Source: Mesoterricola sediminis (GTDB lineage Bacteria; Acidobacteriota; Holophagae; Holophagales; Holophagaceae). From it: a DNA stretch of 64,000 bases. The notes beneath the pieces were generated by a model. The model ran no database searches. It had not been told where the DNA came from and was given only the letters and a program-made list of their open reading frames with translations. The position numbers were made by a program, and so were the translations under genes. This document shows positions 1 through 64,000 of the stretch, in pieces; the stretch's first letter is position 1, and the number at the start of each line of letters is the position of its first letter. Location of the stretch: the NCBI RefSeq assembly GCF_030295425.1, contig NZ_AP027081.1:2835001-2899000 (forward strand), read 5' to 3'.

Positions 1-139
1 TGAACCACCACCCCGCCGCGATCTCCACCACCATGGTGGCCAGGGTGATGCCCAGGACGAGGCGGGTGCCTCGCTCGCCCGCGGCGTTGCCGGTATCGAA
101 GGCGTGGCTGTGGAGGGGGGGACCGGACAGGGCGTTCAT
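1..139 (-). CDS. Cation diffusion facilitator transporter, N-terminal fragment
   Basis: Only the first 46 codons are inside the window; the gene runs off the left edge. The translation starts MNALSGPP, has a His-containing stretch (HSHAF), then an Asn-x-x-Gly-Glu-Arg stretch and a hydrophobic helix ending in EIAAGWWF. That order is typical of the cytoplasmic N-terminus and first membrane helix of CzcD/ZitB-type CDF transporters, which export zinc, cadmium or cobalt by proton antiport. A GGGAGG ribosome site lies just upstream of the ATG at 139. The metal-binding membrane residues are not visible, so substrate cannot be judged. The family call rests on this short N-terminus alone. Confidence 0.7.
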   Translation of the reverse strand, partial: MNALSGPPLHSHAFDTGNAAGERGTRLVLGITLATMVVEIAAGWWF

Positions 140-256
140 GGGTTCCTCCCCCCCAGGAAACCATGAAACCCGGATCCCGGGCACCACCCCGCCGGGGAGG
201 CTTCGTCCCCGTGGACGACCGCCCTCTCCTGGGGGGAGAATGGGGCATTCCTGCCT

Positions 257-2404
257 TTGAAAGGGTCTGTCGTGCTGCGATCCCGCCCCTCCCGTAACCT
301 GCTGGCCTTCGCGGCCACCTTCGCCTACGGTTGCCTCATGGCCCAGACCCCCACCCCGCCCGTCGCCCCGCAGATCGACCACGTGTCCGTGTGGCACGGG
401 GAGCAGGTCCACGATCCCTGGTTCTGGCTCCGGGAGAAGGCGAACCCCCAGGTGGTGGCCTACCTGGAGGCGGAGAACGCCTACACGGCCGCCGTCACCC
501 GCGAGCTCCAGCCCTTCGCCGACGCCCTCTACGCCGAGATGCTGGGCCGGATCAAGCAGACCGACCTGTCCGTGCCCCAGGTCAACCGGGGCTGGTACTA
601 CTACCAGCGCACGGAAGAGGGGAAGCAGTACCCCATCCGCTGCCGCCGCCGGGCCGGCGCGGACGGCGCCTACGACCCCGCCGCCCCCGAGCAGGTGATC
701 CTGGACCTCAACGCCCTGGCCCAGGGCCGCAAGTTCCTGGGCCTGGGCGCCACGGCCGTGAGCGACGACGGGCACCGCCTGGCCTACGCCCTCGACACCA
801 CGGGCTACCGGCAGTACGAGCTCTACGTGAAGGACCTGCGCACCGGCGCGGTCGGCCCCCGGGTGGCGGAGCGGGTGACCAGTGTCGCCTGGGCCGCCGA
901 CGGCCGGCACCTGTTCTTCGCGACGGAGGATGCGGTCACCAAGCGGTCGGACCGTGTCTGGCGCCTGGATCCCGGGGCCAAGCGGCCCACCCTCGTGCGC
1001 CACGAGCCGGACGAACTGTTCACCACCGGCATCGGCCGCACCCGGGACGGCGCCTTCCTGCTCATGGAGACGCGAAGCACGGACACCTGGGAGACCCGCT
1101 GCCTCCGGGCCGATCGGCCCAAGGGCGCCTTCCGTGCGGTGGCGCCCCGGGAGAAGGGCCACAAGTACGCCGTGGACCACCGGGCCGGCGCCTTCTGGAT
1201 CCGCACCAACCGGGGCGCCGTCAACTTCCGCCTCGTCACCGCCCCCGCCGCCAACCCCGGCCCCCGGGCGTGGAAGGAGGTCCTGCCGGGCCGCGAGGAC
1301 GTGCTGCTCGAGGACATCGACTGCTACCGCGACTTCGTCGTCGCCCAGGAGAAGACCGCCGGCCTCGACCGGTTCCGGGTCTTCGACCCCGCGAAGGGCG
1401 CCTGGCGCGAGATCGCCTTCCCCGAGCAGGTCTACGCGGCCGGGCCCGCGGGAACCCCCGATTTCGGGTCGCGGACCTACCGGATCAGCTACCAGTCCAT
1501 GGTGACCCCCCCCGCCGTCTACGACGTGGACATGGCCACCGGGAACCGCACCCTCCTGAAGGCCACCGAGGTCCTGGGCGGCTACGACCCCTCCAAGTAC
1601 GCCACCGAACGCCTCTGGGCCACCGCCCGGGACGGGGTCCGCGTCCCCCTCTCCATCGTCTACCGGAAGGGCACGCCCCGGGACGGCTCGGCGCCGCTGC
1701 TCCTCTACGGCTACGGATCGTACGGGTACGGCATGCCGGCCTCCTTCCAGAGCCAGCGGCTGAGCCTCCTGGACCGGGGGATGGTCTTCTGCGTCGCCCA
1801 CATCCGCGGCGGGAACGAACTGGGGGAGGGCTGGCACCGGGACGGAATGCTGATGAAGAAGATGAACACCTTCAACGACTTCATCGATTCGGCCGAGTAC
1901 CTCGTGCGCGAGAAGTGGACGTCGAGCTCCCGGCTCGTCATCGAGGGCGGCAGCGCCGGCGGCCTCCTCACGGGTGCCGTCACCAACCTGCGGCCTGAGC
2001 TCTTCAAGGCCGTGCACAGCGCCGTGCCCTTCGTGGACGTCATGAACACCATGATGGACGCCACCCTGCCGCTCACCGTCGGCGAGTACCTGGAGTGGGG
2101 CAACCCCAACGAGAAGGCCGCCTTCGACTACATGCGCGCCTACAGCCCCTACGACAACCTGGCCCGCAAGGCCTACCCCTCCATCCTCGTCACCACGAGC
2201 TTCAACGACAGCCAGGTGATGTACTGGGAGCCCGCCAAGTACGTGGCCCGGATGCGCACCCTCAAGACGGACGCCAACCCCCTGCTCCTGAAGATCAAGA
2301 TGGAGCCCGCCGGCCACGGCGGCGCCTCGGGCCGCTACGACGCCCTGAAGGACCGCGCCTTCGAGCTGGCCTGGATCCTCGACCAGGTGGGCCTCCGCCG
2401 CTGA
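257..2404 (+). CDS. Prolyl oligopeptidase (S9A), secreted
   Basis: A serine peptidase that cleaves short peptides after proline. The N-terminus carries a hydrophobic export signal ending near ...CLMAQ, followed by the family hallmark DPWFWLRE, a seven-bladed propeller domain, and a C-terminal alpha/beta hydrolase. The catalytic triad is readable: Ser566 in GGSAGG, Asp651 in SFNDSQV and His687 in AGHGG. The length of 715 residues is usual for the family. The start is uncertain: TTG at 257 gives the full signal, while GTG at 272 has an AAAGGG six bases upstream and would shorten it by five residues. A MazG-type gene follows after 23 bases on the same strand. Likely periplasmic or secreted peptide catabolism. 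Confidence 0.93.
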   Translation: MKGSVVLRSRPSRNLLAFAATFAYGCLMAQTPTPPVAPQIDHVSVWHGEQVHDPWFWLREKANPQVVAYLEAENAYTAAVTRELQPFADALYAEMLGRIKQTDLSVPQVNRGWYYYQRTEEGKQYPIRCRRRAGADGAYDPAAPEQVILDLNALAQGRKFLGLGATAVSDDGHRLAYALDTTGYRQYELYVKDLRTGAVGPRVAERVTSVAWAADGRHLFFATEDAVTKRSDRVWRLDPGAKRPTLVRHEPDELFTTGIGRTRDGAFLLMETRSTDTWETRCLRADRPKGAFRAVAPREKGHKYAVDHRAGAFWIRTNRGAVNFRLVTAPAANPGPRAWKEVLPGREDVLLEDIDCYRDFVVAQEKTAGLDRFRVFDPAKGAWREIAFPEQVYAAGPAGTPDFGSRTYRISYQSMVTPPAVYDVDMATGNRTLLKATEVLGGYDPSKYATERLWATARDGVRVPLSIVYRKGTPRDGSAPLLLYGYGSYGYGMPASFQSQRLSLLDRGMVFCVAHIRGGNELGEGWHRDGMLMKKMNTFNDFIDSAEYLVREKWTSSSRLVIEGGSAGGLLTGAVTNLRPELFKAVHSAVPFVDVMNTMMDATLPLTVGEYLEWGNPNEKAAFDYMRAYSPYDNLARKAYPSILVTTSFNDSQVMYWEPAKYVARMRTLKTDANPLLLKIKMEPAGHGGASGRYDALKDRAFELAWILDQVGLRR

Positions 2405-2427
2405 TCCCGCCCCTGCCATAATGGGTC

Positions 2428-2778
2428 ATGGCCGATTCCCTCGCCGACCTGACCCTCGCCCTCCGGGCCTTCGCCGCCGAGCGGGACTGGGAGGTCTACC
2501 ACAGCCCCAAGAACCTGGCCATGGCCCTCACGGGCGAGGCCGGGGAGCTGGCCGCCGAGTTCCAGTGGCTCACGGAGGCCGAAAGCCGGGACCTGGCGCC
2601 CGCCCACTTGGAGCGGGTGCGCCAGGAGGCCGCCGACGTGCTCCTGTACCTCACGCGCCTCGCGGACCGGCTGGATTTCGATCTGGTGGAGGCCGCCCGG
2701 GCCAAGATGGTCCTCAACGCCGCGCGCTACCCCGCCGACAAGGCCCGGGGCAACGCGCGCAAGTACGGGGAGCTCTGA
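2428..2778 (+). CDS. MazG-like nucleotide pyrophosphohydrolase
   Basis: A 116-residue all-alpha NTP pyrophosphatase of the RS21-C6/dCTPase type, which hydrolyses (d)NTPs to monophosphates and PPi as house-cleaning. The metal-binding pattern is present: EAGELAAEF (first acidic helix) and, about 35 residues later, EAADVLLYL (E-x-x-D). NLAMAL and the aromatic FQW segment also fit the family. Single-domain length is normal for this branch, unlike the two-domain MazG of Escherichia coli. It lies 23 bases after the oligopeptidase and may be co-transcribed, with no functional link. It converges with the HD hydrolase, leaving three bases between stops. Confidence 0.85.
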   Translation: MADSLADLTLALRAFAAERDWEVYHSPKNLAMALTGEAGELAAEFQWLTEAESRDLAPAHLERVRQEAADVLLYLTRLADRLDFDLVEAARAKMVLNAARYPADKARGNARKYGEL

Positions 2779-2781
2779 GCC

Positions 2782-3342
2782 TCAGGCCAGGCCCAGTTCG
2801 GCGCGGTGGGCGTGGAGCACGTCCACCACGCGCTGGAAGTGCTCGTCCTCGGTGCCGCCGATGAGCTCGGCGAGGCGCCGGAAGCCTTCGATCAGCTCCT
2901 CCCGGTCCACGCCGGCGGCGAAGGCGGGGGTCTTCATCTTCTTGCGGATGCTCCGGGGCTCGAGGCCTTCGGTGCGCTGGGGGCGGACCAGGGCGCAGGC
3001 CGTGACGAAGCCGGTCACCTCGTCCGAGGCCACCAGGGCCCGCTCCAGGAGGGATTCGGCCCGGACGCCGGTGCGCACTGTGGCGTGGGCGGCGATGGCC
3101 CGGGCGAGTTCCGCCTCCCCCCGGGCCTCCAGCCACGCCACGATCCGGGCCGGGTGCTCCTCCGGCCAGCGGTCGTAGTCGGCGTCGTGCAGGAGGCCCG
3201 CCACGCCGTAGACCTCCGGGTCCTGGCCCAGGCGCCGGGCGAGGTCCTCCATCACCCGCGCCACCCCCAGGGCGTGGATGCGGAGCCGCTCCGACGGCGT
3301 CCATTCGTGCATGAGCGACAGCGCCTCGTCCCGTGTGAGCAT
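2782..3342 (-). CDS. HD-domain phosphohydrolase
   Basis: A 186-residue protein with an HD metal-dependent phosphohydrolase fold. A first His lies in RIHALGVARV (about residue 22), and the HD doublet lies in LLHDADYDRWPEEHP, followed by an AIAAH helix. This pattern is seen in the family of small HD hydrolases annotated as HDIG/HD proteins acting on nucleotides or phosphate esters; the substrate cannot be read. The ATG at 3342 is preceded by GGGAGGACGCC, a good ribosome site, so the longer upstream reading frame is not the gene. It is transcribed divergently from the OmpA-like gene. Confidence 0.8.
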   Translation of the reverse strand: MLTRDEALSLMHEWTPSERLRIHALGVARVMEDLARRLGQDPEVYGVAGLLHDADYDRWPEEHPARIVAWLEARGEAELARAIAAHATVRTGVRAESLLERALVASDEVTGFVTACALVRPQRTEGLEPRSIRKKMKTPAFAAGVDREELIEGFRRLAELIGGTEDEHFQRVVDVLHAHRAELGLA

Positions 3343-3386
3343 GGCGTCCTCCCGTCTTCGAGCATAGACCAGGGAAGTGAAAATAA

Positions 3387-3415
3387 TTGACACTGGATAG
3401 GTTGGTTTTAGTCTA
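3387..3415 (+). promoter_or_regulatory. Putative sigma-70 promoter for the OmpA-like gene
   Basis: TTGACA at 3387-3392 is followed, after 16 bases, by TAGTCT (3409-3414) in an AT-rich stretch that stands out from the GC-rich surroundings. The predicted start site leaves a leader of about 30 bases before the ribosome site GAGGAGG. Inferred from sequence only. Confidence 0.55.
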
Positions 3416-3450
3416 AAGGCCATCCATCCGCTTTTTCCGAGGAGGTCTCC

Positions 3451-4551
3451 TTGAAATTCAACCCGTGCGTACTGCTGCTCGTGGCCGCGGCCACGGGGGC
3501 CCAGGCCCAGGAAGGTGCCAAGTGGGTCTCCGCCCAGGCGGCCTATATCGTCCCCTCCTACTCCCCCGTCAAGGACGGCCCCGGTTACGGCGGTTCTCTC
3601 GGCTGGTGGATCACCAACCGCTGGGGCATCGAGGCCTCCGCCCTCAAGGCGACCATGGCCGCCGAGAACACCCTGACCTACTTCAGCGGCCGCGAATACC
3701 AGGGCTTCCTGTCGGGCCTGTACTGCTGGGACACCTCCTCCGAGAAGGTCCGTCCCTTCCTGCGCCTCGGCGCCGGCCTCACCCGCACCACGGTGCCCTG
3801 GTCCGAGGACACCAAGAGCGTGAACACCTTCACCGGCGCCGCCGGCGTCGGCCTGCAGTACCTGCTGCCCGCCAACTTCATGGCGACCCTGGAAGGCCGC
3901 GGCGTCAAGCTGGCGAGCTCCACCAAGCGCTCCGAGTTCCAGGCGCTGGTCGGCCTGGGCTACCGCTGGGGCGTCAAGACCGCCCCCGTGGCGGCGCCCG
4001 CGCCCGCCCCTGCGCCCCTGCCTCCGCCTCCGCCGCCCGTCGTCGAGAAGCCCGTGCCCCCGCCTCCGCCGCCGCCGCCGCCGGTGGTCGCCAAGCCCGT
4101 GCCGCCGCCTCCTCCCCCGCCGCCCCCGGCCCCCGCGCCCGTGAAGATCACCCTGGACAACGCGGTCCTCCACTTCGCCAACGGCAGCAACGTCCTCCCC
4201 GCCAAGGGCGTGGACGCCATCCGGAAGGTCGCCGGGAAGCTCAAGGAGTTCAAGGGCGAGTACACCCTCCACGTCACCGGCCACACCTCCTCCGTGGGCA
4301 AGGCCGCCTTCAACAAGGCCCTCAGCAAGCGCCGGGCCGACGCGGTCGCCAAGGTGCTCGTGGCCTCCGGCATCCCCGCCGCCAACGTCACCACCGCCGG
4401 TGTGGGCCCCGACGAGCCCATCGCGGACAACAAGACGGCCGAAGGCCAGGCCCGCAACCGCCGGGTGGAGATCGAGGTGAAGGCCAAGGGTGCCCAGGTT
4501 GAAACCCGCACCATCACCACCGACCTGGAAGAGGGCAAGGCCAAGGACTGA
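3451..4551 (+). CDS. OmpA-family outer-membrane protein
   Basis: A 366-residue cell-envelope protein. It has a Sec signal peptide (cleavage near AQAQ, residue 20) and an N-terminal eight-strand-type barrel of about 150 residues rich in alternating aromatic residues. A striking Pro/Ala/Val linker with three polyproline blocks covers about residues 180-232, and an OmpA C-terminal peptidoglycan-binding domain follows. The last has the signature GHTSSVG, the NKALSKRRADAV helix and ARNRRVEIEV. It tethers the outer membrane to peptidoglycan. The start is TTG at 3451, supported by GAGGAGG eight bases upstream. It has its own promoter and a strong hairpin terminator, so it is probably monocistronic and highly expressed. 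Confidence 0.9.
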   Translation: MKFNPCVLLLVAAATGAQAQEGAKWVSAQAAYIVPSYSPVKDGPGYGGSLGWWITNRWGIEASALKATMAAENTLTYFSGREYQGFLSGLYCWDTSSEKVRPFLRLGAGLTRTTVPWSEDTKSVNTFTGAAGVGLQYLLPANFMATLEGRGVKLASSTKRSEFQALVGLGYRWGVKTAPVAAPAPAPAPLPPPPPPVVEKPVPPPPPPPPPVVAKPVPPPPPPPPPAPAPVKITLDNAVLHFANGSNVLPAKGVDAIRKVAGKLKEFKGEYTLHVTGHTSSVGKAAFNKALSKRRADAVAKVLVASGIPAANVTTAGVGPDEPIADNKTAEGQARNRRVEIEVKAKGAQVETRTITTDLEEGKAKD

Positions 4552-4573
4552 GCCTGGTCGAACGCTTCCCGCC

Positions 4574-4598
4574 ACGGGGCCGGCTCAGCCGGCCCCGT
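4574..4598 (+). terminator. Hairpin terminator after the OmpA-like gene
   Basis: A perfect 11-bp stem (ACGGGGCCGGC at 4574-4584 pairing with 4588-4598) with a three-base TCA loop, 23 bases after the stop codon. There is no real T tract, which is common in very GC-rich genomes. Confidence 0.7.
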
Positions 4599-4633
4599 TC
4601 GCGTACCGGGACCCATCGAATTATAAATAATTT

Positions 4634-4661
4634 TTGACAGTTCGGCCGTCCCGCCTAACTT
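4634..4661 (+). promoter_or_regulatory. Putative sigma-70 promoter for the dockerin-like gene
   Basis: TTGACA at 4634-4639, a 16-base spacer, then TAACTT at 4656-4661. It sits in an AT-rich patch (TTATAAATAATTTTTGACA) directly after the upstream terminator and about 30 bases before the GTG start. The -10 match is imperfect. Confidence 0.5.
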
Positions 4662-4690
4662 GGGAGCGTTGACTCCAGGGTGGCGAGGCG

Positions 4691-6091
4691 GTGCTTGAAG
4701 CGGTCGGAAAAGCGGCAGGATGGGGACTTGGCCCCCTCCGCCTCGCTTGGCCCCTCCTGCTGGCCGCCACCCTCCTCGGGGCCCGGGAGCCGGCGCCCAC
4801 CCAGCTCCAGCTGGCGGCGGACGCCTCGGACGTCCTCTGGGGCCAGCCCGTGGAGGTGGTCGCCACCCTGGCCTCCCGGGAGCCGGAGGGGACCCGGCGC
4901 CCCCCCCTCACCCTGCTGGACGGGGGCCGCGTGGTCGCCATCCGCCCCGCCGGCTCCGGCCCCGCGGTGTTCACCCTGCCCCGGCTGGCCGAGGGCCTCC
5001 ACGTGCTGACCGCCCTCTACCCCGGCACGGCGACCCAGGCCCCCGCGGCCTCGGCCCCCCTGAGCCTGCGCGTCCGCCCCGCCCAGCCCCCCCCGCGCCT
5101 GGACCTGTGGATGCTCCCGGACGGCGCGGTCCAGGCGGCCCCCGTGATCACCCTCCGGGGACGCGCGGCCAGCCCGCTTGGCCAGCCCAGCGTCTGGGTG
5201 AACGGCGCCAAGGTCCCCGTGGACCCCGACGGCACCTTCGCCTGGGCCCTCCTCGGCCGGGAGGGGGCCAACCCCATCACCGTGGTGGCCCGGGACCGGG
5301 CGGGCCAGGAGACCCGCGCCACCCGCACGGTGACGGTCCGGGCGCGCGCCCCGCGCCTCTTCCTGGAGGACCTCGGGGACGGGGCAGGCACCCCGGACGC
5401 GGACCTGACCCTGGCCGGCGACGTCCACGCCCCCGGCACCCCCTCCGATTCCCTGCTCCTCACCTGCACCCTCAACCAGGGGGTCCCCTTCGCGGTGCCC
5501 CTGGAGGACAAGCGCTTCACCCTGCGGCTCCGCCTGGCCCCGGGGGCGAACAGCCTCGACTTCCGCATCGGGGATGGGGACGAGGCCGGCTGGGCCCACC
5601 GCACGGTCTTCCTCCGTCCCGGCCCGCTCCTGGCCTTCCCCACCCCGCGGGAGGACCGGGTCACGAGCCTGGAGGCCCTGGACCTGGTGGCCGCCACGGC
5701 CGCGCCCGCCCCGGGCCTCGCCGTGACCCTGCGGGCGCCGGGCCTCCACCAGGCCCTCGAGGCCGCCCCGGACCGGACGCAGGTGAATGGCACCATGAGC
5801 TTCGAGGGGGTCGGCCTCTACACCGCGACCCTGGAGGCCCCGGGCCCGGACGGCGTGCCCCTGCGCGCCCACCGGCAGATCATCCGGGCCGCCGCCCCCG
5901 TCTCCACCGCCTACGGGATGGCGGACGTGAAGCGCATCCTGGACTGCATCACGGGGCTGGCTGAAGCCACCCCCGACGAGGTCTTCGACTACGATCTGGC
6001 CCCCCTGGGCGAGGGGCCCCTGTGGGGCGATCACCAGCTCGGCGTCGACGACGCCGCCATGGCCCTCACCTTCGCCCTGGGCCTATGGTAG
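4691..6091 (+). CDS. Secreted Ig-like-repeat protein with dockerin-like C-terminus
   Basis: A 466-residue exported protein. After a hydrophobic signal (about residues 10-32) come beta-rich, immunoglobulin-like segments with repeated 'GxNxxxxxVxDxAGQ' and '...GANSLDFRIGDGDEAG' patterns, as in surface adhesin or Big-type domains. The last 60 residues change character. They contain YGMADVKRIL and then GDHQLGVDDAAMAL, resembling the two half-repeats of a type I dockerin, although the first calcium loop is degenerate. The start is GTG at 4691 after GGCGAGG. The stop overlaps the next gene's ATG (ATGGTAG), so the two are translationally coupled. Function unknown; a surface-assembled structural or binding role is an inference. 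Confidence 0.6.
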   Translation: MLEAVGKAAGWGLGPLRLAWPLLLAATLLGAREPAPTQLQLAADASDVLWGQPVEVVATLASREPEGTRRPPLTLLDGGRVVAIRPAGSGPAVFTLPRLAEGLHVLTALYPGTATQAPAASAPLSLRVRPAQPPPRLDLWMLPDGAVQAAPVITLRGRAASPLGQPSVWVNGAKVPVDPDGTFAWALLGREGANPITVVARDRAGQETRATRTVTVRARAPRLFLEDLGDGAGTPDADLTLAGDVHAPGTPSDSLLLTCTLNQGVPFAVPLEDKRFTLRLRLAPGANSLDFRIGDGDEAGWAHRTVFLRPGPLLAFPTPREDRVTSLEALDLVAATAAPAPGLAVTLRAPGLHQALEAAPDRTQVNGTMSFEGVGLYTATLEAPGPDGVPLRAHRQIIRAAAPVSTAYGMADVKRILDCITGLAEATPDEVFDYDLAPLGEGPLWGDHQLGVDDAAMALTFALGLW

Positions 6092-6591
6092 GGCCGCCCC
6101 TCCTCCCCTGGATCCTGGCGGCGGCGGTGGCGGCGGGTCCCGCCGCGCCGGCCCCGCCGCTCCCGCCGGGCCCTTACCGGCTGTGGCTCAACGCCACCTG
6201 GGCCGTTCCGCCGCCGACTCCCGTGACGGGCCTGGCCCTGGACCTCCAGCTCCCCCCTGGCGTCCTGGTGGCCGCCAACCCCGAGACGGACCGGGTGTTC
6301 GAGGACGCCCTGATCGCCCCCCAGGGCCGGCCCATCCTGGCCTCGGCGCGGTTCCAGCGCGCGCGGGGCCAGCTGGACCTCGCCCTGGTCAACCTCCGGC
6401 GGAAGGCCTGGGAGGGCCCCTTCGTGGCCGTGGACCTCCGCGTCCTCCCGGGCTTCCGCGTCACCGCCGCCGACCTCCAGGCCTCCGCGAACGTCGCCCT
6501 CCGCGGGGTCGCCGCCATCGATCTTGCCGGCACCACCTCCGTCGACCTCACGGCCGCGACCACGATCACGCTCCGCCTCGAACCCCGCTAG
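6085..6591 (+). CDS. Secreted cohesin-like beta-sandwich protein
   Basis: A 168-residue protein with a signal peptide (MVGPPLLPWILAAAVAAGPAA) and a single all-beta domain. The layout resembles cohesin-like domains: an early LALDLQLPPGV strand, a middle LDLALVNL strand, and a late AVDLRVLPGF strand followed by a short acidic tail region. Identity to classical cohesins is not obvious by eye, so this is a fold-level suggestion. It starts at the ATG overlapping the stop of the dockerin-like gene, which supports co-translation and a joint role. The TAG stop lies inside a long palindrome that also holds the stop of the converging gene. Confidence 0.5.
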   Translation: MVGPPLLPWILAAAVAAGPAAPAPPLPPGPYRLWLNATWAVPPPTPVTGLALDLQLPPGVLVAANPETDRVFEDALIAPQGRPILASARFQRARGQLDLALVNLRRKAWEGPFVAVDLRVLPGFRVTAADLQASANVALRGVAAIDLAGTTSVDLTAATTITLRLEPR

Positions 6592-6645
6592 CCATCCTGT
6601 ATTGGCCCCGCAATGAATGCGGGGCCAATACAGGATGGCTAGCGG
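6585..6645. terminator. Bidirectional terminator palindrome containing both stop codons
   Basis: Arms 6585-6612 and 6618-6645 are perfectly complementary (28 bp) around the five-base loop ATGAA. The left arm contains the TAG of the plus-strand gene (6589-6591) and the right arm the TAG of the minus-strand gene (6639-6641). The distal halves of the arms are not especially GC-rich. It would fold identically from either strand. Confidence 0.85.
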
Positions 6646-8423
6646 CCCACGCCTTCAACGCGGAACAGCTCGGAGATGCGGCGTTCGCAGGTGAGGGCGA
6701 GGGCGCCGCCGCCGGGGGTGGCCCAGACGGTGGGGATGGCCTGGTGGCCGGAGACGTCCGGCAGGCGGGTGGCGCTGCCGGGGGTCCGGGCGCCGGTGTC
6801 CGGGTCCAGGCGCGCCAGGGTCAGGGGCAGGGCCCAGGCGGGGGAGGCCACGAGCAGGCCCCGGCTGTCCGCCGTCCAGCCGACGACACGCTCGCCCTCC
6901 CGCAGGCCCCGCACCGGACGGGCGATGGCGCTGGGCGCCGCCGCCAGCAGGCGCCAGCCGCCGCCGGCCGCGGGGACCGCGAGGTGCTGGCCGTCGGGCG
7001 AAACCCGGGCGACCGCACCGGTGCCGTCCAGGAAGGGCCCCAGGGCGACGGGCGCCCCCGCCTCCGGCACCCATCGGTACCAGGCCTTGCCGGCCGGGCC
7101 CTGCGCCGCCAGGAGGAGGGCCTCGCCCGCCGGGTGAACGGGGCCCAGGGCCTGGAAGCCCTCGGGCAGGGACAGGACCTGGCCGCGCCCTTGGGCGGTG
7201 GGCAGGATGCAGAGGGTGCGCTGGCCCCGCGGATCCGAGGCCAGGAGGTGGCCCGCCTCCAGGTCCGCATCCCGGAGGGCGTCCCCCAGGCGCGGCTCCC
7301 GCACCTCGGGCCGCAGGTGGGCCAGCACGCACTGGTAGCGGTCGCCGGCCGGCCAAAGGGCGACGGGCCGGCCCTGGCCCAGCTGGGCGGGCGCCTCCTC
7401 CCCCTCCCGCCACAGGTAGCCCCGGTCCTGGGCCAGGCCTCCGCCCAGCACGGGGGATTCAAGGAGGAGGAGGGTGCGGCCGTCCGAGCTGAGCCCGGCG
7501 GCCTGGGTCCCCTCGAACAGGGAGAACTCCCGGGAGGTCCCGCCCCGGACCAGGATGACGCGGCGCCGGATCCGCTGGTTGGCCAGGAGGAAGCGCCCGT
7601 CCGGCGCCACGTCCAGGAGCTGGCGCAGGCCGTCGCCCCGCCAGATCAGCTTGCGCCCGCCCCAGCCGGCGACGGCCCACAGGGAGGTCTGGTCCCCCTC
7701 CCATTCGGAGATCCAGAGCCTGCCGTCGGGTCCCCAGGCCAGGCCGGTGGGCTGGGGACCCGGGGCCCCCGCGGGGCGGATGAGGAGCTCCCGGTCCCGG
7801 CCGTCCTCCCGCACCATGTGCACCGCCGTCCGCTCCGGCGACGTGGCGATGAAGGCGATTTGGCGGCCGGTCGGGTCCACCCGGAGGCAGGTGAGGGTCG
7901 TCTGGGCCGCGTCGGCCTCGACCAGCACCCGGCCGGAGGGATGCTCCAGGCGGAGCCGGCCGCCGGCGAGGCGGAGCCGGGCCCAGCCCGGCGCCCACCA
8001 GGCGGCATCCAGCACCCCGTCCCCCTCGGCCAGGGGTCGGCCGGCACGATCCGCCAGCTGCCCAGCCAAGAGGCCTTCCGGGCTCCGGCGCAGGTTCCGA
8101 AGGAAGGCCGGCTGGCCTTCGGGCGAGACCCCCACCACGCGGCTCGGGCCCGGGCCCAGGCCCCGGTAGCCGTCCCCGTCCGGGGCCAGGGCGAAGGATT
8201 CGGGCTCCTTGCCGCCCACCCGCACGGACACATAGACGGTCCGGCCATCCGGCCCGAAGAACGCCGATTCCAGGGAGCCCCGGGGCATGTCCAGCCGCAG
8301 GAAGGCTGGGGCAGGACGGGCGGGCATCATGTCCAGGATGGCCGCCCCCATCAGGGCCAGGGCCACCGCGCCCAGGGCCCACGGGGCCAGGCGCTGCCTC
8401 AGGTTCGCCCCGCCCTGCGTCAA
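6639..8423 (-). CDS. Membrane-anchored WD40/TolB-like beta-propeller protein
   Basis: A 594-residue protein with one membrane helix near the N-terminus (about residues 14-32, APWALGAVALALMGAAI). It is followed by repeated propeller blades of the PD40/TolB kind, for example FFGPDGRTVYVS, WGPDGRLWIS, LSSDGRTLLLL and VSPDGQHLAVP. No catalytic motif is visible. The start chosen is TTG at 8423, which overlaps the preceding gene's stop (TTGA). This makes it the third gene of an overlapping unit with the ATPase and the HTH protein. The topology suggests a periplasmic propeller that could act as a sensing or scaffold partner, which is inference. Confidence 0.7.
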   Translation of the reverse strand: MTQGGANLRQRLAPWALGAVALALMGAAILDMMPARPAPAFLRLDMPRGSLESAFFGPDGRTVYVSVRVGGKEPESFALAPDGDGYRGLGPGPSRVVGVSPEGQPAFLRNLRRSPEGLLAGQLADRAGRPLAEGDGVLDAAWWAPGWARLRLAGGRLRLEHPSGRVLVEADAAQTTLTCLRVDPTGRQIAFIATSPERTAVHMVREDGRDRELLIRPAGAPGPQPTGLAWGPDGRLWISEWEGDQTSLWAVAGWGGRKLIWRGDGLRQLLDVAPDGRFLLANQRIRRRVILVRGGTSREFSLFEGTQAAGLSSDGRTLLLLESPVLGGGLAQDRGYLWREGEEAPAQLGQGRPVALWPAGDRYQCVLAHLRPEVREPRLGDALRDADLEAGHLLASDPRGQRTLCILPTAQGRGQVLSLPEGFQALGPVHPAGEALLLAAQGPAGKAWYRWVPEAGAPVALGPFLDGTGAVARVSPDGQHLAVPAAGGGWRLLAAAPSAIARPVRGLREGERVVGWTADSRGLLVASPAWALPLTLARLDPDTGARTPGSATRLPDVSGHQAIPTVWATPGGGALALTCERRISELFRVEGVGR

Positions 8424-8950
8424 GGCCGGCGCCCCTGGGCGGCCTGGCACCGCCGCGCGTAGTCGGCCACCGTGGCCTCGGCGTCCACGCCCAGGGCCGC
8501 GAGGTAGGCCGTGAGGTAGCCCCGCACGATGACGGCGGCGCCGGGCAGGTCCTGGAAGCGCTCCGCCTCCAGGGCCGCCAGGAAGGGGATGCGGATGCTG
8601 GTCTCCTGGGCCAGGTGCTCCAGGGTGAGGCCCTGGGATTCGCGCAGGGCCCGCAGCGCCGGACCGTCCAGGATCCCCCGGGGCTCGGGGGCCCGGGGCC
8701 GGGCGGCGGGAGGCGGCGGGGGCGCCGGTTCCACGAGGCTGCAGAGCTCCTGGAAGGCCGCCTCGACCTCCTCCAGGACGCGGGCCCGGGCCTCGGGGCT
8801 GAACTCGTCCATGGACGGCATCGGGAAGGGGCTGTCCCCCCCGCCGTAGAGGGCGCGGAGGAAGGCGTGGGCCCTCCGGATCTCCTCCAGGCCCGCGGAG
8901 GCGTCCACCTCCAGGATCTCCCTGCACTTCGCCTCGCCCAGCCGGGTCAT
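8420..8950 (-). CDS. J-like plus RodZ-type helix-turn-helix protein
   Basis: A 176-residue cytoplasmic protein. The first 45 residues (CREILEV, LEEIRRAHAFLRALY) resemble a J-domain helical pair but lack the HPD loop. A proline-rich linker follows, then a RodZ-like HTH at about residues 90-160 with ALRESQGLTLEHLAQETSI and RGYLTAYLAALGV. RodZ HTH domains often bind cytoskeletal partners rather than DNA. The ATG at 8950 overlaps the ATPase stop (ATGA), and its own stop overlaps the next start, so the three genes are translationally coupled. No membrane segment is present, unlike true RodZ. Function unknown. Confidence 0.65.
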   Translation of the reverse strand: MTRLGEAKCREILEVDASAGLEEIRRAHAFLRALYGGGDSPFPMPSMDEFSPEARARVLEEVEAAFQELCSLVEPAPPPPPAARPRAPEPRGILDGPALRALRESQGLTLEHLAQETSIRIPFLAALEAERFQDLPGAAVIVRGYLTAYLAALGVDAEATVADYARRCQAAQGRRP

Positions 8951-9855
8951 GCCTCGCCGCTCCTTTGCGACCGGGCCTTGAGGATCCCCTCCAGGACCGA
9001 TTCCATATCGTGGTTCATGGCGAAGGAGGCCCCCTTGAGGACGGGGCTGGCCCCCTGGCCGAACAGGTGCCAGAGCTCCTTGTCGTGGTGGACGAACCCG
9101 GCGAAGTCCACGGGGATCCCGAAGAACTTCTGCACGGCGCTGCGGGCCGCGGAGGCCATCTCCACCTGCTTGAACTCCCGGACCTCGTTGAGCACCAGGT
9201 GGATGCGCAGGTTGCCCCGGGCCTGGGCGTAGAGGTCCGCGAACTCGGGATGCTCGGCGCCCACGAAGGCCGCCAGGTCCTGGACGGTGGCGATGCCGTG
9301 GGCGGCCCGGGCCTTCCACACCTCCCGCGCCCGGTCCCGGAGCTTGAGGTGGGCGAGGACGCCGCTCAGCTGCCGGAACTGCAGGTTCTTCACGAAGAGG
9401 TAGAAGTTCTCCAGGGCGAGCGGTTCGGGGGTGATCACCGCCACCTTCACCTGGGCCAGGAGGTAGCTGTCCAGCGTGTCGTACTGGGTGCCCGCGCCCA
9501 GGTCCAGGATCACGTGGTCCGCGTCCAGGGCCCTGAGGTGGCGGAAGAACTTCTGCTTCTGGGCCGAGTTGAGGCCGTCGGTGTTGGCGGAGTTCAGGTT
9601 GCCCGGGACCAGCCGCAGCCCGGGCACGCGCGTCTCCTGGATGATCTCGTCGAGGGAGGCCTTGTAGTCGAAGAACCGCCCCAGGTTGGCCGCGGGGTGG
9701 CGGAGGCCGCAGTAGGTGTGCTGGTTGGCGCCGCCGAAATCGGCGTCCACCAGGATCACCCGTTGGCCGCGCTCGGCGAGCTTGAGGCCGAGACCGCTGG
9801 TGACCAGGCTCTTGCCCGTCCCCCCCTTGCCTCCACCCACGGCCCAGATCAGCAT
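8947..9855 (-). CDS. MinD/ParA-family P-loop ATPase
   Basis: A 302-residue deviant Walker A ATPase. GGGKGGTGKS at residues 7-16 provides the signature lysine pair Lys10 and Lys15. Switch I/II-like segments VDADFGGANQ and ILDLGAGTQYDTLD follow, then the VITPEPLALENFYLF strand typical of the FlhG/MinD group. Such proteins position cellular machines: flagella, chemoreceptors, chromosomes or septa. No amphipathic MinD C-terminal helix is evident. The ribosome site AGGGAG precedes the ATG at 9855. It leads an overlapping operon with the HTH and propeller proteins, so it may place an envelope-spanning complex rather than act as the flagellar FlhG. Confidence 0.8.
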   Translation of the reverse strand: MLIWAVGGGKGGTGKSLVTSGLGLKLAERGQRVILVDADFGGANQHTYCGLRHPAANLGRFFDYKASLDEIIQETRVPGLRLVPGNLNSANTDGLNSAQKQKFFRHLRALDADHVILDLGAGTQYDTLDSYLLAQVKVAVITPEPLALENFYLFVKNLQFRQLSGVLAHLKLRDRAREVWKARAAHGIATVQDLAAFVGAEHPEFADLYAQARGNLRIHLVLNEVREFKQVEMASAARSAVQKFFGIPVDFAGFVHHDKELWHLFGQGASPVLKGASFAMNHDMESVLEGILKARSQRSGEA

Positions 9856-10018
9856 GCGCTCCCTGTGAGGTTGTTGCCATCACCCTATCAGAAAAGGCTT
9901 ATTCCACGAATCGCGCGGGTTCGGAGAGGTCCGCCTAAAGGACTTGTAAATTTTTAACTAAATTGGATCAATCTGGTCACCTTTTGCCTTAAGCTCTCAG
10001 TCAACCTAGGGATCAACC

Positions 10019-10972
10019 ATGGACCCCGACGCCTCGCCCGCCCGACTCAACCCCGACGGACCCGGCTTGCCAGCTGACACGCTCGACGCCCTCCGCATCC
10101 TCACGCGGGCCGTGGAGCAGAGTCCCGTGTCCGTCATCATCACGGATCCCGATGGGGTGATCCAGTACGTGAACCCCAAGTTCACCCGCCTCATGGGGTG
10201 GACCCCGGACGAGATCATCGGCCGCAAGCCCTCCGTCCTCAAGGGCGGCTACAACACGGAGAGCTTCTACCGGGACCTGTGGAACGTGATCCGGGCCGGG
10301 GAGGAGTGGCGCGGCCTCTTCCACAACCGCACCAAGGCGGGCGAGTTCGTGTGGGAGCTCGGCTCCATCTCCCCCATCCGGGACGAGGACGGCCGCATCA
10401 CCCACTACGTGGGCGTCAAGGAGGACATCACCGAGCTCAAGCGCCTGCAGGACCAGCTGACCCGCCTGGCCCACTACGACGCGCTCACGGACCTGCCGAA
10501 CCGCGCCCTGTTCATGGACCGCCTGGCCCAGGCCCTGGCCCGGGCCCACCGGCGGGAGACCGCCTTCGCCCTGCTCTACATGGACCTGGACGGCTTCAAG
10601 GACGTCAACGACACCTGCGGCCACGCCGCCGGCGACGCCCTCCTCGGGGCCGTGGCCCGGCGCCTCCAGGAGGCCGTGCGCGCCTCCGACACCGTGGCCC
10701 GCATGGGCGGGGACGAGTTCACCGTGCTCCTGGAGGACATCCACAGCCCCGAGGACGCCCTCCGGGTGGCGGAGCAGATCCGCGCCGCCCTCGCCGCCCC
10801 CTTCCCCCACGGCGATGCCGAATGCCGGGTGGGCATCAGCATCGGCATCGCCTGCCATCCCGCGGACGGCACCGACAGCGACGCCCTCCTGCGGGCCGCC
10901 GACGGCGCCCTCTACCAGGTGAAGCGCGCCGGCCGGGGCGGCATCCGGTTCCATGGGGAGACCGTGGGATAG
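10019..10972 (+). CDS. PAS-GGDEF diguanylate cyclase
   Basis: A 317-residue soluble enzyme making cyclic di-GMP from two GTP. An N-terminal PAS domain (about residues 30-145, with VIITDPDGVIQYVNP and the PAC segment YVGVKEDITE) is followed by a GGDEF domain. The active-site motif GGDEF is intact at residues 230-234. An RASD inhibitory site lies five residues before it, so product inhibition is likely. There is no EAL domain and no membrane helix; the input signal is cytoplasmic. The upstream 160 bases include an AT-rich patch at 9945-9975 that probably holds its promoter. The gene ends just before the helicase gene. Confidence 0.93.
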   Translation: MDPDASPARLNPDGPGLPADTLDALRILTRAVEQSPVSVIITDPDGVIQYVNPKFTRLMGWTPDEIIGRKPSVLKGGYNTESFYRDLWNVIRAGEEWRGLFHNRTKAGEFVWELGSISPIRDEDGRITHYVGVKEDITELKRLQDQLTRLAHYDALTDLPNRALFMDRLAQALARAHRRETAFALLYMDLDGFKDVNDTCGHAAGDALLGAVARRLQEAVRASDTVARMGGDEFTVLLEDIHSPEDALRVAEQIRAALAAPFPHGDAECRVGISIGIACHPADGTDSDALLRAADGALYQVKRAGRGGIRFHGETVG

Positions 10973-10991
10973 CCGTGGGAGGATGGAGGGG

Positions 10992-13346
10992 ATGGACCTC
11001 TCCCTCTCCGTGCGCGATTTCGTCGCCGACCTGGAACCCACCGGCAGCATCGATGTCCGGCGGGCCCTGGTGCTGGAGGAGGAGCCCATGGCCCTGGGCG
11101 TCCGGGCCCACGCGCGGGTGCAGCGCCGGCTGGAGCGGGAGCACCCGGGCAGCCGATCCGAGGTGCCCGTCCTGGCGGAGCTGGAGGCCGACGGTTTCCA
11201 GGTGCGGGTGCGGGGGCGCATGGACCTGCTCCTGGCCCTGGACCCCCCCGTGGTGGAGGAGATCAAGACCACGCTCCGGCCCGCCCTCCTCCTCCAGGCC
11301 CTGGCGGAGGAACCGGACCATCCCTTCGCCCAGCAGGCTCGGCTCTACGCCTGGATCCAGGGCCGGGGGACGGGCCTCGCCCCCGCCTGCCGGATCCGCG
11401 TGGTGGACCTGCTGGAGGGCGCCGAGACCGTGCTCCCCGTGGCCTTCGACCCGGAGACCTTCGGCGCCTGGGTGGAGGCCCGGGTGCGGGCCCTGCACGC
11501 GGCCTGGCTCCGGGCCGAAGCCCGGCGGGCGGAACGGCGGCAGCTGGCCGCGGCGCTGACCTTTCCCTTCGCGGACCCCCGCCCCGGGCAGGCCGCCCTC
11601 CTGGACGAGGTTCGGACCACCCTGGAAGCGGGCGGACGCCTCCTCCTCCAGGCGCCCACCGGCCTGGGCAAGACCGCCGCCGTCCTCTACCCGGCCCTGG
11701 AGAAGGCCCTGCGGGACGATCTGCGGGTCTTCTACGCCACGCCCCGCAACAGCCAGTTCGAGGTGGCCGAGGACTGCGTGCGGCGGATCCGCGCCCAGGG
11801 CCACCCGGTGCGCTCCGTCACCCTGCGGGCCAAGGAGAAGGTCTGCCCCCAGCCGGAGGTGGACTGCCGGCCCGAGGTCTGCCCCCGGGCGGAGGCCTAC
11901 TACGACCGCCTGCGGACCTGCGGGGTCCTGGAGGAGCTGGCCGCCCTGGGGTGCGCCGATCCGCCCAGCCTCGCCGAGGCCGCGGACCGCCACGTCCTCT
12001 GCCCCTTCGAGCTGGCCCTGGACGCGGCCCGGAACGCCGACGTCGTCATCGGGGACTACAACTACGCCTTCGCGCCCGGAGCCACCCTGGCACGGTTCTT
12101 CGGGACGCCGGAGGAGGCGCGGCGCACCGTCGTCCTCGTGGACGAGGCCCATAACCTCCCGGCCCGGGCCGCGGACTGGTTCAGCCCCGGCCTGGACCTG
12201 GCCTGGCTGGAGGAGCTGCGCAAGCGGCGGACCCCGGGCTGGGAGCGGGGGCTGCGCGGCAGGTTCACGCGGCAGGCCCGGCGCTGCGCCGCCCTCCTCC
12301 AGGGCTTCGACGGCCCCCACCGGGAGGTGATGGTGGAGCCGGGCCCCTTCCTCGCCGAGGAGACCCGCCTCGTCCGGCTCGTGGCCGAGGCCGCCGCCCG
12401 GGGCCAGGACCTGCGCCCCTCCCACCCCCTGGCGGAGCTCCAGCGCGGGTGGTCCGAGTTCTGCGGCGTCCTCCGCCAGCTGGGCCCCGAGCACATCCTC
12501 ACCTGGATCCCCCCGGGTCGCCTCCAGATCACCTGCGCCGAGGCCTCGGAGCACCTGGCGGAGCGCATGGCGGGGCTGGCGTCCGCGGTGCTCTTCTCGG
12601 CCACCCTCAAGCCCTTCGAATACCACCGCCGCCTCTGCGGCCTGGACGCCGCCGCCCCCCGGGAGGCGGAGGTGCCCTCGCCCTTCCCTCCCGCCCGCCG
12701 GAAGCTCCTCGTCGTGCCCCAGATCAGCACCCTCTGGCGCCGCCGGGAGCAGGAGGCGCCCCGCATCGCCGGCTTCCTGTCCCGGGTGCTGCCCCTGCGC
12801 CGGGGCAACTACGCCGTCTTCTTCCCCAGCTTCGATCTCCTGGAGCGCACCCTGCCCCACCTGGACCTGCCGGACTTCCGGGTGCGGGCCCAGCCCCGGC
12901 GGGCCGCCGCGGCCCAGGTGGCGGGGCTCCTGGAGGCCCTGCGGGGGGAACGGGGCGTGGTGGTCCTCGCCGTCCAGGGGGGCTCCCTCGCCGAGGGCAT
13001 CGACCTGCCCGGGGAGGCCCTCATCGGGTGCGTGATCGTGGGTCCGCCCCTGCCCCCCTTCGACCTGGAGCGGGAGGCCATCAAGCGCCACTTCCAGGCC
13101 CGGTACGGGCGGGGCCGGGAGTACGCCTACGCGTACCCGGCCACGGCCCGGGCGGTCCAGGCCGCGGGCCGGGTGATCCGCACCCCCACGGACGCGGGCC
13201 TCCTCATCTTCCTCGACGGCCGGTTCCTGGATCCCACCTTCACCTGCGGCTTCCCGGAGGGCTGGATCCCAGGGAACCCCCGGGCCCTGGTGTCCCGGTC
13301 CATCCTGGCGGACGTGGCGGCCTTCTGGGCTTCCTGCGATCCTTGA
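10992..13346 (+). CDS. PD-(D/E)XK nuclease fused to XPD/DinG-type Fe-S helicase
   Basis: A 784-residue DNA repair-type protein. The N-terminal 200 residues have a RecB/Cas4-like nuclease core: GRMD (Asp78) and EEIKTT (Glu90, Lys92). The helicase follows with Walker A PTGLGKT (Lys227), DEAH (384-387) and a C-terminal helicase domain (GSLAEGIDLPGE, QAAGRVIRT). Four cysteines between Walker A and DEAH (285, 292, 297, 337) match the XPD 4Fe-4S cluster ligands. It should unwind DNA 5' to 3'. The start at 10992 was chosen because GGGAGG lies nine bases upstream; ATG at 10983 or 10953 would lengthen it and overlap the cyclase gene. Confidence 0.87.
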   Translation: MDLSLSVRDFVADLEPTGSIDVRRALVLEEEPMALGVRAHARVQRRLEREHPGSRSEVPVLAELEADGFQVRVRGRMDLLLALDPPVVEEIKTTLRPALLLQALAEEPDHPFAQQARLYAWIQGRGTGLAPACRIRVVDLLEGAETVLPVAFDPETFGAWVEARVRALHAAWLRAEARRAERRQLAAALTFPFADPRPGQAALLDEVRTTLEAGGRLLLQAPTGLGKTAAVLYPALEKALRDDLRVFYATPRNSQFEVAEDCVRRIRAQGHPVRSVTLRAKEKVCPQPEVDCRPEVCPRAEAYYDRLRTCGVLEELAALGCADPPSLAEAADRHVLCPFELALDAARNADVVIGDYNYAFAPGATLARFFGTPEEARRTVVLVDEAHNLPARAADWFSPGLDLAWLEELRKRRTPGWERGLRGRFTRQARRCAALLQGFDGPHREVMVEPGPFLAEETRLVRLVAEAAARGQDLRPSHPLAELQRGWSEFCGVLRQLGPEHILTWIPPGRLQITCAEASEHLAERMAGLASAVLFSATLKPFEYHRRLCGLDAAAPREAEVPSPFPPARRKLLVVPQISTLWRRREQEAPRIAGFLSRVLPLRRGNYAVFFPSFDLLERTLPHLDLPDFRVRAQPRRAAAAQVAGLLEALRGERGVVVLAVQGGSLAEGIDLPGEALIGCVIVGPPLPPFDLEREAIKRHFQARYGRGREYAYAYPATARAVQAAGRVIRTPTDAGLLIFLDGRFLDPTFTCGFPEGWIPGNPRALVSRSILADVAAFWASCDP

Positions 13347-13348
13347 CC

Positions 13349-14401
13349 ATGCGCCCATCCCTCCTGGCCCTCGTCCTCGCCGCCCTCCTGGCGCCCCTGG
13401 CGCCGGCGGCGCCCCCGGTCCTCCTCCCCGCGGCCTCGGCCTCCGTGGAGGACGGCCCCCACGTCATCTGGGAAGGGGCCCAGGCCCGCGTCCTCCGGTG
13501 GCGCCAAGGGAAGGTGGACGTGGCGGACCTGCCCCCCTCCGGGCTCCTGGCCGTGGACGGCCTGCCCCCCCTGCGCCTGGACCCCGCGCCCCCCGCCCCC
13601 GAGGCGGCGGTGTTCCCGGCGGTGCGCGCCCTGGCCGCCGTGAGCGACATCCACGGCAAGCGCGACGCGCTCGTGGCGCTGCTGAAGGCCCAGGGGATCC
13701 TGGACGCCCGGGGCGCCTGGGCCTTCGGCGCGGGCCACCTCGTGGTGGCCGGGGACACCGTGGACTACGGGGACCAGGTCACCGAGGCGCTCTGGCTGCT
13801 GCGCAGCCTCGCCCAGCAGGCCCGGGCCGCCGGGGGCGCCGTCCACGTCCTGATCGGCAACCACGAGTTCATGGACATGCGGGGGGACCTGCGGTACGTG
13901 GTCCCCAAGTACAAGGCCCTGCCCCTCTCCATCCCCTACCTGACCGGCCCCGACACCGAGTTCGGGCGCTGGTTCCGGTCCCTGCCGGCGATGATCCGCA
14001 TCGGGGACACCCTCTTCACCCACGGGGGCCCGTCGGCGGCCTTCGCCGCCGCCTATCCCGGCGTCGAAGCCGTTAACGCCCAGTTCCGGAAGGAGCTGAA
14101 GGAGGGCCCCGGCCCCGTCACCGGGCGCTACGGCCCCCAGTGGTACCGCGGCCTCGTGCCCGGCGGGTCCGCCAAGGACGCGACGGCGGCCGAGGTGGAC
14201 GCGGTCCTGGCCGCCTACGGGGCCGCGCGGGTCGTGGTCGGGCACACCACCCTCGACCGCATCACGGCCTTCCACGGCGGCAAGGTCCACGTCATCGACG
14301 CCGGCCTCAAGGATGGCAAGCCCGGCGAGCTCTGGCTCCAGATCGACGGCCGCCGCTGGCGCGGCACCGCCGACGGCAAGCGGTCGCCCCTGGACCCGTG
14401 A
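13349..14401 (+). CDS. Exported calcineurin-like metallophosphoesterase (Shewanella-like phosphatase type)
   Basis: A 350-residue enzyme with a Sec signal (MRPSLLALVLAALLAPLAPAA) and all metallophosphatase motifs in order: SDIHGK (Asp100, His102), GDTVDYGDQ (Asp136), GNHE (Asn171-His172), THGG and VVGHTT. The pattern matches the Shewanella-like branch of PPP phosphatases, dinuclear metal enzymes acting on phosphoproteins or phosphoesters. An export signal places it in the periplasm. It begins two bases after the helicase stop, so co-transcription is likely although the functions look unrelated. Confidence 0.85.
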   Translation: MRPSLLALVLAALLAPLAPAAPPVLLPAASASVEDGPHVIWEGAQARVLRWRQGKVDVADLPPSGLLAVDGLPPLRLDPAPPAPEAAVFPAVRALAAVSDIHGKRDALVALLKAQGILDARGAWAFGAGHLVVAGDTVDYGDQVTEALWLLRSLAQQARAAGGAVHVLIGNHEFMDMRGDLRYVVPKYKALPLSIPYLTGPDTEFGRWFRSLPAMIRIGDTLFTHGGPSAAFAAAYPGVEAVNAQFRKELKEGPGPVTGRYGPQWYRGLVPGGSAKDATAAEVDAVLAAYGAARVVVGHTTLDRITAFHGGKVHVIDAGLKDGKPGELWLQIDGRRWRGTADGKRSPLDP

Positions 14402-14472
14402 GCCTCCCGGGGGGACCGGTTCGCCGCACTTGCCGCTTGCGCCCCGCCGCGGGGTTCCCGTTCAATGGAGCC

Positions 14473-15882
14473 ATGGCTTCCCGTCCCCGGATCCGCACGC
14501 TGGCCACGCTCCTCCTGGCGGGAGGCGGCCTGGGGGCCCAGAGCGTCTACTCGGTCATCGCGGAACAGTCGCGGACGGCCTTCACCATCGGCGGCGCCGG
14601 AGCCCGGGCGGCGGGAACGGGAGGCGCCTTCATCGCCGTCGCCGACGACGCCACGGCCATGTCCTTCAACCCCGCCGGGCTCGGCCAGCTCCTGCTGCCC
14701 GAGGTCTCCCTGGCGGGGCAGAGCTACCGCCGCAGCCTCCGGCTCACCGGCTTCGCCGATCCCGCAGGAACGGATCCCACCACGCGGGAGGACGCCTCCC
14801 GGGGGGACAGCCACACCCGGCCCTCCTTCGTGTCCATCGCCATCCCCTGGAAGCGCCACGGCCTGAACACGGCCGTGCAGTTCAGCTACCAGCGCATCCT
14901 CGACTTCGATTTCGGCGCGGAACGGGCCTACGCCGCGCAGCCCCCCGGCGGGGGCGCGCCCCAGACCGTCACCCAGGCCATCTTCCAGGCCGGGGGCATC
15001 GACATGTACTCGGCGGGACTGGGCCTGGAGCTCAGCCCCCGCATCCTCGCGGGCGCCTCGGTGAACTTCTGGCGGGGCCGCTGGGATTTCAGCTCCGCCT
15101 CGGAGAAGGCGGCCTCCGGCGCGGCCGTCTTCGACTCCGTCCTCGCCCAGCGCAACCAGTTCCGGGGCTGGAACGTCAACGCCGGCCTCATCTGGCGTTC
15201 CCAGTACGTGAACCTGGGCCTCGTCTACCGCTCCCCCTTCACCGCCACCTACACCTTCGAGAACTACCTCACCCAGCCCGACCCCGCCACCGGCCTCATC
15301 ACCACCACCCACGGCGCCCGGACCCCCTACGAGCTGCGCTGGCCCGAGACCCTGGGCTGGGGCGTGGGCCTCCACCCGCTGCCCACCCTCCTCCTCACCG
15401 CGGACTGGAGCCGCACCCCCTGGTCCCAGGCCACCTTCGCCAACCAGGGCACCGACTACGACGGCCGCAACTACTTCGACCTGGCCGTGGACACCCGGAC
15501 CCCCACGGTCACCACCTTCCACACCGGCGCGGAGTGGGTCACCTTCCTGGGCGAGCGGACCGTGCTGCCCCTGCGGGTGGGCTGGTTCCGGGAGCCCCAG
15601 CCCATGGTGGACACCCGGACCGGCGCCCAGCGCGTGGTGCTCGGCTGGACCGTCGGGTTCGGCGTCAAGCGCGGTCCCGTGACCGTGGACGCGGCCTACC
15701 GGGAGAGCCGCAGCACCCGCTTCGCCTCCCGCCTGAACGCGGACGCCCCCCTGGGCGGCCTGACCTCGTACGCCTATGGGTTCGAGACCCTCCAGGAGCG
15801 CCGTCTCTTCCTGTCCCTGATCGTCCAGTTGGACGGCGACCAGGTCCGGAAGGCCGTGGCCTGGCTCTTCCAGGGGCCCTGA
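14473..15882 (+). CDS. FadL/TodX-family outer-membrane transport protein
   Basis: A 469-residue outer-membrane barrel with a signal ending in GAQS (about residue 20). The family hallmark FNPAGLGQL occurs at about residue 70, followed by many alternating beta strands and a C-terminal strand. FadL-type channels import hydrophobic compounds such as long-chain fatty acids by lateral diffusion. The ATG at 14473 was chosen because it begins the signal peptide; the frame stays open upstream but has no sensible start. No fatty-acid degradation genes are adjacent, so the substrate cannot be inferred. Confidence 0.85.
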   Translation: MASRPRIRTLATLLLAGGGLGAQSVYSVIAEQSRTAFTIGGAGARAAGTGGAFIAVADDATAMSFNPAGLGQLLLPEVSLAGQSYRRSLRLTGFADPAGTDPTTREDASRGDSHTRPSFVSIAIPWKRHGLNTAVQFSYQRILDFDFGAERAYAAQPPGGGAPQTVTQAIFQAGGIDMYSAGLGLELSPRILAGASVNFWRGRWDFSSASEKAASGAAVFDSVLAQRNQFRGWNVNAGLIWRSQYVNLGLVYRSPFTATYTFENYLTQPDPATGLITTTHGARTPYELRWPETLGWGVGLHPLPTLLLTADWSRTPWSQATFANQGTDYDGRNYFDLAVDTRTPTVTTFHTGAEWVTFLGERTVLPLRVGWFREPQPMVDTRTGAQRVVLGWTVGFGVKRGPVTVDAAYRESRSTRFASRLNADAPLGGLTSYAYGFETLQERRLFLSLIVQLDGDQVRKAVAWLFQGP

Positions 15883-15966
15883 GGCCGGCCCCGCCTGACA
15901 CAGGCGTGGGCAGGCGCCCGGGCCTTGGATAGGATGGAAGGATCCCACCCCCCCCTGGAACCCTTG

Positions 15967-18900
15967 ATGAGCGACTCCGATCCACAGCTTCCCGCCGGAT
16001 GGGCGGAGGAAACCGTGGCCCGGACCCTGGCCAACTTCCCACCCCCCCTCTTCGGGGACGACGCGCCGACCCACCTGGGCCCGGCGCCCGCCGGCGAGCG
16101 CAGCGGGCCCCTGCCCCCCTGGATCTCCGAGAGCCAGGGCAAGCCGGGGAAGCAGATCGGGCGCTTCATCCTCGGCCCCCTCCGCGGCCGGGGCGGCATG
16201 GGCCTCGTCTACCAGGCCTACGACCCGGCCCTGCGGCGCATCGTGGCCCTCAAACTGGTGGCGGGCCGCGACCCCGCCCACCTGCCCCGCTTCCAGCAGG
16301 AGGCCCGGGCCCAGGCGCGGGTGGACCATCCCAACATCTGCAAGGTCTACGAGGTCGGCCACATCGAGGAACTGCCCTTCATCGCCATGCAGTACATCGA
16401 GGGGGACAACCTCGCCGTGCTGGGCAAGGACCTCAGCCTCCCCGAGAAGGTGCGCATCATCACCCTGGCCGCGGAGGCCCTGGACGCCGCCCACCACGCC
16501 GGGCTCATCCACCGGGACATCAAACCCTCGAACATCATGCTGGAGCGGGTGGACGGCGGCTGGCGCCCCTACCTGACCGACTTCGGCCTGGCCAAGGAGG
16601 AGGAGGGCGCCGCCCTCACCCTGGACGGCAAAGTGATGGGCACCCCCTCGTACATGGCCCCCGAACAGGCCATGGGGGTCACGGGCCGGGTGGACGCCCG
16701 GGCTGATGTCTACGCCCTGGGCGCCACCTTCTACTTCCTCCTGGCCAACCGGCCCCCGATCCAGGGCGGCGACGCGGCCCAGACCCTCGCGGCCCTGGCC
16801 GACGGGGAGGTGCCGTCCCTCCGGAAGCTGGTGCCGGACCTGCCCCTGGACCTGGCGGTCATCGTCCACAAGTGCCTGGAGAAGGAGCCCGACCGGCGCT
16901 ACGCCAGCGCCCGGCTCCTGGCGGAGGACCTGCGCCGCTTCCACCAGGGGGAGCCCATCCTCGCCCGTTCCCCGTCCCTGGCCTACGTCATGACCAAGCG
17001 GGTCCGCAAGCACTGGGCCCTCTCCCTCGCGGCCAGCGTGGCCCTCCTCCTGGGCCTGGGCACCGTGGGCTGGAGCCTGCGGCTCCAGTGGCGCGCCCGG
17101 GCCCAGGCCGACCTCGCCCGCCAGTTCGGCGAGCAGGTCAAGGACCTGGAGTTCACCCTGCGCATGGCCCACCTGCTGCCCCGCCACGACCTCAGCCGGG
17201 ACCTGGCCCGGGTGCGCCGGGCCATGGACACCATCCGCGTCCAGATGGCGGCCCAGAAGGGGCTGGCCGACGCCCCCGGCGCCTACGCCCTGGGCCGCGG
17301 GCACCTGGCCCTCGGGGAGTACCGGGAAGCGCGCGAACGCCTGCTCCAGGCCTGGAACCTGGGGGCCCGGGGCCCCCGGGTCGCCGAGGCCCTCGGCCTC
17401 ACCCTCGGCGAACTCTACCGGCGCGGCCTGGCGGAGGCCGCGCGGGAGCCCGTGGGGGACGCCCGGAAGGCCATGGAGGCGGATCTGGTGCGGCTGTACC
17501 GGGATCCGGCCCTGGAATTCATCCGGCTGGCCGGCGACGAACCTTACCTCAAGGGCCTCCTGGCCTACTACGAGGGCCGCCCCGCCGACGCCGCGGCCTT
17601 CGCCCGGAGCGCCCTCGCGGCGGACCCCACCTCCTTCGAAGCCTTCCAGCTCCAGGGCGACGCCGCCCAGGCGGAGGCGGAGACCGCCTTCCAGCACGGG
17701 GACACGACCGGGGCGGAGGCGGCCTCCGAACGCGCGCGGCGCGCCTACCACCAGGCCATGGACATCGCCCGGAGCCATCCCGACGTCTTCCTCGCCGATG
17801 TCCGCCGCTGCCTCCTCAACATGCGCCTGGCCAGCCGGCACAGCACCGGCGTGGACGACCGCGCCCTCACCGAGGCTCTCGGCCATCTGGACGACGCCCT
17901 GGCCTGCGACCCCGCCGCCTCCGGCATCCAGCTGGCCATCTCCCAGGCCTGGAGCCTCTGGGGCGAGGAGCTGCGGCACAAGGGGCAGTCCCCCCTGGTG
18001 GCCAACGGCCGGGCCCTCGTCGCCGCCAAGCGGGCCGCGGAGGGCGACGCCGGCCCCGGCCCCCTCATCGCCATGGCGAGCCTGCTCCGGGCCAACGCCG
18101 AGTACGTCCGCTACCACGGCGGCGACCCCACCCCCTGGATCCAGGAAGGCGCCGCCATCTTCCGCCGAGCCGCGGAGCTGGAGCCCGGCAACACCACCGC
18201 CCTCCGCGGCCACATCCTCCTGTGCTTCGTCGCCGCCGACGACGCCCGGCGCAAGGGCCGGGACCCCCGGCCGACGGTGGAGGAGGGCCTGGCCCTGGGC
18301 CAGCGCCTCGTCGTGCTCCAGCCCGGCCTGGCCAGCAACCACGATTGGATGGGAGGCCTGGCCGGGGCCCAGGCCGAGTATCTCCTGGACCACGCCCAGG
18401 ATCCCGGCCCGTGGTTCACCCGGGCCCTCGAGAGCTTCGACCGCGCCCTGGCCATCAACCCCAAGGATGTGTCCCTGCTCAACAACATCGCCTACTACAA
18501 CGCCCGCAAGGCGGAATGGGACCTCCAGTCCAGGCGCGACCCCGGCCCCGCCCTGGCCCGGGCCCTGGACCTCGCCCGCCGGGGCATCGCAGAGAACCGG
18601 AACCCGGCCCTGGTGTACGGGACCTTCGCCTTCGCCTGCCGGGTCCAGGCCCAGTGGGACCTCCAGCGGGGACGGAGCCCCCTGGCGAGCCTCCATGAGG
18701 GCCTCCGGGCCTGCCGCAAGGCCGAGGCCCTGGACCGGGGCTTCTACGACAACCCCCTCCAGGCCGGGCTCCTGGGCCTCGTCGAGGCCCGCTGGAGGAC
18801 CGCCCAGCGCCAGGATCCCGGCCCCGTCCTCGCCCAGGCCCTCCTGGACCTCCGCCGGGCCCGGGACCTCAACAGCCGCCACGGCTGGGAGACGGAGCTG

Positions 18901-19056
18901 AGCTACGCCGCCGGCCTCCTGCAGGAGGCGGAGGCCCGCCCAGGCAGGGCCGCGGCCCTGAAGGCGGAAGCCCGCGCCGTCCTCGCCGGCGCGGCCCAGC
19001 TCGATCCCGGCCTGGCCCTCCTGAAGCGCCTCCGCGCCCAGGCCCAGGGGGCCTGA
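15967..19056 (+). CDS. Hanks-type Ser/Thr protein kinase with C-terminal repeat region
   Basis: A 1029-residue membrane kinase. Residues about 65-330 form the kinase: glycine loop RGRGGMGLVY, Lys96 in VALKLV, HRDIKPSN (Asp184), DFGLA and APEQ, all intact. One membrane helix (about 350-371) follows, then some 650 residues of TPR-like alpha-helical repeats with recurring 'DPGPxxxxAL' and 'A-x-x-x-DPAAS' segments, presumably periplasmic. This architecture is frequent in Acidobacteriota and Myxococcota. ATG at 15967 was preferred to TTG at 15925, which would add 14 residues. It ends one base before the converging Omp85 gene. Confidence 0.88.
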   Translation: MSDSDPQLPAGWAEETVARTLANFPPPLFGDDAPTHLGPAPAGERSGPLPPWISESQGKPGKQIGRFILGPLRGRGGMGLVYQAYDPALRRIVALKLVAGRDPAHLPRFQQEARAQARVDHPNICKVYEVGHIEELPFIAMQYIEGDNLAVLGKDLSLPEKVRIITLAAEALDAAHHAGLIHRDIKPSNIMLERVDGGWRPYLTDFGLAKEEEGAALTLDGKVMGTPSYMAPEQAMGVTGRVDARADVYALGATFYFLLANRPPIQGGDAAQTLAALADGEVPSLRKLVPDLPLDLAVIVHKCLEKEPDRRYASARLLAEDLRRFHQGEPILARSPSLAYVMTKRVRKHWALSLAASVALLLGLGTVGWSLRLQWRARAQADLARQFGEQVKDLEFTLRMAHLLPRHDLSRDLARVRRAMDTIRVQMAAQKGLADAPGAYALGRGHLALGEYREARERLLQAWNLGARGPRVAEALGLTLGELYRRGLAEAAREPVGDARKAMEADLVRLYRDPALEFIRLAGDEPYLKGLLAYYEGRPADAAAFARSALAADPTSFEAFQLQGDAAQAEAETAFQHGDTTGAEAASERARRAYHQAMDIARSHPDVFLADVRRCLLNMRLASRHSTGVDDRALTEALGHLDDALACDPAASGIQLAISQAWSLWGEELRHKGQSPLVANGRALVAAKRAAEGDAGPGPLIAMASLLRANAEYVRYHGGDPTPWIQEGAAIFRRAAELEPGNTTALRGHILLCFVAADDARRKGRDPRPTVEEGLALGQRLVVLQPGLASNHDWMGGLAGAQAEYLLDHAQDPGPWFTRALESFDRALAINPKDVSLLNNIAYYNARKAEWDLQSRRDPGPALARALDLARRGIAENRNPALVYGTFAFACRVQAQWDLQRGRSPLASLHEGLRACRKAEALDRGFYDNPLQAGLLGLVEARWRTAQRQDPGPVLAQALLDLRRARDLNSRHGWETELSYAAGLLQEAEARPGRAAALKAEARAVLAGAAQLDPGLALLKRLRAQAQGA

Positions 19057-19057
19057 C

Positions 19058-22000
19058 TCAGAACTGGAAGCCGGCCGAGATCAGGACGTTCCGCAGCTGG
19101 GTTTCCTCCGCGGCCTGCTGGTCGGCCGCGCTCGGGTAGCGCTTCAGGAGCCGGTTCAGATCCTGGGCGTACTCCACCTTGATGGGCACGCCGATCTTGA
19201 AGATGAGGCCGATGCCCAGGGAGGTGCGCAGGGGGGGGAAGTTGGTGATGCGCTTGCCGCCGCCGTCCGCGTCCACTTCGGAGCGGGTCAGGCGCTCGTA
19301 CACCTGGGCGCTGTCCACGAACACCTCCGCCCACACCGTCTGCCCGATCAGGGGGAAGCGGTATTCCAGGTTGGCCACCACGAGCCCCTGCCCGCCCAGG
19401 GGGATGGCCTGCAGCGTGGGGTTGACCGGGGTGCTGCCGTCCGCGTTGAGGAGGGGCACGTGCCCCACGGGACCGAGGTAGTCGGTCTGGACCCCGCGCT
19501 GGGTGCCCGAGCCGCCGCCGAAGAAGCGTTCGGCGAGGGGCAGGTCCTGGGAGGTGCTGGCCGTGGGGCGGGCGACGCCCAGGCGGAGGCCCAGGCTCAC
19601 CACCCCGGCCGAGGCCTTGTAGCCCAGGGCCCAGTTCCACTGGTTGCGCACGTCGAGCTTGAGGAAGCTGGCGTTGGGGCTGGTCCCGAAGACCTGCCCC
19701 GCCGCCTCGAAACGGGCGAGGGAGAACGCGCCGCTGGTGGGATCGAAGGCGTTGTCCCGGGTATCCCGGACCAGCTGGAGGTAGGGGCTTGAAATGATGG
19801 CGTGGGCCGGGTTGCGGGCGATCGTCGCCAGGATGCCCGGATCGATGCCCTGGACGTTGGCCGCCACCTCCACCCGCTCGAACCGGTAGCCGGCCTCCAC
19901 GCTCACCCGGGGCGACACGTTCCACCGGAGGCTGGAGAGCACCCGCCGCCGGTGCACGTTGTAGATGTAGCGCTGCTCCTGGATGTAGGCGCCCTCGGCC
20001 CGGAAGGCCGTGCGGTCGGGGAGGATGCCCGTGAGGGCCCCCGGCGCGAACCAGGGGTCCGTATAGCCGAGGGTGTACGAATCCAGGCTCCGGGTGTACT
20101 TGCCCGTGCGGAAGATGTCCCGGAGGGTGGGGTTGTTGATGGTGCCGTCGCCCGCGCGGATGTTCAGGTCCAGGGTCCGGCCCATGCCGCCCACGTTCAG
20201 CCGCTGGATGCCCTGGCCCAGGTAGTAGCCCTGGCTGCTGTCATAGCCGAAGGCATTGGTGATGACCCAGGGCGACCGCTCCTCGCCGCGGATGAGGAGG
20301 TCCCCCGGCTTCCACGGGACCGGGGGTCCCGCCGGCGCCGGCTGCCCTTCCTGGGGCTCGGCGAGGCTGGAGGCGTCCACCCGGGAGAAGGCGCCGAGGG
20401 CGCCCAGGCGGCCCTGGGCCCCGATCAGGCGCTCCTGGTCGAGGGGGTCGCCGGGGTGGAAGTCCAGTTCGCGCAGGACGGCGTCGGAGCGGGTGCGGTC
20501 CGCCCCCTGGACCACGATGCGGCGCACCGTCTCCCGGGCCTGGGGCGGCACGATGAACTTCACCACCGACGTGCCGTCCGGCGCCGCGGCGGTCTCGGTG
20601 CGCACCACGGGGCGCACCACGCCCAGGGCCACGAGGTGCTGCTGGCGGATGGCGGTGTAGACGCGGAACACGTCGGCCTTGAGCAGGGGCAGCGGCCTGG
20701 AGGGCCGCAGTTCGAAGACCTGGCCCCCCGGGTCCGGCACCCGGCTCAGGGTGCCCTCGATCCCGGCCATGGCGGGGCGGTCGCTCCGGTAGCGCCGGAT
20801 CTCGCCGCCGCCCTCGAGGACCACCTTGTCGGAGAACATCAGGGGCAGGCACTCCGCGAGCCCCCACGGATCGCCGAGCCCGTCCTCCGGCAGTTCCAGC
20901 CGCAGGGCGGAGATCAGGCGCTGCTGGCCCTCGCGGACGCGGAGCGTCACGTGGGCCTGGTCCCCCTTGAGATCGATGTGCCGCCGCACCCGGATGTCCA
21001 CGTACCCGCGGCCCTCGTAGAGGGCCTCCACCCGGCGTTCCAGGGCGTCCAGGGTCTCGGGCCGCGCCTTGGGCCGGAAGAGCCCGCCCAGCTCGACGGC
21101 CTTGCGGAGGTCGGCCTCGGGCACCGCGCGGTTGCCCTCGAAGGCGATCGACGCGATCCGGGCCTTGGGGCCGGGCACGATCGTGTAGGTGACCAGCACC
21201 TCCTCCGGGCCCTCGGGGCCGGTTTTGACCACCTCCCGCACGTAGGAGACCTGGGGGTCCAGGTGGCCCGAGGCGCGCAGGAGGCGCACGATGCGCCGCT
21301 CCCCCTCGTCCAGGAGCTCGGGTCCGTAGCGCTCGGCCCGGGCCAGGGGGACCATGTCCTTGATGGAGGTCGTCCAGCCCAGGCCGGACCCCTTGGAGGC
21401 GAGCCGCACCTCGGGGCCCGCGTCCACCTGGATCCGCAGGGTTCCCTGGGGATCCCACGCCAGCTCGACCTTGGCCTCGAAGCGCCGGCGCTTGACCATC
21501 GCCTTCCGGAGCCGCCGGTGGACCTCGATCTCCACCTCCCGGCACCAGAGCGTCCGGCCCGGGGCGACCTGGGCGGCCGCGACGAGCGCCTCCCGGGTGA
21601 AGGGCCCGAGCCGGCCCGCGAGTTCCACATTCCGGACCACCTGGGGCGCCCCCGCGGCCACCTCCAGCACGGCCCGGGCCCCGCCGTCCTCGTGGCGCGC
21701 GGCGACCTGGGCCTGGGGCCACCCCATCGCCTGGAGACGCTCCTGGACCTGGGCCCGCAGCGCCTCCAGGCGCGCGTCCCCGACCCGCTCCCCCTTGCGG
21801 GGCAGGCCGGTCAGGCCCTTCCGCAGGCCGGCGGGGGCATCGCCCCGCCAGACCAGGGCGGCCAGGGGGGGCCAGGGCTCCAGGCGGATGCGGCCCCCCT
21901 CGGCGGTCACGCTCCGGAACCGGTCCGTGGCCCGGATCGCGGCGAGGACCGTGGCCAGGTCGGCCCCGTCCGGGAGGCGGTCACTGCCGGGTACGAGGCC

Positions 22001-22135
22001 GGCGGCAGCGCGGGCGAAAGCTCGATCGTCCGCACTGCCGCCTATCCATTCGATGCGTTCACCCGCCGCCCCAGCCAGGCCGGTCCCCACGAAGGGGACG
22101 GCCAGGAGCACCAAGGCCGGCCGGGACATCCGCAT
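19058..22135 (-). CDS. Omp85-family outer-membrane assembly protein (BamA/TamA-like)
   Basis: A 1025-residue protein with a signal peptide (MRMSRPALVLLAVPFVGTGLAGA), a series of POTRA-like modules, and a C-terminal surface-antigen barrel. The modules include 'VTYTIVPGPKARIASIAFEGNRAVPEADLRKAV' style segments at about residues 290-345. The barrel carries the FGGGSGTQRGVQTDYLGPVG loop, the VRGF/GSG-type hallmark, and ends in FQF, the typical outer-membrane sorting residue. It inserts or secretes outer-membrane proteins. BamA itself is usually about 800 residues with five POTRAs; the extra length and the unrelated neighbours favour a paralogue (TamA-like or specialised). The STAS gene lies 12 bases upstream in the same direction. 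Confidence 0.82.
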   Translation of the reverse strand: MRMSRPALVLLAVPFVGTGLAGAAGERIEWIGGSADDRAFARAAAGLVPGSDRLPDGADLATVLAAIRATDRFRSVTAEGGRIRLEPWPPLAALVWRGDAPAGLRKGLTGLPRKGERVGDARLEALRAQVQERLQAMGWPQAQVAARHEDGGARAVLEVAAGAPQVVRNVELAGRLGPFTREALVAAAQVAPGRTLWCREVEIEVHRRLRKAMVKRRRFEAKVELAWDPQGTLRIQVDAGPEVRLASKGSGLGWTTSIKDMVPLARAERYGPELLDEGERRIVRLLRASGHLDPQVSYVREVVKTGPEGPEEVLVTYTIVPGPKARIASIAFEGNRAVPEADLRKAVELGGLFRPKARPETLDALERRVEALYEGRGYVDIRVRRHIDLKGDQAHVTLRVREGQQRLISALRLELPEDGLGDPWGLAECLPLMFSDKVVLEGGGEIRRYRSDRPAMAGIEGTLSRVPDPGGQVFELRPSRPLPLLKADVFRVYTAIRQQHLVALGVVRPVVRTETAAAPDGTSVVKFIVPPQARETVRRIVVQGADRTRSDAVLRELDFHPGDPLDQERLIGAQGRLGALGAFSRVDASSLAEPQEGQPAPAGPPVPWKPGDLLIRGEERSPWVITNAFGYDSSQGYYLGQGIQRLNVGGMGRTLDLNIRAGDGTINNPTLRDIFRTGKYTRSLDSYTLGYTDPWFAPGALTGILPDRTAFRAEGAYIQEQRYIYNVHRRRVLSSLRWNVSPRVSVEAGYRFERVEVAANVQGIDPGILATIARNPAHAIISSPYLQLVRDTRDNAFDPTSGAFSLARFEAAGQVFGTSPNASFLKLDVRNQWNWALGYKASAGVVSLGLRLGVARPTASTSQDLPLAERFFGGGSGTQRGVQTDYLGPVGHVPLLNADGSTPVNPTLQAIPLGGQGLVVANLEYRFPLIGQTVWAEVFVDSAQVYERLTRSEVDADGGGKRITNFPPLRTSLGIGLIFKIGVPIKVEYAQDLNRLLKRYPSAADQQAAEETQLRNVLISAGFQF

Positions 22136-22147
22136 CGGCCGCTGGGA

Positions 22148-22483
22148 TCAGAAACCGGCCAGGGCTTCCTCTTCGGTCTCCTTGACGTCGAAGACGGAAT
22201 GAAGGCTGGTCATGGTGATCAGGTTGAAGATGCGCGCGTTCATGCCACAGATGCGCAGGTCCCCGCCCTTGTTCTTGATGGAGGTGTAGCACCCCACCAG
22301 CTCGCCCACGCCCGAGGAATCCAGGTAGCTGACCTTGCTCAGGTTGAGGATGACCTTGCGGCTGCCGCGCTCGAGGGCGGTGCGCACGGCCTCGCCCAGC
22401 TCCTGGTCCCCGTCGCCGAGGGTGATCTTCCCCTCGGGATAGATGATCGTGATGCCCTGATGGTCTCTGTGGGTGATGTTCAT
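22148..22483 (-). CDS. STAS-domain anti-sigma-factor antagonist
   Basis: A 111-residue single STAS domain, as in SpoIIAA/RsbV. The phosphorylatable serine motif is present in SYLDSSGVGELVG, preceded by the KVILNLSKV strand. Such proteins bind an anti-sigma kinase or other partner-switch kinase and are turned off by phosphorylation. No RsbW-type kinase or sigma factor is adjacent. It is divergent from flgB across 121 bases, and the Omp85 gene follows 12 bases downstream. Start ATG 22483 is supported by GAGGACA. Confidence 0.85.
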   Translation of the reverse strand: MNITHRDHQGITIIYPEGKITLGDGDQELGEAVRTALERGSRKVILNLSKVSYLDSSGVGELVGCYTSIKNKGGDLRICGMNARIFNLITMTSLHSVFDVKETEEEALAGF

Positions 22484-22545
22484 GCGATGTCCTCGCTGTT
22501 TCCCCGAGTATACAAGGCGGAGCGCCGGCGGGAACAGGCCTGGAT

Positions 22546-22563
22546 GCGGCACGAACCCTGCTT
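22546..22563 (+). promoter_or_regulatory. Sigma-54 (RpoN) promoter of the flgB operon
   Basis: The element reads CGGCACGAACCCTGCTT, with GG (22548-22549) and GC (22560-22561) separated by exactly ten bases as required. It matches the consensus TGGCACG-N4-TTGCW at all but two positions. It lies 42 bases before the flgB start. Early and middle flagellar operons are commonly sigma-54 dependent. Confidence 0.75.
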
Positions 22564-22604
22564 CCCTCCCGGGACCGGTTCCGTTCCGGACACCCGAGGA
22601 CCCC

Positions 22605-23015
22605 ATGTTCGACCTCGTCTCCAACAACCCCATGATCCAGCTGAGCGCCCGGGGCATGACCCTGGCCTCCCAGCGCATGGGCCTCATCGCCTCGAACCTG
22701 GCCAACATCGACACCCCGGGCTACCGCACCCGGGACTTCGACTTCGAGACCGCCTTCAAGGCGGAGATGGACAAGCTGGATAGGCAGTTCCGTCCCAGTC
22801 CTGGCCAGGCCGCCGAAGTGGCGGGCCCTGTCGACACCCCCCCGGCCACCCATCCCCTGGACATCACCGACGAGCGCAACGACGGCAACGACGTCCACCT
22901 GGACCGCGAGACCGCGGCCCTGGCCAAGACCCAGCAGATCTACCAGTTCACCTCCAACCTGGCCCAGACCGAGCTCCGGCTCGTCCTGGGCGCCATCCGC
23001 GACGCCGCCAAGTAA
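22605..23015 (+). CDS. flgB: Flagellar basal-body rod protein FlgB
   Basis: A 136-residue proximal rod subunit. The N-terminal heptad region ends with the rod/hook family signature ASNLANIDTPGYRTRDFDF, and the C-terminal helix ELRLVLGAIR completes the coiled-coil. It is exported by the flagellar type III apparatus and assembles in the rod with FlgC and FliE. The start ATG at 22605 follows GAGGA. This is the first gene of the flagellar cluster and overlaps flgC by one base (TAATG). Confidence 0.95.
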   Translation: MFDLVSNNPMIQLSARGMTLASQRMGLIASNLANIDTPGYRTRDFDFETAFKAEMDKLDRQFRPSPGQAAEVAGPVDTPPATHPLDITDERNDGNDVHLDRETAALAKTQQIYQFTSNLAQTELRLVLGAIRDAAK

Positions 23016-23440
23016 TGAGCACCTTCGACGCCATCAACCAGATCGCCGCCTCCGGCATGGCCGCCCAGCGTCTCCGGGCCCAGCTGGCGGCCTCCAACAT
23101 CGCCAACGCCGAGACCACCCGCACCCCCCAGGGGGGCCCCTTCCGCCGCAAGGACGCCGTCTTCCAGGTGGCCGACCTGGGCACCTCGGCCGACGGCGCC
23201 GCCTTCATGGGGGTCAAAGTTGCCTCCATCCAGGCCTCGAACGAACCCTTCATCACCAAGTACGATCCGGGCCATCCGGACGCCGACGCCAGCGGCACCG
23301 TCCAGTACCCCAACATCAATCCGGTGGAGGAAATGGTGAACCTCACCGAGGCGAGCCGGGGCTTCGACGCCAACGTGGCCGTCATCCGGGCCGTCCGGAC
23401 CATGACACTTTCGGCCCAGGATTTGCTTCGGGTTACCTAG
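23015..23440 (+). CDS. flgC: Flagellar basal-body rod protein FlgC
   Basis: A 141-residue proximal rod protein. It has the rod motif AASNIANAETTRTPQGGPFRRKD near the N-terminus. The family-typical YPNINPVEEMVNLTEASRGFDANV lies near the C-terminus, followed by a DLLR helix. The ATG overlaps the flgB stop, giving translational coupling. Length is standard. Confidence 0.96.
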   Translation: MSTFDAINQIAASGMAAQRLRAQLAASNIANAETTRTPQGGPFRRKDAVFQVADLGTSADGAAFMGVKVASIQASNEPFITKYDPGHPDADASGTVQYPNINPVEEMVNLTEASRGFDANVAVIRAVRTMTLSAQDLLRVT

Positions 23441-23561
23441 TGGGCGATTTCCGCCGGCTTCGGCCGCCCGTGGTCCGGTCCCCGGATCCGGTGACGGAAA
23501 ACTGACTGGCCTTCGGGCCCGAAAGCACCCATCCTGAATCCGTCCAAGGTCAAGGTTCCCC

Positions 23562-23876
23562 ATGAACCCCATCTCGTCCAGCCAGCTCCCCTCCCTCGAC
23601 GCCCTCGCCCAGGCCGGGACGAAGTCCCAGGTTCCGGGCCAGGACGGGCAGGAAGGCTCCCAGTTCGCCGACATCCTGAAGCAGGCCCTCCAGGAAGTGA
23701 ACGCGGCCCAGGACGCCTCCACCCAGGAGGCACGGAACTTGATTAGTGGGAATTCCACTGACATGCACACGGCGATTCTGGCGGTCCAGAAAGCCGATGT
23801 CAGCTTCCAGATGATGATGGCCGTTCGCTCCAAGCTGGTCTCGGCTTACCAGGAAGTGATGCGAATGCAAATGTGA
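23562..23876 (+). CDS. fliE: Flagellar hook-basal body protein FliE
   Basis: A 104-residue junction protein linking the MS ring to the rod. The conserved C-terminal half is clear: DMHTAILAVQKADVSFQMMMAVRSKLVSAYQEVMRMQM is the FliE signature region (the key stretch is the AVQKADVSFQ helix). It starts at ATG 23562, after a 121-base gap from flgC that holds only small GC-rich hairpins such as GGCC-TTCG-GGCC; I see no promoter there. Confidence 0.94.
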   Translation: MNPISSSQLPSLDALAQAGTKSQVPGQDGQEGSQFADILKQALQEVNAAQDASTQEARNLISGNSTDMHTAILAVQKADVSFQMMMAVRSKLVSAYQEVMRMQM

Positions 23877-23907
23877 CGCCTAGCGTTCCGGCCATCGAAA
23901 GGACCCC

Positions 23908-25587
23908 ATGGCCGACGAACCCAGCGTCACCCAGCAATTCACCCAGGCCCTCGAGAACATGACCGCCACCCAGAAGGGGATGGTGGCTGCCATTTGCTTG
24001 ACCGCCCTCCTCGTGCTGGCCGGCCTCGGCATCTTCGCCAGCCAGGAGACCATGGGGGTCCTCTTCAGCAACCTGCCCCCCACGGACGCCAACCGCATCG
24101 TGGAGGAGCTGAAGAAGCAGAACATCAAGTACGAGCTGAGCCAGGACCAGCGGACGGTCAGTGTGCCGGCGAAGCGAGTGGGCGACCTCCGCCTCAAGTT
24201 CGCCGGCGACGGCCTGCCCCAGGGCGAGGGCATCGGGTTCGACAAGCTGGAGAACCCGGGCCTGACCACCACGGACTTCACCCAGAAGATCCTCTACCGC
24301 CGGGCCCTGGAGGGGACCCTGGCGGACACCATCAAGTCCCTGCAGCAGGTGGCCGGCGCCACCGTGCACATCACCCCCCAGAACGACAGCCCCTTCGCCA
24401 CCGAGAAGGAGGAGGCCAAGGCCTCCGTCCTCCTGAAGCTGAAGGGGGGCCGGGCCCTGCCCGACGAGAACACCCAGGCCATCGTCAACTTGGTGGCCGC
24501 CAGCGTGGAGGGCCTCAAGCCCGAGCAGGTGGTGGTCATCGACCAGTTCAGCCGGATCCTCAGCCGGACGGGCCGGGATCCCATGGTGGGGGCCTCGGAC
24601 ACCCAGAAGAAGGCCCAGCGGGAGGAGGAGGAGCACCTCGTCCGCCAGGTCACCGAGCTCCTCGAGCCCGTCGTGGGCATCGGCAAGGTGCGGGTGACCG
24701 CCCGGGTGGACCTGGACTTCGACAAGGTGAAGACCAATTCCGAGATCTTCGACCCCGCCGGCCAGGTGGAGCGGAGCGTCAAGACCCTCAAGGAGGAGGA
24801 GAACAAGCGCGACGGCGTCGCCGGCGTGCCCGGGACCCCCTCCAACGTGCCCCCCATCAACCAGGGCACCCCCGGCCAGCCCGGCACCGACACCAAGAAG
24901 AAGGAAGAGACCACCACCCAGTACGAGATCTCCAAGACCCTCAAGTCCGTGGAGCAGGCCCCCGGGAACGTGCGCCGCCTGAGCCTGGCCGTCATCGTGG
25001 ACGACGCCAGCAAGTGGGAGAAGGACCCCAAGGGCAACCCCGTAGAGAAGACCGCCCCCCGCACCGCCGAGGAGCTGAAGAAGATCGGCGACCAGGTGGC
25101 CGCGGCCGTGGGGGTGGATCCCAAGCGGGGCGACAAGATCACCGTGGAGAACATGCCCTTCGCGCCCACCACGAACCCCCGGGAGGAGGCGGAGGCCAAG
25201 AAGCAGTTCTGGATCGACCAGGGCAAGCAGGCGCTGCCGTTCGTCCTATATTCCATCCTGGGACTGACTGTTTTCTTCCTCATCATCCTGCCCATGCTCA
25301 AGCGCATTTCCGCCGCCCTGAACCGTCCCGCCCCCCTGCGCGTCCGCGTGGGCGGTGGTGAAGCGGGCGAAGGCGGGGCCGCGGCTCCCCGCAAGTTCAC
25401 CCCCGTCAAGTCCATGGCCGAGCTGGAAGCCGAGATCGAGGCCGAACTCAACGCCGAGGGCGCCTCCTCGGCCCCCGAGGCCCAGCGGCGCAGCCTCATC
25501 AAGAAGCGCATCCAGGAGAGCACCCTGGGCGACGCCGAGACCATCGCCAGCCTGGTGCGGAGCTGGATGATCGAGGACGGGAGATAG
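23908..25587 (+). CDS. fliF: Flagellar MS-ring protein FliF
   Basis: A 559-residue inner-membrane ring protein. Membrane helix 1 lies at about residues 25-44 (MVAAICLTALLVLAGLGIFA). The ring-building motif domains follow (GVLFSNLPPTDANRIVEELK and the YRRALEGTLADTI region), with a Pro/Gly/Thr-rich insert at about 300-335. Membrane helix 2 lies at about 440-462, and an acidic cytoplasmic tail that binds FliG ends in ESTLGDAETIASLVRSWM. All expected parts are present. fliG starts one base after the stop. Confidence 0.96.
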   Translation: MADEPSVTQQFTQALENMTATQKGMVAAICLTALLVLAGLGIFASQETMGVLFSNLPPTDANRIVEELKKQNIKYELSQDQRTVSVPAKRVGDLRLKFAGDGLPQGEGIGFDKLENPGLTTTDFTQKILYRRALEGTLADTIKSLQQVAGATVHITPQNDSPFATEKEEAKASVLLKLKGGRALPDENTQAIVNLVAASVEGLKPEQVVVIDQFSRILSRTGRDPMVGASDTQKKAQREEEEHLVRQVTELLEPVVGIGKVRVTARVDLDFDKVKTNSEIFDPAGQVERSVKTLKEEENKRDGVAGVPGTPSNVPPINQGTPGQPGTDTKKKEETTTQYEISKTLKSVEQAPGNVRRLSLAVIVDDASKWEKDPKGNPVEKTAPRTAEELKKIGDQVAAAVGVDPKRGDKITVENMPFAPTTNPREEAEAKKQFWIDQGKQALPFVLYSILGLTVFFLIILPMLKRISAALNRPAPLRVRVGGGEAGEGGAAAPRKFTPVKSMAELEAEIEAELNAEGASSAPEAQRRSLIKKRIQESTLGDAETIASLVRSWMIEDGR

Positions 25588-25588
25588 C

Positions 25589-26593
25589 ATGACCAAGCTT
25601 TCCGGCACCCAGAAAGCCGCCGTCCTCATGGTCGCCCTCGGCGACGAGACCGCCGCCCAGATCTTCAAGTTCCTGGAAGAGGACGAGATCCAGAACATCT
25701 CCAAGGAGATCGCCCTCACCAAGCACGTGCAGCCCGAGACGGCCGACGAGGTGCTGGAAGAGTTCCACACCATGACCCTGGCGAAGACCTACATCGCCCA
25801 GGGCGGCATCGAGTACGCCAAGAAGCTCCTCATCAAGTCGGTGGGCCCCGAGGCCGCCCGCAAGATCATCGACCGCCTCACCAAGGCCCTGGAGTCCTCG
25901 GCCGGGTTCTCCAGCATCGAGCGGGCCAACCCCCAGCAGCTCTCCAAGTTCATCCAGAACGAGCACCCCCAGACCATCGCCCTGATCCTGGCCCACCTGA
26001 ACGCAAGCCAGGCCGGCGACCTCATCGCCAGCCTCCCCGAGACCCTCCGGGCCGACGTGGCCATGCGCATGGCCAACCTCCAGGAGATCAGCCCCGAGGT
26101 GGTGCGCCGCATCTCCCTCATCCTGGAGCAGAAGCTGGAGGCCCTGGGCTCCTTCGCCACCGAGGCCTACGGCGGCGTCCGGGCCGTGGCGGAGCTCTTC
26201 AACCGCATGGACCGGACCACGGGCCGGGTGGTGCTGGAGAAGATCGAGAACGAGAACCCCCAGCTGGCCGCCAGCATCCGGGACCTCATGTTCGTCTTCG
26301 ACGACATCCTCCTCATCGACGACCTGGGCATCGCCGAGATCCTCAAGCGGGTGGACAAGAAGAGCCTCACCACCGCCCTCAAGGGCACCAGCGAGGAGCT
26401 GCGCAACCAGTTCTTCCGCAACATGTCCAGCCGGGCCGTGGAACTCATGAAGGAGGAAATGGAGTTCATGGGGCCCGTGAAGCTCAAGGACGTGGAGAAG
26501 GCGCAGCACGAGATCGTCGAGATCGTTCGCCAGCTCGAGGAAGAGGGCGTCATCAGCATCGGCGGCGGCGGCGGGGACGACTATGTCAGTTGA
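25589..26593 (+). CDS. fliG: Flagellar motor switch protein FliG
   Basis: A 334-residue rotor protein coupling the MS ring to the C ring and stator. The N-terminal FliF-binding domain begins LSGTQKAAVLMVALGDE. The middle-domain EHPQ motif starts at Glu125 (EHPQTIALILAHL). The C-terminal torque domain contains the charged helix DDLGIAEILKRVDKKSLTTALKG. The last eleven bases overlap fliH. Confidence 0.97.
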   Translation: MTKLSGTQKAAVLMVALGDETAAQIFKFLEEDEIQNISKEIALTKHVQPETADEVLEEFHTMTLAKTYIAQGGIEYAKKLLIKSVGPEAARKIIDRLTKALESSAGFSSIERANPQQLSKFIQNEHPQTIALILAHLNASQAGDLIASLPETLRADVAMRMANLQEISPEVVRRISLILEQKLEALGSFATEAYGGVRAVAELFNRMDRTTGRVVLEKIENENPQLAASIRDLMFVFDDILLIDDLGIAEILKRVDKKSLTTALKGTSEELRNQFFRNMSSRAVELMKEEMEFMGPVKLKDVEKAQHEIVEIVRQLEEEGVISIGGGGGDDYVS

Positions 26594-27329
26594 GCGGTTC
26601 ATCCCGGCCCGCAGGGTGGACCTGGAGGCCATCGAGGCCTTCCCGTACTTCGCGGCCCAGGCCCCCCCGCCCCTGGAGGACGAGGACGAGGCCGGCGACG
26701 ACACCCCCCTGAGCGCCACGTTCACCACGCCCGAGGAGGACGCCCGGCGCCTGGCCTCCGTGGACCAGATCATCTACGAGAAGCTCCAGCAGGCCGAGCG
26801 GGACGCCCAGGACGTGGCCCGGAAGGCCTACGAACAGGGCTTCGCCGCCGGCGAGACCGAGGGCCGCGCGTTCGGGGAGAGCCAGTACCGGGCCCAGATC
26901 CAGCGCCTGGACAAGGCCCTGGGGGAACTGTCCGCCTCCCTGTCCCTGCACGGCAAGGCGGCCCAGGACGAACTGCTGGGCCTGGCCCTGGCCTTCGGCG
27001 AATACCTGGCGGGCCGCGAGATCCAGCAGGGCATCCAGACCCTTCGACCGCTCCTGGAGCGGGTCCTGGAGGCCCACCCCTTCCCCGCCAGCCCCGACGA
27101 TCCGGAGGGCCGCCCGGGCATCACCGTCCTCATCCACCCCCGGGACCTGGAGGAGATCGGCGGCTCCGCCGCCGCCCCCGCCGGCGTCACCCTGCGCGAG
27201 GACGAGGGCCTGACCCGCGGCAGCCTGCGGGTGGAAAGCGCCTCCGGCGTCCTGGACGCGACGGTGGAGCGGCGCCGCGGCCACCTCCTGGAGCTGATCC
27301 AGCGGATCCGGGAGCAGGAGGGCTACTGA
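26583..27329 (+). CDS. fliH: Flagellar assembly protein FliH
   Basis: A 248-residue export-apparatus regulator that binds and restrains the FliI ATPase. It shows an acidic, low-complexity N-terminus, an Ala/Gly helix (YEQGFAAGETEGRAFGE) and a C-terminal half with the FliH/HrpE pattern (IHPRDLEEI, LTRGSLRVESASGVLDATVERR). FliH proteins are poorly conserved, so the assignment leans on position between fliG and fliI and on the C-terminal motif. It overlaps fliG by 11 bases and fliI by one base. Confidence 0.87.
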   Translation: MSVERFIPARRVDLEAIEAFPYFAAQAPPPLEDEDEAGDDTPLSATFTTPEEDARRLASVDQIIYEKLQQAERDAQDVARKAYEQGFAAGETEGRAFGESQYRAQIQRLDKALGELSASLSLHGKAAQDELLGLALAFGEYLAGREIQQGIQTLRPLLERVLEAHPFPASPDDPEGRPGITVLIHPRDLEEIGGSAAAPAGVTLREDEGLTRGSLRVESASGVLDATVERRRGHLLELIQRIREQEGY

Positions 27330-28672
27330 TGGACCTGTCCGCCCTGGCCCGGGACGTGGCCAAGCTCCCCCCCGGCGATGTCCTGGGCCGGGTCTCCAAG
27401 GTGGTGGGCCTCATCGTGGAATCCCGGGGCCCCGAGGGCTCCGTGGGCGAGCAGATGGCCATCCACATGCCCGACGGCCGCCAGGTCACCGCCGAAGTCG
27501 TGGGCTTCCAGGAGCGCAGCGTCCTCCTGATGCCCGTGGAGAATCTGGAGGGCATCCGCCCCGGCCTCCTCGTGGAGGCCCTGGGCCACCAGCCCGAGCT
27601 GCCGGTGTCCGCCAGCTTGCTAGGTCGTGTGATCGATCCCCTGGGGCGCCCCCTGGACGGCGGTCCCCCCATCGAGGTGCAGGACCGGGTGCCCATCCAC
27701 GGCCAGCCCCCCAACCCCATGCGGCGGCGGCGCATCAACGAGGTCCTCTCCACCGGCGTCCGGAGCATCGACGGCCTCCTGACCCTGGGCAAGGGCCAGC
27801 GCATCGGGATCTTCGCCGGGTCCGGCGTGGGCAAGTCCACCCTCATGGGCATGATCGCCCGGAACACCTCGGCCCAGGTGAACGTCATCGCCCTGGTGGG
27901 GGAGCGGGGCCGCGAGCTGAAGGAGTTCATCGACAACGACCTGGGCCCCGAGGGCCTGGCCCGGAGCGTCGTGGTGGTGGCGACCAGCGACCAGACCCCC
28001 CTGCTCCGCCTGCGCTGCGCCCTGTCCGCCATGGCCATCGCCGAGCACTTCATGCGCCAGGGCAAGGACGTCCTCATGATGATGGACAGCGTCACCCGCT
28101 TCGCCATGGCCCAGCGGGAGGTGGGCCTGTCCGCCGGCGAGCCCCCCAGCTCCCGCGGCTACACCCCCTCCGTCTTCGCCCTCCTGCCCCGGCTCATGGA
28201 GCGGGCCGGCGCCTTCGAGGGCATGGGGTCCATCACCGGCATCTTCACCGTCCTGGTGGAGGGCGACGACATGAACGAGCCCATCGCCGACGCCGTCCGG
28301 GGCATCCTGGACGGGCACGTGGTCCTCTCCCGGCGCCTGGCCGCCAAGAACCACTTCCCCGCCGTGGACGTCCTCCCCAGCATCAGCCGGCTCTTCTCCG
28401 CCCTGGCCTCCCCCGAGCAGAAGCAGCTCAGCGCCAAGATGCGGGACCTGATGGCCACGTACGACGACGCCGAGGACCTCATCCAGATCGGCGCCTACAC
28501 CAAGGGGTCCAGCCCCTCCATCGACCAGGCCATCCAGTTCCAGCCCGCCATCCAGGCCTTCCTCCGCCAGGCGGTGGCGGAGGGGTCCGACCAGGCCGCG
28601 ACCCTCCTGGCCATGGGCCAGATCTTCGGCATCGACCTGGCGCCCTTCCTGAAGCCGGCGGGCAAGGTGTAG
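27329..28672 (+). CDS. fliI: Flagellum-specific ATPase FliI
   Basis: A 447-residue F1-beta-like ATPase that energises type III export of flagellar subunits. Walker A AGSGVGKST is at residues 163-171 (Lys169), followed by GERGRELKEF, the Walker B strand DVLMMMDSVTRFAMAQREVGL and the type III-specific PPSSRGYTPSVFALLPRL. It overlaps the fliH stop (TGATG). Length and motifs are standard. Confidence 0.97.
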   Translation: MDLSALARDVAKLPPGDVLGRVSKVVGLIVESRGPEGSVGEQMAIHMPDGRQVTAEVVGFQERSVLLMPVENLEGIRPGLLVEALGHQPELPVSASLLGRVIDPLGRPLDGGPPIEVQDRVPIHGQPPNPMRRRRINEVLSTGVRSIDGLLTLGKGQRIGIFAGSGVGKSTLMGMIARNTSAQVNVIALVGERGRELKEFIDNDLGPEGLARSVVVVATSDQTPLLRLRCALSAMAIAEHFMRQGKDVLMMMDSVTRFAMAQREVGLSAGEPPSSRGYTPSVFALLPRLMERAGAFEGMGSITGIFTVLVEGDDMNEPIADAVRGILDGHVVLSRRLAAKNHFPAVDVLPSISRLFSALASPEQKQLSAKMRDLMATYDDAEDLIQIGAYTKGSSPSIDQAIQFQPAIQAFLRQAVAEGSDQAATLLAMGQIFGIDLAPFLKPAGKV

Positions 28673-28673
28673 G

Positions 28674-29138
28674 GTGGCCGCCCGCTTCCGTTTCCGCCTG
28701 GAAGCCCTGCTCAGGGTCCGGCGCAGCCTGGAGGAAGAGGCCAAACGAGCGATGGCCCGGGCGGTCACCGCCCGGGACCAGGCCCAGCTCCGGGTGGGCG
28801 AACTCCGGCAGACCCAACGGCAGGCCATCGAAGGCCGCCGCATGGGAACCAACCAGACGATCGACCTGGAGCGCCTCCGGGACATCGAGCGCTGGCTGGT
28901 GGTGGTGGAACGCCGCATCCAGGAGGCCGTGGAGGCCGTCCGTCAAGCAGACGAACGGGTGCGGGAGGCCCGCGCCCAGCTCGTCAAGGCGCACCAGGAT
29001 CACCTGATCCTCCAGCGCCTCAAGGAGCGCCGCCAGGCCCAGCACGCCCTGGAGGTCCTCCGCGAGGAAGCGAAGGAGATGGATGAAATTGCTGTCCTGA
29101 GGCATCACATCCGGCCGCCAGGAGCATCCAACCAGTGA
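28674..29138 (+). CDS. fliJ: Flagellar export chaperone FliJ
   Basis: A 154-residue, highly charged, nearly entirely coiled-coil protein starting with FRFRLEALLRVRRSLEEEAKR, the usual FliJ opening. FliJ resembles the gamma stalk of F1 and sits in the FliI ring. It begins with GTG one base after fliI. Identification depends on the N-terminal pattern and its position. Confidence 0.87.
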   Translation: MAARFRFRLEALLRVRRSLEEEAKRAMARAVTARDQAQLRVGELRQTQRQAIEGRRMGTNQTIDLERLRDIERWLVVVERRIQEAVEAVRQADERVREARAQLVKAHQDHLILQRLKERRQAQHALEVLREEAKEMDEIAVLRHHIRPPGASNQ

Positions 29139-29145
29139 GGCTGAC

Positions 29146-29679
29146 ATGAACATGAAGAACATCGCCTGGGTCACCGCGCCTCTCGCCCTTTCGGCGGGCG
29201 TGATCTGGCTGTCCGCCCAGACCCCCACCCCCGCGGAGGGCATCAAGGTCGGCGACCTGGCCGACAAGGTCCAGGTCCGGGAGAAGGCCGTCCTCCAGAA
29301 GGAGACCGAGCTCCGCCAGATGGAGGAGCGCCTCGCCACCCTCCAGGGCACCCTGGAGCGGGACCGGGCCGACCTCCAGAACCGCGAGAAGACCCTGGCC
29401 GAGGGCATGGCCAAGCTGGAGGCCCTGCGGACCCGGCCCCCCATCGACAGCCAGCTCATCCGGACCTACGAGCAGATGAACCCCATCTCCGCCGCCCCGG
29501 CCCTGAAGGAGCTGGCCGCCCTCAACCAGGAGGTGGCCGTGAGCCTTCTGGCAGGCATGCAGGCGAAGAAGGCGGCCAAGATCCTGGACCAGTTGGCCAG
29601 CCAGGACAACCCGGCCAAGGACGCCAAACTGGCCGCCGTGCTTTCCGAAAAGGTGGGCATCACCCGGCCCAAGGCCTGA
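29146..29679 (+). CDS. motE: MotE-like flagellar/stator-associated protein
   Basis: A 177-residue envelope protein: an N-terminal membrane anchor or signal (APLALSAGVIWLSAQ), a long coiled coil (about residues 45-110, KEAVLQKETELRQMEERL type) and a C-terminal MgtE_N-like helical domain (YEQMNPISAAPALKELA ... LLAGMQAKKAAKILDQLA). This matches MotE/FliJ-neighbouring proteins; MotE chaperones MotC in alphaproteobacteria. It begins eight bases after fliJ, so it belongs to the same transcript. Whether it works with a MotC-type partner here cannot be seen. Confidence 0.75.
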   Translation: MNMKNIAWVTAPLALSAGVIWLSAQTPTPAEGIKVGDLADKVQVREKAVLQKETELRQMEERLATLQGTLERDRADLQNREKTLAEGMAKLEALRTRPPIDSQLIRTYEQMNPISAAPALKELAALNQEVAVSLLAGMQAKKAAKILDQLASQDNPAKDAKLAAVLSEKVGITRPKA

Positions 29680-29727
29680 GAAACCAAGCGGACTATCATT
29701 CAAGGAGGCGGATTGGACTGAACGACC

Positions 29728-29733
29728 TATAAT
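29728..29733 (+). promoter_or_regulatory. Perfect -10 box upstream of the KGG-repeat gene
   Basis: TATAAT occurs in an AT-rich 158-base gap between motE and the KGG gene, which also includes T-rich runs (29748-29766). No good -35 box is at the right distance; TTGGAC at 29713-29718 is only nine bases away. It may be an activator-dependent or stress promoter. Weak evidence. Confidence 0.3.
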
Positions 29734-29837
29734 TTCATCAGCAGGGCCTTTTTAGTTCTTTTTTTAAACAATTAATACGAGTCCCCCGGAAACCTTTTCC
29801 CGGTCGGTCCCAGAAAAATGAAGAAGTGGAGGTCACC

Positions 29838-30341
29838 ATGGCAGCCAACAACGATGAAAATATCCAGATGAACACCACCCCCCCCCTGGGCGGTGAGGCC
29901 GTCGGACGCGAACACATGGCCGAAATCGGTCGTAAGGGCGGTCAGTCCGTCAGTCGCAACCGCGAGCACATGGCCGAGATCGGCCGGAAGGGCGGGCAGT
30001 CCGTCAGCCGGAACCGGGAGCACATGGCCGCCATCGGTCGGAAGGGCGGCGAAGCCGTCAGCCAGGACCGGGCCCACATGGCCTCCATTGGCCGGAAGGG
30101 CGGCGAGGCGGTCAGTCAGGATCGCACCCACATGGAGGAGATCGGCCGCAAGGGCGGGACCACCGTCAGCCGCGACCGCACCCACATGGCGGAGATCGGC
30201 CGGAAGGGCGGTGAGGCGGTCAGCCAGGACCGCACCCACATGGAGGAGATCGGCCGCAAGGGCGGCGAGGCCTCCCGCAGCCGCAAGGCCGCGCCTGGCG
30301 AGGGCACTCCCGAAGGCGAACCCGGGTCCGGCCTGGCCTGA
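29838..30341 (+). CDS. KGG-repeat (GsiB/con-10-like) stress protein, seven repeats
   Basis: A 167-residue hydrophilic protein made almost wholly of seven tandem 18-residue units, residues 24-149, each built on R-x-HM-x-x-IGRKGG-x-x-VS. KGG-motif proteins include Bacillus GsiB and fungal con-10, which accumulate under glucose, desiccation or general stress and behave like hydrophilins. The role here is not established. No signal peptide or membrane segment is present. Start ATG 29838 follows GTGGAGG. It is flanked by its own AT-rich leader and a strong hairpin, so it looks like an independent unit sitting inside the flagellar cluster. Confidence 0.85.
   Translation: MAANNDENIQMNTTPPLGGEAVGREHMAEIGRKGGQSVSRNREHMAEIGRKGGQSVSRNREHMAAIGRKGGEAVSQDRAHMASIGRKGGEAVSQDRTHMEEIGRKGGTTVSRDRTHMAEIGRKGGEAVSQDRTHMEEIGRKGGEASRSRKAAPGEGTPEGEPGSGLA
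29907..30284 (+). repeat. Seven tandem 54-bp coding repeats
   Basis: The IGRKGG-encoding unit recurs every 54 bases without indels. Units 1-2 share the QSVSRN ending, while units 3, 4 and 6 share EAVSQD, pointing to growth by unit duplication followed by divergence. Confidence 0.9.
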
Positions 30342-30376
30342 TCCGACGGGGGCGGCGCCCGCCGCGGCCCCGAACC

Positions 30377-30410
30377 GCCCCGGTCCCCGCGGCCCCCCGC
30401 GGGGACCGGG
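30377..30410 (+). terminator. Hairpin terminator after the KGG-repeat gene
   Basis: A perfect 15-bp GC-rich stem (30377-30391 with 30396-30410) and a four-C loop lie 36 bases after the stop. It is followed by CTTGTGTCT rather than a T run. It would separate KGG transcription from the fliK operon. Confidence 0.75.
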
Positions 30411-30456
30411 GCTTGTGTCTGGGGCCCTTCACCCGGCCCATTCTGCCGGGTTGAAC

Positions 30457-30472
30457 CGGCACAACCTGTGCG
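30457..30472 (+). promoter_or_regulatory. Sigma-54-like promoter of the fliK-flgD-flgE operon
   Basis: CGGCAC-AACCT-GTGC has GG (30458-30459) and GC (30470-30471) at the obligatory ten-base spacing and shares CGGCAC with the flgB element. The -12 part is GTGC instead of TTGC. It lies 40 bases before fliK, similar to the flgB arrangement (42 bases). Confidence 0.6.
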
Positions 30473-30510
30473 GAGGATGGCCACCCGGTCGAGAGCCGGG
30501 TGGAGGTTCC

Positions 30511-32364
30511 ATGCTTCCAGCCATCAGCAGCGCGGTCGAAGCGCCCCCGGCCTTGCCGGGCCGCGAAGCCGCCTCCTCCCAGGCCACGCCCGGCTTCTCC
30601 GGCATCATGGGGGCCCTGGCCAGCGCCAGCGCCCCCAACGCCGGGACCCAGGCCCCCGCCCAGCCGGCAGCCAACGCCTCCCAGGCCAAGGCCCCGGCGG
30701 CCACTGCTCGGTCGTCCGTATCTCAGCCGGCCCCCTCCCAGCCGGCCGCACCTCAGCCGGCCCCCTCCCAGCCGGCCCGGACCGATGCGGATCCTGCCCA
30801 GGCGACCCCGCCTGGGCCCACGTCCTCGGACCCGGAATCGGGGATCGATCCCAGCCCCCGGGAACCCCAGGCCCCCCTGGAAACCCTCCAGCCCAACCCC
30901 CTGGCCGCGGCCCTGGCCGCCCAGGCGGCCGCGACCCCGCCCGCCCCGGCCGACGCCGGAACCCCCGCCCCACCGGCGGACAGCGTCACGGGTGTCCAGG
31001 CAAGCGCCGCCTCCGCCCCGTCGGCGGCCCCCACGCCTCCCACCGGGGACGCGGCCCTGGCCGCCCTTCCGGGGAGCCCGGCGCCCACGCCGGGCGCGCC
31101 GACCAGCGCGAGCCCGGCCGCGGGGGCGCCGGATGCCCCGGCCCCGGCGACCGCCGGTACGCCTGCCGCCGGTACGCCGGCCGCCGCTCCACCCTCCGAA
31201 CCCGCTCCGATCGCGGGGGGGCCGGCCCTGCCGCCCCGGGCCGAGGCCCCGGCCGCGCCGGAGACCCCCGCCGAGCCCGGCGCGCCGCCGGCCCAGGCGG
31301 CTCCGCCCCAGGCCCCGTCCGCCGGAGCGGGAGCGCCCGCCGCCACGCCGGGGTCCGCACGCCCGGTTGACTCCCATCCGGCCCCCGCCCAGAAGACCGA
31401 GGTGGACGCGCAGCCCCCCGCCCCCGGGGCGGCCGAGGACACGCCGGCCCCGGAGCCGGCCCACGGCGGGCTCCGCACGGACCTGCCCCGGACCGCGGTC
31501 CCCGAGGCGCCGGAGGCCCGCGTGGCCGCGGAGGCCCAGCCCCGCACCGAGCCGTCCGCGGACGTTCCCGCGGCCCTGACCGCCGCCAAGGCCCAGGCCG
31601 CGCTGGAGGCGGAGCTCCCGGGCCTCCGCCTCCAGGCCGTCAAAGGCACGGGGGCCACCGCGGGGGCCGCGACCGGCGCCCCGTCGAAGCCCGCCCTCAG
31701 TGAACTCCTGAACCGGCCCAAGCCCACGGTGGAAACCCCGGCAATCCTTTCCCAGGATGGCGAGACGCCGGGCCCCACCCCGGCCGCGGCCAGCGCCGCC
31801 ACCGCCCCCACCCTGCCCGCCCCGGCGGCCCCCGCCGCCCATGAGGCCCTCGCCAACGCGCCCGGCCTGGCCTCCGGGAGCCCGGCCACGCCGGCTTCCG
31901 CCCCGCCGGCGGTCCCGGCCCCGGCGGCCCACGCCGCCGCCTCCGACACGGCGGCCTTCCTGCGCAACCCCGTGGCGGCCCAACTGGAGGGGAGCGTGCG
32001 CTGGCTCCTCAAGGCCCAGACCCCCTCCGCCGACCTGCAGCTCCACCCCGAATCCCTGGGCGCCGTGCGCATCCAGATCAAGGTGGAGGGCACCGAGGTC
32101 CACGCCCGCGTCTGGGCCACCGAGCCCAGCAGCCTGCCCCTCCTGCAGGAGCATCGCTCGGCCCTGGAAGCCTCGCTCCGGGACCAGGGGCTCTCCCTGG
32201 GCAGCTTCGACCTGCACCAGGGCCGCCAGGGCGAGCAGGCCGCCCCCGCTCCCGCCCCCGCGCCGGCCGCGCCCCGGGTCCAGACCGCCGAAATTGGGCA
32301 GGAAGCGCCCATCGCCGCGGCCCCTTCGCCCGCAAACCCGCACCGGATCGAGATTGTCGCCTGA
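30511..32364 (+). CDS. fliK: Flagellar hook-length control protein FliK
   Basis: A 617-residue secreted ruler that stops hook growth and switches export to filament proteins. Residues about 50-470 are low-complexity Ala/Pro-rich sequence, the expected extended ruler part. The conserved C-terminal substrate-switching domain is at about residues 485-575: LEGSVRWLLKAQTPSADLQLHPESLGAVRIQIKVEG, whose core LxLxPExLGxVxVxI pattern is diagnostic, then LREQGLxLxxxDLHQG-like. Start ATG 30511 follows GGAGG. flgD follows after 40 bases. Confidence 0.9.
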   Translation: MLPAISSAVEAPPALPGREAASSQATPGFSGIMGALASASAPNAGTQAPAQPAANASQAKAPAATARSSVSQPAPSQPAAPQPAPSQPARTDADPAQATPPGPTSSDPESGIDPSPREPQAPLETLQPNPLAAALAAQAAATPPAPADAGTPAPPADSVTGVQASAASAPSAAPTPPTGDAALAALPGSPAPTPGAPTSASPAAGAPDAPAPATAGTPAAGTPAAAPPSEPAPIAGGPALPPRAEAPAAPETPAEPGAPPAQAAPPQAPSAGAGAPAATPGSARPVDSHPAPAQKTEVDAQPPAPGAAEDTPAPEPAHGGLRTDLPRTAVPEAPEARVAAEAQPRTEPSADVPAALTAAKAQAALEAELPGLRLQAVKGTGATAGAATGAPSKPALSELLNRPKPTVETPAILSQDGETPGPTPAAASAATAPTLPAPAAPAAHEALANAPGLASGSPATPASAPPAVPAPAAHAAASDTAAFLRNPVAAQLEGSVRWLLKAQTPSADLQLHPESLGAVRIQIKVEGTEVHARVWATEPSSLPLLQEHRSALEASLRDQGLSLGSFDLHQGRQGEQAAPAPAPAPAAPRVQTAEIGQEAPIAAAPSPANPHRIEIVA

Positions 32365-32404
32365 CGGCACGACTCCTGCTTTGAATCCCCCGGAGGACCT
32401 GACC

Positions 32405-33061
32405 ATGCAGACCGCCAGCGTTCCAACGACCTCGTCGACCACGTCCTCGGGCTCGTCCACCACCGCCAGCAACACGCTGGGCAAGGACGCCTTCCTCAAA
32501 CTGCTGGTGGCCCAGCTGCAGCACCAGGATCCGACCAACACCCAGGACCCCGCCCAGATGGTGCAGCAGATGGCCACCTTCTCGAGCCTGGAGGCCCAGC
32601 AGAACACCAACACCCTGCTCGGCAGCATCCAGACCCAGAACGCGGCCCTCTACCAGGCCCAGAGCGCGGACCTGATCGGCAAGAAGATCCAGCTCACCTC
32701 CAGCAAGGTGGCCCTCTCCGGCGGCTCCGCCCAGATCGGCATCAACATGGCGAGCGCCGGCGACGCCGTCCTCACCATCAAGAACGCCAAGGGCAGCACG
32801 GTGGCCACCCTCGGCCCCGTGACCCTTTCCGCCGGAGACACGACCCTGGCCTGGAACGGCCAGGACGCCTACGGCAACCAGCTCGCGGACGGCACCTACA
32901 CGGTGAGCGTCACCGCCAAGAACGGCGCGGGCACCAGCATCAGCGCCTCCACCACGACCACCGCGACCGTCACGGCCGTCTCCTTCGTCGACAACGAGGT
33001 GAAGGTCACCGCCGGCGGCAGCCAGTACTCCCTTTCCAACATCACCCGGATCTCCAACTGA
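32405..33061 (+). CDS. flgD: Flagellar hook scaffold protein FlgD
   Basis: A 218-residue hook-cap protein on which FlgE polymerises. The N-terminal motif LGKDAFLKLLVAQLQHQDPTNTQDP and the MVQQMATFSSLEAQQN helix are typical. Further on are the FlgD Ig/tudor-like parts (LAWNGQDAYGNQLADGTYTVSV) and the closing VDNEVKVTAGGSQYSLSNI strand. An ATG at 32405 fits the family start. The Ser/Thr-rich first 22 residues are the export signal region. Confidence 0.95.
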   Translation: MQTASVPTTSSTTSSGSSTTASNTLGKDAFLKLLVAQLQHQDPTNTQDPAQMVQQMATFSSLEAQQNTNTLLGSIQTQNAALYQAQSADLIGKKIQLTSSKVALSGGSAQIGINMASAGDAVLTIKNAKGSTVATLGPVTLSAGDTTLAWNGQDAYGNQLADGTYTVSVTAKNGAGTSISASTTTTATVTAVSFVDNEVKVTAGGSQYSLSNITRISN

Positions 33062-33073
33062 CAGGAGCGCGCC

Positions 33074-34381
33074 ATGGGCCTCTATTCTTCCTTCTACGCG
33101 AGCCTCTCCGGCCTTTCCACCAACGCCTCCGCGCTCAGTGTGATCGGCAACAACCTGGCCAACCTCAACACGGCCGGGTTCAAGGGCGCCAGCTCCGAGT
33201 TCCAGGACCTCTTCGCGGCGGCCATCGCCAACCAGGGGACCCAGGGCAACGGCAATCCCATGCAGGTGGGCCTCGGCGCCTCCCTCGGGTCGGTGGCCAC
33301 CAACTTCTCCCAGGGCTCCTTCCAGCAGACCGGCAACGTCACGGACATGGCCATGCAGGGCAACGGCTTCTTCACCCTGCAGAACAAGCAGGGCAGCGCC
33401 GTCTACACCCGCAACGGCAACTTCACCATCGACAAGAGCGGGTTCCTGGTCGACTCCCAGGGCAACAAGGTCATGGGCTGGAACGCCACCAACGGCGTCG
33501 TCAACCCCGGCGGCCTGCCGACGCCCATCCAGCTCAACATGGCCGGGACCTCCGGCGGCGTCGCCACCCGCAACGTGGAGATCATCGCCAACCTGAACTC
33601 CGCCGCGGCCACCACGTCGGTCTTCACGTCCACGGTCCAGATCTACGACTCCCTGGGCGCCACCCACAGCGTCACCCTCAGCTTCCAGCCCACCGGCACC
33701 GCGGGCCAGTGGGCCGTGACGGGCCCCGCCACCGTGGACGGCGCGGCCGTGGCCGGCATCCCCGCCTACCTCCAGTTCGACAACACGGGCGCCCTCACGG
33801 GCTACATCCCCGCCGGAGGCTTGGCCACCGACACCCCCACCACCATCACGGGCAACAACAACCCCAGCATCTCCTTCACCGGCTTCGCCAACGGCGCCGC
33901 CGACGCCAGCGTCAAGTGGGAACTGGCCACCCCCAACACCACGGGGAGCGGCTTCACCGCCTACTTCACCAGCTACGCCTCCGCCTCCACCACGTCCGCC
34001 ACCAGCCAGGACGGCTACGGCGCCGGCACCGTGGACAGCCTCACCGTCGACCAGAACGGCGTCATCATCGGCAACTACACCAACGGCCAGACCATCCCCA
34101 TGGGCCAGGTGGCGGTGAGCACCTTCCTCAACGAGAACGGCCTCTCCAAGGTGGGCGGCAACAACTGGATCGCCACCGTCGCCAGCGGCACCGCCGCGGT
34201 GGGCGCGGCCAACCAGGGCGGCCGGGGCGGCGTCCTCGGCTCCAACCTGGAACTGTCCAACGTGGACGTGGCCACCGAGCTGACCCGCATGATCGTGAAC
34301 CAGAACGGCTACCAGGCCAACAGCCGCGTCGTCACCACGGCCAACACGCTGCTCCAGGAAGTGCTCAACCTCGTCCGGTAG
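33074..34381 (+). CDS. flgE: Flagellar hook protein FlgE
   Basis: A 435-residue hook subunit. The N-terminal signature SALSVIGNNLANLNTAGFKGASSEF and the C-terminal LELSNVDVATELTRMIVNQNGYQANSRVVTTANTLLQEVLNL coiled-coil region are both intact. The central D1/D2 domains are rich in Thr, Ser and Asn. It lies 12 bases after flgD and carries a double stop (TAGTAA). It is the last flagellar gene here; rod, ring and filament genes must lie elsewhere. Confidence 0.96.
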   Translation: MGLYSSFYASLSGLSTNASALSVIGNNLANLNTAGFKGASSEFQDLFAAAIANQGTQGNGNPMQVGLGASLGSVATNFSQGSFQQTGNVTDMAMQGNGFFTLQNKQGSAVYTRNGNFTIDKSGFLVDSQGNKVMGWNATNGVVNPGGLPTPIQLNMAGTSGGVATRNVEIIANLNSAAATTSVFTSTVQIYDSLGATHSVTLSFQPTGTAGQWAVTGPATVDGAAVAGIPAYLQFDNTGALTGYIPAGGLATDTPTTITGNNNPSISFTGFANGAADASVKWELATPNTTGSGFTAYFTSYASASTTSATSQDGYGAGTVDSLTVDQNGVIIGNYTNGQTIPMGQVAVSTFLNENGLSKVGGNNWIATVASGTAAVGAANQGGRGGVLGSNLELSNVDVATELTRMIVNQNGYQANSRVVTTANTLLQEVLNLVR

Positions 34382-34400
34382 TAAAGATTCTTGACCATCT

Positions 34401-34436
34401 GGGGCTCCCGGGGGATTACCCTTTCCCGGGAGCCCC
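34401..34436 (+). terminator. Hairpin after flgE, abutting the next start codon
   Basis: A perfect 12-bp stem (34401-34412 with 34425-34436) and a 12-base loop. The right arm ends at the base immediately before the ATG of the next gene. It may be the operon terminator, and in a longer transcript it would bury the ribosome-binding region of that gene. Confidence 0.65.
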
Positions 34437-35135
34437 ATGGTTGATTTGTACACCCCCAGCCCCGAACGCCCCGGCCGCATCCTCATCGTGGACGACCTGG
34501 CGGAAAACCTGAAGGTGCACGCCCGGGAGCTCCGGGGCCAGCCCTTCCAGACGACCCTCGCCCAGAGCGGCGCCGAGGCCCTGGAGGCCTGCGCCCGGGA
34601 AGTCTTCGAAGGCATCCTCATGGACGTGAGCCTGCCGGGCATGGACGGCATCGAGACCTGCCGGCGCATCCGCCAGGGACCGCTGAACGCGGCGACCCCG
34701 CTCATCTTCATCAGCGCCGTGCGCATCGGCGAGGACTGGGTGAAGTCGGGCATCGAATCGGGCGGCATCGATTACCTCACCAAGCCCTACGTGCTGTCCG
34801 AGCTCCTGGTGAAGCTGCGCATGCTGGTGCGCCTGTCCCGACAGCGGGAGGCCGCCCTTGCGGGCGAGCGGAACCGCGCCCTGCTCGAGGTGGCCGGCGG
34901 CGCCGCCCACGAGCTGGCCCAGCCCCTGTCCGCCGCCCAGATCCAGCTGGACCGCCTCATCCACGCCCGGACCGCGCCGTCCGTCCAGGACCTGGAGGAC
35001 CTCCGGGCCTGCCTGGAGGAGACCTCCCAGGTGCTGCGGAAGATCCAGAACCTGCATACGTACATCACCAAGCCGTACGCCTCGGGCCGCATCCTGGACC
35101 TGGACCTGTCCAGCAGGCCCCCCTTCAGAGGTTAG
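34437..35135 (+). CDS. Response regulator with orphan histidine-kinase dimerisation-like domain
   Basis: A 232-residue protein. Residues 13-130 form a receiver domain with phosphoacceptor Asp63 (GILMDVSLPGMDG), the acidic pair in IVDD and the conserved Lys116 (LTKPY). The remainder is a helical hairpin with an H-box-like AAHELAQPLSAAQIQLDRL (His158), as in HisKA/DHp domains. The protein then stops with no ATPase domain. It might be a phosphotransfer intermediate or bind a separate kinase. No ribosome site is visible, because the 12-bp hairpin occupies that position; TTG at 34446 is an alternative start. Confidence 0.72.
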   Translation: MVDLYTPSPERPGRILIVDDLAENLKVHARELRGQPFQTTLAQSGAEALEACAREVFEGILMDVSLPGMDGIETCRRIRQGPLNAATPLIFISAVRIGEDWVKSGIESGGIDYLTKPYVLSELLVKLRMLVRLSRQREAALAGERNRALLEVAGGAAHELAQPLSAAQIQLDRLIHARTAPSVQDLEDLRACLEETSQVLRKIQNLHTYITKPYASGRILDLDLSSRPPFRG

Positions 35136-35189
35136 TTCCGGACGAACATGTCCTAGACTGGAGGTCCAGCCCCGCTGGCCGAGGACCCC

Positions 35190-36287
35190 ATGCCCGACTT
35201 CCCCCTGCAGCCCCTTTCGCCCCGCCGCCGCACCCGCCAGATCCACGTGGGCGGTGTCCCGGTGGGCGGCGACGCCCCCATTTCCGTCCAGAGCATGACG
35301 AAGACCGACACCCGGGACGTGGAGGCCACCGTCAACCAGATCTACGAGTACGCCGCCGCCGGCTGCGAGATCGTCCGCGTTTCGGTTCCCACCAAGAAGG
35401 CCGGCGAGGTCTTCCACGAGATCACGGCCCGCAGCCCCATCCCCGTGGTGGCCGACATCCACTTCGACTATCGCCTCGCCCTCGTGGCGGCCGACGGCGG
35501 TGCCGCCTGCCTGCGCATCAACCCGGGCAACATCGGCGGCCAGGACCGGGTCCGGGCCGTGGTGGACAAGGCCGGCGAGAAGGGCATCCCCATCCGCATC
35601 GGCGTCAACGCCGGCAGCCTGGAGAAGGACCTGGTGGAGAAGTTCGCCGGCGCCACCCCCGAGGCCATGGTGGAAAGCGCCTTGCGCCACCTGGAGATGC
35701 TGGAGAAGGAAGGCTTCTACGCCACCAAGATCTCCCTCAAGGCCAGCGACGTCGTCCGCACCGTGCAGGCCTACCGGCTCCTGGCGAAGCAGGTGGACTA
35801 CCCCTTCCACCTGGGCATCACCGAGGCCGGGACCCCCTGGGGGGCCACCATCCGCAGCAGCGCCGGGCTCGGCATCCTCCTGGCGGAGGGCCTGGGCGAC
35901 ACGATCCGCGTCTCCCTCACCGGCGAAGGCACCGAGGAGGTGCGCATCGGCCATGAGCTCCTGCGCGCCCTGGAGCTGCGCAGCGGCGGCTTCCACATGG
36001 TCAGCTGCCCCTCCTGCGGCCGGGTCCAGATCGACCTCAACCGCGTGGCCCACGAGATCGAGGAGGGGCTCCGGCAGATCAACCACGAGGACGTCACCTA
36101 CGCCGTCATGGGCTGCGTGGTCAACGGCCCCGGCGAGGCCCGGGACGCCGACCTGGGCGTGGCGGGCGGCGCCGGCGAGGGCCTGATCTACCGCAAGGGC
36201 GTGCTCATCCGGAAGGTGAAGGAGGTCGACCTCGTCCCCGCCTTCCTGGAGGAGGCCCGCAAGTTCAAGGCCGAGCAGGTGCCGTGA
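35190..36287 (+). CDS. ispG: 4-hydroxy-3-methylbut-2-enyl diphosphate synthase
   Basis: A 365-residue iron-sulfur enzyme of the MEP isoprenoid pathway, converting MEcPP to HMBPP. The TIM-barrel part carries [12 protein letters not shown] near the start and [12 protein letters not shown]. The 4Fe-4S ligands are Cys273 and Cys276 (SCPSCG) and Cys309 (GCVVNGPGE), with the conserved Glu316. The bacterial short form lacks the plant insert. Another MEP gene, ispF, lies at 60993-61475. The stop overlaps the yidD start (GTGA). Confidence 0.97.
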
Positions 36288-36598
36288 GCGGGAGCCGCCG
36301 GGTGATCGACGCGGCCCTGTCCCACCCCCTCCTCGCCCTCGGCGGGTTCCTCCTCCTGGAGGCCCTCCTGCCGGTGCCCTGGCAGCCCACGGCCTGGGCG
36401 GCCCGGGGGGCGATCCGCGCCTACCAGCGCACCCTGAGCCCCCTCCTGCCCACCCAGTGCCGCTTCACGCCCACCTGCAGCCAGTACGGCCTGGAGTGCG
36501 TGCGGAAGTACGGCACCCTCAAGGGCGGCGCCCTCACCACCTGGCGGATCCTGCGCTGCAACCCCTTCGGGGGCCACGGCCCCGATCCGGTCCCCTGA
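36284..36598 (+). CDS. yidD: YidD family membrane protein insertion efficiency factor
   Basis: A 104-residue small protein. An N-terminal hydrophobic segment ([16 protein letters not shown]) precedes the conserved YidD block [32 protein letters not shown] ... [17 protein letters not shown]. The cysteine-containing core ([10 protein letters not shown]) is diagnostic. YidD acts with YidC in inner-membrane protein insertion. It usually lies between rnpA and yidC, but here it follows ispG with a GTG start overlapping the ispG stop. Confidence 0.93.
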
Positions 36599-36649
36599 GG
36601 GTCGGCCATTGAATCCCGGACGCCGACCGTCCATCCTGGAAACCTGCCC

Positions 36650-37351
36650 TTGACCCGGATCCCTGGCATGCCCCTCGACCCCACCCCGACCCTCGATACC
36701 CTGGCCTCCGCCTCCCCGGCGGCCCTTCGCCATCTCATCCGCCTGGGTCTCGACCCGCTCCAGGATGGATCCCTCACCCTCGCCGAGGCCTGCGCCCCCC
36801 TTGGGCTGGACCCCGAGGCCACCGCCCGGGACCTGGCGGCCCACCCGCCCCAGCCCCGCCGGGACTGGACCCACGCGCCCCTGACCGAGCTGATCGAACA
36901 CATCGTCACCCACCACCACGCCTTCACGCGGGACGAACTGGTCCGCATCCAGAAGCTCGTGGACCGCGCCCTGGCCGTGCCCGGCCCCGGGCAGGTGACG
37001 CTCATCAAGGTGAAGGTCCACATCGCGGCCCTCACCCGGGACCTGGTCGCCCACTTCCAGATGGAGGAGCGCAACCTCTTCCCCGCCATCCGCGCCATCG
37101 AGCACGGCGCCGAGCCGCCCCTCTCCCTGAGCACCCCCACGGAACAGGCCCGCACCATCACCGCCGAGCACGAGGTGGCCGAGGAGCTCTTCCACACCAT
37201 CCGCATGCTCACCGGGGACTACGCCATCCCCGCGGAGGCCGGCCGGGACTACCGCCTCATCTGCCTCGCCCTCCGGAACCTGGAGGAGGACCTGCACCTC
37301 CACCTGTTCCTGGAGAACCACATCCTCTTCCCCCGCTCCCTGCCCCGGTAG
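36650..37351 (+). CDS. Di-iron hemerythrin-like iron-sulfur repair protein (RIC/ScdA/YtfE type)
   Basis: A 233-residue protein. An N-terminal ScdA_N (DUF542)-like domain covers about residues 15-65 but lacks the usual CCG cysteines. The hemerythrin domain has HIVTHHHAFTRDEL, HIAALTRDLVAHFQMEERNLFP, EHEVAEELFHTI and HLHLFLENHILFP. These supply the His/Glu ligands of a di-iron site. RIC proteins repair Fe-S clusters after nitrosative or oxidative damage. The start may be TTG at 36650 or ATG at 36668; neither has a strong ribosome site. A lone transcription unit between yidD and plsC is plausible. Confidence 0.82.
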   Translation: MTRIPGMPLDPTPTLDTLASASPAALRHLIRLGLDPLQDGSLTLAEACAPLGLDPEATARDLAAHPPQPRRDWTHAPLTELIEHIVTHHHAFTRDELVRIQKLVDRALAVPGPGQVTLIKVKVHIAALTRDLVAHFQMEERNLFPAIRAIEHGAEPPLSLSTPTEQARTITAEHEVAEELFHTIRMLTGDYAIPAEAGRDYRLICLALRNLEEDLHLHLFLENHILFPRSLPR

Positions 37352-37393
37352 CAAAAAGCCGGTTTTCGGGCAAGAATGGCACAGGAGCGACCC

Positions 37394-38140
37394 GTGCGAG
37401 GATGGAAGAGCAGCTGGCCCTGGCGGGTCGTGGTGACGGCGTGGGGCCTGGTCACGCTCCCCCTCGCCGCGGTGGCGATCATCCTGGGCGCGGCCTTCCT
37501 GGGGCCCAAGCGCAGCTTCTGGACCTTCGCGCCCCTGTGGAGCCGCTCGGTCTTCGGGTTCTTCGGCATGCACAACGTGGTGCTGGGCTGGGAGGCCCTT
37601 CCCGAAGAGATCCGGGAGCAGCGCCAGCCCGTGGTCTTCATGGCCAACCACGAGAGCATCCTGGACCCCCCCGTCCTCATGGGCGCCCTGCCCATCCCGG
37701 CCGTCTACATCTCCAAGAAGGAACTCAAGTGGATGGTGCCCGTGGGCTGGGCGGCGGCCATGGGCGGCACCATCTTCATCGACCGCAGCAACCGGGAGAA
37801 GGCCGTGGCCAGCATCGCCGAGGCCGCGCGCCAGATCCGGGGCGGCAAGAGCGTCGTCATCTTCCCGGAGGGCACCCGCACCCGCACCGGGGACCTGCTG
37901 CCCTTCAAGAAGGGCGGCTTCGCCCTGGCCCAGGACGCCGGCACCCCCATCGTCCCCCTGGGCATCGGCGGGGCCTACACCATGCTCCCGCCCGGTAGCC
38001 TCCTGGTTCGGCCCTGCACCTACGTCATCGCCGTGGGCGCGCCGGTGGATCCGGCGGCCTACGACAACCGGGAGGAGCTCATGGCCGAGGTGCGCGCCCG
38101 GATCGCGAACCTGCGCGAACAGGCCCACGAACGGCTTTGA
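37394..38140 (+). CDS. plsC: 1-acyl-sn-glycerol-3-phosphate acyltransferase
   Basis: A 248-residue inner-membrane enzyme that makes phosphatidic acid. An N-terminal membrane helix (VVVTAWGLVTLPLAAVAIILGAAFL) is followed by the acyltransferase motifs NHESILD (HX4D), FIDRSN and FPEGTRTRTGDLLPFKKG. The start is taken as GTG at 37394, because AGGAG sits six bases upstream; ATG at 37376 would add six residues without a ribosome site. The 97 bases after the gene contain nothing recognisable. Confidence 0.92.
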   Translation: MRGWKSSWPWRVVVTAWGLVTLPLAAVAIILGAAFLGPKRSFWTFAPLWSRSVFGFFGMHNVVLGWEALPEEIREQRQPVVFMANHESILDPPVLMGALPIPAVYISKKELKWMVPVGWAAAMGGTIFIDRSNREKAVASIAEAARQIRGGKSVVIFPEGTRTRTGDLLPFKKGGFALAQDAGTPIVPLGIGGAYTMLPPGSLLVRPCTYVIAVGAPVDPAAYDNREELMAEVRARIANLREQAHERL

Positions 38141-38237
38141 CCGGGGGCCGGGCGCGGGGCCTGCCCCCTCGGAGCCCAGCCCGCGCCTGGAGGCCGCCGG
38201 AATCGGTCGGGACCGATCGAGGGGGTCGGAAGCGGGG

Positions 38238-39128
38238 TCAGGCGACGCCCAGCCGGGCCATCGCCACCTCCACCGGCTCGGCGTCGGGGTCCCACACGGG
38301 AAGCTCCGGCCACTGGTTCCGGAACCAGGTGCCCTGGCGCTTGGCGTAGGCCTGGGTGGCCTGGATGATGCGGGCCTCGGCGCCCCTGGGGGCATCCAGC
38401 CAGTCGAGGTAGCCCAGGGGCTTCAGGCGGCGCAGGTCCGCTTCCTGGCCCGCCTCCCGGACGGCCTCGGCCTCCCGGCGCCACCCGGCCCGGACCATGG
38501 CCCGGACTCGAGCTGCCACGCGGGCACGCTGGCGTTCGCGGCCCGGCAGGACGAGGATCGCCCGCCAGCCGGGAGGCACGCCCTGGATGACGCCGGACAG
38601 AAGCCTGGACGGGCGTTGTCCGGTGGCCAGGTGCAGGGCCAGGGCCCGCTGGATGCGGGACCGGTCGTTGGGGTGGAGGTCGGCGGCCCGGGCCGGGTCC
38701 ACCGCGGCCAGGTACCGGTGGAGGACGGGGCCCCCCAGGGCCTCGGCCCAGGCCCGCACCCGCAGGGTGAGGGCCGGAGGCACTTCGGGCAGGTCCGTCA
38801 GCTGGTTCCAGATCCCCCGCAGGTAGAGGCCGGAGCCGGTCACGAGGACGGGGGCGGGGCCTTCCTCCAGCCACGCGCGCACCTGGGCGCCGAAGCCGGC
38901 GGGGTTCACCTCGGTGGCCAGGTCCAGGCACCCGTAGCCCCGGTGGGGCACGCCGTGCCGCTCGGCCTCCGTGGGCTGGCCGGTGCCGATGGCCAGGCCC
39001 GCGTAGGCCTGGAAGGGATCCCCGTTCACGACCGCGCCCCCGGTCCGGGCCGCGACCGCCACGGCCAGGGCGGACTTGCCGGAGGCGGTGGGACCCAGGA
39101 TGGCGATGGGACCCGGGGCCTCAGCCAT
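38238..39128 (-). CDS. miaA: tRNA dimethylallyltransferase
   Basis: A 296-residue enzyme that isopentenylates A37 of tRNAs reading UNN codons. The P-loop GPTASGKSALA is at residues 12-22, and the substrate motif is NGDPFQAYAGLAIGTGQPT. The GSGLYLRGIWNQL segment and the C-terminal QAYAKRQGTWFRNQ are typical. The usual SADS is replaced by NGDP, although Asp and Gln are kept. It is last in an overlapping unit; its first eight bases overlap the upstream small gene. Confidence 0.94.
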   Translation of the reverse strand: MAEAPGPIAILGPTASGKSALAVAVAARTGGAVVNGDPFQAYAGLAIGTGQPTEAERHGVPHRGYGCLDLATEVNPAGFGAQVRAWLEEGPAPVLVTGSGLYLRGIWNQLTDLPEVPPALTLRVRAWAEALGGPVLHRYLAAVDPARAADLHPNDRSRIQRALALHLATGQRPSRLLSGVIQGVPPGWRAILVLPGRERQRARVAARVRAMVRAGWRREAEAVREAGQEADLRRLKPLGYLDWLDAPRGAEARIIQATQAYAKRQGTWFRNQWPELPVWDPDAEPVEVAMARLGVA

Positions 39129-39467
39129 GGTCGGCCTCCAGGAGCACCAGGAGGCGGGAGGCCGCGTCCCGGGCGAGGCGCGCGGCTTCCAGGGCGTGCG
39201 CCAGGGCGGAGGCCGGATCCTGGCGGAGGGTGAGGAGGGCGGCGCACTGGTCCCGGAGCCGCGCGATCTCCCCGCCGGGGTCCGGCAGGCGCCGTTCGGC
39301 GGCGGTCTCCAGGATCTTCAGGAAGCACTGGAGGGCGGCGCAGGCGGCGGTGACGGCGGCCCCGGTGCTCCGGGCGTCCTCGCGCAGGGCCAGGGCCGCC
39401 GCCAGCAGGCGGAGGCCATCCTCGAACTGGGCGGGGAGCTTCCCGCCGGGGCCGGCGGCCGTTCCCG

Positions 39468-39471
<4 letters not shown>
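39121..39471 (-). CDS. Small alpha-helical protein of unknown function
   Basis: A 116-residue, Ala/Leu/Arg-rich, apparently all-helical protein (ALREDARSTGAAVTAACAALQCFLKIL, then ALAHALEAARLARDAASRLLVLLEADHG). There is no signal peptide or membrane segment. I do not recognise the family; the shape is like small four-helix proteins. The codon bias matches the genome. It starts within the purF stop (ATGA) and overlaps miaA by eight bases. The coding claim rests on this tight packing and on the absence of any alternative for the gap. Confidence 0.65.
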
Positions 39472-40844
<1,373 letters not shown>

Positions 40845-40882
40845 GATCCCCCCGTGAATCCAGAATAGCCCAACAGGGCCGG

Positions 40883-41482
40883 TCAGTTGATCCGCTCCTC
40901 CTGCATGGGGGACTCCTCCAGGAGGGCCCCCCACTGCTTGAGCGAGGTCAGCAGCGCGCGGCCCTCCTCCGCGGGAAGCGCGCCCGGGGCGCAGGCCGCC
41001 CGGTCCAGGTGCAGTTCCACGGAGGCGATCTCCCCATCGGGCAGACTGGCGCTCAGATAGGACAGGGCGAGCAGATCGGGGCCGATCTCCGCCAGATACA
41101 CGAAGGCCCCCACCGAGGCGGGGGTCTGGGCCTGCCAGAAGCGGCAGAAGCGGCTCCCGACGCGGATGCCCCCCTCCCGCGGCACGAGGCCGGGGCCCGG
41201 GCCCTCCAGGTAGAGGAGGCGCGCCAGGCGCGCGGCCACCGGGGCCGGGAAGCGGCCTTCCGGCTGCAGGGTCACCCGCCAGGCCACGAAGCGGGGTTTC
41301 TTGACGCGGTTGCGGGTCTGGATCGGCGGGAGGGTCGCCACCTTGAGGGTCCCCTCCAGGGGCGCGGCGGCGTCGCGCAGGCGCACTTTGACCCGGTAGT
41401 CCAGGGTGGTGGGAACCGATCCGGCGGCGGTCACGGGAAGGGACAGGAATGCCGCAGCCAGGATCAACTGAAAGAACCGCAT
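40883..41482 (-). CDS. Secreted protein of unknown function
   Basis: A 199-residue protein with a clear Sec signal (MRFFQLILAAAFLSLPVTAAGS). The mature part has beta-type alternation, for example DYRVKVRLRD, FVAWRVTLQPEGRF and IASVELHLDRAAC. I cannot assign a family. It lies 38 bases upstream of purF on the same strand, so it may share the transcript. It is divergent from the HAD gene. Confidence 0.7.
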   Translation of the reverse strand: MRFFQLILAAAFLSLPVTAAGSVPTTLDYRVKVRLRDAAAPLEGTLKVATLPPIQTRNRVKKPRFVAWRVTLQPEGRFPAPVAARLARLLYLEGPGPGLVPREGGIRVGSRFCRFWQAQTPASVGAFVYLAEIGPDLLALSYLSASLPDGEIASVELHLDRAACAPGALPAEEGRALLTSLKQWGALLEESPMQEERIN

Positions 41483-41542
41483 GCCTCCAGGTTAGCCTCC
41501 GCCCCCCCGCCCCTCCACCCCTTTTTGCCCCACAATGGTCCG

Positions 41543-42199
41543 ATGCCCATCTGCTTCGACCTCGACGGAACCCTCGGCCACTTCGGTGGGGGCTACGTCC
41601 TCCTCCGCCAGGCCCTCGGCCGCTTGTGGGGCGGCGTCCCCACGGAGCCGGAGCTGCGGGCCTGCACCGGGTCCACGGACTGGGAGATCATCGGCCAGTT
41701 GCACGCCAACCGGTTCGGGGCCCCCATGGATGAGGCGGCCTACGCCCACTACGAGGCCGCTTGTCTGGGCGCCTTCGAGGCCGCCTTCACCCCCGCCCAG
41801 CCCGCCCCCGTGGCCTTCCCCGGACTCCTGGCGGCGGTGACGGCCCTGGCGGACGCCGGCCACCCGATCTGGGTGGTCTCCGGCAATGCGCCCCGAGTCC
41901 TCGCCTTCAAGGCCGAACGGCTGGGCATCGACCCGCGCGCCCGCCGTCTGGGCAGCCTCCCCACCCTGGACCGCGCCGGCCTGCTGCGCCAGGCCATGCG
42001 GGGCTGCCCGGGACCCCACCTCTACCTGGGGGACCGGCCCCACGATCGCCAGGCCGCGGACGCCGCCGGCCTCCCCTTCATCGGCGTGGGGGACGCCGTG
42101 CCGGGGGACCACCCCCGCCTGACGCCCGAAGCCGAGGCCGCCGAGGTGGTGGCGGCCGTCCTGCGCGTCATGGCGCGGTCCGCAGGGTCTCCAGGCTGA
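41543..42199 (+). CDS. HAD-superfamily phosphatase (phosphoglycolate phosphatase-like)
   Basis: A 218-residue hydrolase. Motif I is FDLDGTLGHFG at residues 5-15 with the nucleophilic Asp, motif II is VVSGNAP, and motif III/IV is LYLGDRPHDRQAA. A helical cap between motifs I and II puts it with the Gph/PGMB-like group. The substrate is not readable. The final 32 bases overlap the end of the converging GIY-YIG gene. Confidence 0.82.
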   Translation: MPICFDLDGTLGHFGGGYVLLRQALGRLWGGVPTEPELRACTGSTDWEIIGQLHANRFGAPMDEAAYAHYEAACLGAFEAAFTPAQPAPVAFPGLLAAVTALADAGHPIWVVSGNAPRVLAFKAERLGIDPRARRLGSLPTLDRAGLLRQAMRGCPGPHLYLGDRPHDRQAADAAGLPFIGVGDAVPGDHPRLTPEAEAAEVVAAVLRVMARSAGSPG

Positions 42200-42449
42200 G
42201 CCGTCCCGCCGCCAGATCCTCCTTGGCCGCGTGGGAGAGCCGCTTGACGGCGCGCTCCAGGCGCAGGGCCTCGCCGCGGGTGCCGACGGGGGCCTGGAAG
42301 AGGAGGGCCTGGTCCGCGCGGCCCCGGGTGAACTTGGCGCCACGGCCAGCCGCATGGGCTGCCGTGCGTGCGGCCACGTCGGTGGTGATGCCCGTGTAGA
42401 TGCACCGGCCGCACCGGAGCAGGTAGAGGTGCCAGAGGGCCGCGCTCAT
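42168..42449 (-). CDS. GIY-YIG domain protein (UPF0213/YhbQ type)
   Basis: A 93-residue single GIY-YIG nuclease domain. LWHLYLLRCGRCIYTGITTDVAARTAAHAAGRGAKFTRGR shows the YLLRC...-YTGIT pairing, the Arg in the following helix and the GAKFT segment typical of the YhbQ group. The proteins are thought to act on DNA or RNA, but roles are poorly defined. It starts inside the stop of the upstream TlpA-like gene (ATGA) and overlaps the HAD gene at its 3' end. Confidence 0.85.
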   Translation of the reverse strand: MSAALWHLYLLRCGRCIYTGITTDVAARTAAHAAGRGAKFTRGRADQALLFQAPVGTRGEALRLERAVKRLSHAAKEDLAAGRLSLETLRTAP

Positions 42450-43594
42450 TCCGCCAGGGCCTCCTGGATGGCCCGCCGGGTGAGGTCCTCGCTCCAGCCC
42501 AGCCAGCGCTGCCGGATCCGGCCCTGCCGGTCGATGACGAAGTTCATGGGGAAGCGGCTGAGCGTCCCCAGGGGCCGGGCCCCCTTGGGCCCCTCGGCGA
42601 TGGCCGGCGCGAAATCGAAGGCCCATTGGAACCCCTGGGTGTAGCTGCCCAGGTCCTCCATCGGCAGGCCGGAGGGGATCATGAGGACGAACCCGGCCAC
42701 GGCCGGGTCCTCCCCCTGGGCCAGGTGGGCCATGAAGGGCCGGCACTCCCGCACCGCCGGATGGCGGCCGTCCACCACGAGCAGGTAGACCACCCGGCCC
42801 CGGAAGTCCCCCAGGGAAAAGCGGCCCGAGCGCTCGTGGATGTGGTCCTCCACCGAAAAGGCGACGCTCCGCACGTCCGGGCGCAGCCAGCCCGGGATGG
42901 CCCGGCCGGGACCGGTGCCCCGGGGCGGATGGATGCGTCCCACGACACCCCAGGCGACCCGGGCAGGATCCGGTCGCCAGGCGCCCAGGCCGAAGAAGAA
43001 GAGGTCCAGGGCCACGTAAGCGAAGAGGGCCCCGGCCCCGATCAGCAGGGACGCGGCCATCCGGAAGCCCACGCCCTCCCGCCGGAGTTCCCGGTACGAG
43101 GCCGCCGCCGCCCGGGCCCGGCGGGCGCCCGCCGCCTCCCCGTACACGGCCCGGAGAAGCGCCTGGCGGGCCTTCGCCTCCGACGCCCCATCCACGATGG
43201 GCTCACCGGCTTCCAGGGCCTGGAGGCGCCCCGCGGCCTCCGGATGCCCCCGGTCCAGGGCGAGCCGGTAGTGGTCCAGGGCCTTCCAGTGGTTGCGCGG
43301 CCGGCCGAAGCCCGTGCGGTGGGCCTCCGCAAGGCGGAAGGCGGCCTCGGGGTCCCCCCCGTCCGCCAGTTGCTGCCAGCGGGCCATGGCCCGCTCCGCC
43401 AGGTCCTCCGCGTCGGCCCGGCCCTGGAGCCGGGCGACATCGGCCGCGTCCCCGAGCCGGTCCGCGTCCTCCCGCACCAGGGCCAGGTCGCCCTTGCGGG
43501 CCGCGCGGGCGTAAAGGGGATCCAGCCAGCGATGGAGCCACCAGCGCCGCCGGCAGAGGCCGATGAGCCGCCGTTCCAGGGCCGCGCCGTCCAC
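42446..43594 (-). CDS. Sel1-like / membrane / thioredoxin-fold protein lacking CxxC
   Basis: A 382-residue protein with an unusual order. N-terminal Sel1-type helical repeats come first (DPEAAFRLAEAHRTGFGRPRNHWKALDHYRLAL, about residues 70-120), then a membrane helix (about 185-210). A C-terminal TlpA/redoxin-like domain follows (SLGDFRGRVVYLLVVDG ... LGTLSRFPMNFVIDRQGRIRQRWLG). The position where CxxC is expected reads DGRHPAVREC, with one Cys only, so a disulfide reductase role is doubtful. The redoxin end is consistent with family strand order. Confidence 0.68.
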   Translation of the reverse strand: MDGAALERRLIGLCRRRWWLHRWLDPLYARAARKGDLALVREDADRLGDAADVARLQGRADAEDLAERAMARWQQLADGGDPEAAFRLAEAHRTGFGRPRNHWKALDHYRLALDRGHPEAAGRLQALEAGEPIVDGASEAKARQALLRAVYGEAAGARRARAAAASYRELRREGVGFRMAASLLIGAGALFAYVALDLFFFGLGAWRPDPARVAWGVVGRIHPPRGTGPGRAIPGWLRPDVRSVAFSVEDHIHERSGRFSLGDFRGRVVYLLVVDGRHPAVRECRPFMAHLAQGEDPAVAGFVLMIPSGLPMEDLGSYTQGFQWAFDFAPAIAEGPKGARPLGTLSRFPMNFVIDRQGRIRQRWLGWSEDLTRRAIQEALAE

Positions 43595-43597
43595 GGA

Positions 43598-45400
43598 TCA
43601 GGCCCCGGCGGCGGGGCCCATGGCCCGCACCACGGCGGCCAGCGCCTCCTTGATGCTGCAAGGCTTGCTGAGGAAGCCGGCCAGGCCGCGGCCCGCCAGG
43701 GCGGCGGTGGCCTCGTCCCGGTTGTAGCCGCTCATGAGGACCACCGGGACCTCGGGGGCCAGCTTGTGGATCTCCTCGAAGACCTCGTCCCCCCCCATGC
43801 GGGGCATGGTGAGGTCCAGGAGGACGGCGCTGATGCTGGAGCGGTGCCGCACGAAGGCGGCGAAGCCCTCCACGCCGTCGGCGGCCTCGATGACCTTGAA
43901 GCCCGCGTTCTCGAAGCCCTGATGGAGGATCTCCCGGATCGTGGGCTCGTCGTCCACCAGGAGGAGCACCCCCGAGAGCCCCGCCAGGGGCGTGCCTTCG
44001 TCCCCCTCGTCGATTCTGGGCGCCTTTTCCGCCACGGGGAAGAAGAGGGCCGCCGCGTCGCCGACGCCGGGCTCCGCCTTCATGTGGACGGCGCCCTGGT
44101 GCTCGGCGAGGATCCCCTTGACCGTGGAGAGGCCCAGGCCCCGGCCCGGGTGGAGGGTCGTGAAGAGCGGATCGAAGAGGTCGGCCACGACGTCCGGCGC
44201 GGTGCCGGGCCCGGTGTCGCGGACCTCGAGGCACACGAAGTCGCCCCGGAGCCCCTGGGCCTCCGGCTCCTGCCCGGAGAGGTGGCGCAGGAGCGTGCGG
44301 ATCGTGATCTCCCCGCCCCGGATGCCCAGGGCCTGGGAGGCGTTGTAGGCGAGGATCAGCAGCGCGTGCCGCGCCTGGGTCAGGTCCACGCTGGCCGGGG
44401 GCAGGTCGCTCTGCAGGTCGAGGACGAGGTGGGCGCCCTCCGGCACGAAGGTCTCCAGGGTGCCCAGGCTCTCGCGCACGGCGTCGTTGAGCTGGTGGGC
44501 CGAGATCTGGATCCGGCCCTGGCCGGAGTAGGCGAGGATCTGGCGGCAGAGCCCGGAGGCCCGCTGGATCCCGGCCTGGACGCTCTCCAGGGAGTTCTTG
44601 AGCACGTCCGCGGGCTGGTGCCCCTCCAGGGCGATCTCGGTGAAGCCCTGGATGCCCATCAGGGTGTTGTTGAGGTCGTGGACCGTGCCCCGCACCAGGG
44701 CCCCGAGGCCTTCGGTCTTGTGGGCCTCGGCCAGGGCCGCCTCGAAGGACCGCTGCCGGGTGACGTCCTGCACCACCATCAGGACCTCGGCGGGACGTCC
44801 GTCCGGGTACCGCACGAAGGCCGTGCGCCGGGCCCGGACCCACTGCCAGGCGCCGTGGTGGTTGCGGATGCGGAACTGGCTCTCCACCACCGGCTCCTCC
44901 TCGCCCGCGGGGGGCGGCGTCGCGAGCAGGTCCAGCTGCCCAGCGAAGACCGGCAGGTCCTCGGGGTGGACGAGGGCGTGGAAGGCGGCGAGCCCGCCTT
45001 CCATGAACGAGTCGGCCCGGAAGCCCAGGAGGTCCTCGCAGGCGGGCCCCACGTAGAGGAAGCTCCCCTCGCCGGGGTCGACGATGGCGTGCAGGTCCCG
45101 GCCCAGTTCGGCGATGCGCTCCAGGTAGCGCTCGCCCTCGCCGAGGGCCAGGTCGGCCTCCCGGGCGCGGACCATGGCGAAGCGGATGCCCAGGACCCCG
45201 GTGGCGGTCATGGCGGCGAGGCACGCGCCCAGCAGCACCGGGCTCGGCGCGGGCCGGAGGAGCAGGATGGCCGCGCCGCAGGCGAAGAGGACGAAGAGAG
45301 CGCCTAGCATCGCGGAGGCGTTGGCGAACGTGCGCTGGTGCGGTTCTGTCATGGGCTCGACTCGTCCGGGGTCCGGCAGTGGGCTGGAAGGTGCGATCAT
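43598..45400 (-). CDS. PAS hybrid sensor histidine kinase with C-terminal receiver
   Basis: A 600-residue membrane kinase. Two N-terminal membrane helices (about residues 28-47 and 54-72) are followed by a PAS domain (about 95-220, with PAC segment VVQDVTRQ). The H-box is VRGTVHDLNNTLMGIQGF, the ATPase has NA-type ILAYNASQAL, G1 EVRDTGPG and G2 RGLGLSTVKG, and a receiver domain holds Asp529 (VLLDLTMPRMGG). The H-box HDLNN is typical of the HWE/LuxQ-NtrB-like group. ATG 45400 follows GGGGGA. It is divergent from the sulfurtransferase gene. Confidence 0.9.
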   Translation of the reverse strand: MIAPSSPLPDPGRVEPMTEPHQRTFANASAMLGALFVLFACGAAILLLRPAPSPVLLGACLAAMTATGVLGIRFAMVRAREADLALGEGERYLERIAELGRDLHAIVDPGEGSFLYVGPACEDLLGFRADSFMEGGLAAFHALVHPEDLPVFAGQLDLLATPPPAGEEEPVVESQFRIRNHHGAWQWVRARRTAFVRYPDGRPAEVLMVVQDVTRQRSFEAALAEAHKTEGLGALVRGTVHDLNNTLMGIQGFTEIALEGHQPADVLKNSLESVQAGIQRASGLCRQILAYSGQGRIQISAHQLNDAVRESLGTLETFVPEGAHLVLDLQSDLPPASVDLTQARHALLILAYNASQALGIRGGEITIRTLLRHLSGQEPEAQGLRGDFVCLEVRDTGPGTAPDVVADLFDPLFTTLHPGRGLGLSTVKGILAEHQGAVHMKAEPGVGDAAALFFPVAEKAPRIDEGDEGTPLAGLSGVLLLVDDEPTIREILHQGFENAGFKVIEAADGVEGFAAFVRHRSSISAVLLDLTMPRMGGDEVFEEIHKLAPEVPVVLMSGYNRDEATAALAGRGLAGFLSKPCSIKEALAAVVRAMGPAAGA

Positions 45401-45450
45401 GATTGTCCCCCAGGTGCACGCCCCGGGGGAACCCCCGCAGGAGCGAAGCC

Positions 45451-46275
45451 ATGTCCCGACCCGCCCTCGTCGCCCCCCAGGACCTGACGGCCCCCTTCGT
45501 CCTCATGGACTGCCGCGCCGGCGCGGGCACCTTCGCCGCCGGCCACCTCCCGGGCGCCATCCACGCGGACCTGGACCGGTTCTTGGGCGCGGGCCTGGAG
45601 CCCGGCGCCGACCCCGCGCGGGGCGGCCGCCACCCCCTGCCCGACCCCGCGGCCTGGGCCCGCCAACTGGGGGCCTGGGGCATCGTCCCCGGCACCTGGG
45701 TGGTGGCCTACGACGGCGCCTCCGGCGGGGCCGGCGCGGCCCGGCTCTGGTGGATGCTCCGGGCCTTCGGCCACGAGGACGTCTCCGTCCTCGACGGCGG
45801 CATGGCGGCGGCGCTGGAGGCGGGCCTGCCCGCCCCGGGCGTGCAGCCGCCGCCGGCCCCCGACTATCCCGAGGACCGCTGGCTCCTGCCCCGCGCCGAC
45901 ATCGACCTCGTGGACCGCCTCCGCCTGGACCCCGACTGGAAGATCCTGGACGTGCGGGCCCCGGAGCGCTACCGGGGGGAGACGGAGCCCCTCGATCCCG
46001 TCGCCGGGCACATCCCCGGCGCCCTCAACCTGCCCTGGCAGCGGAACCTCGGCCCCGACGGCCGCATGAAGCCCGCCCGGGAGCTGCGCGAGCTGTACCA
46101 GGCCTTCCTGGGGGACACGCCCCGCCAGCGGCTCGTCGTGCACTGCGGCAGCGGGGTCACCGCCTGCCACACCCTGCTGGCCCTGGAGGCGGCGGGGCTG
46201 GGCGGCGCGGCCCTCTACGTCGGCTCCTGGAGCGAATGGTGCAGGAGCGGCCGGGAGCGGGCCACGGGGGCCTGA
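45451..46275 (+). CDS. sseA: Rhodanese-type sulfurtransferase (3-mercaptopyruvate/thiosulfate)
   Basis: A 274-residue tandem rhodanese. The first domain (residues 5-125) is inactive. The second has the catalytic loop HCGSGVTACHT with Cys232; a CG-S/T-GVT loop is characteristic of 3-mercaptopyruvate sulfurtransferases. It transfers sulfane sulfur to cyanide or thiol acceptors. ATG 45451 has CAGGAG nine bases upstream. The longer frame starting at 45403 has no ribosome site and is rejected. Confidence 0.87.
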   Translation: MSRPALVAPQDLTAPFVLMDCRAGAGTFAAGHLPGAIHADLDRFLGAGLEPGADPARGGRHPLPDPAAWARQLGAWGIVPGTWVVAYDGASGGAGAARLWWMLRAFGHEDVSVLDGGMAAALEAGLPAPGVQPPPAPDYPEDRWLLPRADIDLVDRLRLDPDWKILDVRAPERYRGETEPLDPVAGHIPGALNLPWQRNLGPDGRMKPARELRELYQAFLGDTPRQRLVVHCGSGVTACHTLLALEAAGLGGAALYVGSWSEWCRSGRERATGA

Positions 46276-46286
46276 GCCCTTCCCCG

Positions 46287-46715
46287 TCACGCGCCCTGGA
46301 CGGGGCGGGTCTCCCACAGGGCGTTCACGACGCGCCAGGCGCCGCTGGCCTTGGCCAGGTGGAGGTGCACCACCCAGCCGTGGAGCTCGGCCACCGCGCT
46401 GGCGGAGGCGGGACGAAGGTCGAGGACCCGGATGGAGGCCGTGCGGCGCTCGGGCGCGATGCCCGCGCCCAGGGCGGCCTGGACGCCAAGCGGGCGCTTG
46501 TCGTCCCCGAGGGTCAGGAGCCGGTTCAGGTGATCGGGGTGGAGGGTGGCGCGCAGGGCGGCTTCGTCGCCCCAGTACCAGGCCTCGGTGAAAGCGCTGA
46601 CCGTTCGCTTGATTGCTCGACAGGCATCCTCGGGCCCCAGCGCCAGTCCCGCCCCAGGCGAGAGGGCAAGGTTTCCCCGGATGGTCCCCACGTACTTGGA
46701 TTCACCCCTGGGCAT
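46287..46715 (-). CDS. NTF2/SnoaL-like putative lumazine-binding protein
   Basis: A 142-residue protein matching the putative lumazine-binding (NTF2-like) family. It shows the early helix IKRTVSAFTEAWYWGDEAALRATLHPD, the TASIRVLDLRPASASAVAEL strand and the ending WRVVNALWE. It is probably a small-ligand-binding cone fold; the true ligand is unknown. The ATG at 46715 has a strong GGAGGT site, so the longer open frame upstream is not used. It converges with the sulfurtransferase gene. Confidence 0.72.
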   Translation of the reverse strand: MPRGESKYVGTIRGNLALSPGAGLALGPEDACRAIKRTVSAFTEAWYWGDEAALRATLHPDHLNRLLTLGDDKRPLGVQAALGAGIAPERRTASIRVLDLRPASASAVAELHGWVVHLHLAKASGAWRVVNALWETRPVQGA

Positions 46716-46833
46716 CGCGACCTCCGCGCTTGTCAAATGGCATCTGATCCATGAGTGCGCCGGGGCCGGGAAGGGTTTAACCGTTCTTGAGTTTTTCCTT
46801 CTTGGTGACAAAAGCCGGGTTGAGACCCCTAAC

Positions 46834-46862
46834 TTGACCAAAACAATCAAGAACAGTATATT
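46834..46862 (+). promoter_or_regulatory. Sigma-70 promoter of the Rrf2 regulator, with overlapping inverted repeat
   Basis: TTGACC (46834-46839), 17 bases, TATATT (46857-46862): a near-consensus promoter 24 bases before the TTG start. An inverted repeat CTTGA-N9-TCAAG (46833-46837 and 46847-46851) covers the -35 box and is a candidate autoregulatory operator. Confidence 0.7.
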
Positions 46863-46885
46863 GAGCCGTTCGACAGGAAGGCCCC

Positions 46886-47398
46886 TTGAAGATCTCAGCC
46901 CGCGGCAGGTACTCCATGCAGGCGCTGTTCGACCTGGCCCACCACAGCCACGGACAGCCCGTGCCCCTCCATCTCATCGCCCAGCGGCAGAACCTGAGTC
47001 TGCCGTTCCTCGAACAGATCTTCAACCGGCTGAAGAAGGCCGGCATCGTCGCCAGCGTGCGCGGTCCCAAGGGCGGCTACGTCATCACGCGGCCCTGCAA
47101 CCAGGTCACGGTGGGCGACGTGCTCCGCCTGACGGACTCCAGCTTCTACGCGGCCGCCAAGGAGGATCCGGTCACCGCGAAGACCGCCCTCCGCGCGGAC
47201 GCCAAGATGAACGAGCTGCTCTGGAAGCAGCTCAGCAACCACATCACCAACTTCATGGACACCATCTCCCTCGCGGACCTCTGCGTGGAGAGCAGCAGCA
47301 ACACCTGCCCGGACTGCACCTGCCCCGAGTACACCAAGGGCGTGCAGGAGCAGCTCGATTCCGGCAGGCGCCCCCGCTGCGCCGCCATGCTGGGCTGA
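46886..47398 (+). CDS. Rrf2-family transcriptional regulator with cysteine cluster
   Basis: A 170-residue winged-helix regulator. The Rrf2 opening KISARGRYSMQALFDLA and wing LKKAGIVASVRGPKGGYVI are unmistakable. The effector end holds Cys133, Cys141, Cys144, Cys146 and Cys165. This is a denser set than the three cysteines of IscR, but it is compatible with an iron-sulfur or redox sensor. TTG at 46886 follows AGGAAGG. No isc/suf operon is adjacent; ttcA, whose product needs an Fe-S cluster, starts six bases downstream and is likely co-transcribed and possibly co-regulated. Confidence 0.88.
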   Translation: MKISARGRYSMQALFDLAHHSHGQPVPLHLIAQRQNLSLPFLEQIFNRLKKAGIVASVRGPKGGYVITRPCNQVTVGDVLRLTDSSFYAAAKEDPVTAKTALRADAKMNELLWKQLSNHITNFMDTISLADLCVESSSNTCPDCTCPEYTKGVQEQLDSGRRPRCAAMLG

Positions 47399-47404
47399 GG
47401 CCGC

Positions 47405-48220
47405 TTGAGCAACCCCTGCGCCCTCCCCAGCCTCGCCCTGCCCCCCACCGAGGAGGACCTGCGGACCCTGCCGAAGCTCGAGGAGCGGATCCGGCGCCGG
47501 GTCGGCATGGCCGTCCATGAGTTCGGCCTGATCCAGGACGGGGACCGCATCCTCGTGGGGCTCTCCGGGGGCAAGGACTCCTGGGCCCTCCTGGACGTCC
47601 TCGAATCCCTGCGCCGCCGGGCCCCCATCCGCTTCGAGGTGCACGGGGCCACCATCGACCCCGGCTTCCCCGGCTACGACCCCGACCGCATCGCCGAGGT
47701 CTGCGAACGCATGGGGGTGCCCCACCGCATCCTCGGCGCCCCCATCGACACCCTGGTGCGCCGCAGGCCCAACACGACCCCCTGCGCCATCTGCTCGCGC
47801 CTGCGCCGCGGCGTGCTCTACTCCCACGCCAAGGAGAACGGCTTCACCAAGATCGCCCTGGGCCACCACCTGGACGACCTCATCGAGACCCTGCTCATCA
47901 ACCAGTTCTTCGAGGGCCGCATCTCCACCATGCCCCTGAAGCTGGTCAGCGACGACGGGGCCAACACGGTCATCCGGCCCCTGGGCACCTGCGAGGAGGA
48001 GGACCTGCGCCGCTTCGCCTGGCTCAAGGGCTACCCCTTCGTGCCCTGCGGCTGCCCCCTCTGCGGCGCCTCCGTCCTCGAAAGCCGCCGCGCCCAGATC
48101 AAGGCCCTCGTGGCCACCCTGAAGGAGAGCATCCCGGACCTGAAGTTCTCCCTCCTGAAGGCCATGAAGAACGTCAAGACCAGCCACCTCCTGGACGCGC
48201 GCCTCCCTCCGATCACCTAG
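47405..48220 (+). CDS. ttcA: TtcA-family tRNA 2-thiocytidine synthetase
   Basis: A 271-residue Fe-S tRNA thiolase of the TtcA/TusA-independent group. The PP-loop LSGGKDS is at residues 53-59, and the cluster motif PCAICSRLRRG has Cys127 and Cys130. YPFVPCGCPLCG adds Cys215, Cys217 and Cys220. It makes s2C32 in tRNA. Start TTG 47405 after GAGG. The TAG stop is part of the CTAG target into which the insertion element has landed; the reading frame is intact. Confidence 0.87.
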   Translation: MSNPCALPSLALPPTEEDLRTLPKLEERIRRRVGMAVHEFGLIQDGDRILVGLSGGKDSWALLDVLESLRRRAPIRFEVHGATIDPGFPGYDPDRIAEVCERMGVPHRILGAPIDTLVRRRPNTTPCAICSRLRRGVLYSHAKENGFTKIALGHHLDDLIETLLINQFFEGRISTMPLKLVSDDGANTVIRPLGTCEEEDLRRFAWLKGYPFVPCGCPLCGASVLESRRAQIKALVATLKESIPDLKFSLLKAMKNVKTSHLLDARLPPIT

Positions 48221-48237
48221 GCTGTGTTCGGAATCTA
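48221..48237 (+). repeat. Left terminal inverted repeat of the IS element
   Basis: Seventeen bases, adjacent to CTAG at 48217-48220. Two mismatches to the right end, at positions 2 and 11. Confidence 0.85.
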
Positions 48238-48308
48238 TAGATTAGATAAATAGTTAACTTGTACTCATACGTAAAGGCTCGTACACCACGAATTTTCCTG
48301 GGGTAACG

Positions 48309-49077
48309 ATGCCGAGACGTTTCCTGACCGATGCCATGTGGGCAAAGCTTGAACCGCTCCTTCCGCCAGAGCGTGGAGGGATGGGGCGATCCCGTCACCC
48401 CAACCGTCCCATGGTGGAGGCGATCCTGTGGAGGCACAGGACTGGGGCGCCGTGGAGGGACCTGCCGGAGGAATTTGGACCTTGGACAAGCGTGTACACG
48501 CGATTTGAGGCCTGGACCAAGCGCGGCGTGTGGCAAAGGATCCTGGAGTTCCTGCGCAAGGAAGCCGACCTGGAGTGGGTCATGCTGGATGGCACCATCC
48601 TTCGCGCTCATCAATATTCAGCAGGCAAAAGGGGGGGCTCTGGAACCAGGCGCTCGGACGATCTCGGGGTGGATGCTCGACCAAGATCCATTTGATCTGC
48701 GATGCCCACGGTAATCCTTTGGATTTCCTGGTCACTCCGGGGCAGTCACTCCGGGGCAAGCCCATGAAAGCCGGTCTGCTGAAGGATTGCTGTGCGGTTG
48801 GCAGGCAGAGTACGTGTCCGGAGATCGGGCCTACGATGGGAACCCGGTAAGGAAGGCGATCGAGGCCATGGGTGCGACAGCCGTCATCCCACCTCATCCC
48901 CGGCGCAAGAATCCGGCGGCCTGGGACTCACACCTATACAAGGCCCGCCATGCCATCGAGCATGGGTTCGCCAAGCTCAAACAGTTCAGGGCGCTGGCCA
49001 CCAGGTTCGACAAAACGGCGCGAAGTTTCTCAGCCCAGGTGGCTTTGGCCTGCATCGTGATCTGGCTGAGGCTATGA
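48309..49077 (+). pseudogene. IS5-family transposase, broken by a 14-bp duplication and a frame change
   Basis: Three consecutive reading frames together give a complete DDE transposase. Frame one (48309 to about 48630) starts MPRRFLTDAMWAKLEPLLPP and contains the first Asp in MLDGTI. Frame two starts at the A4G7 run (48627-48637) and gives ALGRSRGGCSTKIH and LVTPGQ. Frame three (about 48758-49077) gives the second Asp in SGDRAYDG and the Glu in KARHAIEHGFAKLKQF. The first switch is at a slippery run where family members can use programmed -1 frameshifting. The second is caused by a 14-base tandem copy (48731-48744 and 48745-48758); deleting one copy restores TPGQAHES. Probably inactive. Confidence 0.9.
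48731..48758 (+). repeat. 14-bp tandem duplication in the transposase
   Basis: GTCACTCCGGGGCA occurs twice back to back. Fourteen extra bases change the frame by -1, exactly the shift seen between the second and third transposase segments. Confidence 0.95.
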
Positions 49078-49110
49078 GCGGAGGGTGACAAGCGTTCCGG
49101 ATCCTCATTG

Positions 49111-49163
49111 ATCCTATGAAACGCGGAGGCGCGGAGGATCTCGCAGAGGGTCGCGGAGGAAAG
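49111..49163 (+). repeat. CGCGGAGG-rich inverted repeat, left copy
   Basis: Begins ATCCTAT and carries ACGCGGAGGCGCGGAGG, then CTCGCAGAGGGTCGCGGAG. The reverse complement of 49436-49488 matches it over the whole length with few differences, including a 25-base identical core. Confidence 0.9.
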
Positions 49164-49213
49164 CGCTCCTGGAACCTGCCACCTCCCAATGACACGTCCC
49201 AACGGGAGGCGTG

Positions 49214-49435
49214 ATGGGAAGGCATTGGGGAGAGGTCGACGGGGAGGATCATCCGCACAAGGAGATCACCCAGGCCATCATCGGGGAGGCCATCGAGATC
49301 CAGAAGGCTCTGGGGCACGGACTCCTGGAAGATCCCTACAAGGTCTGTCTGGCGCACTCCCTGAGACTGGCCGGCCATAAGGTGAAGCGGGAGGTTTTCC
49401 TGGATATCGAGTGGAGGGGGCTTGTGGGCTTGATC
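49214..49435 (+). pseudogene. GxxExxY-family protein, C-terminally truncated
   Basis: About 74 residues are recognisable: HKEITQAIIGEAIEIQKALGHGLLEDPYKVCLAHSLRLAGHKVKREV. The G-LLE-x-x-Y signature names the family; the core is GHGLLEDPY at about residue 36. GxxExxY proteins are about 125 residues and have a PD-(D/E)XK-like second half, which is missing. After WRGLVGLIL the frame runs straight into the right copy of the CGCGGAGG repeat and stays open without homology. GGGAGG lies upstream of ATG 49214. The function of the family is not known. Confidence 0.78.
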
Positions 49436-49488
49436 CTTTCTCCGCGAGCCTCAGCGAGATCCTCCGCGCCTCCGCGTTCCAATAGGAT
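49436..49488 (-). repeat. CGCGGAGG-rich inverted repeat, right copy
   Basis: Inverted partner of 49111-49163; it ends ...CCAATAGGAT, mirroring ATCCTAT at the left copy. The two copies enclose a 378-bp unit. 49489-49584 shows no gene and reads as ordinary element sequence. Confidence 0.9.
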
Positions 49489-49584
49489 GCTGCGAATGCG
49501 CGGCGCCATCAGGCACTGCAGCACAGACTCACTATTCCAGCTCCTCCATGCTCCGGCACGGATGGGTATTAGCCATTACTATCC

Positions 49585-49601
49585 TAGATTACGAACACAC
49601 C
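49585..49601 (-). repeat. Right terminal inverted repeat of the IS element
   Basis: Reverse complement GGTGTGTTCGTAATCTA, matching the left end at 15 of 17 positions. CTAG follows at 49602-49605. Confidence 0.85.
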
Positions 49602-49663
49602 CTAGTGCAGGCCGCCAGGGCCTTCCGGGCCCGGCCCACCTTGGCCACCCTCCCGTCCCGGCG

Positions 49664-51823
49664 CTACAGGTTCCGCTTCCAGAAGTCCAGCAGGGTCGCA
49701 TAGACGTGGACCAGGGCCGGCACGTCGCCCATGCCGTGGTCGCGCATGGGGTAGACCATCTGCTCGAAGAGGAGGCCGCGCCCGATGAGGGCGTCGGCGA
49801 AGGCCTGGGCGTTCTGGGGGTGGACGTTGTCGTCGTGGGTGCCGTGCACGAGGAGGAGGCGGCCGTGGAGGTTCCGGGCGGCGTCCACGAGGCTGGTGGC
49901 GCGGTAGCCCTCGGGGTTGTCCGCGGGCAGGCCCATCACTTTCTCGGTGTAGAGGGTGTCGTAGTAGCGCCAATCGGTCACGGGGGCGACGGCGGCGCCG
50001 GCCTTGAAGGCCCGGGTGCGGGTGAGGGCGGCCAGGGTGCTGGTGCCGCCGCCGCTCCAGCCCCAGACGCCCAGGCGCGCGGGATCCGCCCAGGGCTGGG
50101 CCGTCACCCAGGCCACGGCGGCCTCCAGGTCCGCGGTCTCGACGGGGCCCAGGAGGCGGCCCGCGATGGCGCCCTCGTACTTCATGCCCAGGGCCGCCGA
50201 GCTCCGGTTCTCGGGCACGGCGACGATGTAGCCGGCGTCGGTCAGCAGGTTGTCCAGGAGCAGGTTCCGCCCCCAGGCGTCCGCGGCCTGGGGCGCGCTG
50301 GGGCCGCCGTACACGGAGAAGATCACGGGGTAGCGCTTGTGCGGATCGAAGGACCGCGGCTTGAGGAGGGTGATGGGCAGCGCGAGCCCCCCGGGCGCGG
50401 GATAGGTGGCCAGTTCGGGGGTGGCCAGGCCGAGGGGGTCCGCGGGCGCGGCCAGGATGCGCGGCGCGCCGCCGTCCACCCGGCGCAGGCTCAGGGAGGG
50501 CGGCACGGCCGCCGAGGAATGGGCGTCCACGTACCAGCGCCGGTCCGGGGAGAAGGTGACGGCGTGGGTCCCCGCCTCCCGGGAGACGCGCTCGAAGGCC
50601 GTGCCGTCGAGGCGGGCGCGGTAGAGCTGGGTCTGCAGGATGCCCGCGGCGCGGCAGGTGACGTAGGCCCACCCCTCCCGCTCGTCCACGGCGGCGACGG
50701 CGCTGGCCAGGCCCGCGGCGCCGCCCCAGGGGCAGAGGCTCCAGTCGCCCCGGGTCACGGCGTTGAGGAGCCGGCCCTCCCGGTCGTACCGGTAGAGGTG
50801 GTGGAAACCGCTGCGGTCCGAAGGCCACAGGAACTCCCGGCCGCCCCGGATGAAGATGGGTTCGTACACGTACAGCCAGGTGTCGGCGCGCTCGCGCAGC
50901 ACCGGCTGGGCCGCCCCGGTGGCGGGGTCCGCCAGGAGGAGCTGCAGGTTCCGCTGGGGCCGGTCCAGGACCTGCACTGCCAGGGCGTCGCCCGCGGGGG
51001 TCCAGGTCAGCCGCCCCACGTACTCCCAGCCGTCCCTGGGGAGGGCGGCCCAGACCACGGGCCCGTCCACGGCGGCGATGCCGACGCGGACCAGGGGGTT
51101 GGGCTGGCCGGGCTGGGGATAGCGCTGGGTGAGGGTCCGCGCCTGCCAGGGGCGGAAATCCGTGAAGCTGTGCACGGGCACGGGCGCGTCGTCGAAGCGG
51201 AGGAAGGCCACCCTCCGCGAATCGGGGGACCACCAGAAGGCGGCGTCGGTGCGGCCGAAGAGCTCCTCCCCGTACACCCAGGAGAAGGTGCCGTTGAGGA
51301 CGGTCCCGCCGCCGTCGACCGTCAGGGCCCGGTCCGCGCCCGAGGCCAGGTCCAGCACGTGCAGGTTGCCGTCCGCGGCGTAGGCGGCGCGGGCCCCGTC
51401 GGGGGAGAGCGCCGCGGCGTCGGCCCGGGGGAGGGCCCGGGCCGTGCCCGCGGCCAGGTCCACCACGACGAAGCGCCCGCCGGACTTGACCAGGGCCCGG
51501 CGCCCCGCCGCGTCCAGGGCCAGGGGCCAGGGGAGGGACGCCGGGCGGACCGGGGCCGCCGTGGCCGCCTGGAGGGCGTCCAGAAGGCGGCTGGGCTCCA
51601 GGACGGGCTTGCGTTCGCCCGTGCCCGGATCCAGGCGGAGCCAGGCCCGGGGCGCGTCCCCGGCCCGGGGCGCCTGCAGCAGCAGCCCGCCGTCCGCCAG
51701 CCACTGGGCGCGGGGCAGCTCGAAGGCGGCCCGGCCTTCGGGACCGAGGATCCACGCGGGGGTCAGGGGCGGGGCCGCGGCCAGGAGACAGGCCGAGGCG
51801 AAGGCCAGGATCAGGCGTTTCAT
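49664..51823 (-). CDS. Secreted dipeptidyl-peptidase IV-like S9 peptidase
   Basis: A 719-residue exported peptidase that should release X-Pro dipeptides. The signal is MKRLILAFASACLLAAA. The propeller domain carries the DPP-IV-type SWVYGEELFGRTDAAFWWSPDS stretch, whose core SWVYGEE and YWSPDS-like segments are diagnostic. The hydrolase domain has Ser590 in GWSGGG (GWSYGG in most relatives), Asp in THDDNVHPQN and His696 in RDHGM. ATG 51823 follows AAGGA. This is the second S9 peptidase in the window. Its stop lies about 60 bases from the IS right end. Confidence 0.92.
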   Translation of the reverse strand: MKRLILAFASACLLAAAPPLTPAWILGPEGRAAFELPRAQWLADGGLLLQAPRAGDAPRAWLRLDPGTGERKPVLEPSRLLDALQAATAAPVRPASLPWPLALDAAGRRALVKSGGRFVVVDLAAGTARALPRADAAALSPDGARAAYAADGNLHVLDLASGADRALTVDGGGTVLNGTFSWVYGEELFGRTDAAFWWSPDSRRVAFLRFDDAPVPVHSFTDFRPWQARTLTQRYPQPGQPNPLVRVGIAAVDGPVVWAALPRDGWEYVGRLTWTPAGDALAVQVLDRPQRNLQLLLADPATGAAQPVLRERADTWLYVYEPIFIRGGREFLWPSDRSGFHHLYRYDREGRLLNAVTRGDWSLCPWGGAAGLASAVAAVDEREGWAYVTCRAAGILQTQLYRARLDGTAFERVSREAGTHAVTFSPDRRWYVDAHSSAAVPPSLSLRRVDGGAPRILAAPADPLGLATPELATYPAPGGLALPITLLKPRSFDPHKRYPVIFSVYGGPSAPQAADAWGRNLLLDNLLTDAGYIVAVPENRSSAALGMKYEGAIAGRLLGPVETADLEAAVAWVTAQPWADPARLGVWGWSGGGTSTLAALTRTRAFKAGAAVAPVTDWRYYDTLYTEKVMGLPADNPEGYRATSLVDAARNLHGRLLLVHGTHDDNVHPQNAQAFADALIGRGLLFEQMVYPMRDHGMGDVPALVHVYATLLDFWKRNL

Positions 51824-51834
51824 GGCGGGGTCCT

Positions 51835-53013
<1,179 letters not shown>

Positions 53014-53056
53014 GACCCAAGCTTACTACCAACGCCCCGGAAGCCCCGGCCGCGCC

Positions 53057-54097
53057 TCAGCGCCGGAGGATCCGCCGCAGGGCCGCCGCCAGGGCCTCCA
53101 CCTGGGCGGCGGTGGCGCCGGGCAGCAGGGAGACCCGGATCACGCTGCGGGCCTCCGCCTCCGTGTAGCCCAGGCTGGTGACCGCGTGGCTGGGCTTGAC
53201 GGCGCCGCTGTGGCAGGCGGACCCGGTGGAGACGGCGAACCCGGCCAGGTCCAGGGCGATCTGGACGGCCTCGCCGGCGTGGCCCCGCAGCAGCAGCGCG
53301 GAGGTGTTGGGGAGGCGGGCCCGGCCCCGCCCGATGGCCTCGTAGTCGGGGGACCAGGCCAGGACTTCGGCCTCCAGGGCGTCCCGCAGGGGGGCCAGGG
53401 CGGCGTTGGCCTCGACGCGGGCCGGCACGGCCCGGGCCGCCTCGGCCAAGGCCAGGATCGCGGGCACGTCCTCGGTCCCGCCCCGCCGGCGCCGCTCCTG
53501 GGGGCCCTCCATCACGGCCTTCCAGGGCAGGCCCGGGCGCATCCACAGGACCGCGGCCCCCCGGAGGCCGCCCATCTTGTGGGCGGAGAGCACGGCGGCG
53601 TCGCAGGCCTCCAGGTCCAGGGGCACCTTGCCCCAGGCCTGGGCCGCGTCCATGATCCGCACCGCGCCGGGGCAGGCCGGCATGGCGTAGCGGAGGCCGG
53701 TCTCGTTGTTCGCGGCCATCTGGACGACGGTCGCGCACCCGGCCACGTCGCAGGGCAGCCAGCGCACGTCCTCCCAGTCCGCGAAGGGGTTCAGGCAGGC
53801 GCTGTGCTCGCCGGGGAAGACGGCGGCGGGCTGGGCGCCCAGGGCGTCCCGCAGGCCCCGGATCAGGAGGTGGAGGGCCTCCGTGGCGCTGGCGCAGAAG
53901 ACGATCTGGGCGGCCGGGACCCCCAGCCCCGCGGCCACCGCGCGCCTGGCCTCCTCCAGTTCGAGGCGGGCCCGCTGTCCCTCCCGGTGGGTGCTGGTGG
54001 GGTTGGCCCACAGCTCCGAGGCGGCCCGGGCCGCGGCGGCCGCGGCCTCCGGGAGGGGCGGGGCCGAGGCGTTGGCGTCGAAGTAGAGCCGTTCCAT
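53057..54097 (-). CDS. Cysteine desulfurase (NifS/IscS-like aminotransferase class V)
   Basis: A 346-residue PLP enzyme giving sulfide from cysteine for Fe-S or thio-tRNA synthesis. It has MERLYFDANASAPP at the start, ANNETGLRY, the PLP lysine Lys174 in SAHKMGG, RRRGGTEDV, and the persulfide Cys295 in STGSACHSG. At 346 residues it is shorter than IscS (about 400), and the usual DHNATTP start is altered to DANASAPP. No IscU or tRNA-thiolase gene is adjacent. ATG 54097 is the only sensible start. Confidence 0.85.
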   Translation of the reverse strand: MERLYFDANASAPPLPEAAAAAARAASELWANPTSTHREGQRARLELEEARRAVAAGLGVPAAQIVFCASATEALHLLIRGLRDALGAQPAAVFPGEHSACLNPFADWEDVRWLPCDVAGCATVVQMAANNETGLRYAMPACPGAVRIMDAAQAWGKVPLDLEACDAAVLSAHKMGGLRGAAVLWMRPGLPWKAVMEGPQERRRRGGTEDVPAILALAEAARAVPARVEANAALAPLRDALEAEVLAWSPDYEAIGRGRARLPNTSALLLRGHAGEAVQIALDLAGFAVSTGSACHSGAVKPSHAVTSLGYTEAEARSVIRVSLLPGATAAQVEALAAALRRILRR

Positions 54098-54166
54098 GCG
54101 CCCATGGTACCGGGGTTGGCCCGGGCGGTGGAGGTGCGGCGGGCCTTCCCGCGCTAGGATGGTCCC

Positions 54167-55156
54167 ATGTCCACGCCGCTCCACCCCCAGAACGTCATCG
54201 CCATCGTGTGGGACTTCGACAAGACCCTGATCCCCGGCTACATGCAGGAGCCGATCTTCCGGGCCTTCGGCATCGACGAGCCCACCTTCTGGCGGGAGGT
54301 CAACGCCCTGCCGGGGTTCTTCGCGCGGCTGGGGGTCACCCTCCACCCGGACACGGCCTACCTGAACCACCTGCTCACCTACGTGCACCACGGCCGCATG
54401 CCCGGGCTGACGAACGCCCGCCTGCGCGAACTGGGCCGGGAGATCGTCTTCCATCCGGGGCTGCCGGACTTCTTCGAGCGCATCCAGGCCCACCTGGAGG
54501 AGGATCCCGAGGCGCGCCGCTTCGAACTGAAGCTGGAGCACTACGTGGTCTCCACCGGCCTCAAGGAGATGATCGCGGGGAGCGCCATCCGCCCCTTCGT
54601 GAAGGGGATCTGGGCCTCGGAGTTCCTGGAGTCCCCCGCCCCGCCGGGCTTCGACCCCGACGCCACCCTGGACCTGGACCTGCCCCGCTACGAGGCCCTG
54701 CTGCCGGAGGTGGAGGGCATCTCCCAGATCGCCGTGGCCTACGACAACACCAGCAAGACGCGGGCCCTCTTCGAGATCAACAAGGGCAGCAACGTGAACG
54801 CCTCCATCGAGGTGAACGCGACCATGCGCGCCGAGGACCGCCGCGTGCCCTTCCGCAACATGATCTACGTGGCCGACGGCCCCTCCGACGTCCCCGCCTT
54901 CTCCGTCATGCGCCAGAACCAGGGCACGGGGTACGCGGTCTACGACCCCCGGAACCCCCTCAGCCTCAAGCAGGTGGACCGCCTCCGCCGGGACGGGCGC
55001 ATCGACCACTTCGGCCCCGCCGACTTCACGGAGAACAGTCCGACCTCGGCCTGGCTCATGCTCCAGGTGGACCGCATCGCCGAGCGCATCATCGACGAGC
55101 GCCGCTCGGCCCTCAAGGCCAAGGTCGGCGAGGCGCCCCGCCACCTGCCCCACTGA
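54167..55156 (+). CDS. HAD-superfamily phosphatase, large-insert type
   Basis: A 329-residue hydrolase with HAD motif I VWDFDKTLIP (about residues 14-23), motif II region YVVSTGLKEM, and motif IV VADGPSDVPAFSVM. A long helical and beta cap lies between them. It lacks membrane segments. Similar proteins are annotated only as haloacid dehalogenase-like hydrolases, so no substrate is proposed. Its stop overlaps the cca start (TGATG). Confidence 0.83.
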   Translation: MSTPLHPQNVIAIVWDFDKTLIPGYMQEPIFRAFGIDEPTFWREVNALPGFFARLGVTLHPDTAYLNHLLTYVHHGRMPGLTNARLRELGREIVFHPGLPDFFERIQAHLEEDPEARRFELKLEHYVVSTGLKEMIAGSAIRPFVKGIWASEFLESPAPPGFDPDATLDLDLPRYEALLPEVEGISQIAVAYDNTSKTRALFEINKGSNVNASIEVNATMRAEDRRVPFRNMIYVADGPSDVPAFSVMRQNQGTGYAVYDPRNPLSLKQVDRLRRDGRIDHFGPADFTENSPTSAWLMLQVDRIAERIIDERRSALKAKVGEAPRHLPH

Positions 55157-56541
55157 TGCTGGACGCCGTCGCCACCCTCCGCGCCGCCCTGGGACCGGGG
55201 TCCGGCCTCGCCCTCGTGGGGGGCGGGGTGCGGGACCTGCTGCTGGGGCGGCCCAGCCCCGACTGGGACCTGGCCACGGCCCTCCTGCCCGGGGCCGTCC
55301 TGGACCGGGCCCGGGAGGCCGGGCTGCGCGCCATCCCCACGGGCCTCCAGCACGGCACGGTGACGGTCATGGTGGGCGGCCGGCCCTTCGAGATCACCAC
55401 CTTCCGGGGGGACGAAGGCTACACGGACGGCCGCCGGCCGGACGCTGTCCGCCTGGGTGTCACCCTGGAGGAGGACCTGGCCCGCCGGGACTTCACCATC
55501 AACGCCATGGCCCTGCCCGTGGAGGCCCTGGGCACCCCCGGGTGGCGGGAGGCCCTGGTGGATCCCCACGGGGGCCAGGCCGACCTGGCCGCCGGCCTCA
55601 TCCGGGCCGTGGGGGACCCGCTCGCCCGATTCCAGGAGGATGGCCTCCGCCCCCTCCGCGCCTGCCGATTCGCCGCCCAGCTGGGCTTCACCATCGAGGC
55701 CGCCACCCTGGCCGCCGTCCCCCCGCGCCTGGCGGTGGCCGCCAAGGTGTCCGTGGAGCGGGTGCTGGCCGAACTCACCAAGCTGCTCTGCGGACCCGAA
55801 CCCGGGCGCGGCCTCGCGGCGCTGGCGGAGACGGGCCTGCTGGGGCTCTTCCTGCCCGAGTGCGTCCCCATGATCGGCTGCGACCAGAACCGCCATCACC
55901 GCTACCCCGTGTGGGAGCACACCCTGGCCGTGGTGGCCGCGGCGCCGGCGGACCCGGGCCTCCGCTGGGCGGCCCTCCTCCACGACGTGGGCAAGCCCTC
56001 CAAGCGGTTCGTGGACGCCGACGGGGCCGCCCACTTCCACGGCCACGAGGCCGTCTCGGAGGCGGCGGCCCGGGAGATCCTCACCCGCCTCCGCGCCTCC
56101 AACGCGCTCCTGGACGATGTGGCGGCCCTCGTGCGCCACCACGGGGTCCACCCCGCCCCGGCCTGGGGGGACGCGGCCTGCCGGCGCTTCCTCAAGCGCC
56201 TGGCCGACGATAGGCTTCCCCTGGCGCGCTGGGCGACCTTCCGGTGGGCGGACCAGGCCGGCAAGGGCTTCGACCCCGCCTCCTGGCTTCCGGAGCACCG
56301 GGCGGTCCTGGACCGCCTGGAGGCCCTGGCCGAGGGCCAGCCGCCCCTGGCCGTCAAGGACCTGGCCCTGGACGGCCGCGCCCTGATGGCGCTGGCGGGG
56401 CGCAAGGGCGGACCGTGGCTCGGCCGCCTTCAGGCCCAGCTGATGGAGCGGGTCCTGGAGGACCCCGGCCTCAACACGGCCGCGGCCCTGGAGGCCGAGG
56501 CGCGGGCCTGGCTCAGGACGGAAGCTCCACCTGCACCTTGA
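55156..56541 (+). CDS. cca: CCA tRNA nucleotidyltransferase with HD domain
   Basis: A 461-residue class II polymerase that adds or repairs the tRNA 3' CCA end. The catalytic head has GGGVRDLLLG and the metal-binding pair DWDLAT, then RRDFTINAMAL and RFQEDGLRPLRACRFAAQ. An HD domain follows (YPVWEHTL, LLHDVGKPSKR, HGHEAVSE), as in bifunctional bacterial enzymes. It is translationally coupled to the HAD gene. Its last 29 bases overlap the end of the converging adaptor gene. Confidence 0.95.
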   Translation: MLDAVATLRAALGPGSGLALVGGGVRDLLLGRPSPDWDLATALLPGAVLDRAREAGLRAIPTGLQHGTVTVMVGGRPFEITTFRGDEGYTDGRRPDAVRLGVTLEEDLARRDFTINAMALPVEALGTPGWREALVDPHGGQADLAAGLIRAVGDPLARFQEDGLRPLRACRFAAQLGFTIEAATLAAVPPRLAVAAKVSVERVLAELTKLLCGPEPGRGLAALAETGLLGLFLPECVPMIGCDQNRHHRYPVWEHTLAVVAAAPADPGLRWAALLHDVGKPSKRFVDADGAAHFHGHEAVSEAAAREILTRLRASNALLDDVAALVRHHGVHPAPAWGDAACRRFLKRLADDRLPLARWATFRWADQAGKGFDPASWLPEHRAVLDRLEALAEGQPPLAVKDLALDGRALMALAGRKGGPWLGRLQAQLMERVLEDPGLNTAAALEAEARAWLRTEAPPAP

Positions 56542-57226
56542 GGCCAGCCCGGACCTTGGGGCCCGGCTCGGCCACCAGGGCCTTCACCTTGAAGCAGCCG
56601 TCGGAATCCGCCTTGGGGTCCACGAACACCACCTCGCCGGTGAGGGCGGGGGCGCCGTCCACCTGGGGCAGGCGCAGGCTCACCTTCTGGCCGGGGGCCA
56701 CCCGGGGCAGCTGCTCGGCCTTGACGTTGAAGAGGACGTAGACCTTGGCCAGGTCGACGATGCGGAAGAGGGCCTGCGCCGTGCTCACGGCCTCCCCCGC
56801 CTCCCGCAGCCGCGCCTGGACGACGCCGTCGATGGGCGAGACGATGGTGCGCTGGCGGAGGTTCTCCTGGGCCGTCTCCAGGCTGAGGCGGGCCAGTTCC
56901 AGCTCGATCCTGGATTCGCGCGCCTGGCTCTCGGGGATGACCCGGTCCCGGAAGAGGCTGGTGGCGCCCTTGGCCTCGTATTCCTTGCGCTCGAGGAGGG
57001 CATTGGCGCGCCGCACCTCGATCTCCTCCATCTTCCCGAACAGCTGCGCCAGCACCTGCCCGGCCTTGACCTCGTCGCCCTCCTTCACGAGGACTTCCGT
57101 CAGGTAGCTGGACACCTGGGCCGAGACTTCGGCCTGACGGAAGGGGATCAGCCGCCCTTCGATGGAACCGGCCCGCAGGGCCCCGGCGGCGAGGAGGAGG
57201 AGGAAGAGGCTTCGTCTTGCGGTCAT
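56513..57226 (-). CDS. RND-type periplasmic adaptor (membrane fusion) protein
   Basis: A 237-residue adaptor. A signal (MTARRSLFLLLLAAGALRAG) is followed by a lipoyl half (VSSYLTEVLVKEGDEVKAGQVLAQL), a coiled-coil hairpin (about residues 60-120), the second lipoyl half TIVSPIDGVVQARLREAGEAVSTAQALFRI and a beta-barrel domain. It is shorter than AcrA (about 370), lacking the membrane-proximal domain. No pump or outer-membrane channel gene is nearby. It is downstream of, and probably co-transcribed with, the large sensor kinase (20-base gap). Confidence 0.83.
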   Translation of the reverse strand: MTARRSLFLLLLAAGALRAGSIEGRLIPFRQAEVSAQVSSYLTEVLVKEGDEVKAGQVLAQLFGKMEEIEVRRANALLERKEYEAKGATSLFRDRVIPESQARESRIELELARLSLETAQENLRQRTIVSPIDGVVQARLREAGEAVSTAQALFRIVDLAKVYVLFNVKAEQLPRVAPGQKVSLRLPQVDGAPALTGEVVFVDPKADSDGCFKVKALVAEPGPKVRAGLKVQVELPS

Positions 57227-57246
57227 GCGGGGACTCCAGGGCGCGA

Positions 57247-60200
57247 TCAGCGGGCCGACACCAGGGGCAGGCGGACCCGGAAGACCGAGCCGCGTCCAGG
57301 CTCGCTCTCCACGTCAATGGTACCGTCATGGGCCTCCACCAGGGCCCTGCAGATGGACAGGCCCAGGCCCCACCCCATGCCCGCGTCCGCCGCGGCGGCC
57401 TGGGCGAAGGGCTTGAACAGGTCGGCGGCCTGGGCGGGGTCGATGCCCCGGCCCGTGTCCCAGACCTCCAGCATCCAGTGCGCGGGCTCCCGGCGGCTGC
57501 GGATGCCGATCTCGCCGGGCGCGGGGGTGAACTTGAGGGCGTTCTCGATGAGGTTGAAGACCACCTGCTGCATGGCCTCGGCGTCGGCCAGCACCCAGGC
57601 CCCTTCCGCGGGCGCCATGTCGATGCGCGCCGTGAGGTCGCGGGCCTCGGCCTTGAGCTTCAGCGTCTCGGCGAGGCCCTCCAGGATCTCCCCGGGATGG
57701 CAGACCCGGAAGTGGAGGCCGTCCGTGAGGCTCTCGTTCCGGGCGCTGTCGAGGAACTGCTTGAGCAGGTGCTCCACCCGCTGGACCTCGCGACCGACCA
57801 CCTTGAGGGACGTCTTCCCGGCGGGGCCCAGGTCCTCCGTGGTCTCCAGCCGGTCCAGGGACAGCAGGATGGTGGTGAGGGGCGAGCGCAGGTCGTGGGT
57901 GATGGTGTTCATGAGCTGGACGCGCCCCTCCAGGCTGCGCTTCAGCTGGTGATGGAGCCGCTCCAGGGACCGGTTGCGCAGGGTGAGCTCCTCCGTGCGC
58001 TCAGCCACCTTCGCCTCCAGGAGCTTGGCCCGGCGCCGGACGGTGCGGACAGCCCCCTGGATGGCCAGGAGCACCGCCAGGACGCCGCCCAGGGCGAACA
58101 GGAGGTAGGCGTAGATCGTCTGGTACCAGGCCGGCCGCACCCGGATGTCCACGCGCTCCGACTCGGCCCAGCCCAGCCCGTCCCCGGCCCGCACCTTCAG
58201 GTTCAGGGTGCCGGGCCCGAGGTGCGCGATCTGGAAGACCGGCGTGCCGTCGTCCACGGCGCGCCAGGCCCCGTCCAGCCAGACCTGGAAAGCGGGCCGC
58301 TCCGGGGCCAGGGGGAGGGGGCAGTCGAACCGCAGCGAGAGGGTGCCGGACCGCGGGGGCAGGACGATGGACTCGGGATGGCCGACGTGGGTCTCGCCGG
58401 CCGTGGCCTCCACGACGTGCGGCCGGGGCAGGCCCGGGTCGGGGAAGTCCGCCCGGGAGTCCAGGATGCAGACGCCCCCGGCCATGCCCGCCCAGAGGCG
58501 GCCCTGGCGGTCCAGGTACACCGCCGAATCCGAGGTCTCGTTGCTCAGGAGTCCCAGGTTCCGGGTGAGCTGGACCGGGGTGCGCCCGGTCGCGCCGGGC
58601 TTGAGGACGGCGATGCCCCGCGCGTGGCCCACCACGAGGGCGCCTCCAGGCAGCCCGGCGATCCATGACGCCCGGCCGTGGATGCGGGCGTTGGCCTCGT
58701 TCCAGATCTCGCAGGGCCCTCCCTCCCCCTGGGGGAAGCCGAAGACCCCGTCGCTGCCCGTGCCCACCCACAGCTCGCCGCCCGGGCCCAGGTACAGGGA
58801 CGCGATGGAGCGGGTGCCGACGGGCGTGGCGCGCAGGGCGGGCGTGAAGACGCCGTCCTTGAAAAGGTAGCAACCGGCTCGGGTGGCCGTCAGGAGGCCC
58901 CCCTTGTAGGGCAGCGCCATGAGGATGGCGGGTTCCCCCACCTCGGCCGGGGCCGGGTAGCGGCCTACCACGCGGCCCGTCCCGTCGATGGCGACCAGGC
59001 CCTGCTCGAAGGTGCAGACCCAGAGGCGGCCCCCCTGGTGGACGAGGCCGCTGACGAAGACATGGTCCAGTTCGCGGGGGCCCTTGAGGACGCGGTCCCC
59101 GTCCAGGGCGACGAGGCCCTTGAGGGTGGCCACCCAGATCCCGCCCCCGGTCCGGGGCGCCAGGCTCCAGACCTCGTTGCTGGGCAGGCCCCGGGTCTGG
59201 TCCCAGCTCCGCACGATCCCGCGGCCCGGCTCCAGGAGGTGCAGGCCGGAGGTGCTGCCGAGGTACATCCGCCCGGCCCCGTCCTCCTGGAACGTGAGCA
59301 CGGTGCCGAGGCCCAGGCCGATGCCCGTGCGGGGATCCTTGTCCACGCGCAGCAGGCCCGGCACCGCCTCGGCCAGGAGGCCCGCGCCGTCCGTCCCCAG
59401 CCACAGGTCGCCGCGGCTGTCCCGGAGGACCGAGGCCACCCCCTCCCTGGGCAGCCCGTCCAGATAGGTGCGCACCCGCACCCGGCCCGCGGCGTCCCGC
59501 TGGTACAGCCCGTCGGTGTCCAGGGCCAGGAGGAGCTCCCCCTCCCGTGTCACCTGGAAGCGGCGCAGGCGGCTCCGGCCGCCCAGGCCCGGCAGGGGAT
59601 CCCGGACCCAGCGCCCGGGGCCCTCCCGGCGGAGGAGCAGGTCGGAGCTGAGCGCCCAGAGCGTGCCCCGGGCGTCCCAGGCCAGTTGCCGGAAGCGGGT
59701 CTTCATGGGCGTGGGCAGCCTGGCCGGGATCACCGACGTCCCGTCCCAGCGCCCGAGGCGGTCCTTGATGGAGGCCAGCCAGAGGCCCCCCCGGGGCTCC
59801 TCGGCCAGGGCGAAGATGGGCAGCCGGTTCCAGTCCCCCGGCAGGGGCAGCGGCTCGAAGCGCCCCCCCACGAGGCGGTACACGCCCAGGCGGGTCCCGG
59901 CGTACACCGTGCCGGCGTGGTCCTGGGCGATGGCGTAGACGGGACTCACGGCCAGGCCCTGCGCCTCGCCGTAGTGGGTGACCCGGCCGCCCTGGATGCG
60001 GTCCGCCCCGCCCTCCTGCCCCGCCACCCAGATGCCGCCCTCCCGGTCCTGGAAGAGCGCCATGACATCCAGGGCCCGGAGCCCCTGCTTGGAGCCGATG
60101 GCCTGCAGGCCCGCGGCGCCCAGGCGCGCCACCCCCTCGGAGGTCCCGGCCCAGATGAAGCCGTCCCGGTCCTCCAGCAGGGCCGTCACCTGGCTCTGGG

Positions 60201-60342
60201 GCAGCCCGTCCCGGTCGTCGAAGGCCCGGAAGGTCTGCACCTGTCCCTGGAGCGCGCACCCCGCCGCCAGAGCGGCCAGGAGCGCGAGGGCCCTCCACGC
60301 GGTCGAGAGCCCCTGGGGCGTGGATTTCGCCGGGAAGTCCAT
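57247..60342 (-). CDS. Periplasmic two-propeller sensor histidine kinase (HTCS-like)
   Basis: A 1031-residue membrane sensor. A signal anchor is followed by about 700 residues of Reg_prop repeats forming two propellers (LLEDRDGFIWAGT, IAQDHAGTVYAGT, LRDSRGDLWLGTDGAG, LGPGGELWVGT). A Y_Y_Y-type domain (LSLRFDCPL ... LNLKVRAGDGLGW) and a membrane helix (about 740-765) come next. HisKA has its His near residue 815 (ITHDLRSPLT), and the ATPase has ENALKFTP, DTGRGIDP and GWGLGLSICR. Polysaccharide-sensing hybrid systems share this periplasmic half, but the receiver and AraC domains are absent here. ATG 60342 follows GGAAA. Confidence 0.9.
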   Translation of the reverse strand: MDFPAKSTPQGLSTAWRALALLAALAAGCALQGQVQTFRAFDDRDGLPQSQVTALLEDRDGFIWAGTSEGVARLGAAGLQAIGSKQGLRALDVMALFQDREGGIWVAGQEGGADRIQGGRVTHYGEAQGLAVSPVYAIAQDHAGTVYAGTRLGVYRLVGGRFEPLPLPGDWNRLPIFALAEEPRGGLWLASIKDRLGRWDGTSVIPARLPTPMKTRFRQLAWDARGTLWALSSDLLLRREGPGRWVRDPLPGLGGRSRLRRFQVTREGELLLALDTDGLYQRDAAGRVRVRTYLDGLPREGVASVLRDSRGDLWLGTDGAGLLAEAVPGLLRVDKDPRTGIGLGLGTVLTFQEDGAGRMYLGSTSGLHLLEPGRGIVRSWDQTRGLPSNEVWSLAPRTGGGIWVATLKGLVALDGDRVLKGPRELDHVFVSGLVHQGGRLWVCTFEQGLVAIDGTGRVVGRYPAPAEVGEPAILMALPYKGGLLTATRAGCYLFKDGVFTPALRATPVGTRSIASLYLGPGGELWVGTGSDGVFGFPQGEGGPCEIWNEANARIHGRASWIAGLPGGALVVGHARGIAVLKPGATGRTPVQLTRNLGLLSNETSDSAVYLDRQGRLWAGMAGGVCILDSRADFPDPGLPRPHVVEATAGETHVGHPESIVLPPRSGTLSLRFDCPLPLAPERPAFQVWLDGAWRAVDDGTPVFQIAHLGPGTLNLKVRAGDGLGWAESERVDIRVRPAWYQTIYAYLLFALGGVLAVLLAIQGAVRTVRRRAKLLEAKVAERTEELTLRNRSLERLHHQLKRSLEGRVQLMNTITHDLRSPLTTILLSLDRLETTEDLGPAGKTSLKVVGREVQRVEHLLKQFLDSARNESLTDGLHFRVCHPGEILEGLAETLKLKAEARDLTARIDMAPAEGAWVLADAEAMQQVVFNLIENALKFTPAPGEIGIRSRREPAHWMLEVWDTGRGIDPAQAADLFKPFAQAAAADAGMGWGLGLSICRALVEAHDGTIDVESEPGRGSVFRVRLPLVSAR

Positions 60343-60440
60343 AGATGTTTCCAAATGTACCCCAGGCGGCCGCGCCTGGGCCGGGAAATCCAGCTCCGGG
60401 TGCGCGGGAGGCCCCTGCGGCAAAATCCGATCCCGGGGGC

Positions 60441-60469
60441 TTGACACGTTAGCTGCGTACACTCATATT
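60441..60469 (+). promoter_or_regulatory. Sigma-70 promoter of the Hsp20 gene
   Basis: TTGACA (60441-60446), a 17-base spacer and CATATT (60464-60469), in a short AT-rich patch 72 bases before the ATG. No CIRCE or HAIR element was seen. Confidence 0.65.
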
Positions 60470-60541
60470 TTCTTCGTCAACCGGAGCTTCGGTCCAGGGC
60501 CCGGCCGGAGTCCTCGGTTTCCATCCCGAAAGGAGCTTGCC

Positions 60542-61009
60542 ATGAACCTCATCCGCCGCGATGCCCGCACCGTCCCCACCGCCGTCGCCCCTGCGCTGGA
60601 ACCCTTTGGCCTCATGCGCAACTTCCTGCGGTGGGATCCCTTCCGCGACCTGGACTTCAACATGGACCTCCAGACCGCCTTCACCCCCTCCTTCGACATC
60701 AAGGAGACCCCCGACGCCTACGTCTTCGAGGCCGACATGCCCGGGATCAAGCGCGAGGACCTGGAGATCAACCTCACCGGCAACCGCCTCACCCTCACCG
60801 GGAAGCGCGACGCGCAGGCCAGGACCGAAGGGGAGCACACCTTCATGCTCGAACGGTCCTTCGGGTCCTTCTCCCGCACCTTCAACCTGCCCGAGGGCGT
60901 GGACGCCGGCAATGTGCGGGCCGACCTGAAGGACGGCGTCCTCACCCTGGTGCTCTCCAAGGTGCCCGAGGTCAAGCCCCGCAAGATCGAGATCAGCCTC
61001 GGTCGATGA
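60542..61009 (+). CDS. Small heat-shock protein, Hsp20/alpha-crystallin family
   Basis: A 155-residue holdase chaperone. The N-terminal arm ends ...MRNFLRWDPFRDL, and the alpha-crystallin domain (about residues 55-145) has FDIKETPDAYVFEADMPGI, NRLTLTGKR and the closing GVLTLVLSK motif. A KPRKIEI tail lacks the classic IXI form but is close. It has its own promoter. The last 17 bases overlap the ispF 3' end on the opposite strand. Confidence 0.95.
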   Translation: MNLIRRDARTVPTAVAPALEPFGLMRNFLRWDPFRDLDFNMDLQTAFTPSFDIKETPDAYVFEADMPGIKREDLEINLTGNRLTLTGKRDAQARTEGEHTFMLERSFGSFSRTFNLPEGVDAGNVRADLKDGVLTLVLSKVPEVKPRKIEISLGR

Positions 61010-61475
61010 GCACCACGGCCTGGGCGGCCAGGCCCTCGCCCCGCCCCGTGAAGCCCAGCTTCTCCGTGGTGGTGGCCTTCACATTCAGATCCTCGGGCGC
61101 CAGCCCGAGGATCGGCGCGATCCGCCGGCGCATGGCCTCCCGATGGGGGGCCAGCTTCGGCCGTTCGCCGATCAGGCACACGTCCGCGTTCACGACCCGC
61201 CAGCCCCGCTGCCCCAGGTCCGCCATCACCCGCTCCAGGAGGCGGGCGGAATCGGCGCCCTTGTAGGCGGGATCCGTGTCCGGGAAGTGCTGGCCGATGT
61301 CCCCCAGGCCCGCGGCGCCCAGCAGGGCGTCCATGAGGGCGTGGAGCATGACGTCCGCGTCGCTGTGGCCCGCCAGGCCCCGGTCGTGGGGCACGGCGCA
61401 GCCCATGAGCACCAGGGGCCGGCCCTCGGCCGGATCCGCGAAGCGGTGGACGTCGAAGCCCTGGCCGATCCTCAT
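60993..61475 (-). CDS. ispF: 2-C-methyl-D-erythritol 2,4-cyclodiphosphate synthase
   Basis: A 160-residue trimeric zinc enzyme of the MEP pathway. Zinc ligands and core motifs are present: GFDVHRF at the start (Asp and His), GHSDADVMLHALMDALLGAAGLGDIGQHFPDTDP, and the ending TTTEKLGFTGRGEGLAAQAVVL. The start ATG at 61475 overlaps the stop of the FHA-GAF kinase (ATGA), so the two are co-translated. Confidence 0.96.
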   Translation of the reverse strand: MRIGQGFDVHRFADPAEGRPLVLMGCAVPHDRGLAGHSDADVMLHALMDALLGAAGLGDIGQHFPDTDPAYKGADSARLLERVMADLGQRGWRVVNADVCLIGERPKLAPHREAMRRRIAPILGLAPEDLNVKATTTEKLGFTGRGEGLAAQAVVLIDRG

Positions 61476-62998
61476 GACGGCCCCAGGGCCCGGAATTCGT
61501 CCGTCGAATCCTGGGCGGCACCCGCGGAGCGCACCGAGGCGGCGCTGTCGGGGATGACGAGGGTGACGGCGGTGCCGGAGCCCTCCTCGCTCGCCACCTC
61601 CACGGTGCCGGCGTGCTCCTCCACGATCTTCTTGACCGTCGCCATGCCGAGGCCGGTGCCCTTGCGCTTGCCGTGGCTGAAGAAGGGCTCGAAGATCCGC
61701 CGGAGCACCTTGCGGGGGATGCCCTTGCCGTTGTCGGCCACGCCGAGCTGGATGCCGCCCTCCAGGCGGTGCCAGGAGACGACGATCTCGCCGCCCTCCG
61801 CCCCCTCCAGGGCGTCCAGGGAGTTGGCGACCAGGTTCTCGACGACCCGCGCGAAGCGGTGGCGGTCCAGGTGGGCGGCGCAGGATCCGCCCTGGCACAC
61901 GAGCCTCGCCCCCGCGTCCCGGACCCGGGCCTGGAGGGGCTCCAGGAGGCCGGCCAGGTAGGGCGCGAGGTCCACCCGCTCCCGGCGCGGCTCGCGGACC
62001 TTGGCGTAGTCGACGATGTCGGCGCTGAGGCCCTGGAGCCGGTCCACGGCCGCCAGGATCTCGGCGACGTGGTGCTTCCCGTCGGGTTCCTTGAGGGTCA
62101 GCTCCAGCATCTGGGCGTGGCCGGCCACCAGGAACAGGGCGTTCTTCAGGTCGTGGACGATGGAGGAGGCCACCTGCCCCACGGTGGCCAGCACCTGGTT
62201 GCGCAGGCTCTCCTCGGCCAGGCGCGTGCGCTCGATGGCGATGGCGCAAAGGGCGACGATGGCCTCGAAGGTGGGCCGGTCCACGGGCTCCGTGGCGATG
62301 CGGCGGCTGTCCAGGTAGACCACGCCGATGCGCTCGCCCTGCACCTGGAGGGGGAGGCAGAGGATGGTCTTGAGCTGCAGGTTGATCACCGACTTCGCGG
62401 CCATCAGGGACTCGTCGGCGGCCACGTTGCGGATCCAGACCGCCTCGCCCTGCTCGAAGACCTTGTGGACGCTGCTCATGGAGAGGTGGATGTCCTTCTC
62501 CATGTTCACGCCCAGGTTGCGCTGGACCTTGACCACCAGCTCCCCGCCCTCGGGCAGCATGATGAACCCCCGGTCGGTCCCGGAAATGCCCAGGAGGCGG
62601 TCCAGGGCCTGCTCCAGCAGGTCGTCCAGCTCCACCTCGCCCGTGAGCAGGCCCGCGGTGCGGAGGATGGCCTGGAGGTTCACCTCCGAGGCGAAGGCGG
62701 ATTCGCTGCGGAGGGTGAGGTAGTAGGCGCCGTCGGCCACCCGGAGGGTGCAGCCGGGCTCCCAGGGCATGCGGGAGACGCGCTCGTCCCGGAAGTAGGT
62801 GCCGTGGGAGGAGTTGAGATCCTCCACCCACCACTGGTCCTCCTCCCGGAAGATGCGCACGTGGTTCCGGCTGACCATGCTGTCGGAGAGGATCACGTCG
62901 CACTGGCTGTGCCGGCCCAGGACCATGGAGGGAAGCGCCGGGACGGCCCGCTCGAAGCCGTGCCGGTCCTTGATGGCGATGGAAGTCCGCTCTGGCAC
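61472..62998 (-). CDS. FHA-GAF sensor histidine kinase
   Basis: A 508-residue soluble kinase. An FHA domain (about residues 20-95: VLGRHSQCDVILSD, VSRNHVRI, NSSHGTYF) binds phosphothreonine peptides. A GAF domain (about 115-265) follows, then the H-box SSIVHDLKNALFLVAGH and an ATPase domain with ENLVANSLDAL, VADNGKGIP and GTGLGMATVKKIVEEH. FHA input suggests cross-talk with Ser/Thr kinases such as the one at 15967-19056. The start GTG at 62998 follows a GGGGGG run; no ATG fits. Confidence 0.88.
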   Translation of the reverse strand: MPERTSIAIKDRHGFERAVPALPSMVLGRHSQCDVILSDSMVSRNHVRIFREEDQWWVEDLNSSHGTYFRDERVSRMPWEPGCTLRVADGAYYLTLRSESAFASEVNLQAILRTAGLLTGEVELDDLLEQALDRLLGISGTDRGFIMLPEGGELVVKVQRNLGVNMEKDIHLSMSSVHKVFEQGEAVWIRNVAADESLMAAKSVINLQLKTILCLPLQVQGERIGVVYLDSRRIATEPVDRPTFEAIVALCAIAIERTRLAEESLRNQVLATVGQVASSIVHDLKNALFLVAGHAQMLELTLKEPDGKHHVAEILAAVDRLQGLSADIVDYAKVREPRRERVDLAPYLAGLLEPLQARVRDAGARLVCQGGSCAAHLDRHRFARVVENLVANSLDALEGAEGGEIVVSWHRLEGGIQLGVADNGKGIPRKVLRRIFEPFFSHGKRKGTGLGMATVKKIVEEHAGTVEVASEEGSGTAVTLVIPDSAASVRSAGAAQDSTDEFRALGPS

Positions 62999-63079
62999 CC
63001 TGCCCCCCGTCAGGAAGTATAAGGGATCGCCCCTGGCCGGACTAGACAGGGGCCGGGGGGCGTGGGTCAAACTAGGTGC

Positions 63080-64000
63080 ATGGAATTCGACCGCAATCCG
63101 GACCTGGATCCCGCCGCCCCCGAGGAACCCTTCGAATACAGCCTGAGGCCCCAGCGCCTCCCCGAGTACATCGGGCAGGAGAAGGTGAAGGCCCGCCTCG
63201 AGATCGCCCTTCGCGCCGCCAAGGGGCGCCGCGAGGTCCTGGACCACGTGCTGCTCTTCGGGCCCCCGGGCCTGGGCAAGACGACCCTGGCCCACGTGCT
63301 GGCCAACGAGATGGGCGTGCCCTGCAAGGTGATCCAGGCCCCCGCCCTGGAGAAGAAGGGGGACCTGGCCGCCATCCTCACCAACCTGGAGGACGGGGAG
63401 TTCCTCTTCATCGACGAGATCCACCGGCTCGCCGCCCCCATCGAGGAGATGCTCTACTCGGCCATGGAGGACCGCAAGCTGGACATCCTCATCGGCCAGG
63501 GCCCCTCCGCCCAGACCCTCAAGGTGGACCTGCGACCCTTCACCCTGGTGGGCGCCACGACCCGGGCGGGGCTCATCAGCAAGCCCCTCCACGACCGGTT
63601 CGGCATGGTGCACCGCCTCGACTACTACACCCGGGCGGAACTGGCGGTCATCGCCGCCCGCAGCGCCCAGCTCCTGGGCGTGCACATGGCCCCCGAGGGC
63701 GCCGAGGCCATCGCGCGGCGCAGCCGGGGCACCCCCCGCATCGTGAACCGCCTCCTGCGCCGGTGCCGGGACTACGCCGAGGTGAAGGGGGACGGCACCA
63801 TCACCGCCGAGGCCGCGGACGCCTGCCTGGCCCTCCACGAGGTCGATCACCTGGGCCTGGAGGGCCTGGACCGCGCCTACCTGGAGGCCCTCTGCGTGAA
63901 GTTCCGCGGCGGCCCCGTGGGCGTGCGGACGCTGGCCGCGGCCCTGGGCGAGAGCGACGGCGGGGCCCTGGAGGACCTCGTCGAACCCTACCTCATGCAG
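63080..64000 (+). CDS. ruvB: Holliday junction branch migration helicase RuvB, C-terminus cut by window edge
   Basis: The first 307 residues of the RuvB AAA+ motor. Visible are [26 protein letters not shown], Walker [14 protein letters not shown], Walker [10 protein letters not shown], sensor 1 [18 protein letters not shown] with the arginine finger region, and the sensor 2 motif [12 protein letters not shown]. RuvB drives branch migration with RuvA. It is divergent from the FHA-GAF kinase across 81 bases, which hold a 7-bp hairpin (63029-63035 with 63047-63053). The ribosome site is weak (AGGTG). Confidence 0.97.

What the first reader, a model, noticed from the sequence alone, without database searches (positions are those of the whole stretch)
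6585..6645. 28-bp perfect palindrome holding the stop codons of two converging genes
The last codons of both genes are mirror images because each stop lies within an arm. Perfect complementarity over 28 bp with a five-base loop is longer than needed for termination, and 3' ends of two unrelated genes are constrained together. It could also be a mobile palindromic repeat (REP-like) that supplied both stops.
Basis: seen in the sequence. Interest (0 to 1): 0.5.

Follow-up and report, generated by a model that had tools for sequence, protein, structure and literature searches.

The report
Tiny transposon parked between two genes
The perfect palindrome is one of about ten copies of a 55-base hairpin that looks like a stripped-down piece of an RNA-guided jumping element, and it appears to have jumped into the four bases where two facing genes once shared their stop signals, splitting them without harming either gene.

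Summary
The palindrome is real (arms 6585-6612/6618-6645, 28/28, 5-nt loop). It is not an isolated terminator: it is one of 10 full copies of a dispersed ~55-bp repeat in this genome (window copy 6588-6642), edged by CTAG on both sides in 6 of 10 copies and on one side in 4. In 6 of 10 copies two facing genes both stop in the outermost CTAGs (2 directly, 4 across an abutting IS); a seventh is ambiguous. The arms match (18/20 here, 20/20 for copy 1495566) the left end of an IS1111-type (IS110-family) insertion sequence in a same-genus genome. That IS inserts at T^AG: at one junction two relatives keep the empty site, recR and its facing gene sharing one CTAG, and in the third genome the IS sits in it. 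Guide sequences in the IS non-coding region match their own targets in 13 of 18 elements. Best reading: a MITE-like, non-autonomous derivative of the IS1111 left end, inserted at CT^AG where two facing genes overlapped by their stops. RAYT/REP is rejected (no Y1 transposase found, no GTAG tag). No T-run terminator. Not shown: trans-mobilisation, a matching driver in this genome, an empty site for the palindrome itself.

The parts
6588..6642 (.). 55-bp palindromic element with its two edge CTAGs; insert proper = 51 bp (6590-6640) under the CT^AG model
6588..6609 (+). left arm CTAGCCATCCTGTATTGGCCCC; first 20 nt 18/20 identical to the IS1111-type left end in G004
6610..6620 (.). 11-nt centre GCAATGAATGC (family centre read from the minus strand)
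6621..6642 (-). right arm, exact reverse complement of the left arm
6588..6591 (+). left CTAG holding the stop (TAG) of gene A
6639..6642 (-). right CTAG holding the stop (TAG) of gene B
6585..6587 (.). CCG, pairs with CGG at 6643-6645; ends of the two genes, probably a chance extension of the palindrome
   Evidence: not shared by the other copies
6022..6591 (+). gene A open frame (189 aa as listed, no Pfam match)
6639..8927 (-). gene B open frame (762 aa as listed, start uncertain, no Pfam match)
   Evidence: homologous regions in the stretches read from G001, G004, G005 and G014

Best explanation
The palindrome is a copy of a short, non-autonomous (MITE-like) mobile element made of two inverted copies of the left terminus of an IS1111-type (IS110-family, DEDD transposase, seekRNA-guided) insertion sequence around a small hairpin. 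It inserted at CT^AG. Genes A and B were convergent and overlapped by four bases, their TAG stops sharing one palindromic CTAG. Insertion there leaves a CTAG on each side, so both proteins end unchanged and the genes are pushed 51 bp apart. Shown: the dispersed repeat family, its CTAG edges, arm identity to the IS left end, T^AG insertion of that IS into a shared stop with empty sites in two relatives, guide-target matching in the IS. Inferred: that the palindrome derives from the IS end, that it moved in trans by such a transposase, and that the A/B junction was a shared CTAG before insertion.
For: Ten full copies in this genome, five in each orientation of the centre, 50-56 bp long, 8 of 10 of them 55. 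Stops: in 2 of 10 copies (window, 3651196) both facing genes stop in the palindrome's own CTAGs; in 4 more (1099989, 1260309, 1495566, 3626740) one stops there and the other in the CTAG on the far side of an abutting IS5-type element. G004 has six IS110-family elements 99.7-99.9% identical to each other's reference copy; the left end reads CTAGACATCATGTATTGGCC in 4 of 6, with one base changed in L197 and L199. It is 20/20 with both arms of palindrome copy 1495566 and 18/20 with both window arms. Extensions of 7 nt left and 3 nt right outside subterminal inverted repeats fit the published IS1111 layout. The same left end was found by a strict pattern in 16 of the 80 best IS relatives kept from a capped list, so the terminus belongs to the IS. 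A divergent G004 IS copy (L200) carries the arm plus a palindrome-like centre, 20/22 with the G004 palindrome. Empty sites: recR and its facing gene share one CTAG in G005 and G001; in G004 the IS lies in it and the facing gene ends TGA. Guides: 13 of 18 elements hold 7 nt or more of the complement of their own target, against 2.8% of mismatched pairs. Cargo between IS1111 ends moves when transposase and seekRNA are supplied (PMC11187229, passages).
Against: No IS with matching ends was found in this genome: its one IS110-family match has no arm-like sequence in the 3.4-kb locus read. The palindrome has the left terminus at both ends, not left plus right; I know of no test of such an element. 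Palindrome targets share only CTAG, not the CTAGAGG of the G004 IS. No empty site was found for any palindrome copy; gene A matched only 2 other genomes of 77 in the family, at 33%. Four of 10 copies have CTGG or CAGG at one edge, 3 of 10 have only one gene stopping in a CTAG, and at 3089757 the second gene's CTAG lies beyond a truncated IS and about 480 bp of other DNA. For the G004 IS, the shared stop was seen in 2 of 7 other genomes read at recR, and at its NAD-kinase-like target 0 of 4 relatives have CTAG.
Confidence: 0.64

Rival explanations
1. A MITE moved by the abundant IS5-family (IS427-like, name recalled) DDE transposase of this genome, with CTAG as duplicated target.
For: The IS5-type element also sits between two CTAGs at gene ends, e.g. 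window 48217/49602; PF13340 has 54 matches in this genome, some of them pieces; it directly abuts 4 of 10 full palindromes and 3 of 4 single-arm remnants.
Against: Its ends (GGCTGTGTTCGGAATCTA) do not resemble the palindrome's (ACATCATGTATTGGCC), which match IS1111-type left ends. Abutting is equally explained by a shared target.
Confidence: 0.15
2. An ordinary bidirectional transcription terminator conserved between converging genes.
For: Very stable hairpin; lies between convergent genes.
Against: No terminator-like site by the T-run rule; arms and centre conserved at unrelated gene pairs; edges at CTAG (both in 6, one in 4 of 10 copies); arms match an IS terminus. A secondary terminating effect is not excluded.
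Confidence: 0.08
3. A REP element moved by a REP-associated tyrosine transposase (RAYT).
For: Short dispersed extragenic palindrome.
Against: No Y1_Tnp (PF01797) match in this genome, although 14 of 37 genomes searched, G003 and G004 among them, have one; CTAG edges, whereas REPs are described with GTAG or CGTC at one end (PMC3733652, passages).
Confidence: 0.03
4. A host repeat that IS1111-type elements target or captured, rather than a derivative of the IS.
For: IS110-family and IS1111 elements are reported to insert in REPs (PMC1525189 and PMC5896051, passages).
Against: In the six G004 copies the left terminus is constant but for one base in two of them, while the right flank varies, so it is not half of a split palindrome; the terminus recurs in IS relatives from other phyla.
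Confidence: 0.07

Closest known systems
IS1111 group of IS110-family insertion sequences (seekRNA / bridge RNA guided)
   Same: Terminal sequence and T^AG junction; the G004 element fits the 7/3-nt extensions, subterminal inverted repeats and downstream non-coding guide region described in PMC11187229 (passages).
   Different: The palindrome has no transposase or guide RNA, and carries the left terminus at both ends.
MITEs (bacterial miniature inverted-repeat elements)
   Same: Short, dispersed, non-coding, inverted repeats that match the end of an autonomous element.
   Different: Much shorter (51-bp insert) and almost wholly palindrome; the matching IS is of the DEDD, RNA-guided kind.
REP / REPIN elements with RAYT
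   Same: Extragenic palindromes of about this size near gene ends.
   Different: No Y1 transposase match in this genome, CTAG edges instead of GTAG.
Coxiella QMITE2 and IS1111 (PMC5896051, passages)
   Same: A palindromic repeat associated with IS1111.
   Different: There a GTAG REP is the target of IS1111; here the arms are the IS terminus itself.

Membership tests
IS1111-derived MITE | Ends match an autonomous IS1111-type element | tested here: met
   Copy 1495566 20/20 on both arms, window 18/20 on both arms; other copies lower, down to 9/20 on the damaged right arm of 1099989
IS1111-derived MITE | Has both a left and a right IS end | tested here: not met
   Both ends are of the left type (7-nt AGACATC mirrored), the IS right end has 3-nt ATC. 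So it is not filed as a standard mini-IS; that it works like one is inference
IS1111-derived MITE | Mobilised in trans | not testable with these tools
   Needs a transposition assay; no matching driver found in this genome
IS1111-derived MITE | Same target junction as the IS (CT^AG) | tested here: inconclusive
   CTAG at both edges in 6 of 10 full copies, at one edge in 4 of 10; IS empty sites show CT^AG, but no palindrome empty site was found
REP/RAYT | GTAG (or CGTC) tag at one end | tested here: not met
   CTAG at the edges
REP/RAYT | Y1 (IS200-like) transposase in the genome | tested here: not met
   PF01797: 0 in the own genome; 14 of 37 genomes searched have a match
Intrinsic terminator | G+C-rich stem followed by a T-run | tested here: not met
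   0 sites in 6300-6900
IS5-type MITE | Ends match the IS5-type inverted repeats | tested here: not met
   GGCTGTGTTCGGAATCTA versus ACATCATGTATTGGCC, compared by eye
Rfam RNA family | Score over the gathering threshold | tested here: not met
   8 matches with E up to 1, all microRNA hairpin models far below gathering

The most novel reading that the evidence does not exclude
A satellite of an RNA-guided IS: a hairpin made of two mirrored left ends, needing only an outside transposase and seekRNA, whose address is the shared CTAG of overlapping convergent stops. CTAG is depleted in this window (14 seen, 57 expected) and 6 of the 9 sites outside the palindrome and the IS end an open frame of 100 codons or more, so the guide in effect sends the element to a place that splits two genes and damages neither. 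The mirrored arm may arise by snap-back copying at the hairpin of the IS left end.
Probability: 0.35. Interest if true: 0.72.

Novelty: new variant of a known kind. Interest (0 to 1): 0.56.

Why it matters
If true, it is a natural non-autonomous partner of the RNA-guided IS1111/IS110 recombinases, shorter than the mini-IS ends used in the passages I saw of PMC11187229, and it poses a testable question: can two left ends alone be mobilised? It also shows how a four-base target can act as a safe address where CTAG is scarce and tends to survive at stop codons. In print I found IS1111 and IS110 elements that target palindromes, but no palindrome built from the ends of such an IS (searches; passages; open-licence library only).

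Tried and rejected
REP/RAYT origin: rejected. T-run terminator: none. Rfam: only sub-threshold microRNA hairpins. Orthologous A/B junction: B-like regions found in relatives, gene A not beside them, so no empty site for this copy; gene A matched 2 other genomes of 77, at 33%. First joined-protein search for empty sites of palindrome copies (8 genomes): the pairs are mostly not adjacent in relatives; for the 1099989 pair both genes end in CTAG in G005 (an IS end beside each, on two contigs) and in G004 (another gene between). Palindrome pattern in genome contigs 0 (own or near records may be left out), in viral contigs 0, in plasmids 0. The own-genome IS110-family match is not a driver with these ends. 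Arm covariation (11 cells changed on both sides; covariation 0.158 against 0.080 +/- 0.019, 0 of 500 shuffles reach it) may be shared descent or arm homogenisation and is not used as proof of an RNA function. Rows dropped before counting copies: of the 25 pattern matches, 18 lie in the ten full copies, 4 were read as single-arm remnants (1081681, 2984608, 2061459, 3098223; the last with 3 mismatches) and 3 were dropped as unrelated (955673, 1753089, 3680886); at three mismatches the reversed control also matches (3 and 2), so 3-mismatch hits can be chance. The weak model hits at 2542124 (E 0.003) and in G013 (E 3.5e-4) were not counted as copies. On re-checking I lowered the count of copies with both genes stopping in outer CTAGs from 7 to 6 of 10, because the stretch left of copy 3089757 is a truncated IS plus other DNA, and the confidence from 0.66 to 0.64.

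Full report
What is there. The arms 6585-6612 and 6618-6645 are exact reverse complements with a 5-nt loop. Gene A (+) ends EPR-TAG and gene B (-) ends VGR-TAG, each stop inside a CTAG, at 6588-6591 and 6639-6642. The next longest perfect hairpin in the window has 16 pairs.

It is a repeat family. A search of the window's own genome (one contig, 4.52 Mb) with this stretch hit four further places. A degenerate arm pattern with up to 3 mismatches gave 13 forward and 12 reverse matches against 3 and 2 for the reversed control pattern. Reading them gives ten full copies: 725531, 1099989, 1260309, 1495566, 2841588 (window), 3089757, 3626740, 3651196, 3664339, 3752124. I read four more as single-arm remnants: 1081681, 2984608, 3098223 and 2061459. 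Consensus: CTAG ACATCATGnATTGGCCCC TCATTCATTGC GGGGCCAATnCATGATGT CTAG, n being variable. The centre is asymmetric and occurs in both orientations, five copies each by my reading. Eight of ten are 55 bp, one 50 and one 56. A covariance model built from these ten copies, which therefore finds them by construction, matched 4 of 60 genomes including the own one: besides the ten copies, two places in G004, one in G005 and one weak place in G013 (strict filters, weak matches may be lost). The outer CCG/CGG of the window copy is outside the unit.

Where the copies sit. For each copy I asked whether the frame that ends at the outermost CTAG is long and gene-like on each side. In 2 of 10 (window, 3651196) both facing genes stop in the palindrome's own CTAGs. 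In 4 of 10 (1099989, 1260309, 1495566, 3626740) one gene stops in a palindrome CTAG and the other in the CTAG on the far side of a directly abutting IS5-type element. At 3089757 the right gene stops in the palindrome CTAG, while the left gene's CTAG is followed by a truncated IS (about 700 bp, 94%) and about 480 bp of other DNA, so it is left open. In 3 of 10 (725531, 3664339, 3752124) only one gene stops in a CTAG. These calls rest on frame length, third-position G+C and my reading of the proteins; names such as recR, cysS, gatC, ttcA, NAD kinase and SDR are recalled from sequence, not from a family search. One edge reads CTGG or CAGG in 4 of 10 copies: 725531, 3089757, 3626740, 3664339. CTAG is scarce in the window (14 seen, 57 expected from trinucleotides). 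Of its 9 sites outside the palindrome and the IS, 6 end an open frame of 100 codons or more on one strand; open frames are not proof of genes.

An IS shares the address. An IS5-family element (DUF4096 and DDE_Tnp_1) with ends GGCTGTGTTCGGAATCTA lies between two CTAGs, for example in the window at 48217 and 49602. It directly abuts four of the ten full palindromes and three of the four remnants. Its ends do not resemble the palindrome.

The arms are the left end of an IS1111-type element. In the same-genus genome G004 the single arm opens a longer element. Five further copies are 99.7-99.9% identical to the first. The element is 1749 bp from AGACATC to ATATC in five copies and 1745 in one. Its left end reads CTAGACATCATGTATTGGCC in 4 of 6, with one base different in L197 and in L199. 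It encodes an IS110-family transposase (PF01548, PF02371). It has inverted repeats ATGTATTGGCCTGnCA with a 7-nt extension on the left and 3 nt on the right, as published for IS1111 (PMC11187229, passages read). Palindrome copy 1495566 matches this left end 20/20 on both arms, the window copy 18/20 on both arms. One divergent IS copy (L200) also carries GGCCTCCCATCCGATGAGGGGC next to the arm, 20/22 identical to the corresponding stretch of the G004 palindrome at 1218431. In a scan of named genomes, 573 relatives of the transposase were confirmed and the best 80 kept. A strict pattern found the left terminus in 16 of those 80, 15 of them with T before it, and nearly all from Proteobacteria. So the terminus is the IS's own, and the palindrome most simply derives from it.

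Empty sites. Joining the flanks of the G004 copies predicts a target YT^AG; at the recR copy both facing genes would share one CTAG. In G005 and G001 the same pair is intact and does share one CTAG, both frames ending there. In G004 the IS sits in it, recR still ends in CTAG, and the facing gene ends in TGA supplied by the IS right end. In the other five genomes read at recR this is not so: G002 has the facing gene nearby but recR ends GTAG; G003, G009, G014 and the own genome show no such junction. A second G004 target, an SDR-like gene, ends TTC CTC TAG in G005 and TTC CTC TGA in G004. At a third, NAD-kinase-like, target none of the 4 relatives read has CTAG. For the window, taking out 51 bp leaves one CTAG in frame for both genes; that follows from the two edges being alike and is not a test. 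No relative with this gene pair was found.

Guides. The non-coding region after the transposase holds ACCCTCTA in the six-copy element, whose targets read TAGAGGGT (4) or TAGAGG (2). In L200, in an otherwise conserved stretch, it holds GCTCCTA, and its target reads TAGGAGC. Over 18 elements, 13 have 7 nt or more of the complement of their own right target; mismatched pairs reach that in 2.8%. Six of the 18 are near-identical copies and L251/L252 are a pair from one genome, so the independent number is lower. Five fall short: L196 and L198 at 6, L265 at 5, L253 at 4, L258 at 3. This fits the seekRNA mechanism of PMC11187229 (passages).

What is missing. No driver with these ends was found in this genome: its single IS110-family match lacks them. 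The palindrome carries two left ends, not left plus right. Palindrome targets share only CTAG. No empty site for a palindrome copy was found. The nearest is the 1099989 pair: G005 has CTAG at both gene ends, each followed by another IS end on its own contig, and G004 has CTAG at both with another gene between. Mobilisation by an IS1111-type enzyme is therefore inference, at about even odds. That the palindrome is a dispersed insertion at CTAG is well supported.

Other readings. No Y1 transposase match occurs in this genome, so REP/RAYT fails. No T-run terminator was found, though the hairpin is very stable and may still affect 3' ends. The source organism was not identified by any search.

Noticed in passing
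window 48217-49605: An IS5-family element lies between two CTAGs; the gene before it (ttcA-like by eye) stops in the left CTAG. In G004 the corresponding gene shares an intact CTAG with a facing frame.
   Followed up: partly
G004 loci L195, L197, L199, L200; also L263, L265: IS1111-type elements often sit at a CTAG next to what looks like another IS's end (AGGGTGTTTTAG, GAGCCTGTC), and in several the guide matches that end, as if they target other ISs.
   Followed up: partly
G005 C224 and C87/C258 (L039, L127, L128): Another IS-like end, TGTAGGTAGATCGAATC, also abuts CTAG at a palindrome and at a gene-end junction.
   Followed up: no
own genome, IS5-type copies: The distance between the two end motifs varies from about 1.0 to 1.45 kb between copies, suggesting internal deletion derivatives.
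   Followed up: no
window 63042-63075: Two CTAGs 30 bp apart (CTAGACAGGGGCCGG...AAACTAG), possibly a decayed element.
   Followed up: no
G013 C1:2423659-2423704 (L040): Perfect hairpin GGACATCAGGGGGCCCC...GGGGCCCCCTGATGTCC beside a second hairpin; weak family match, perhaps unrelated.
   Followed up: no
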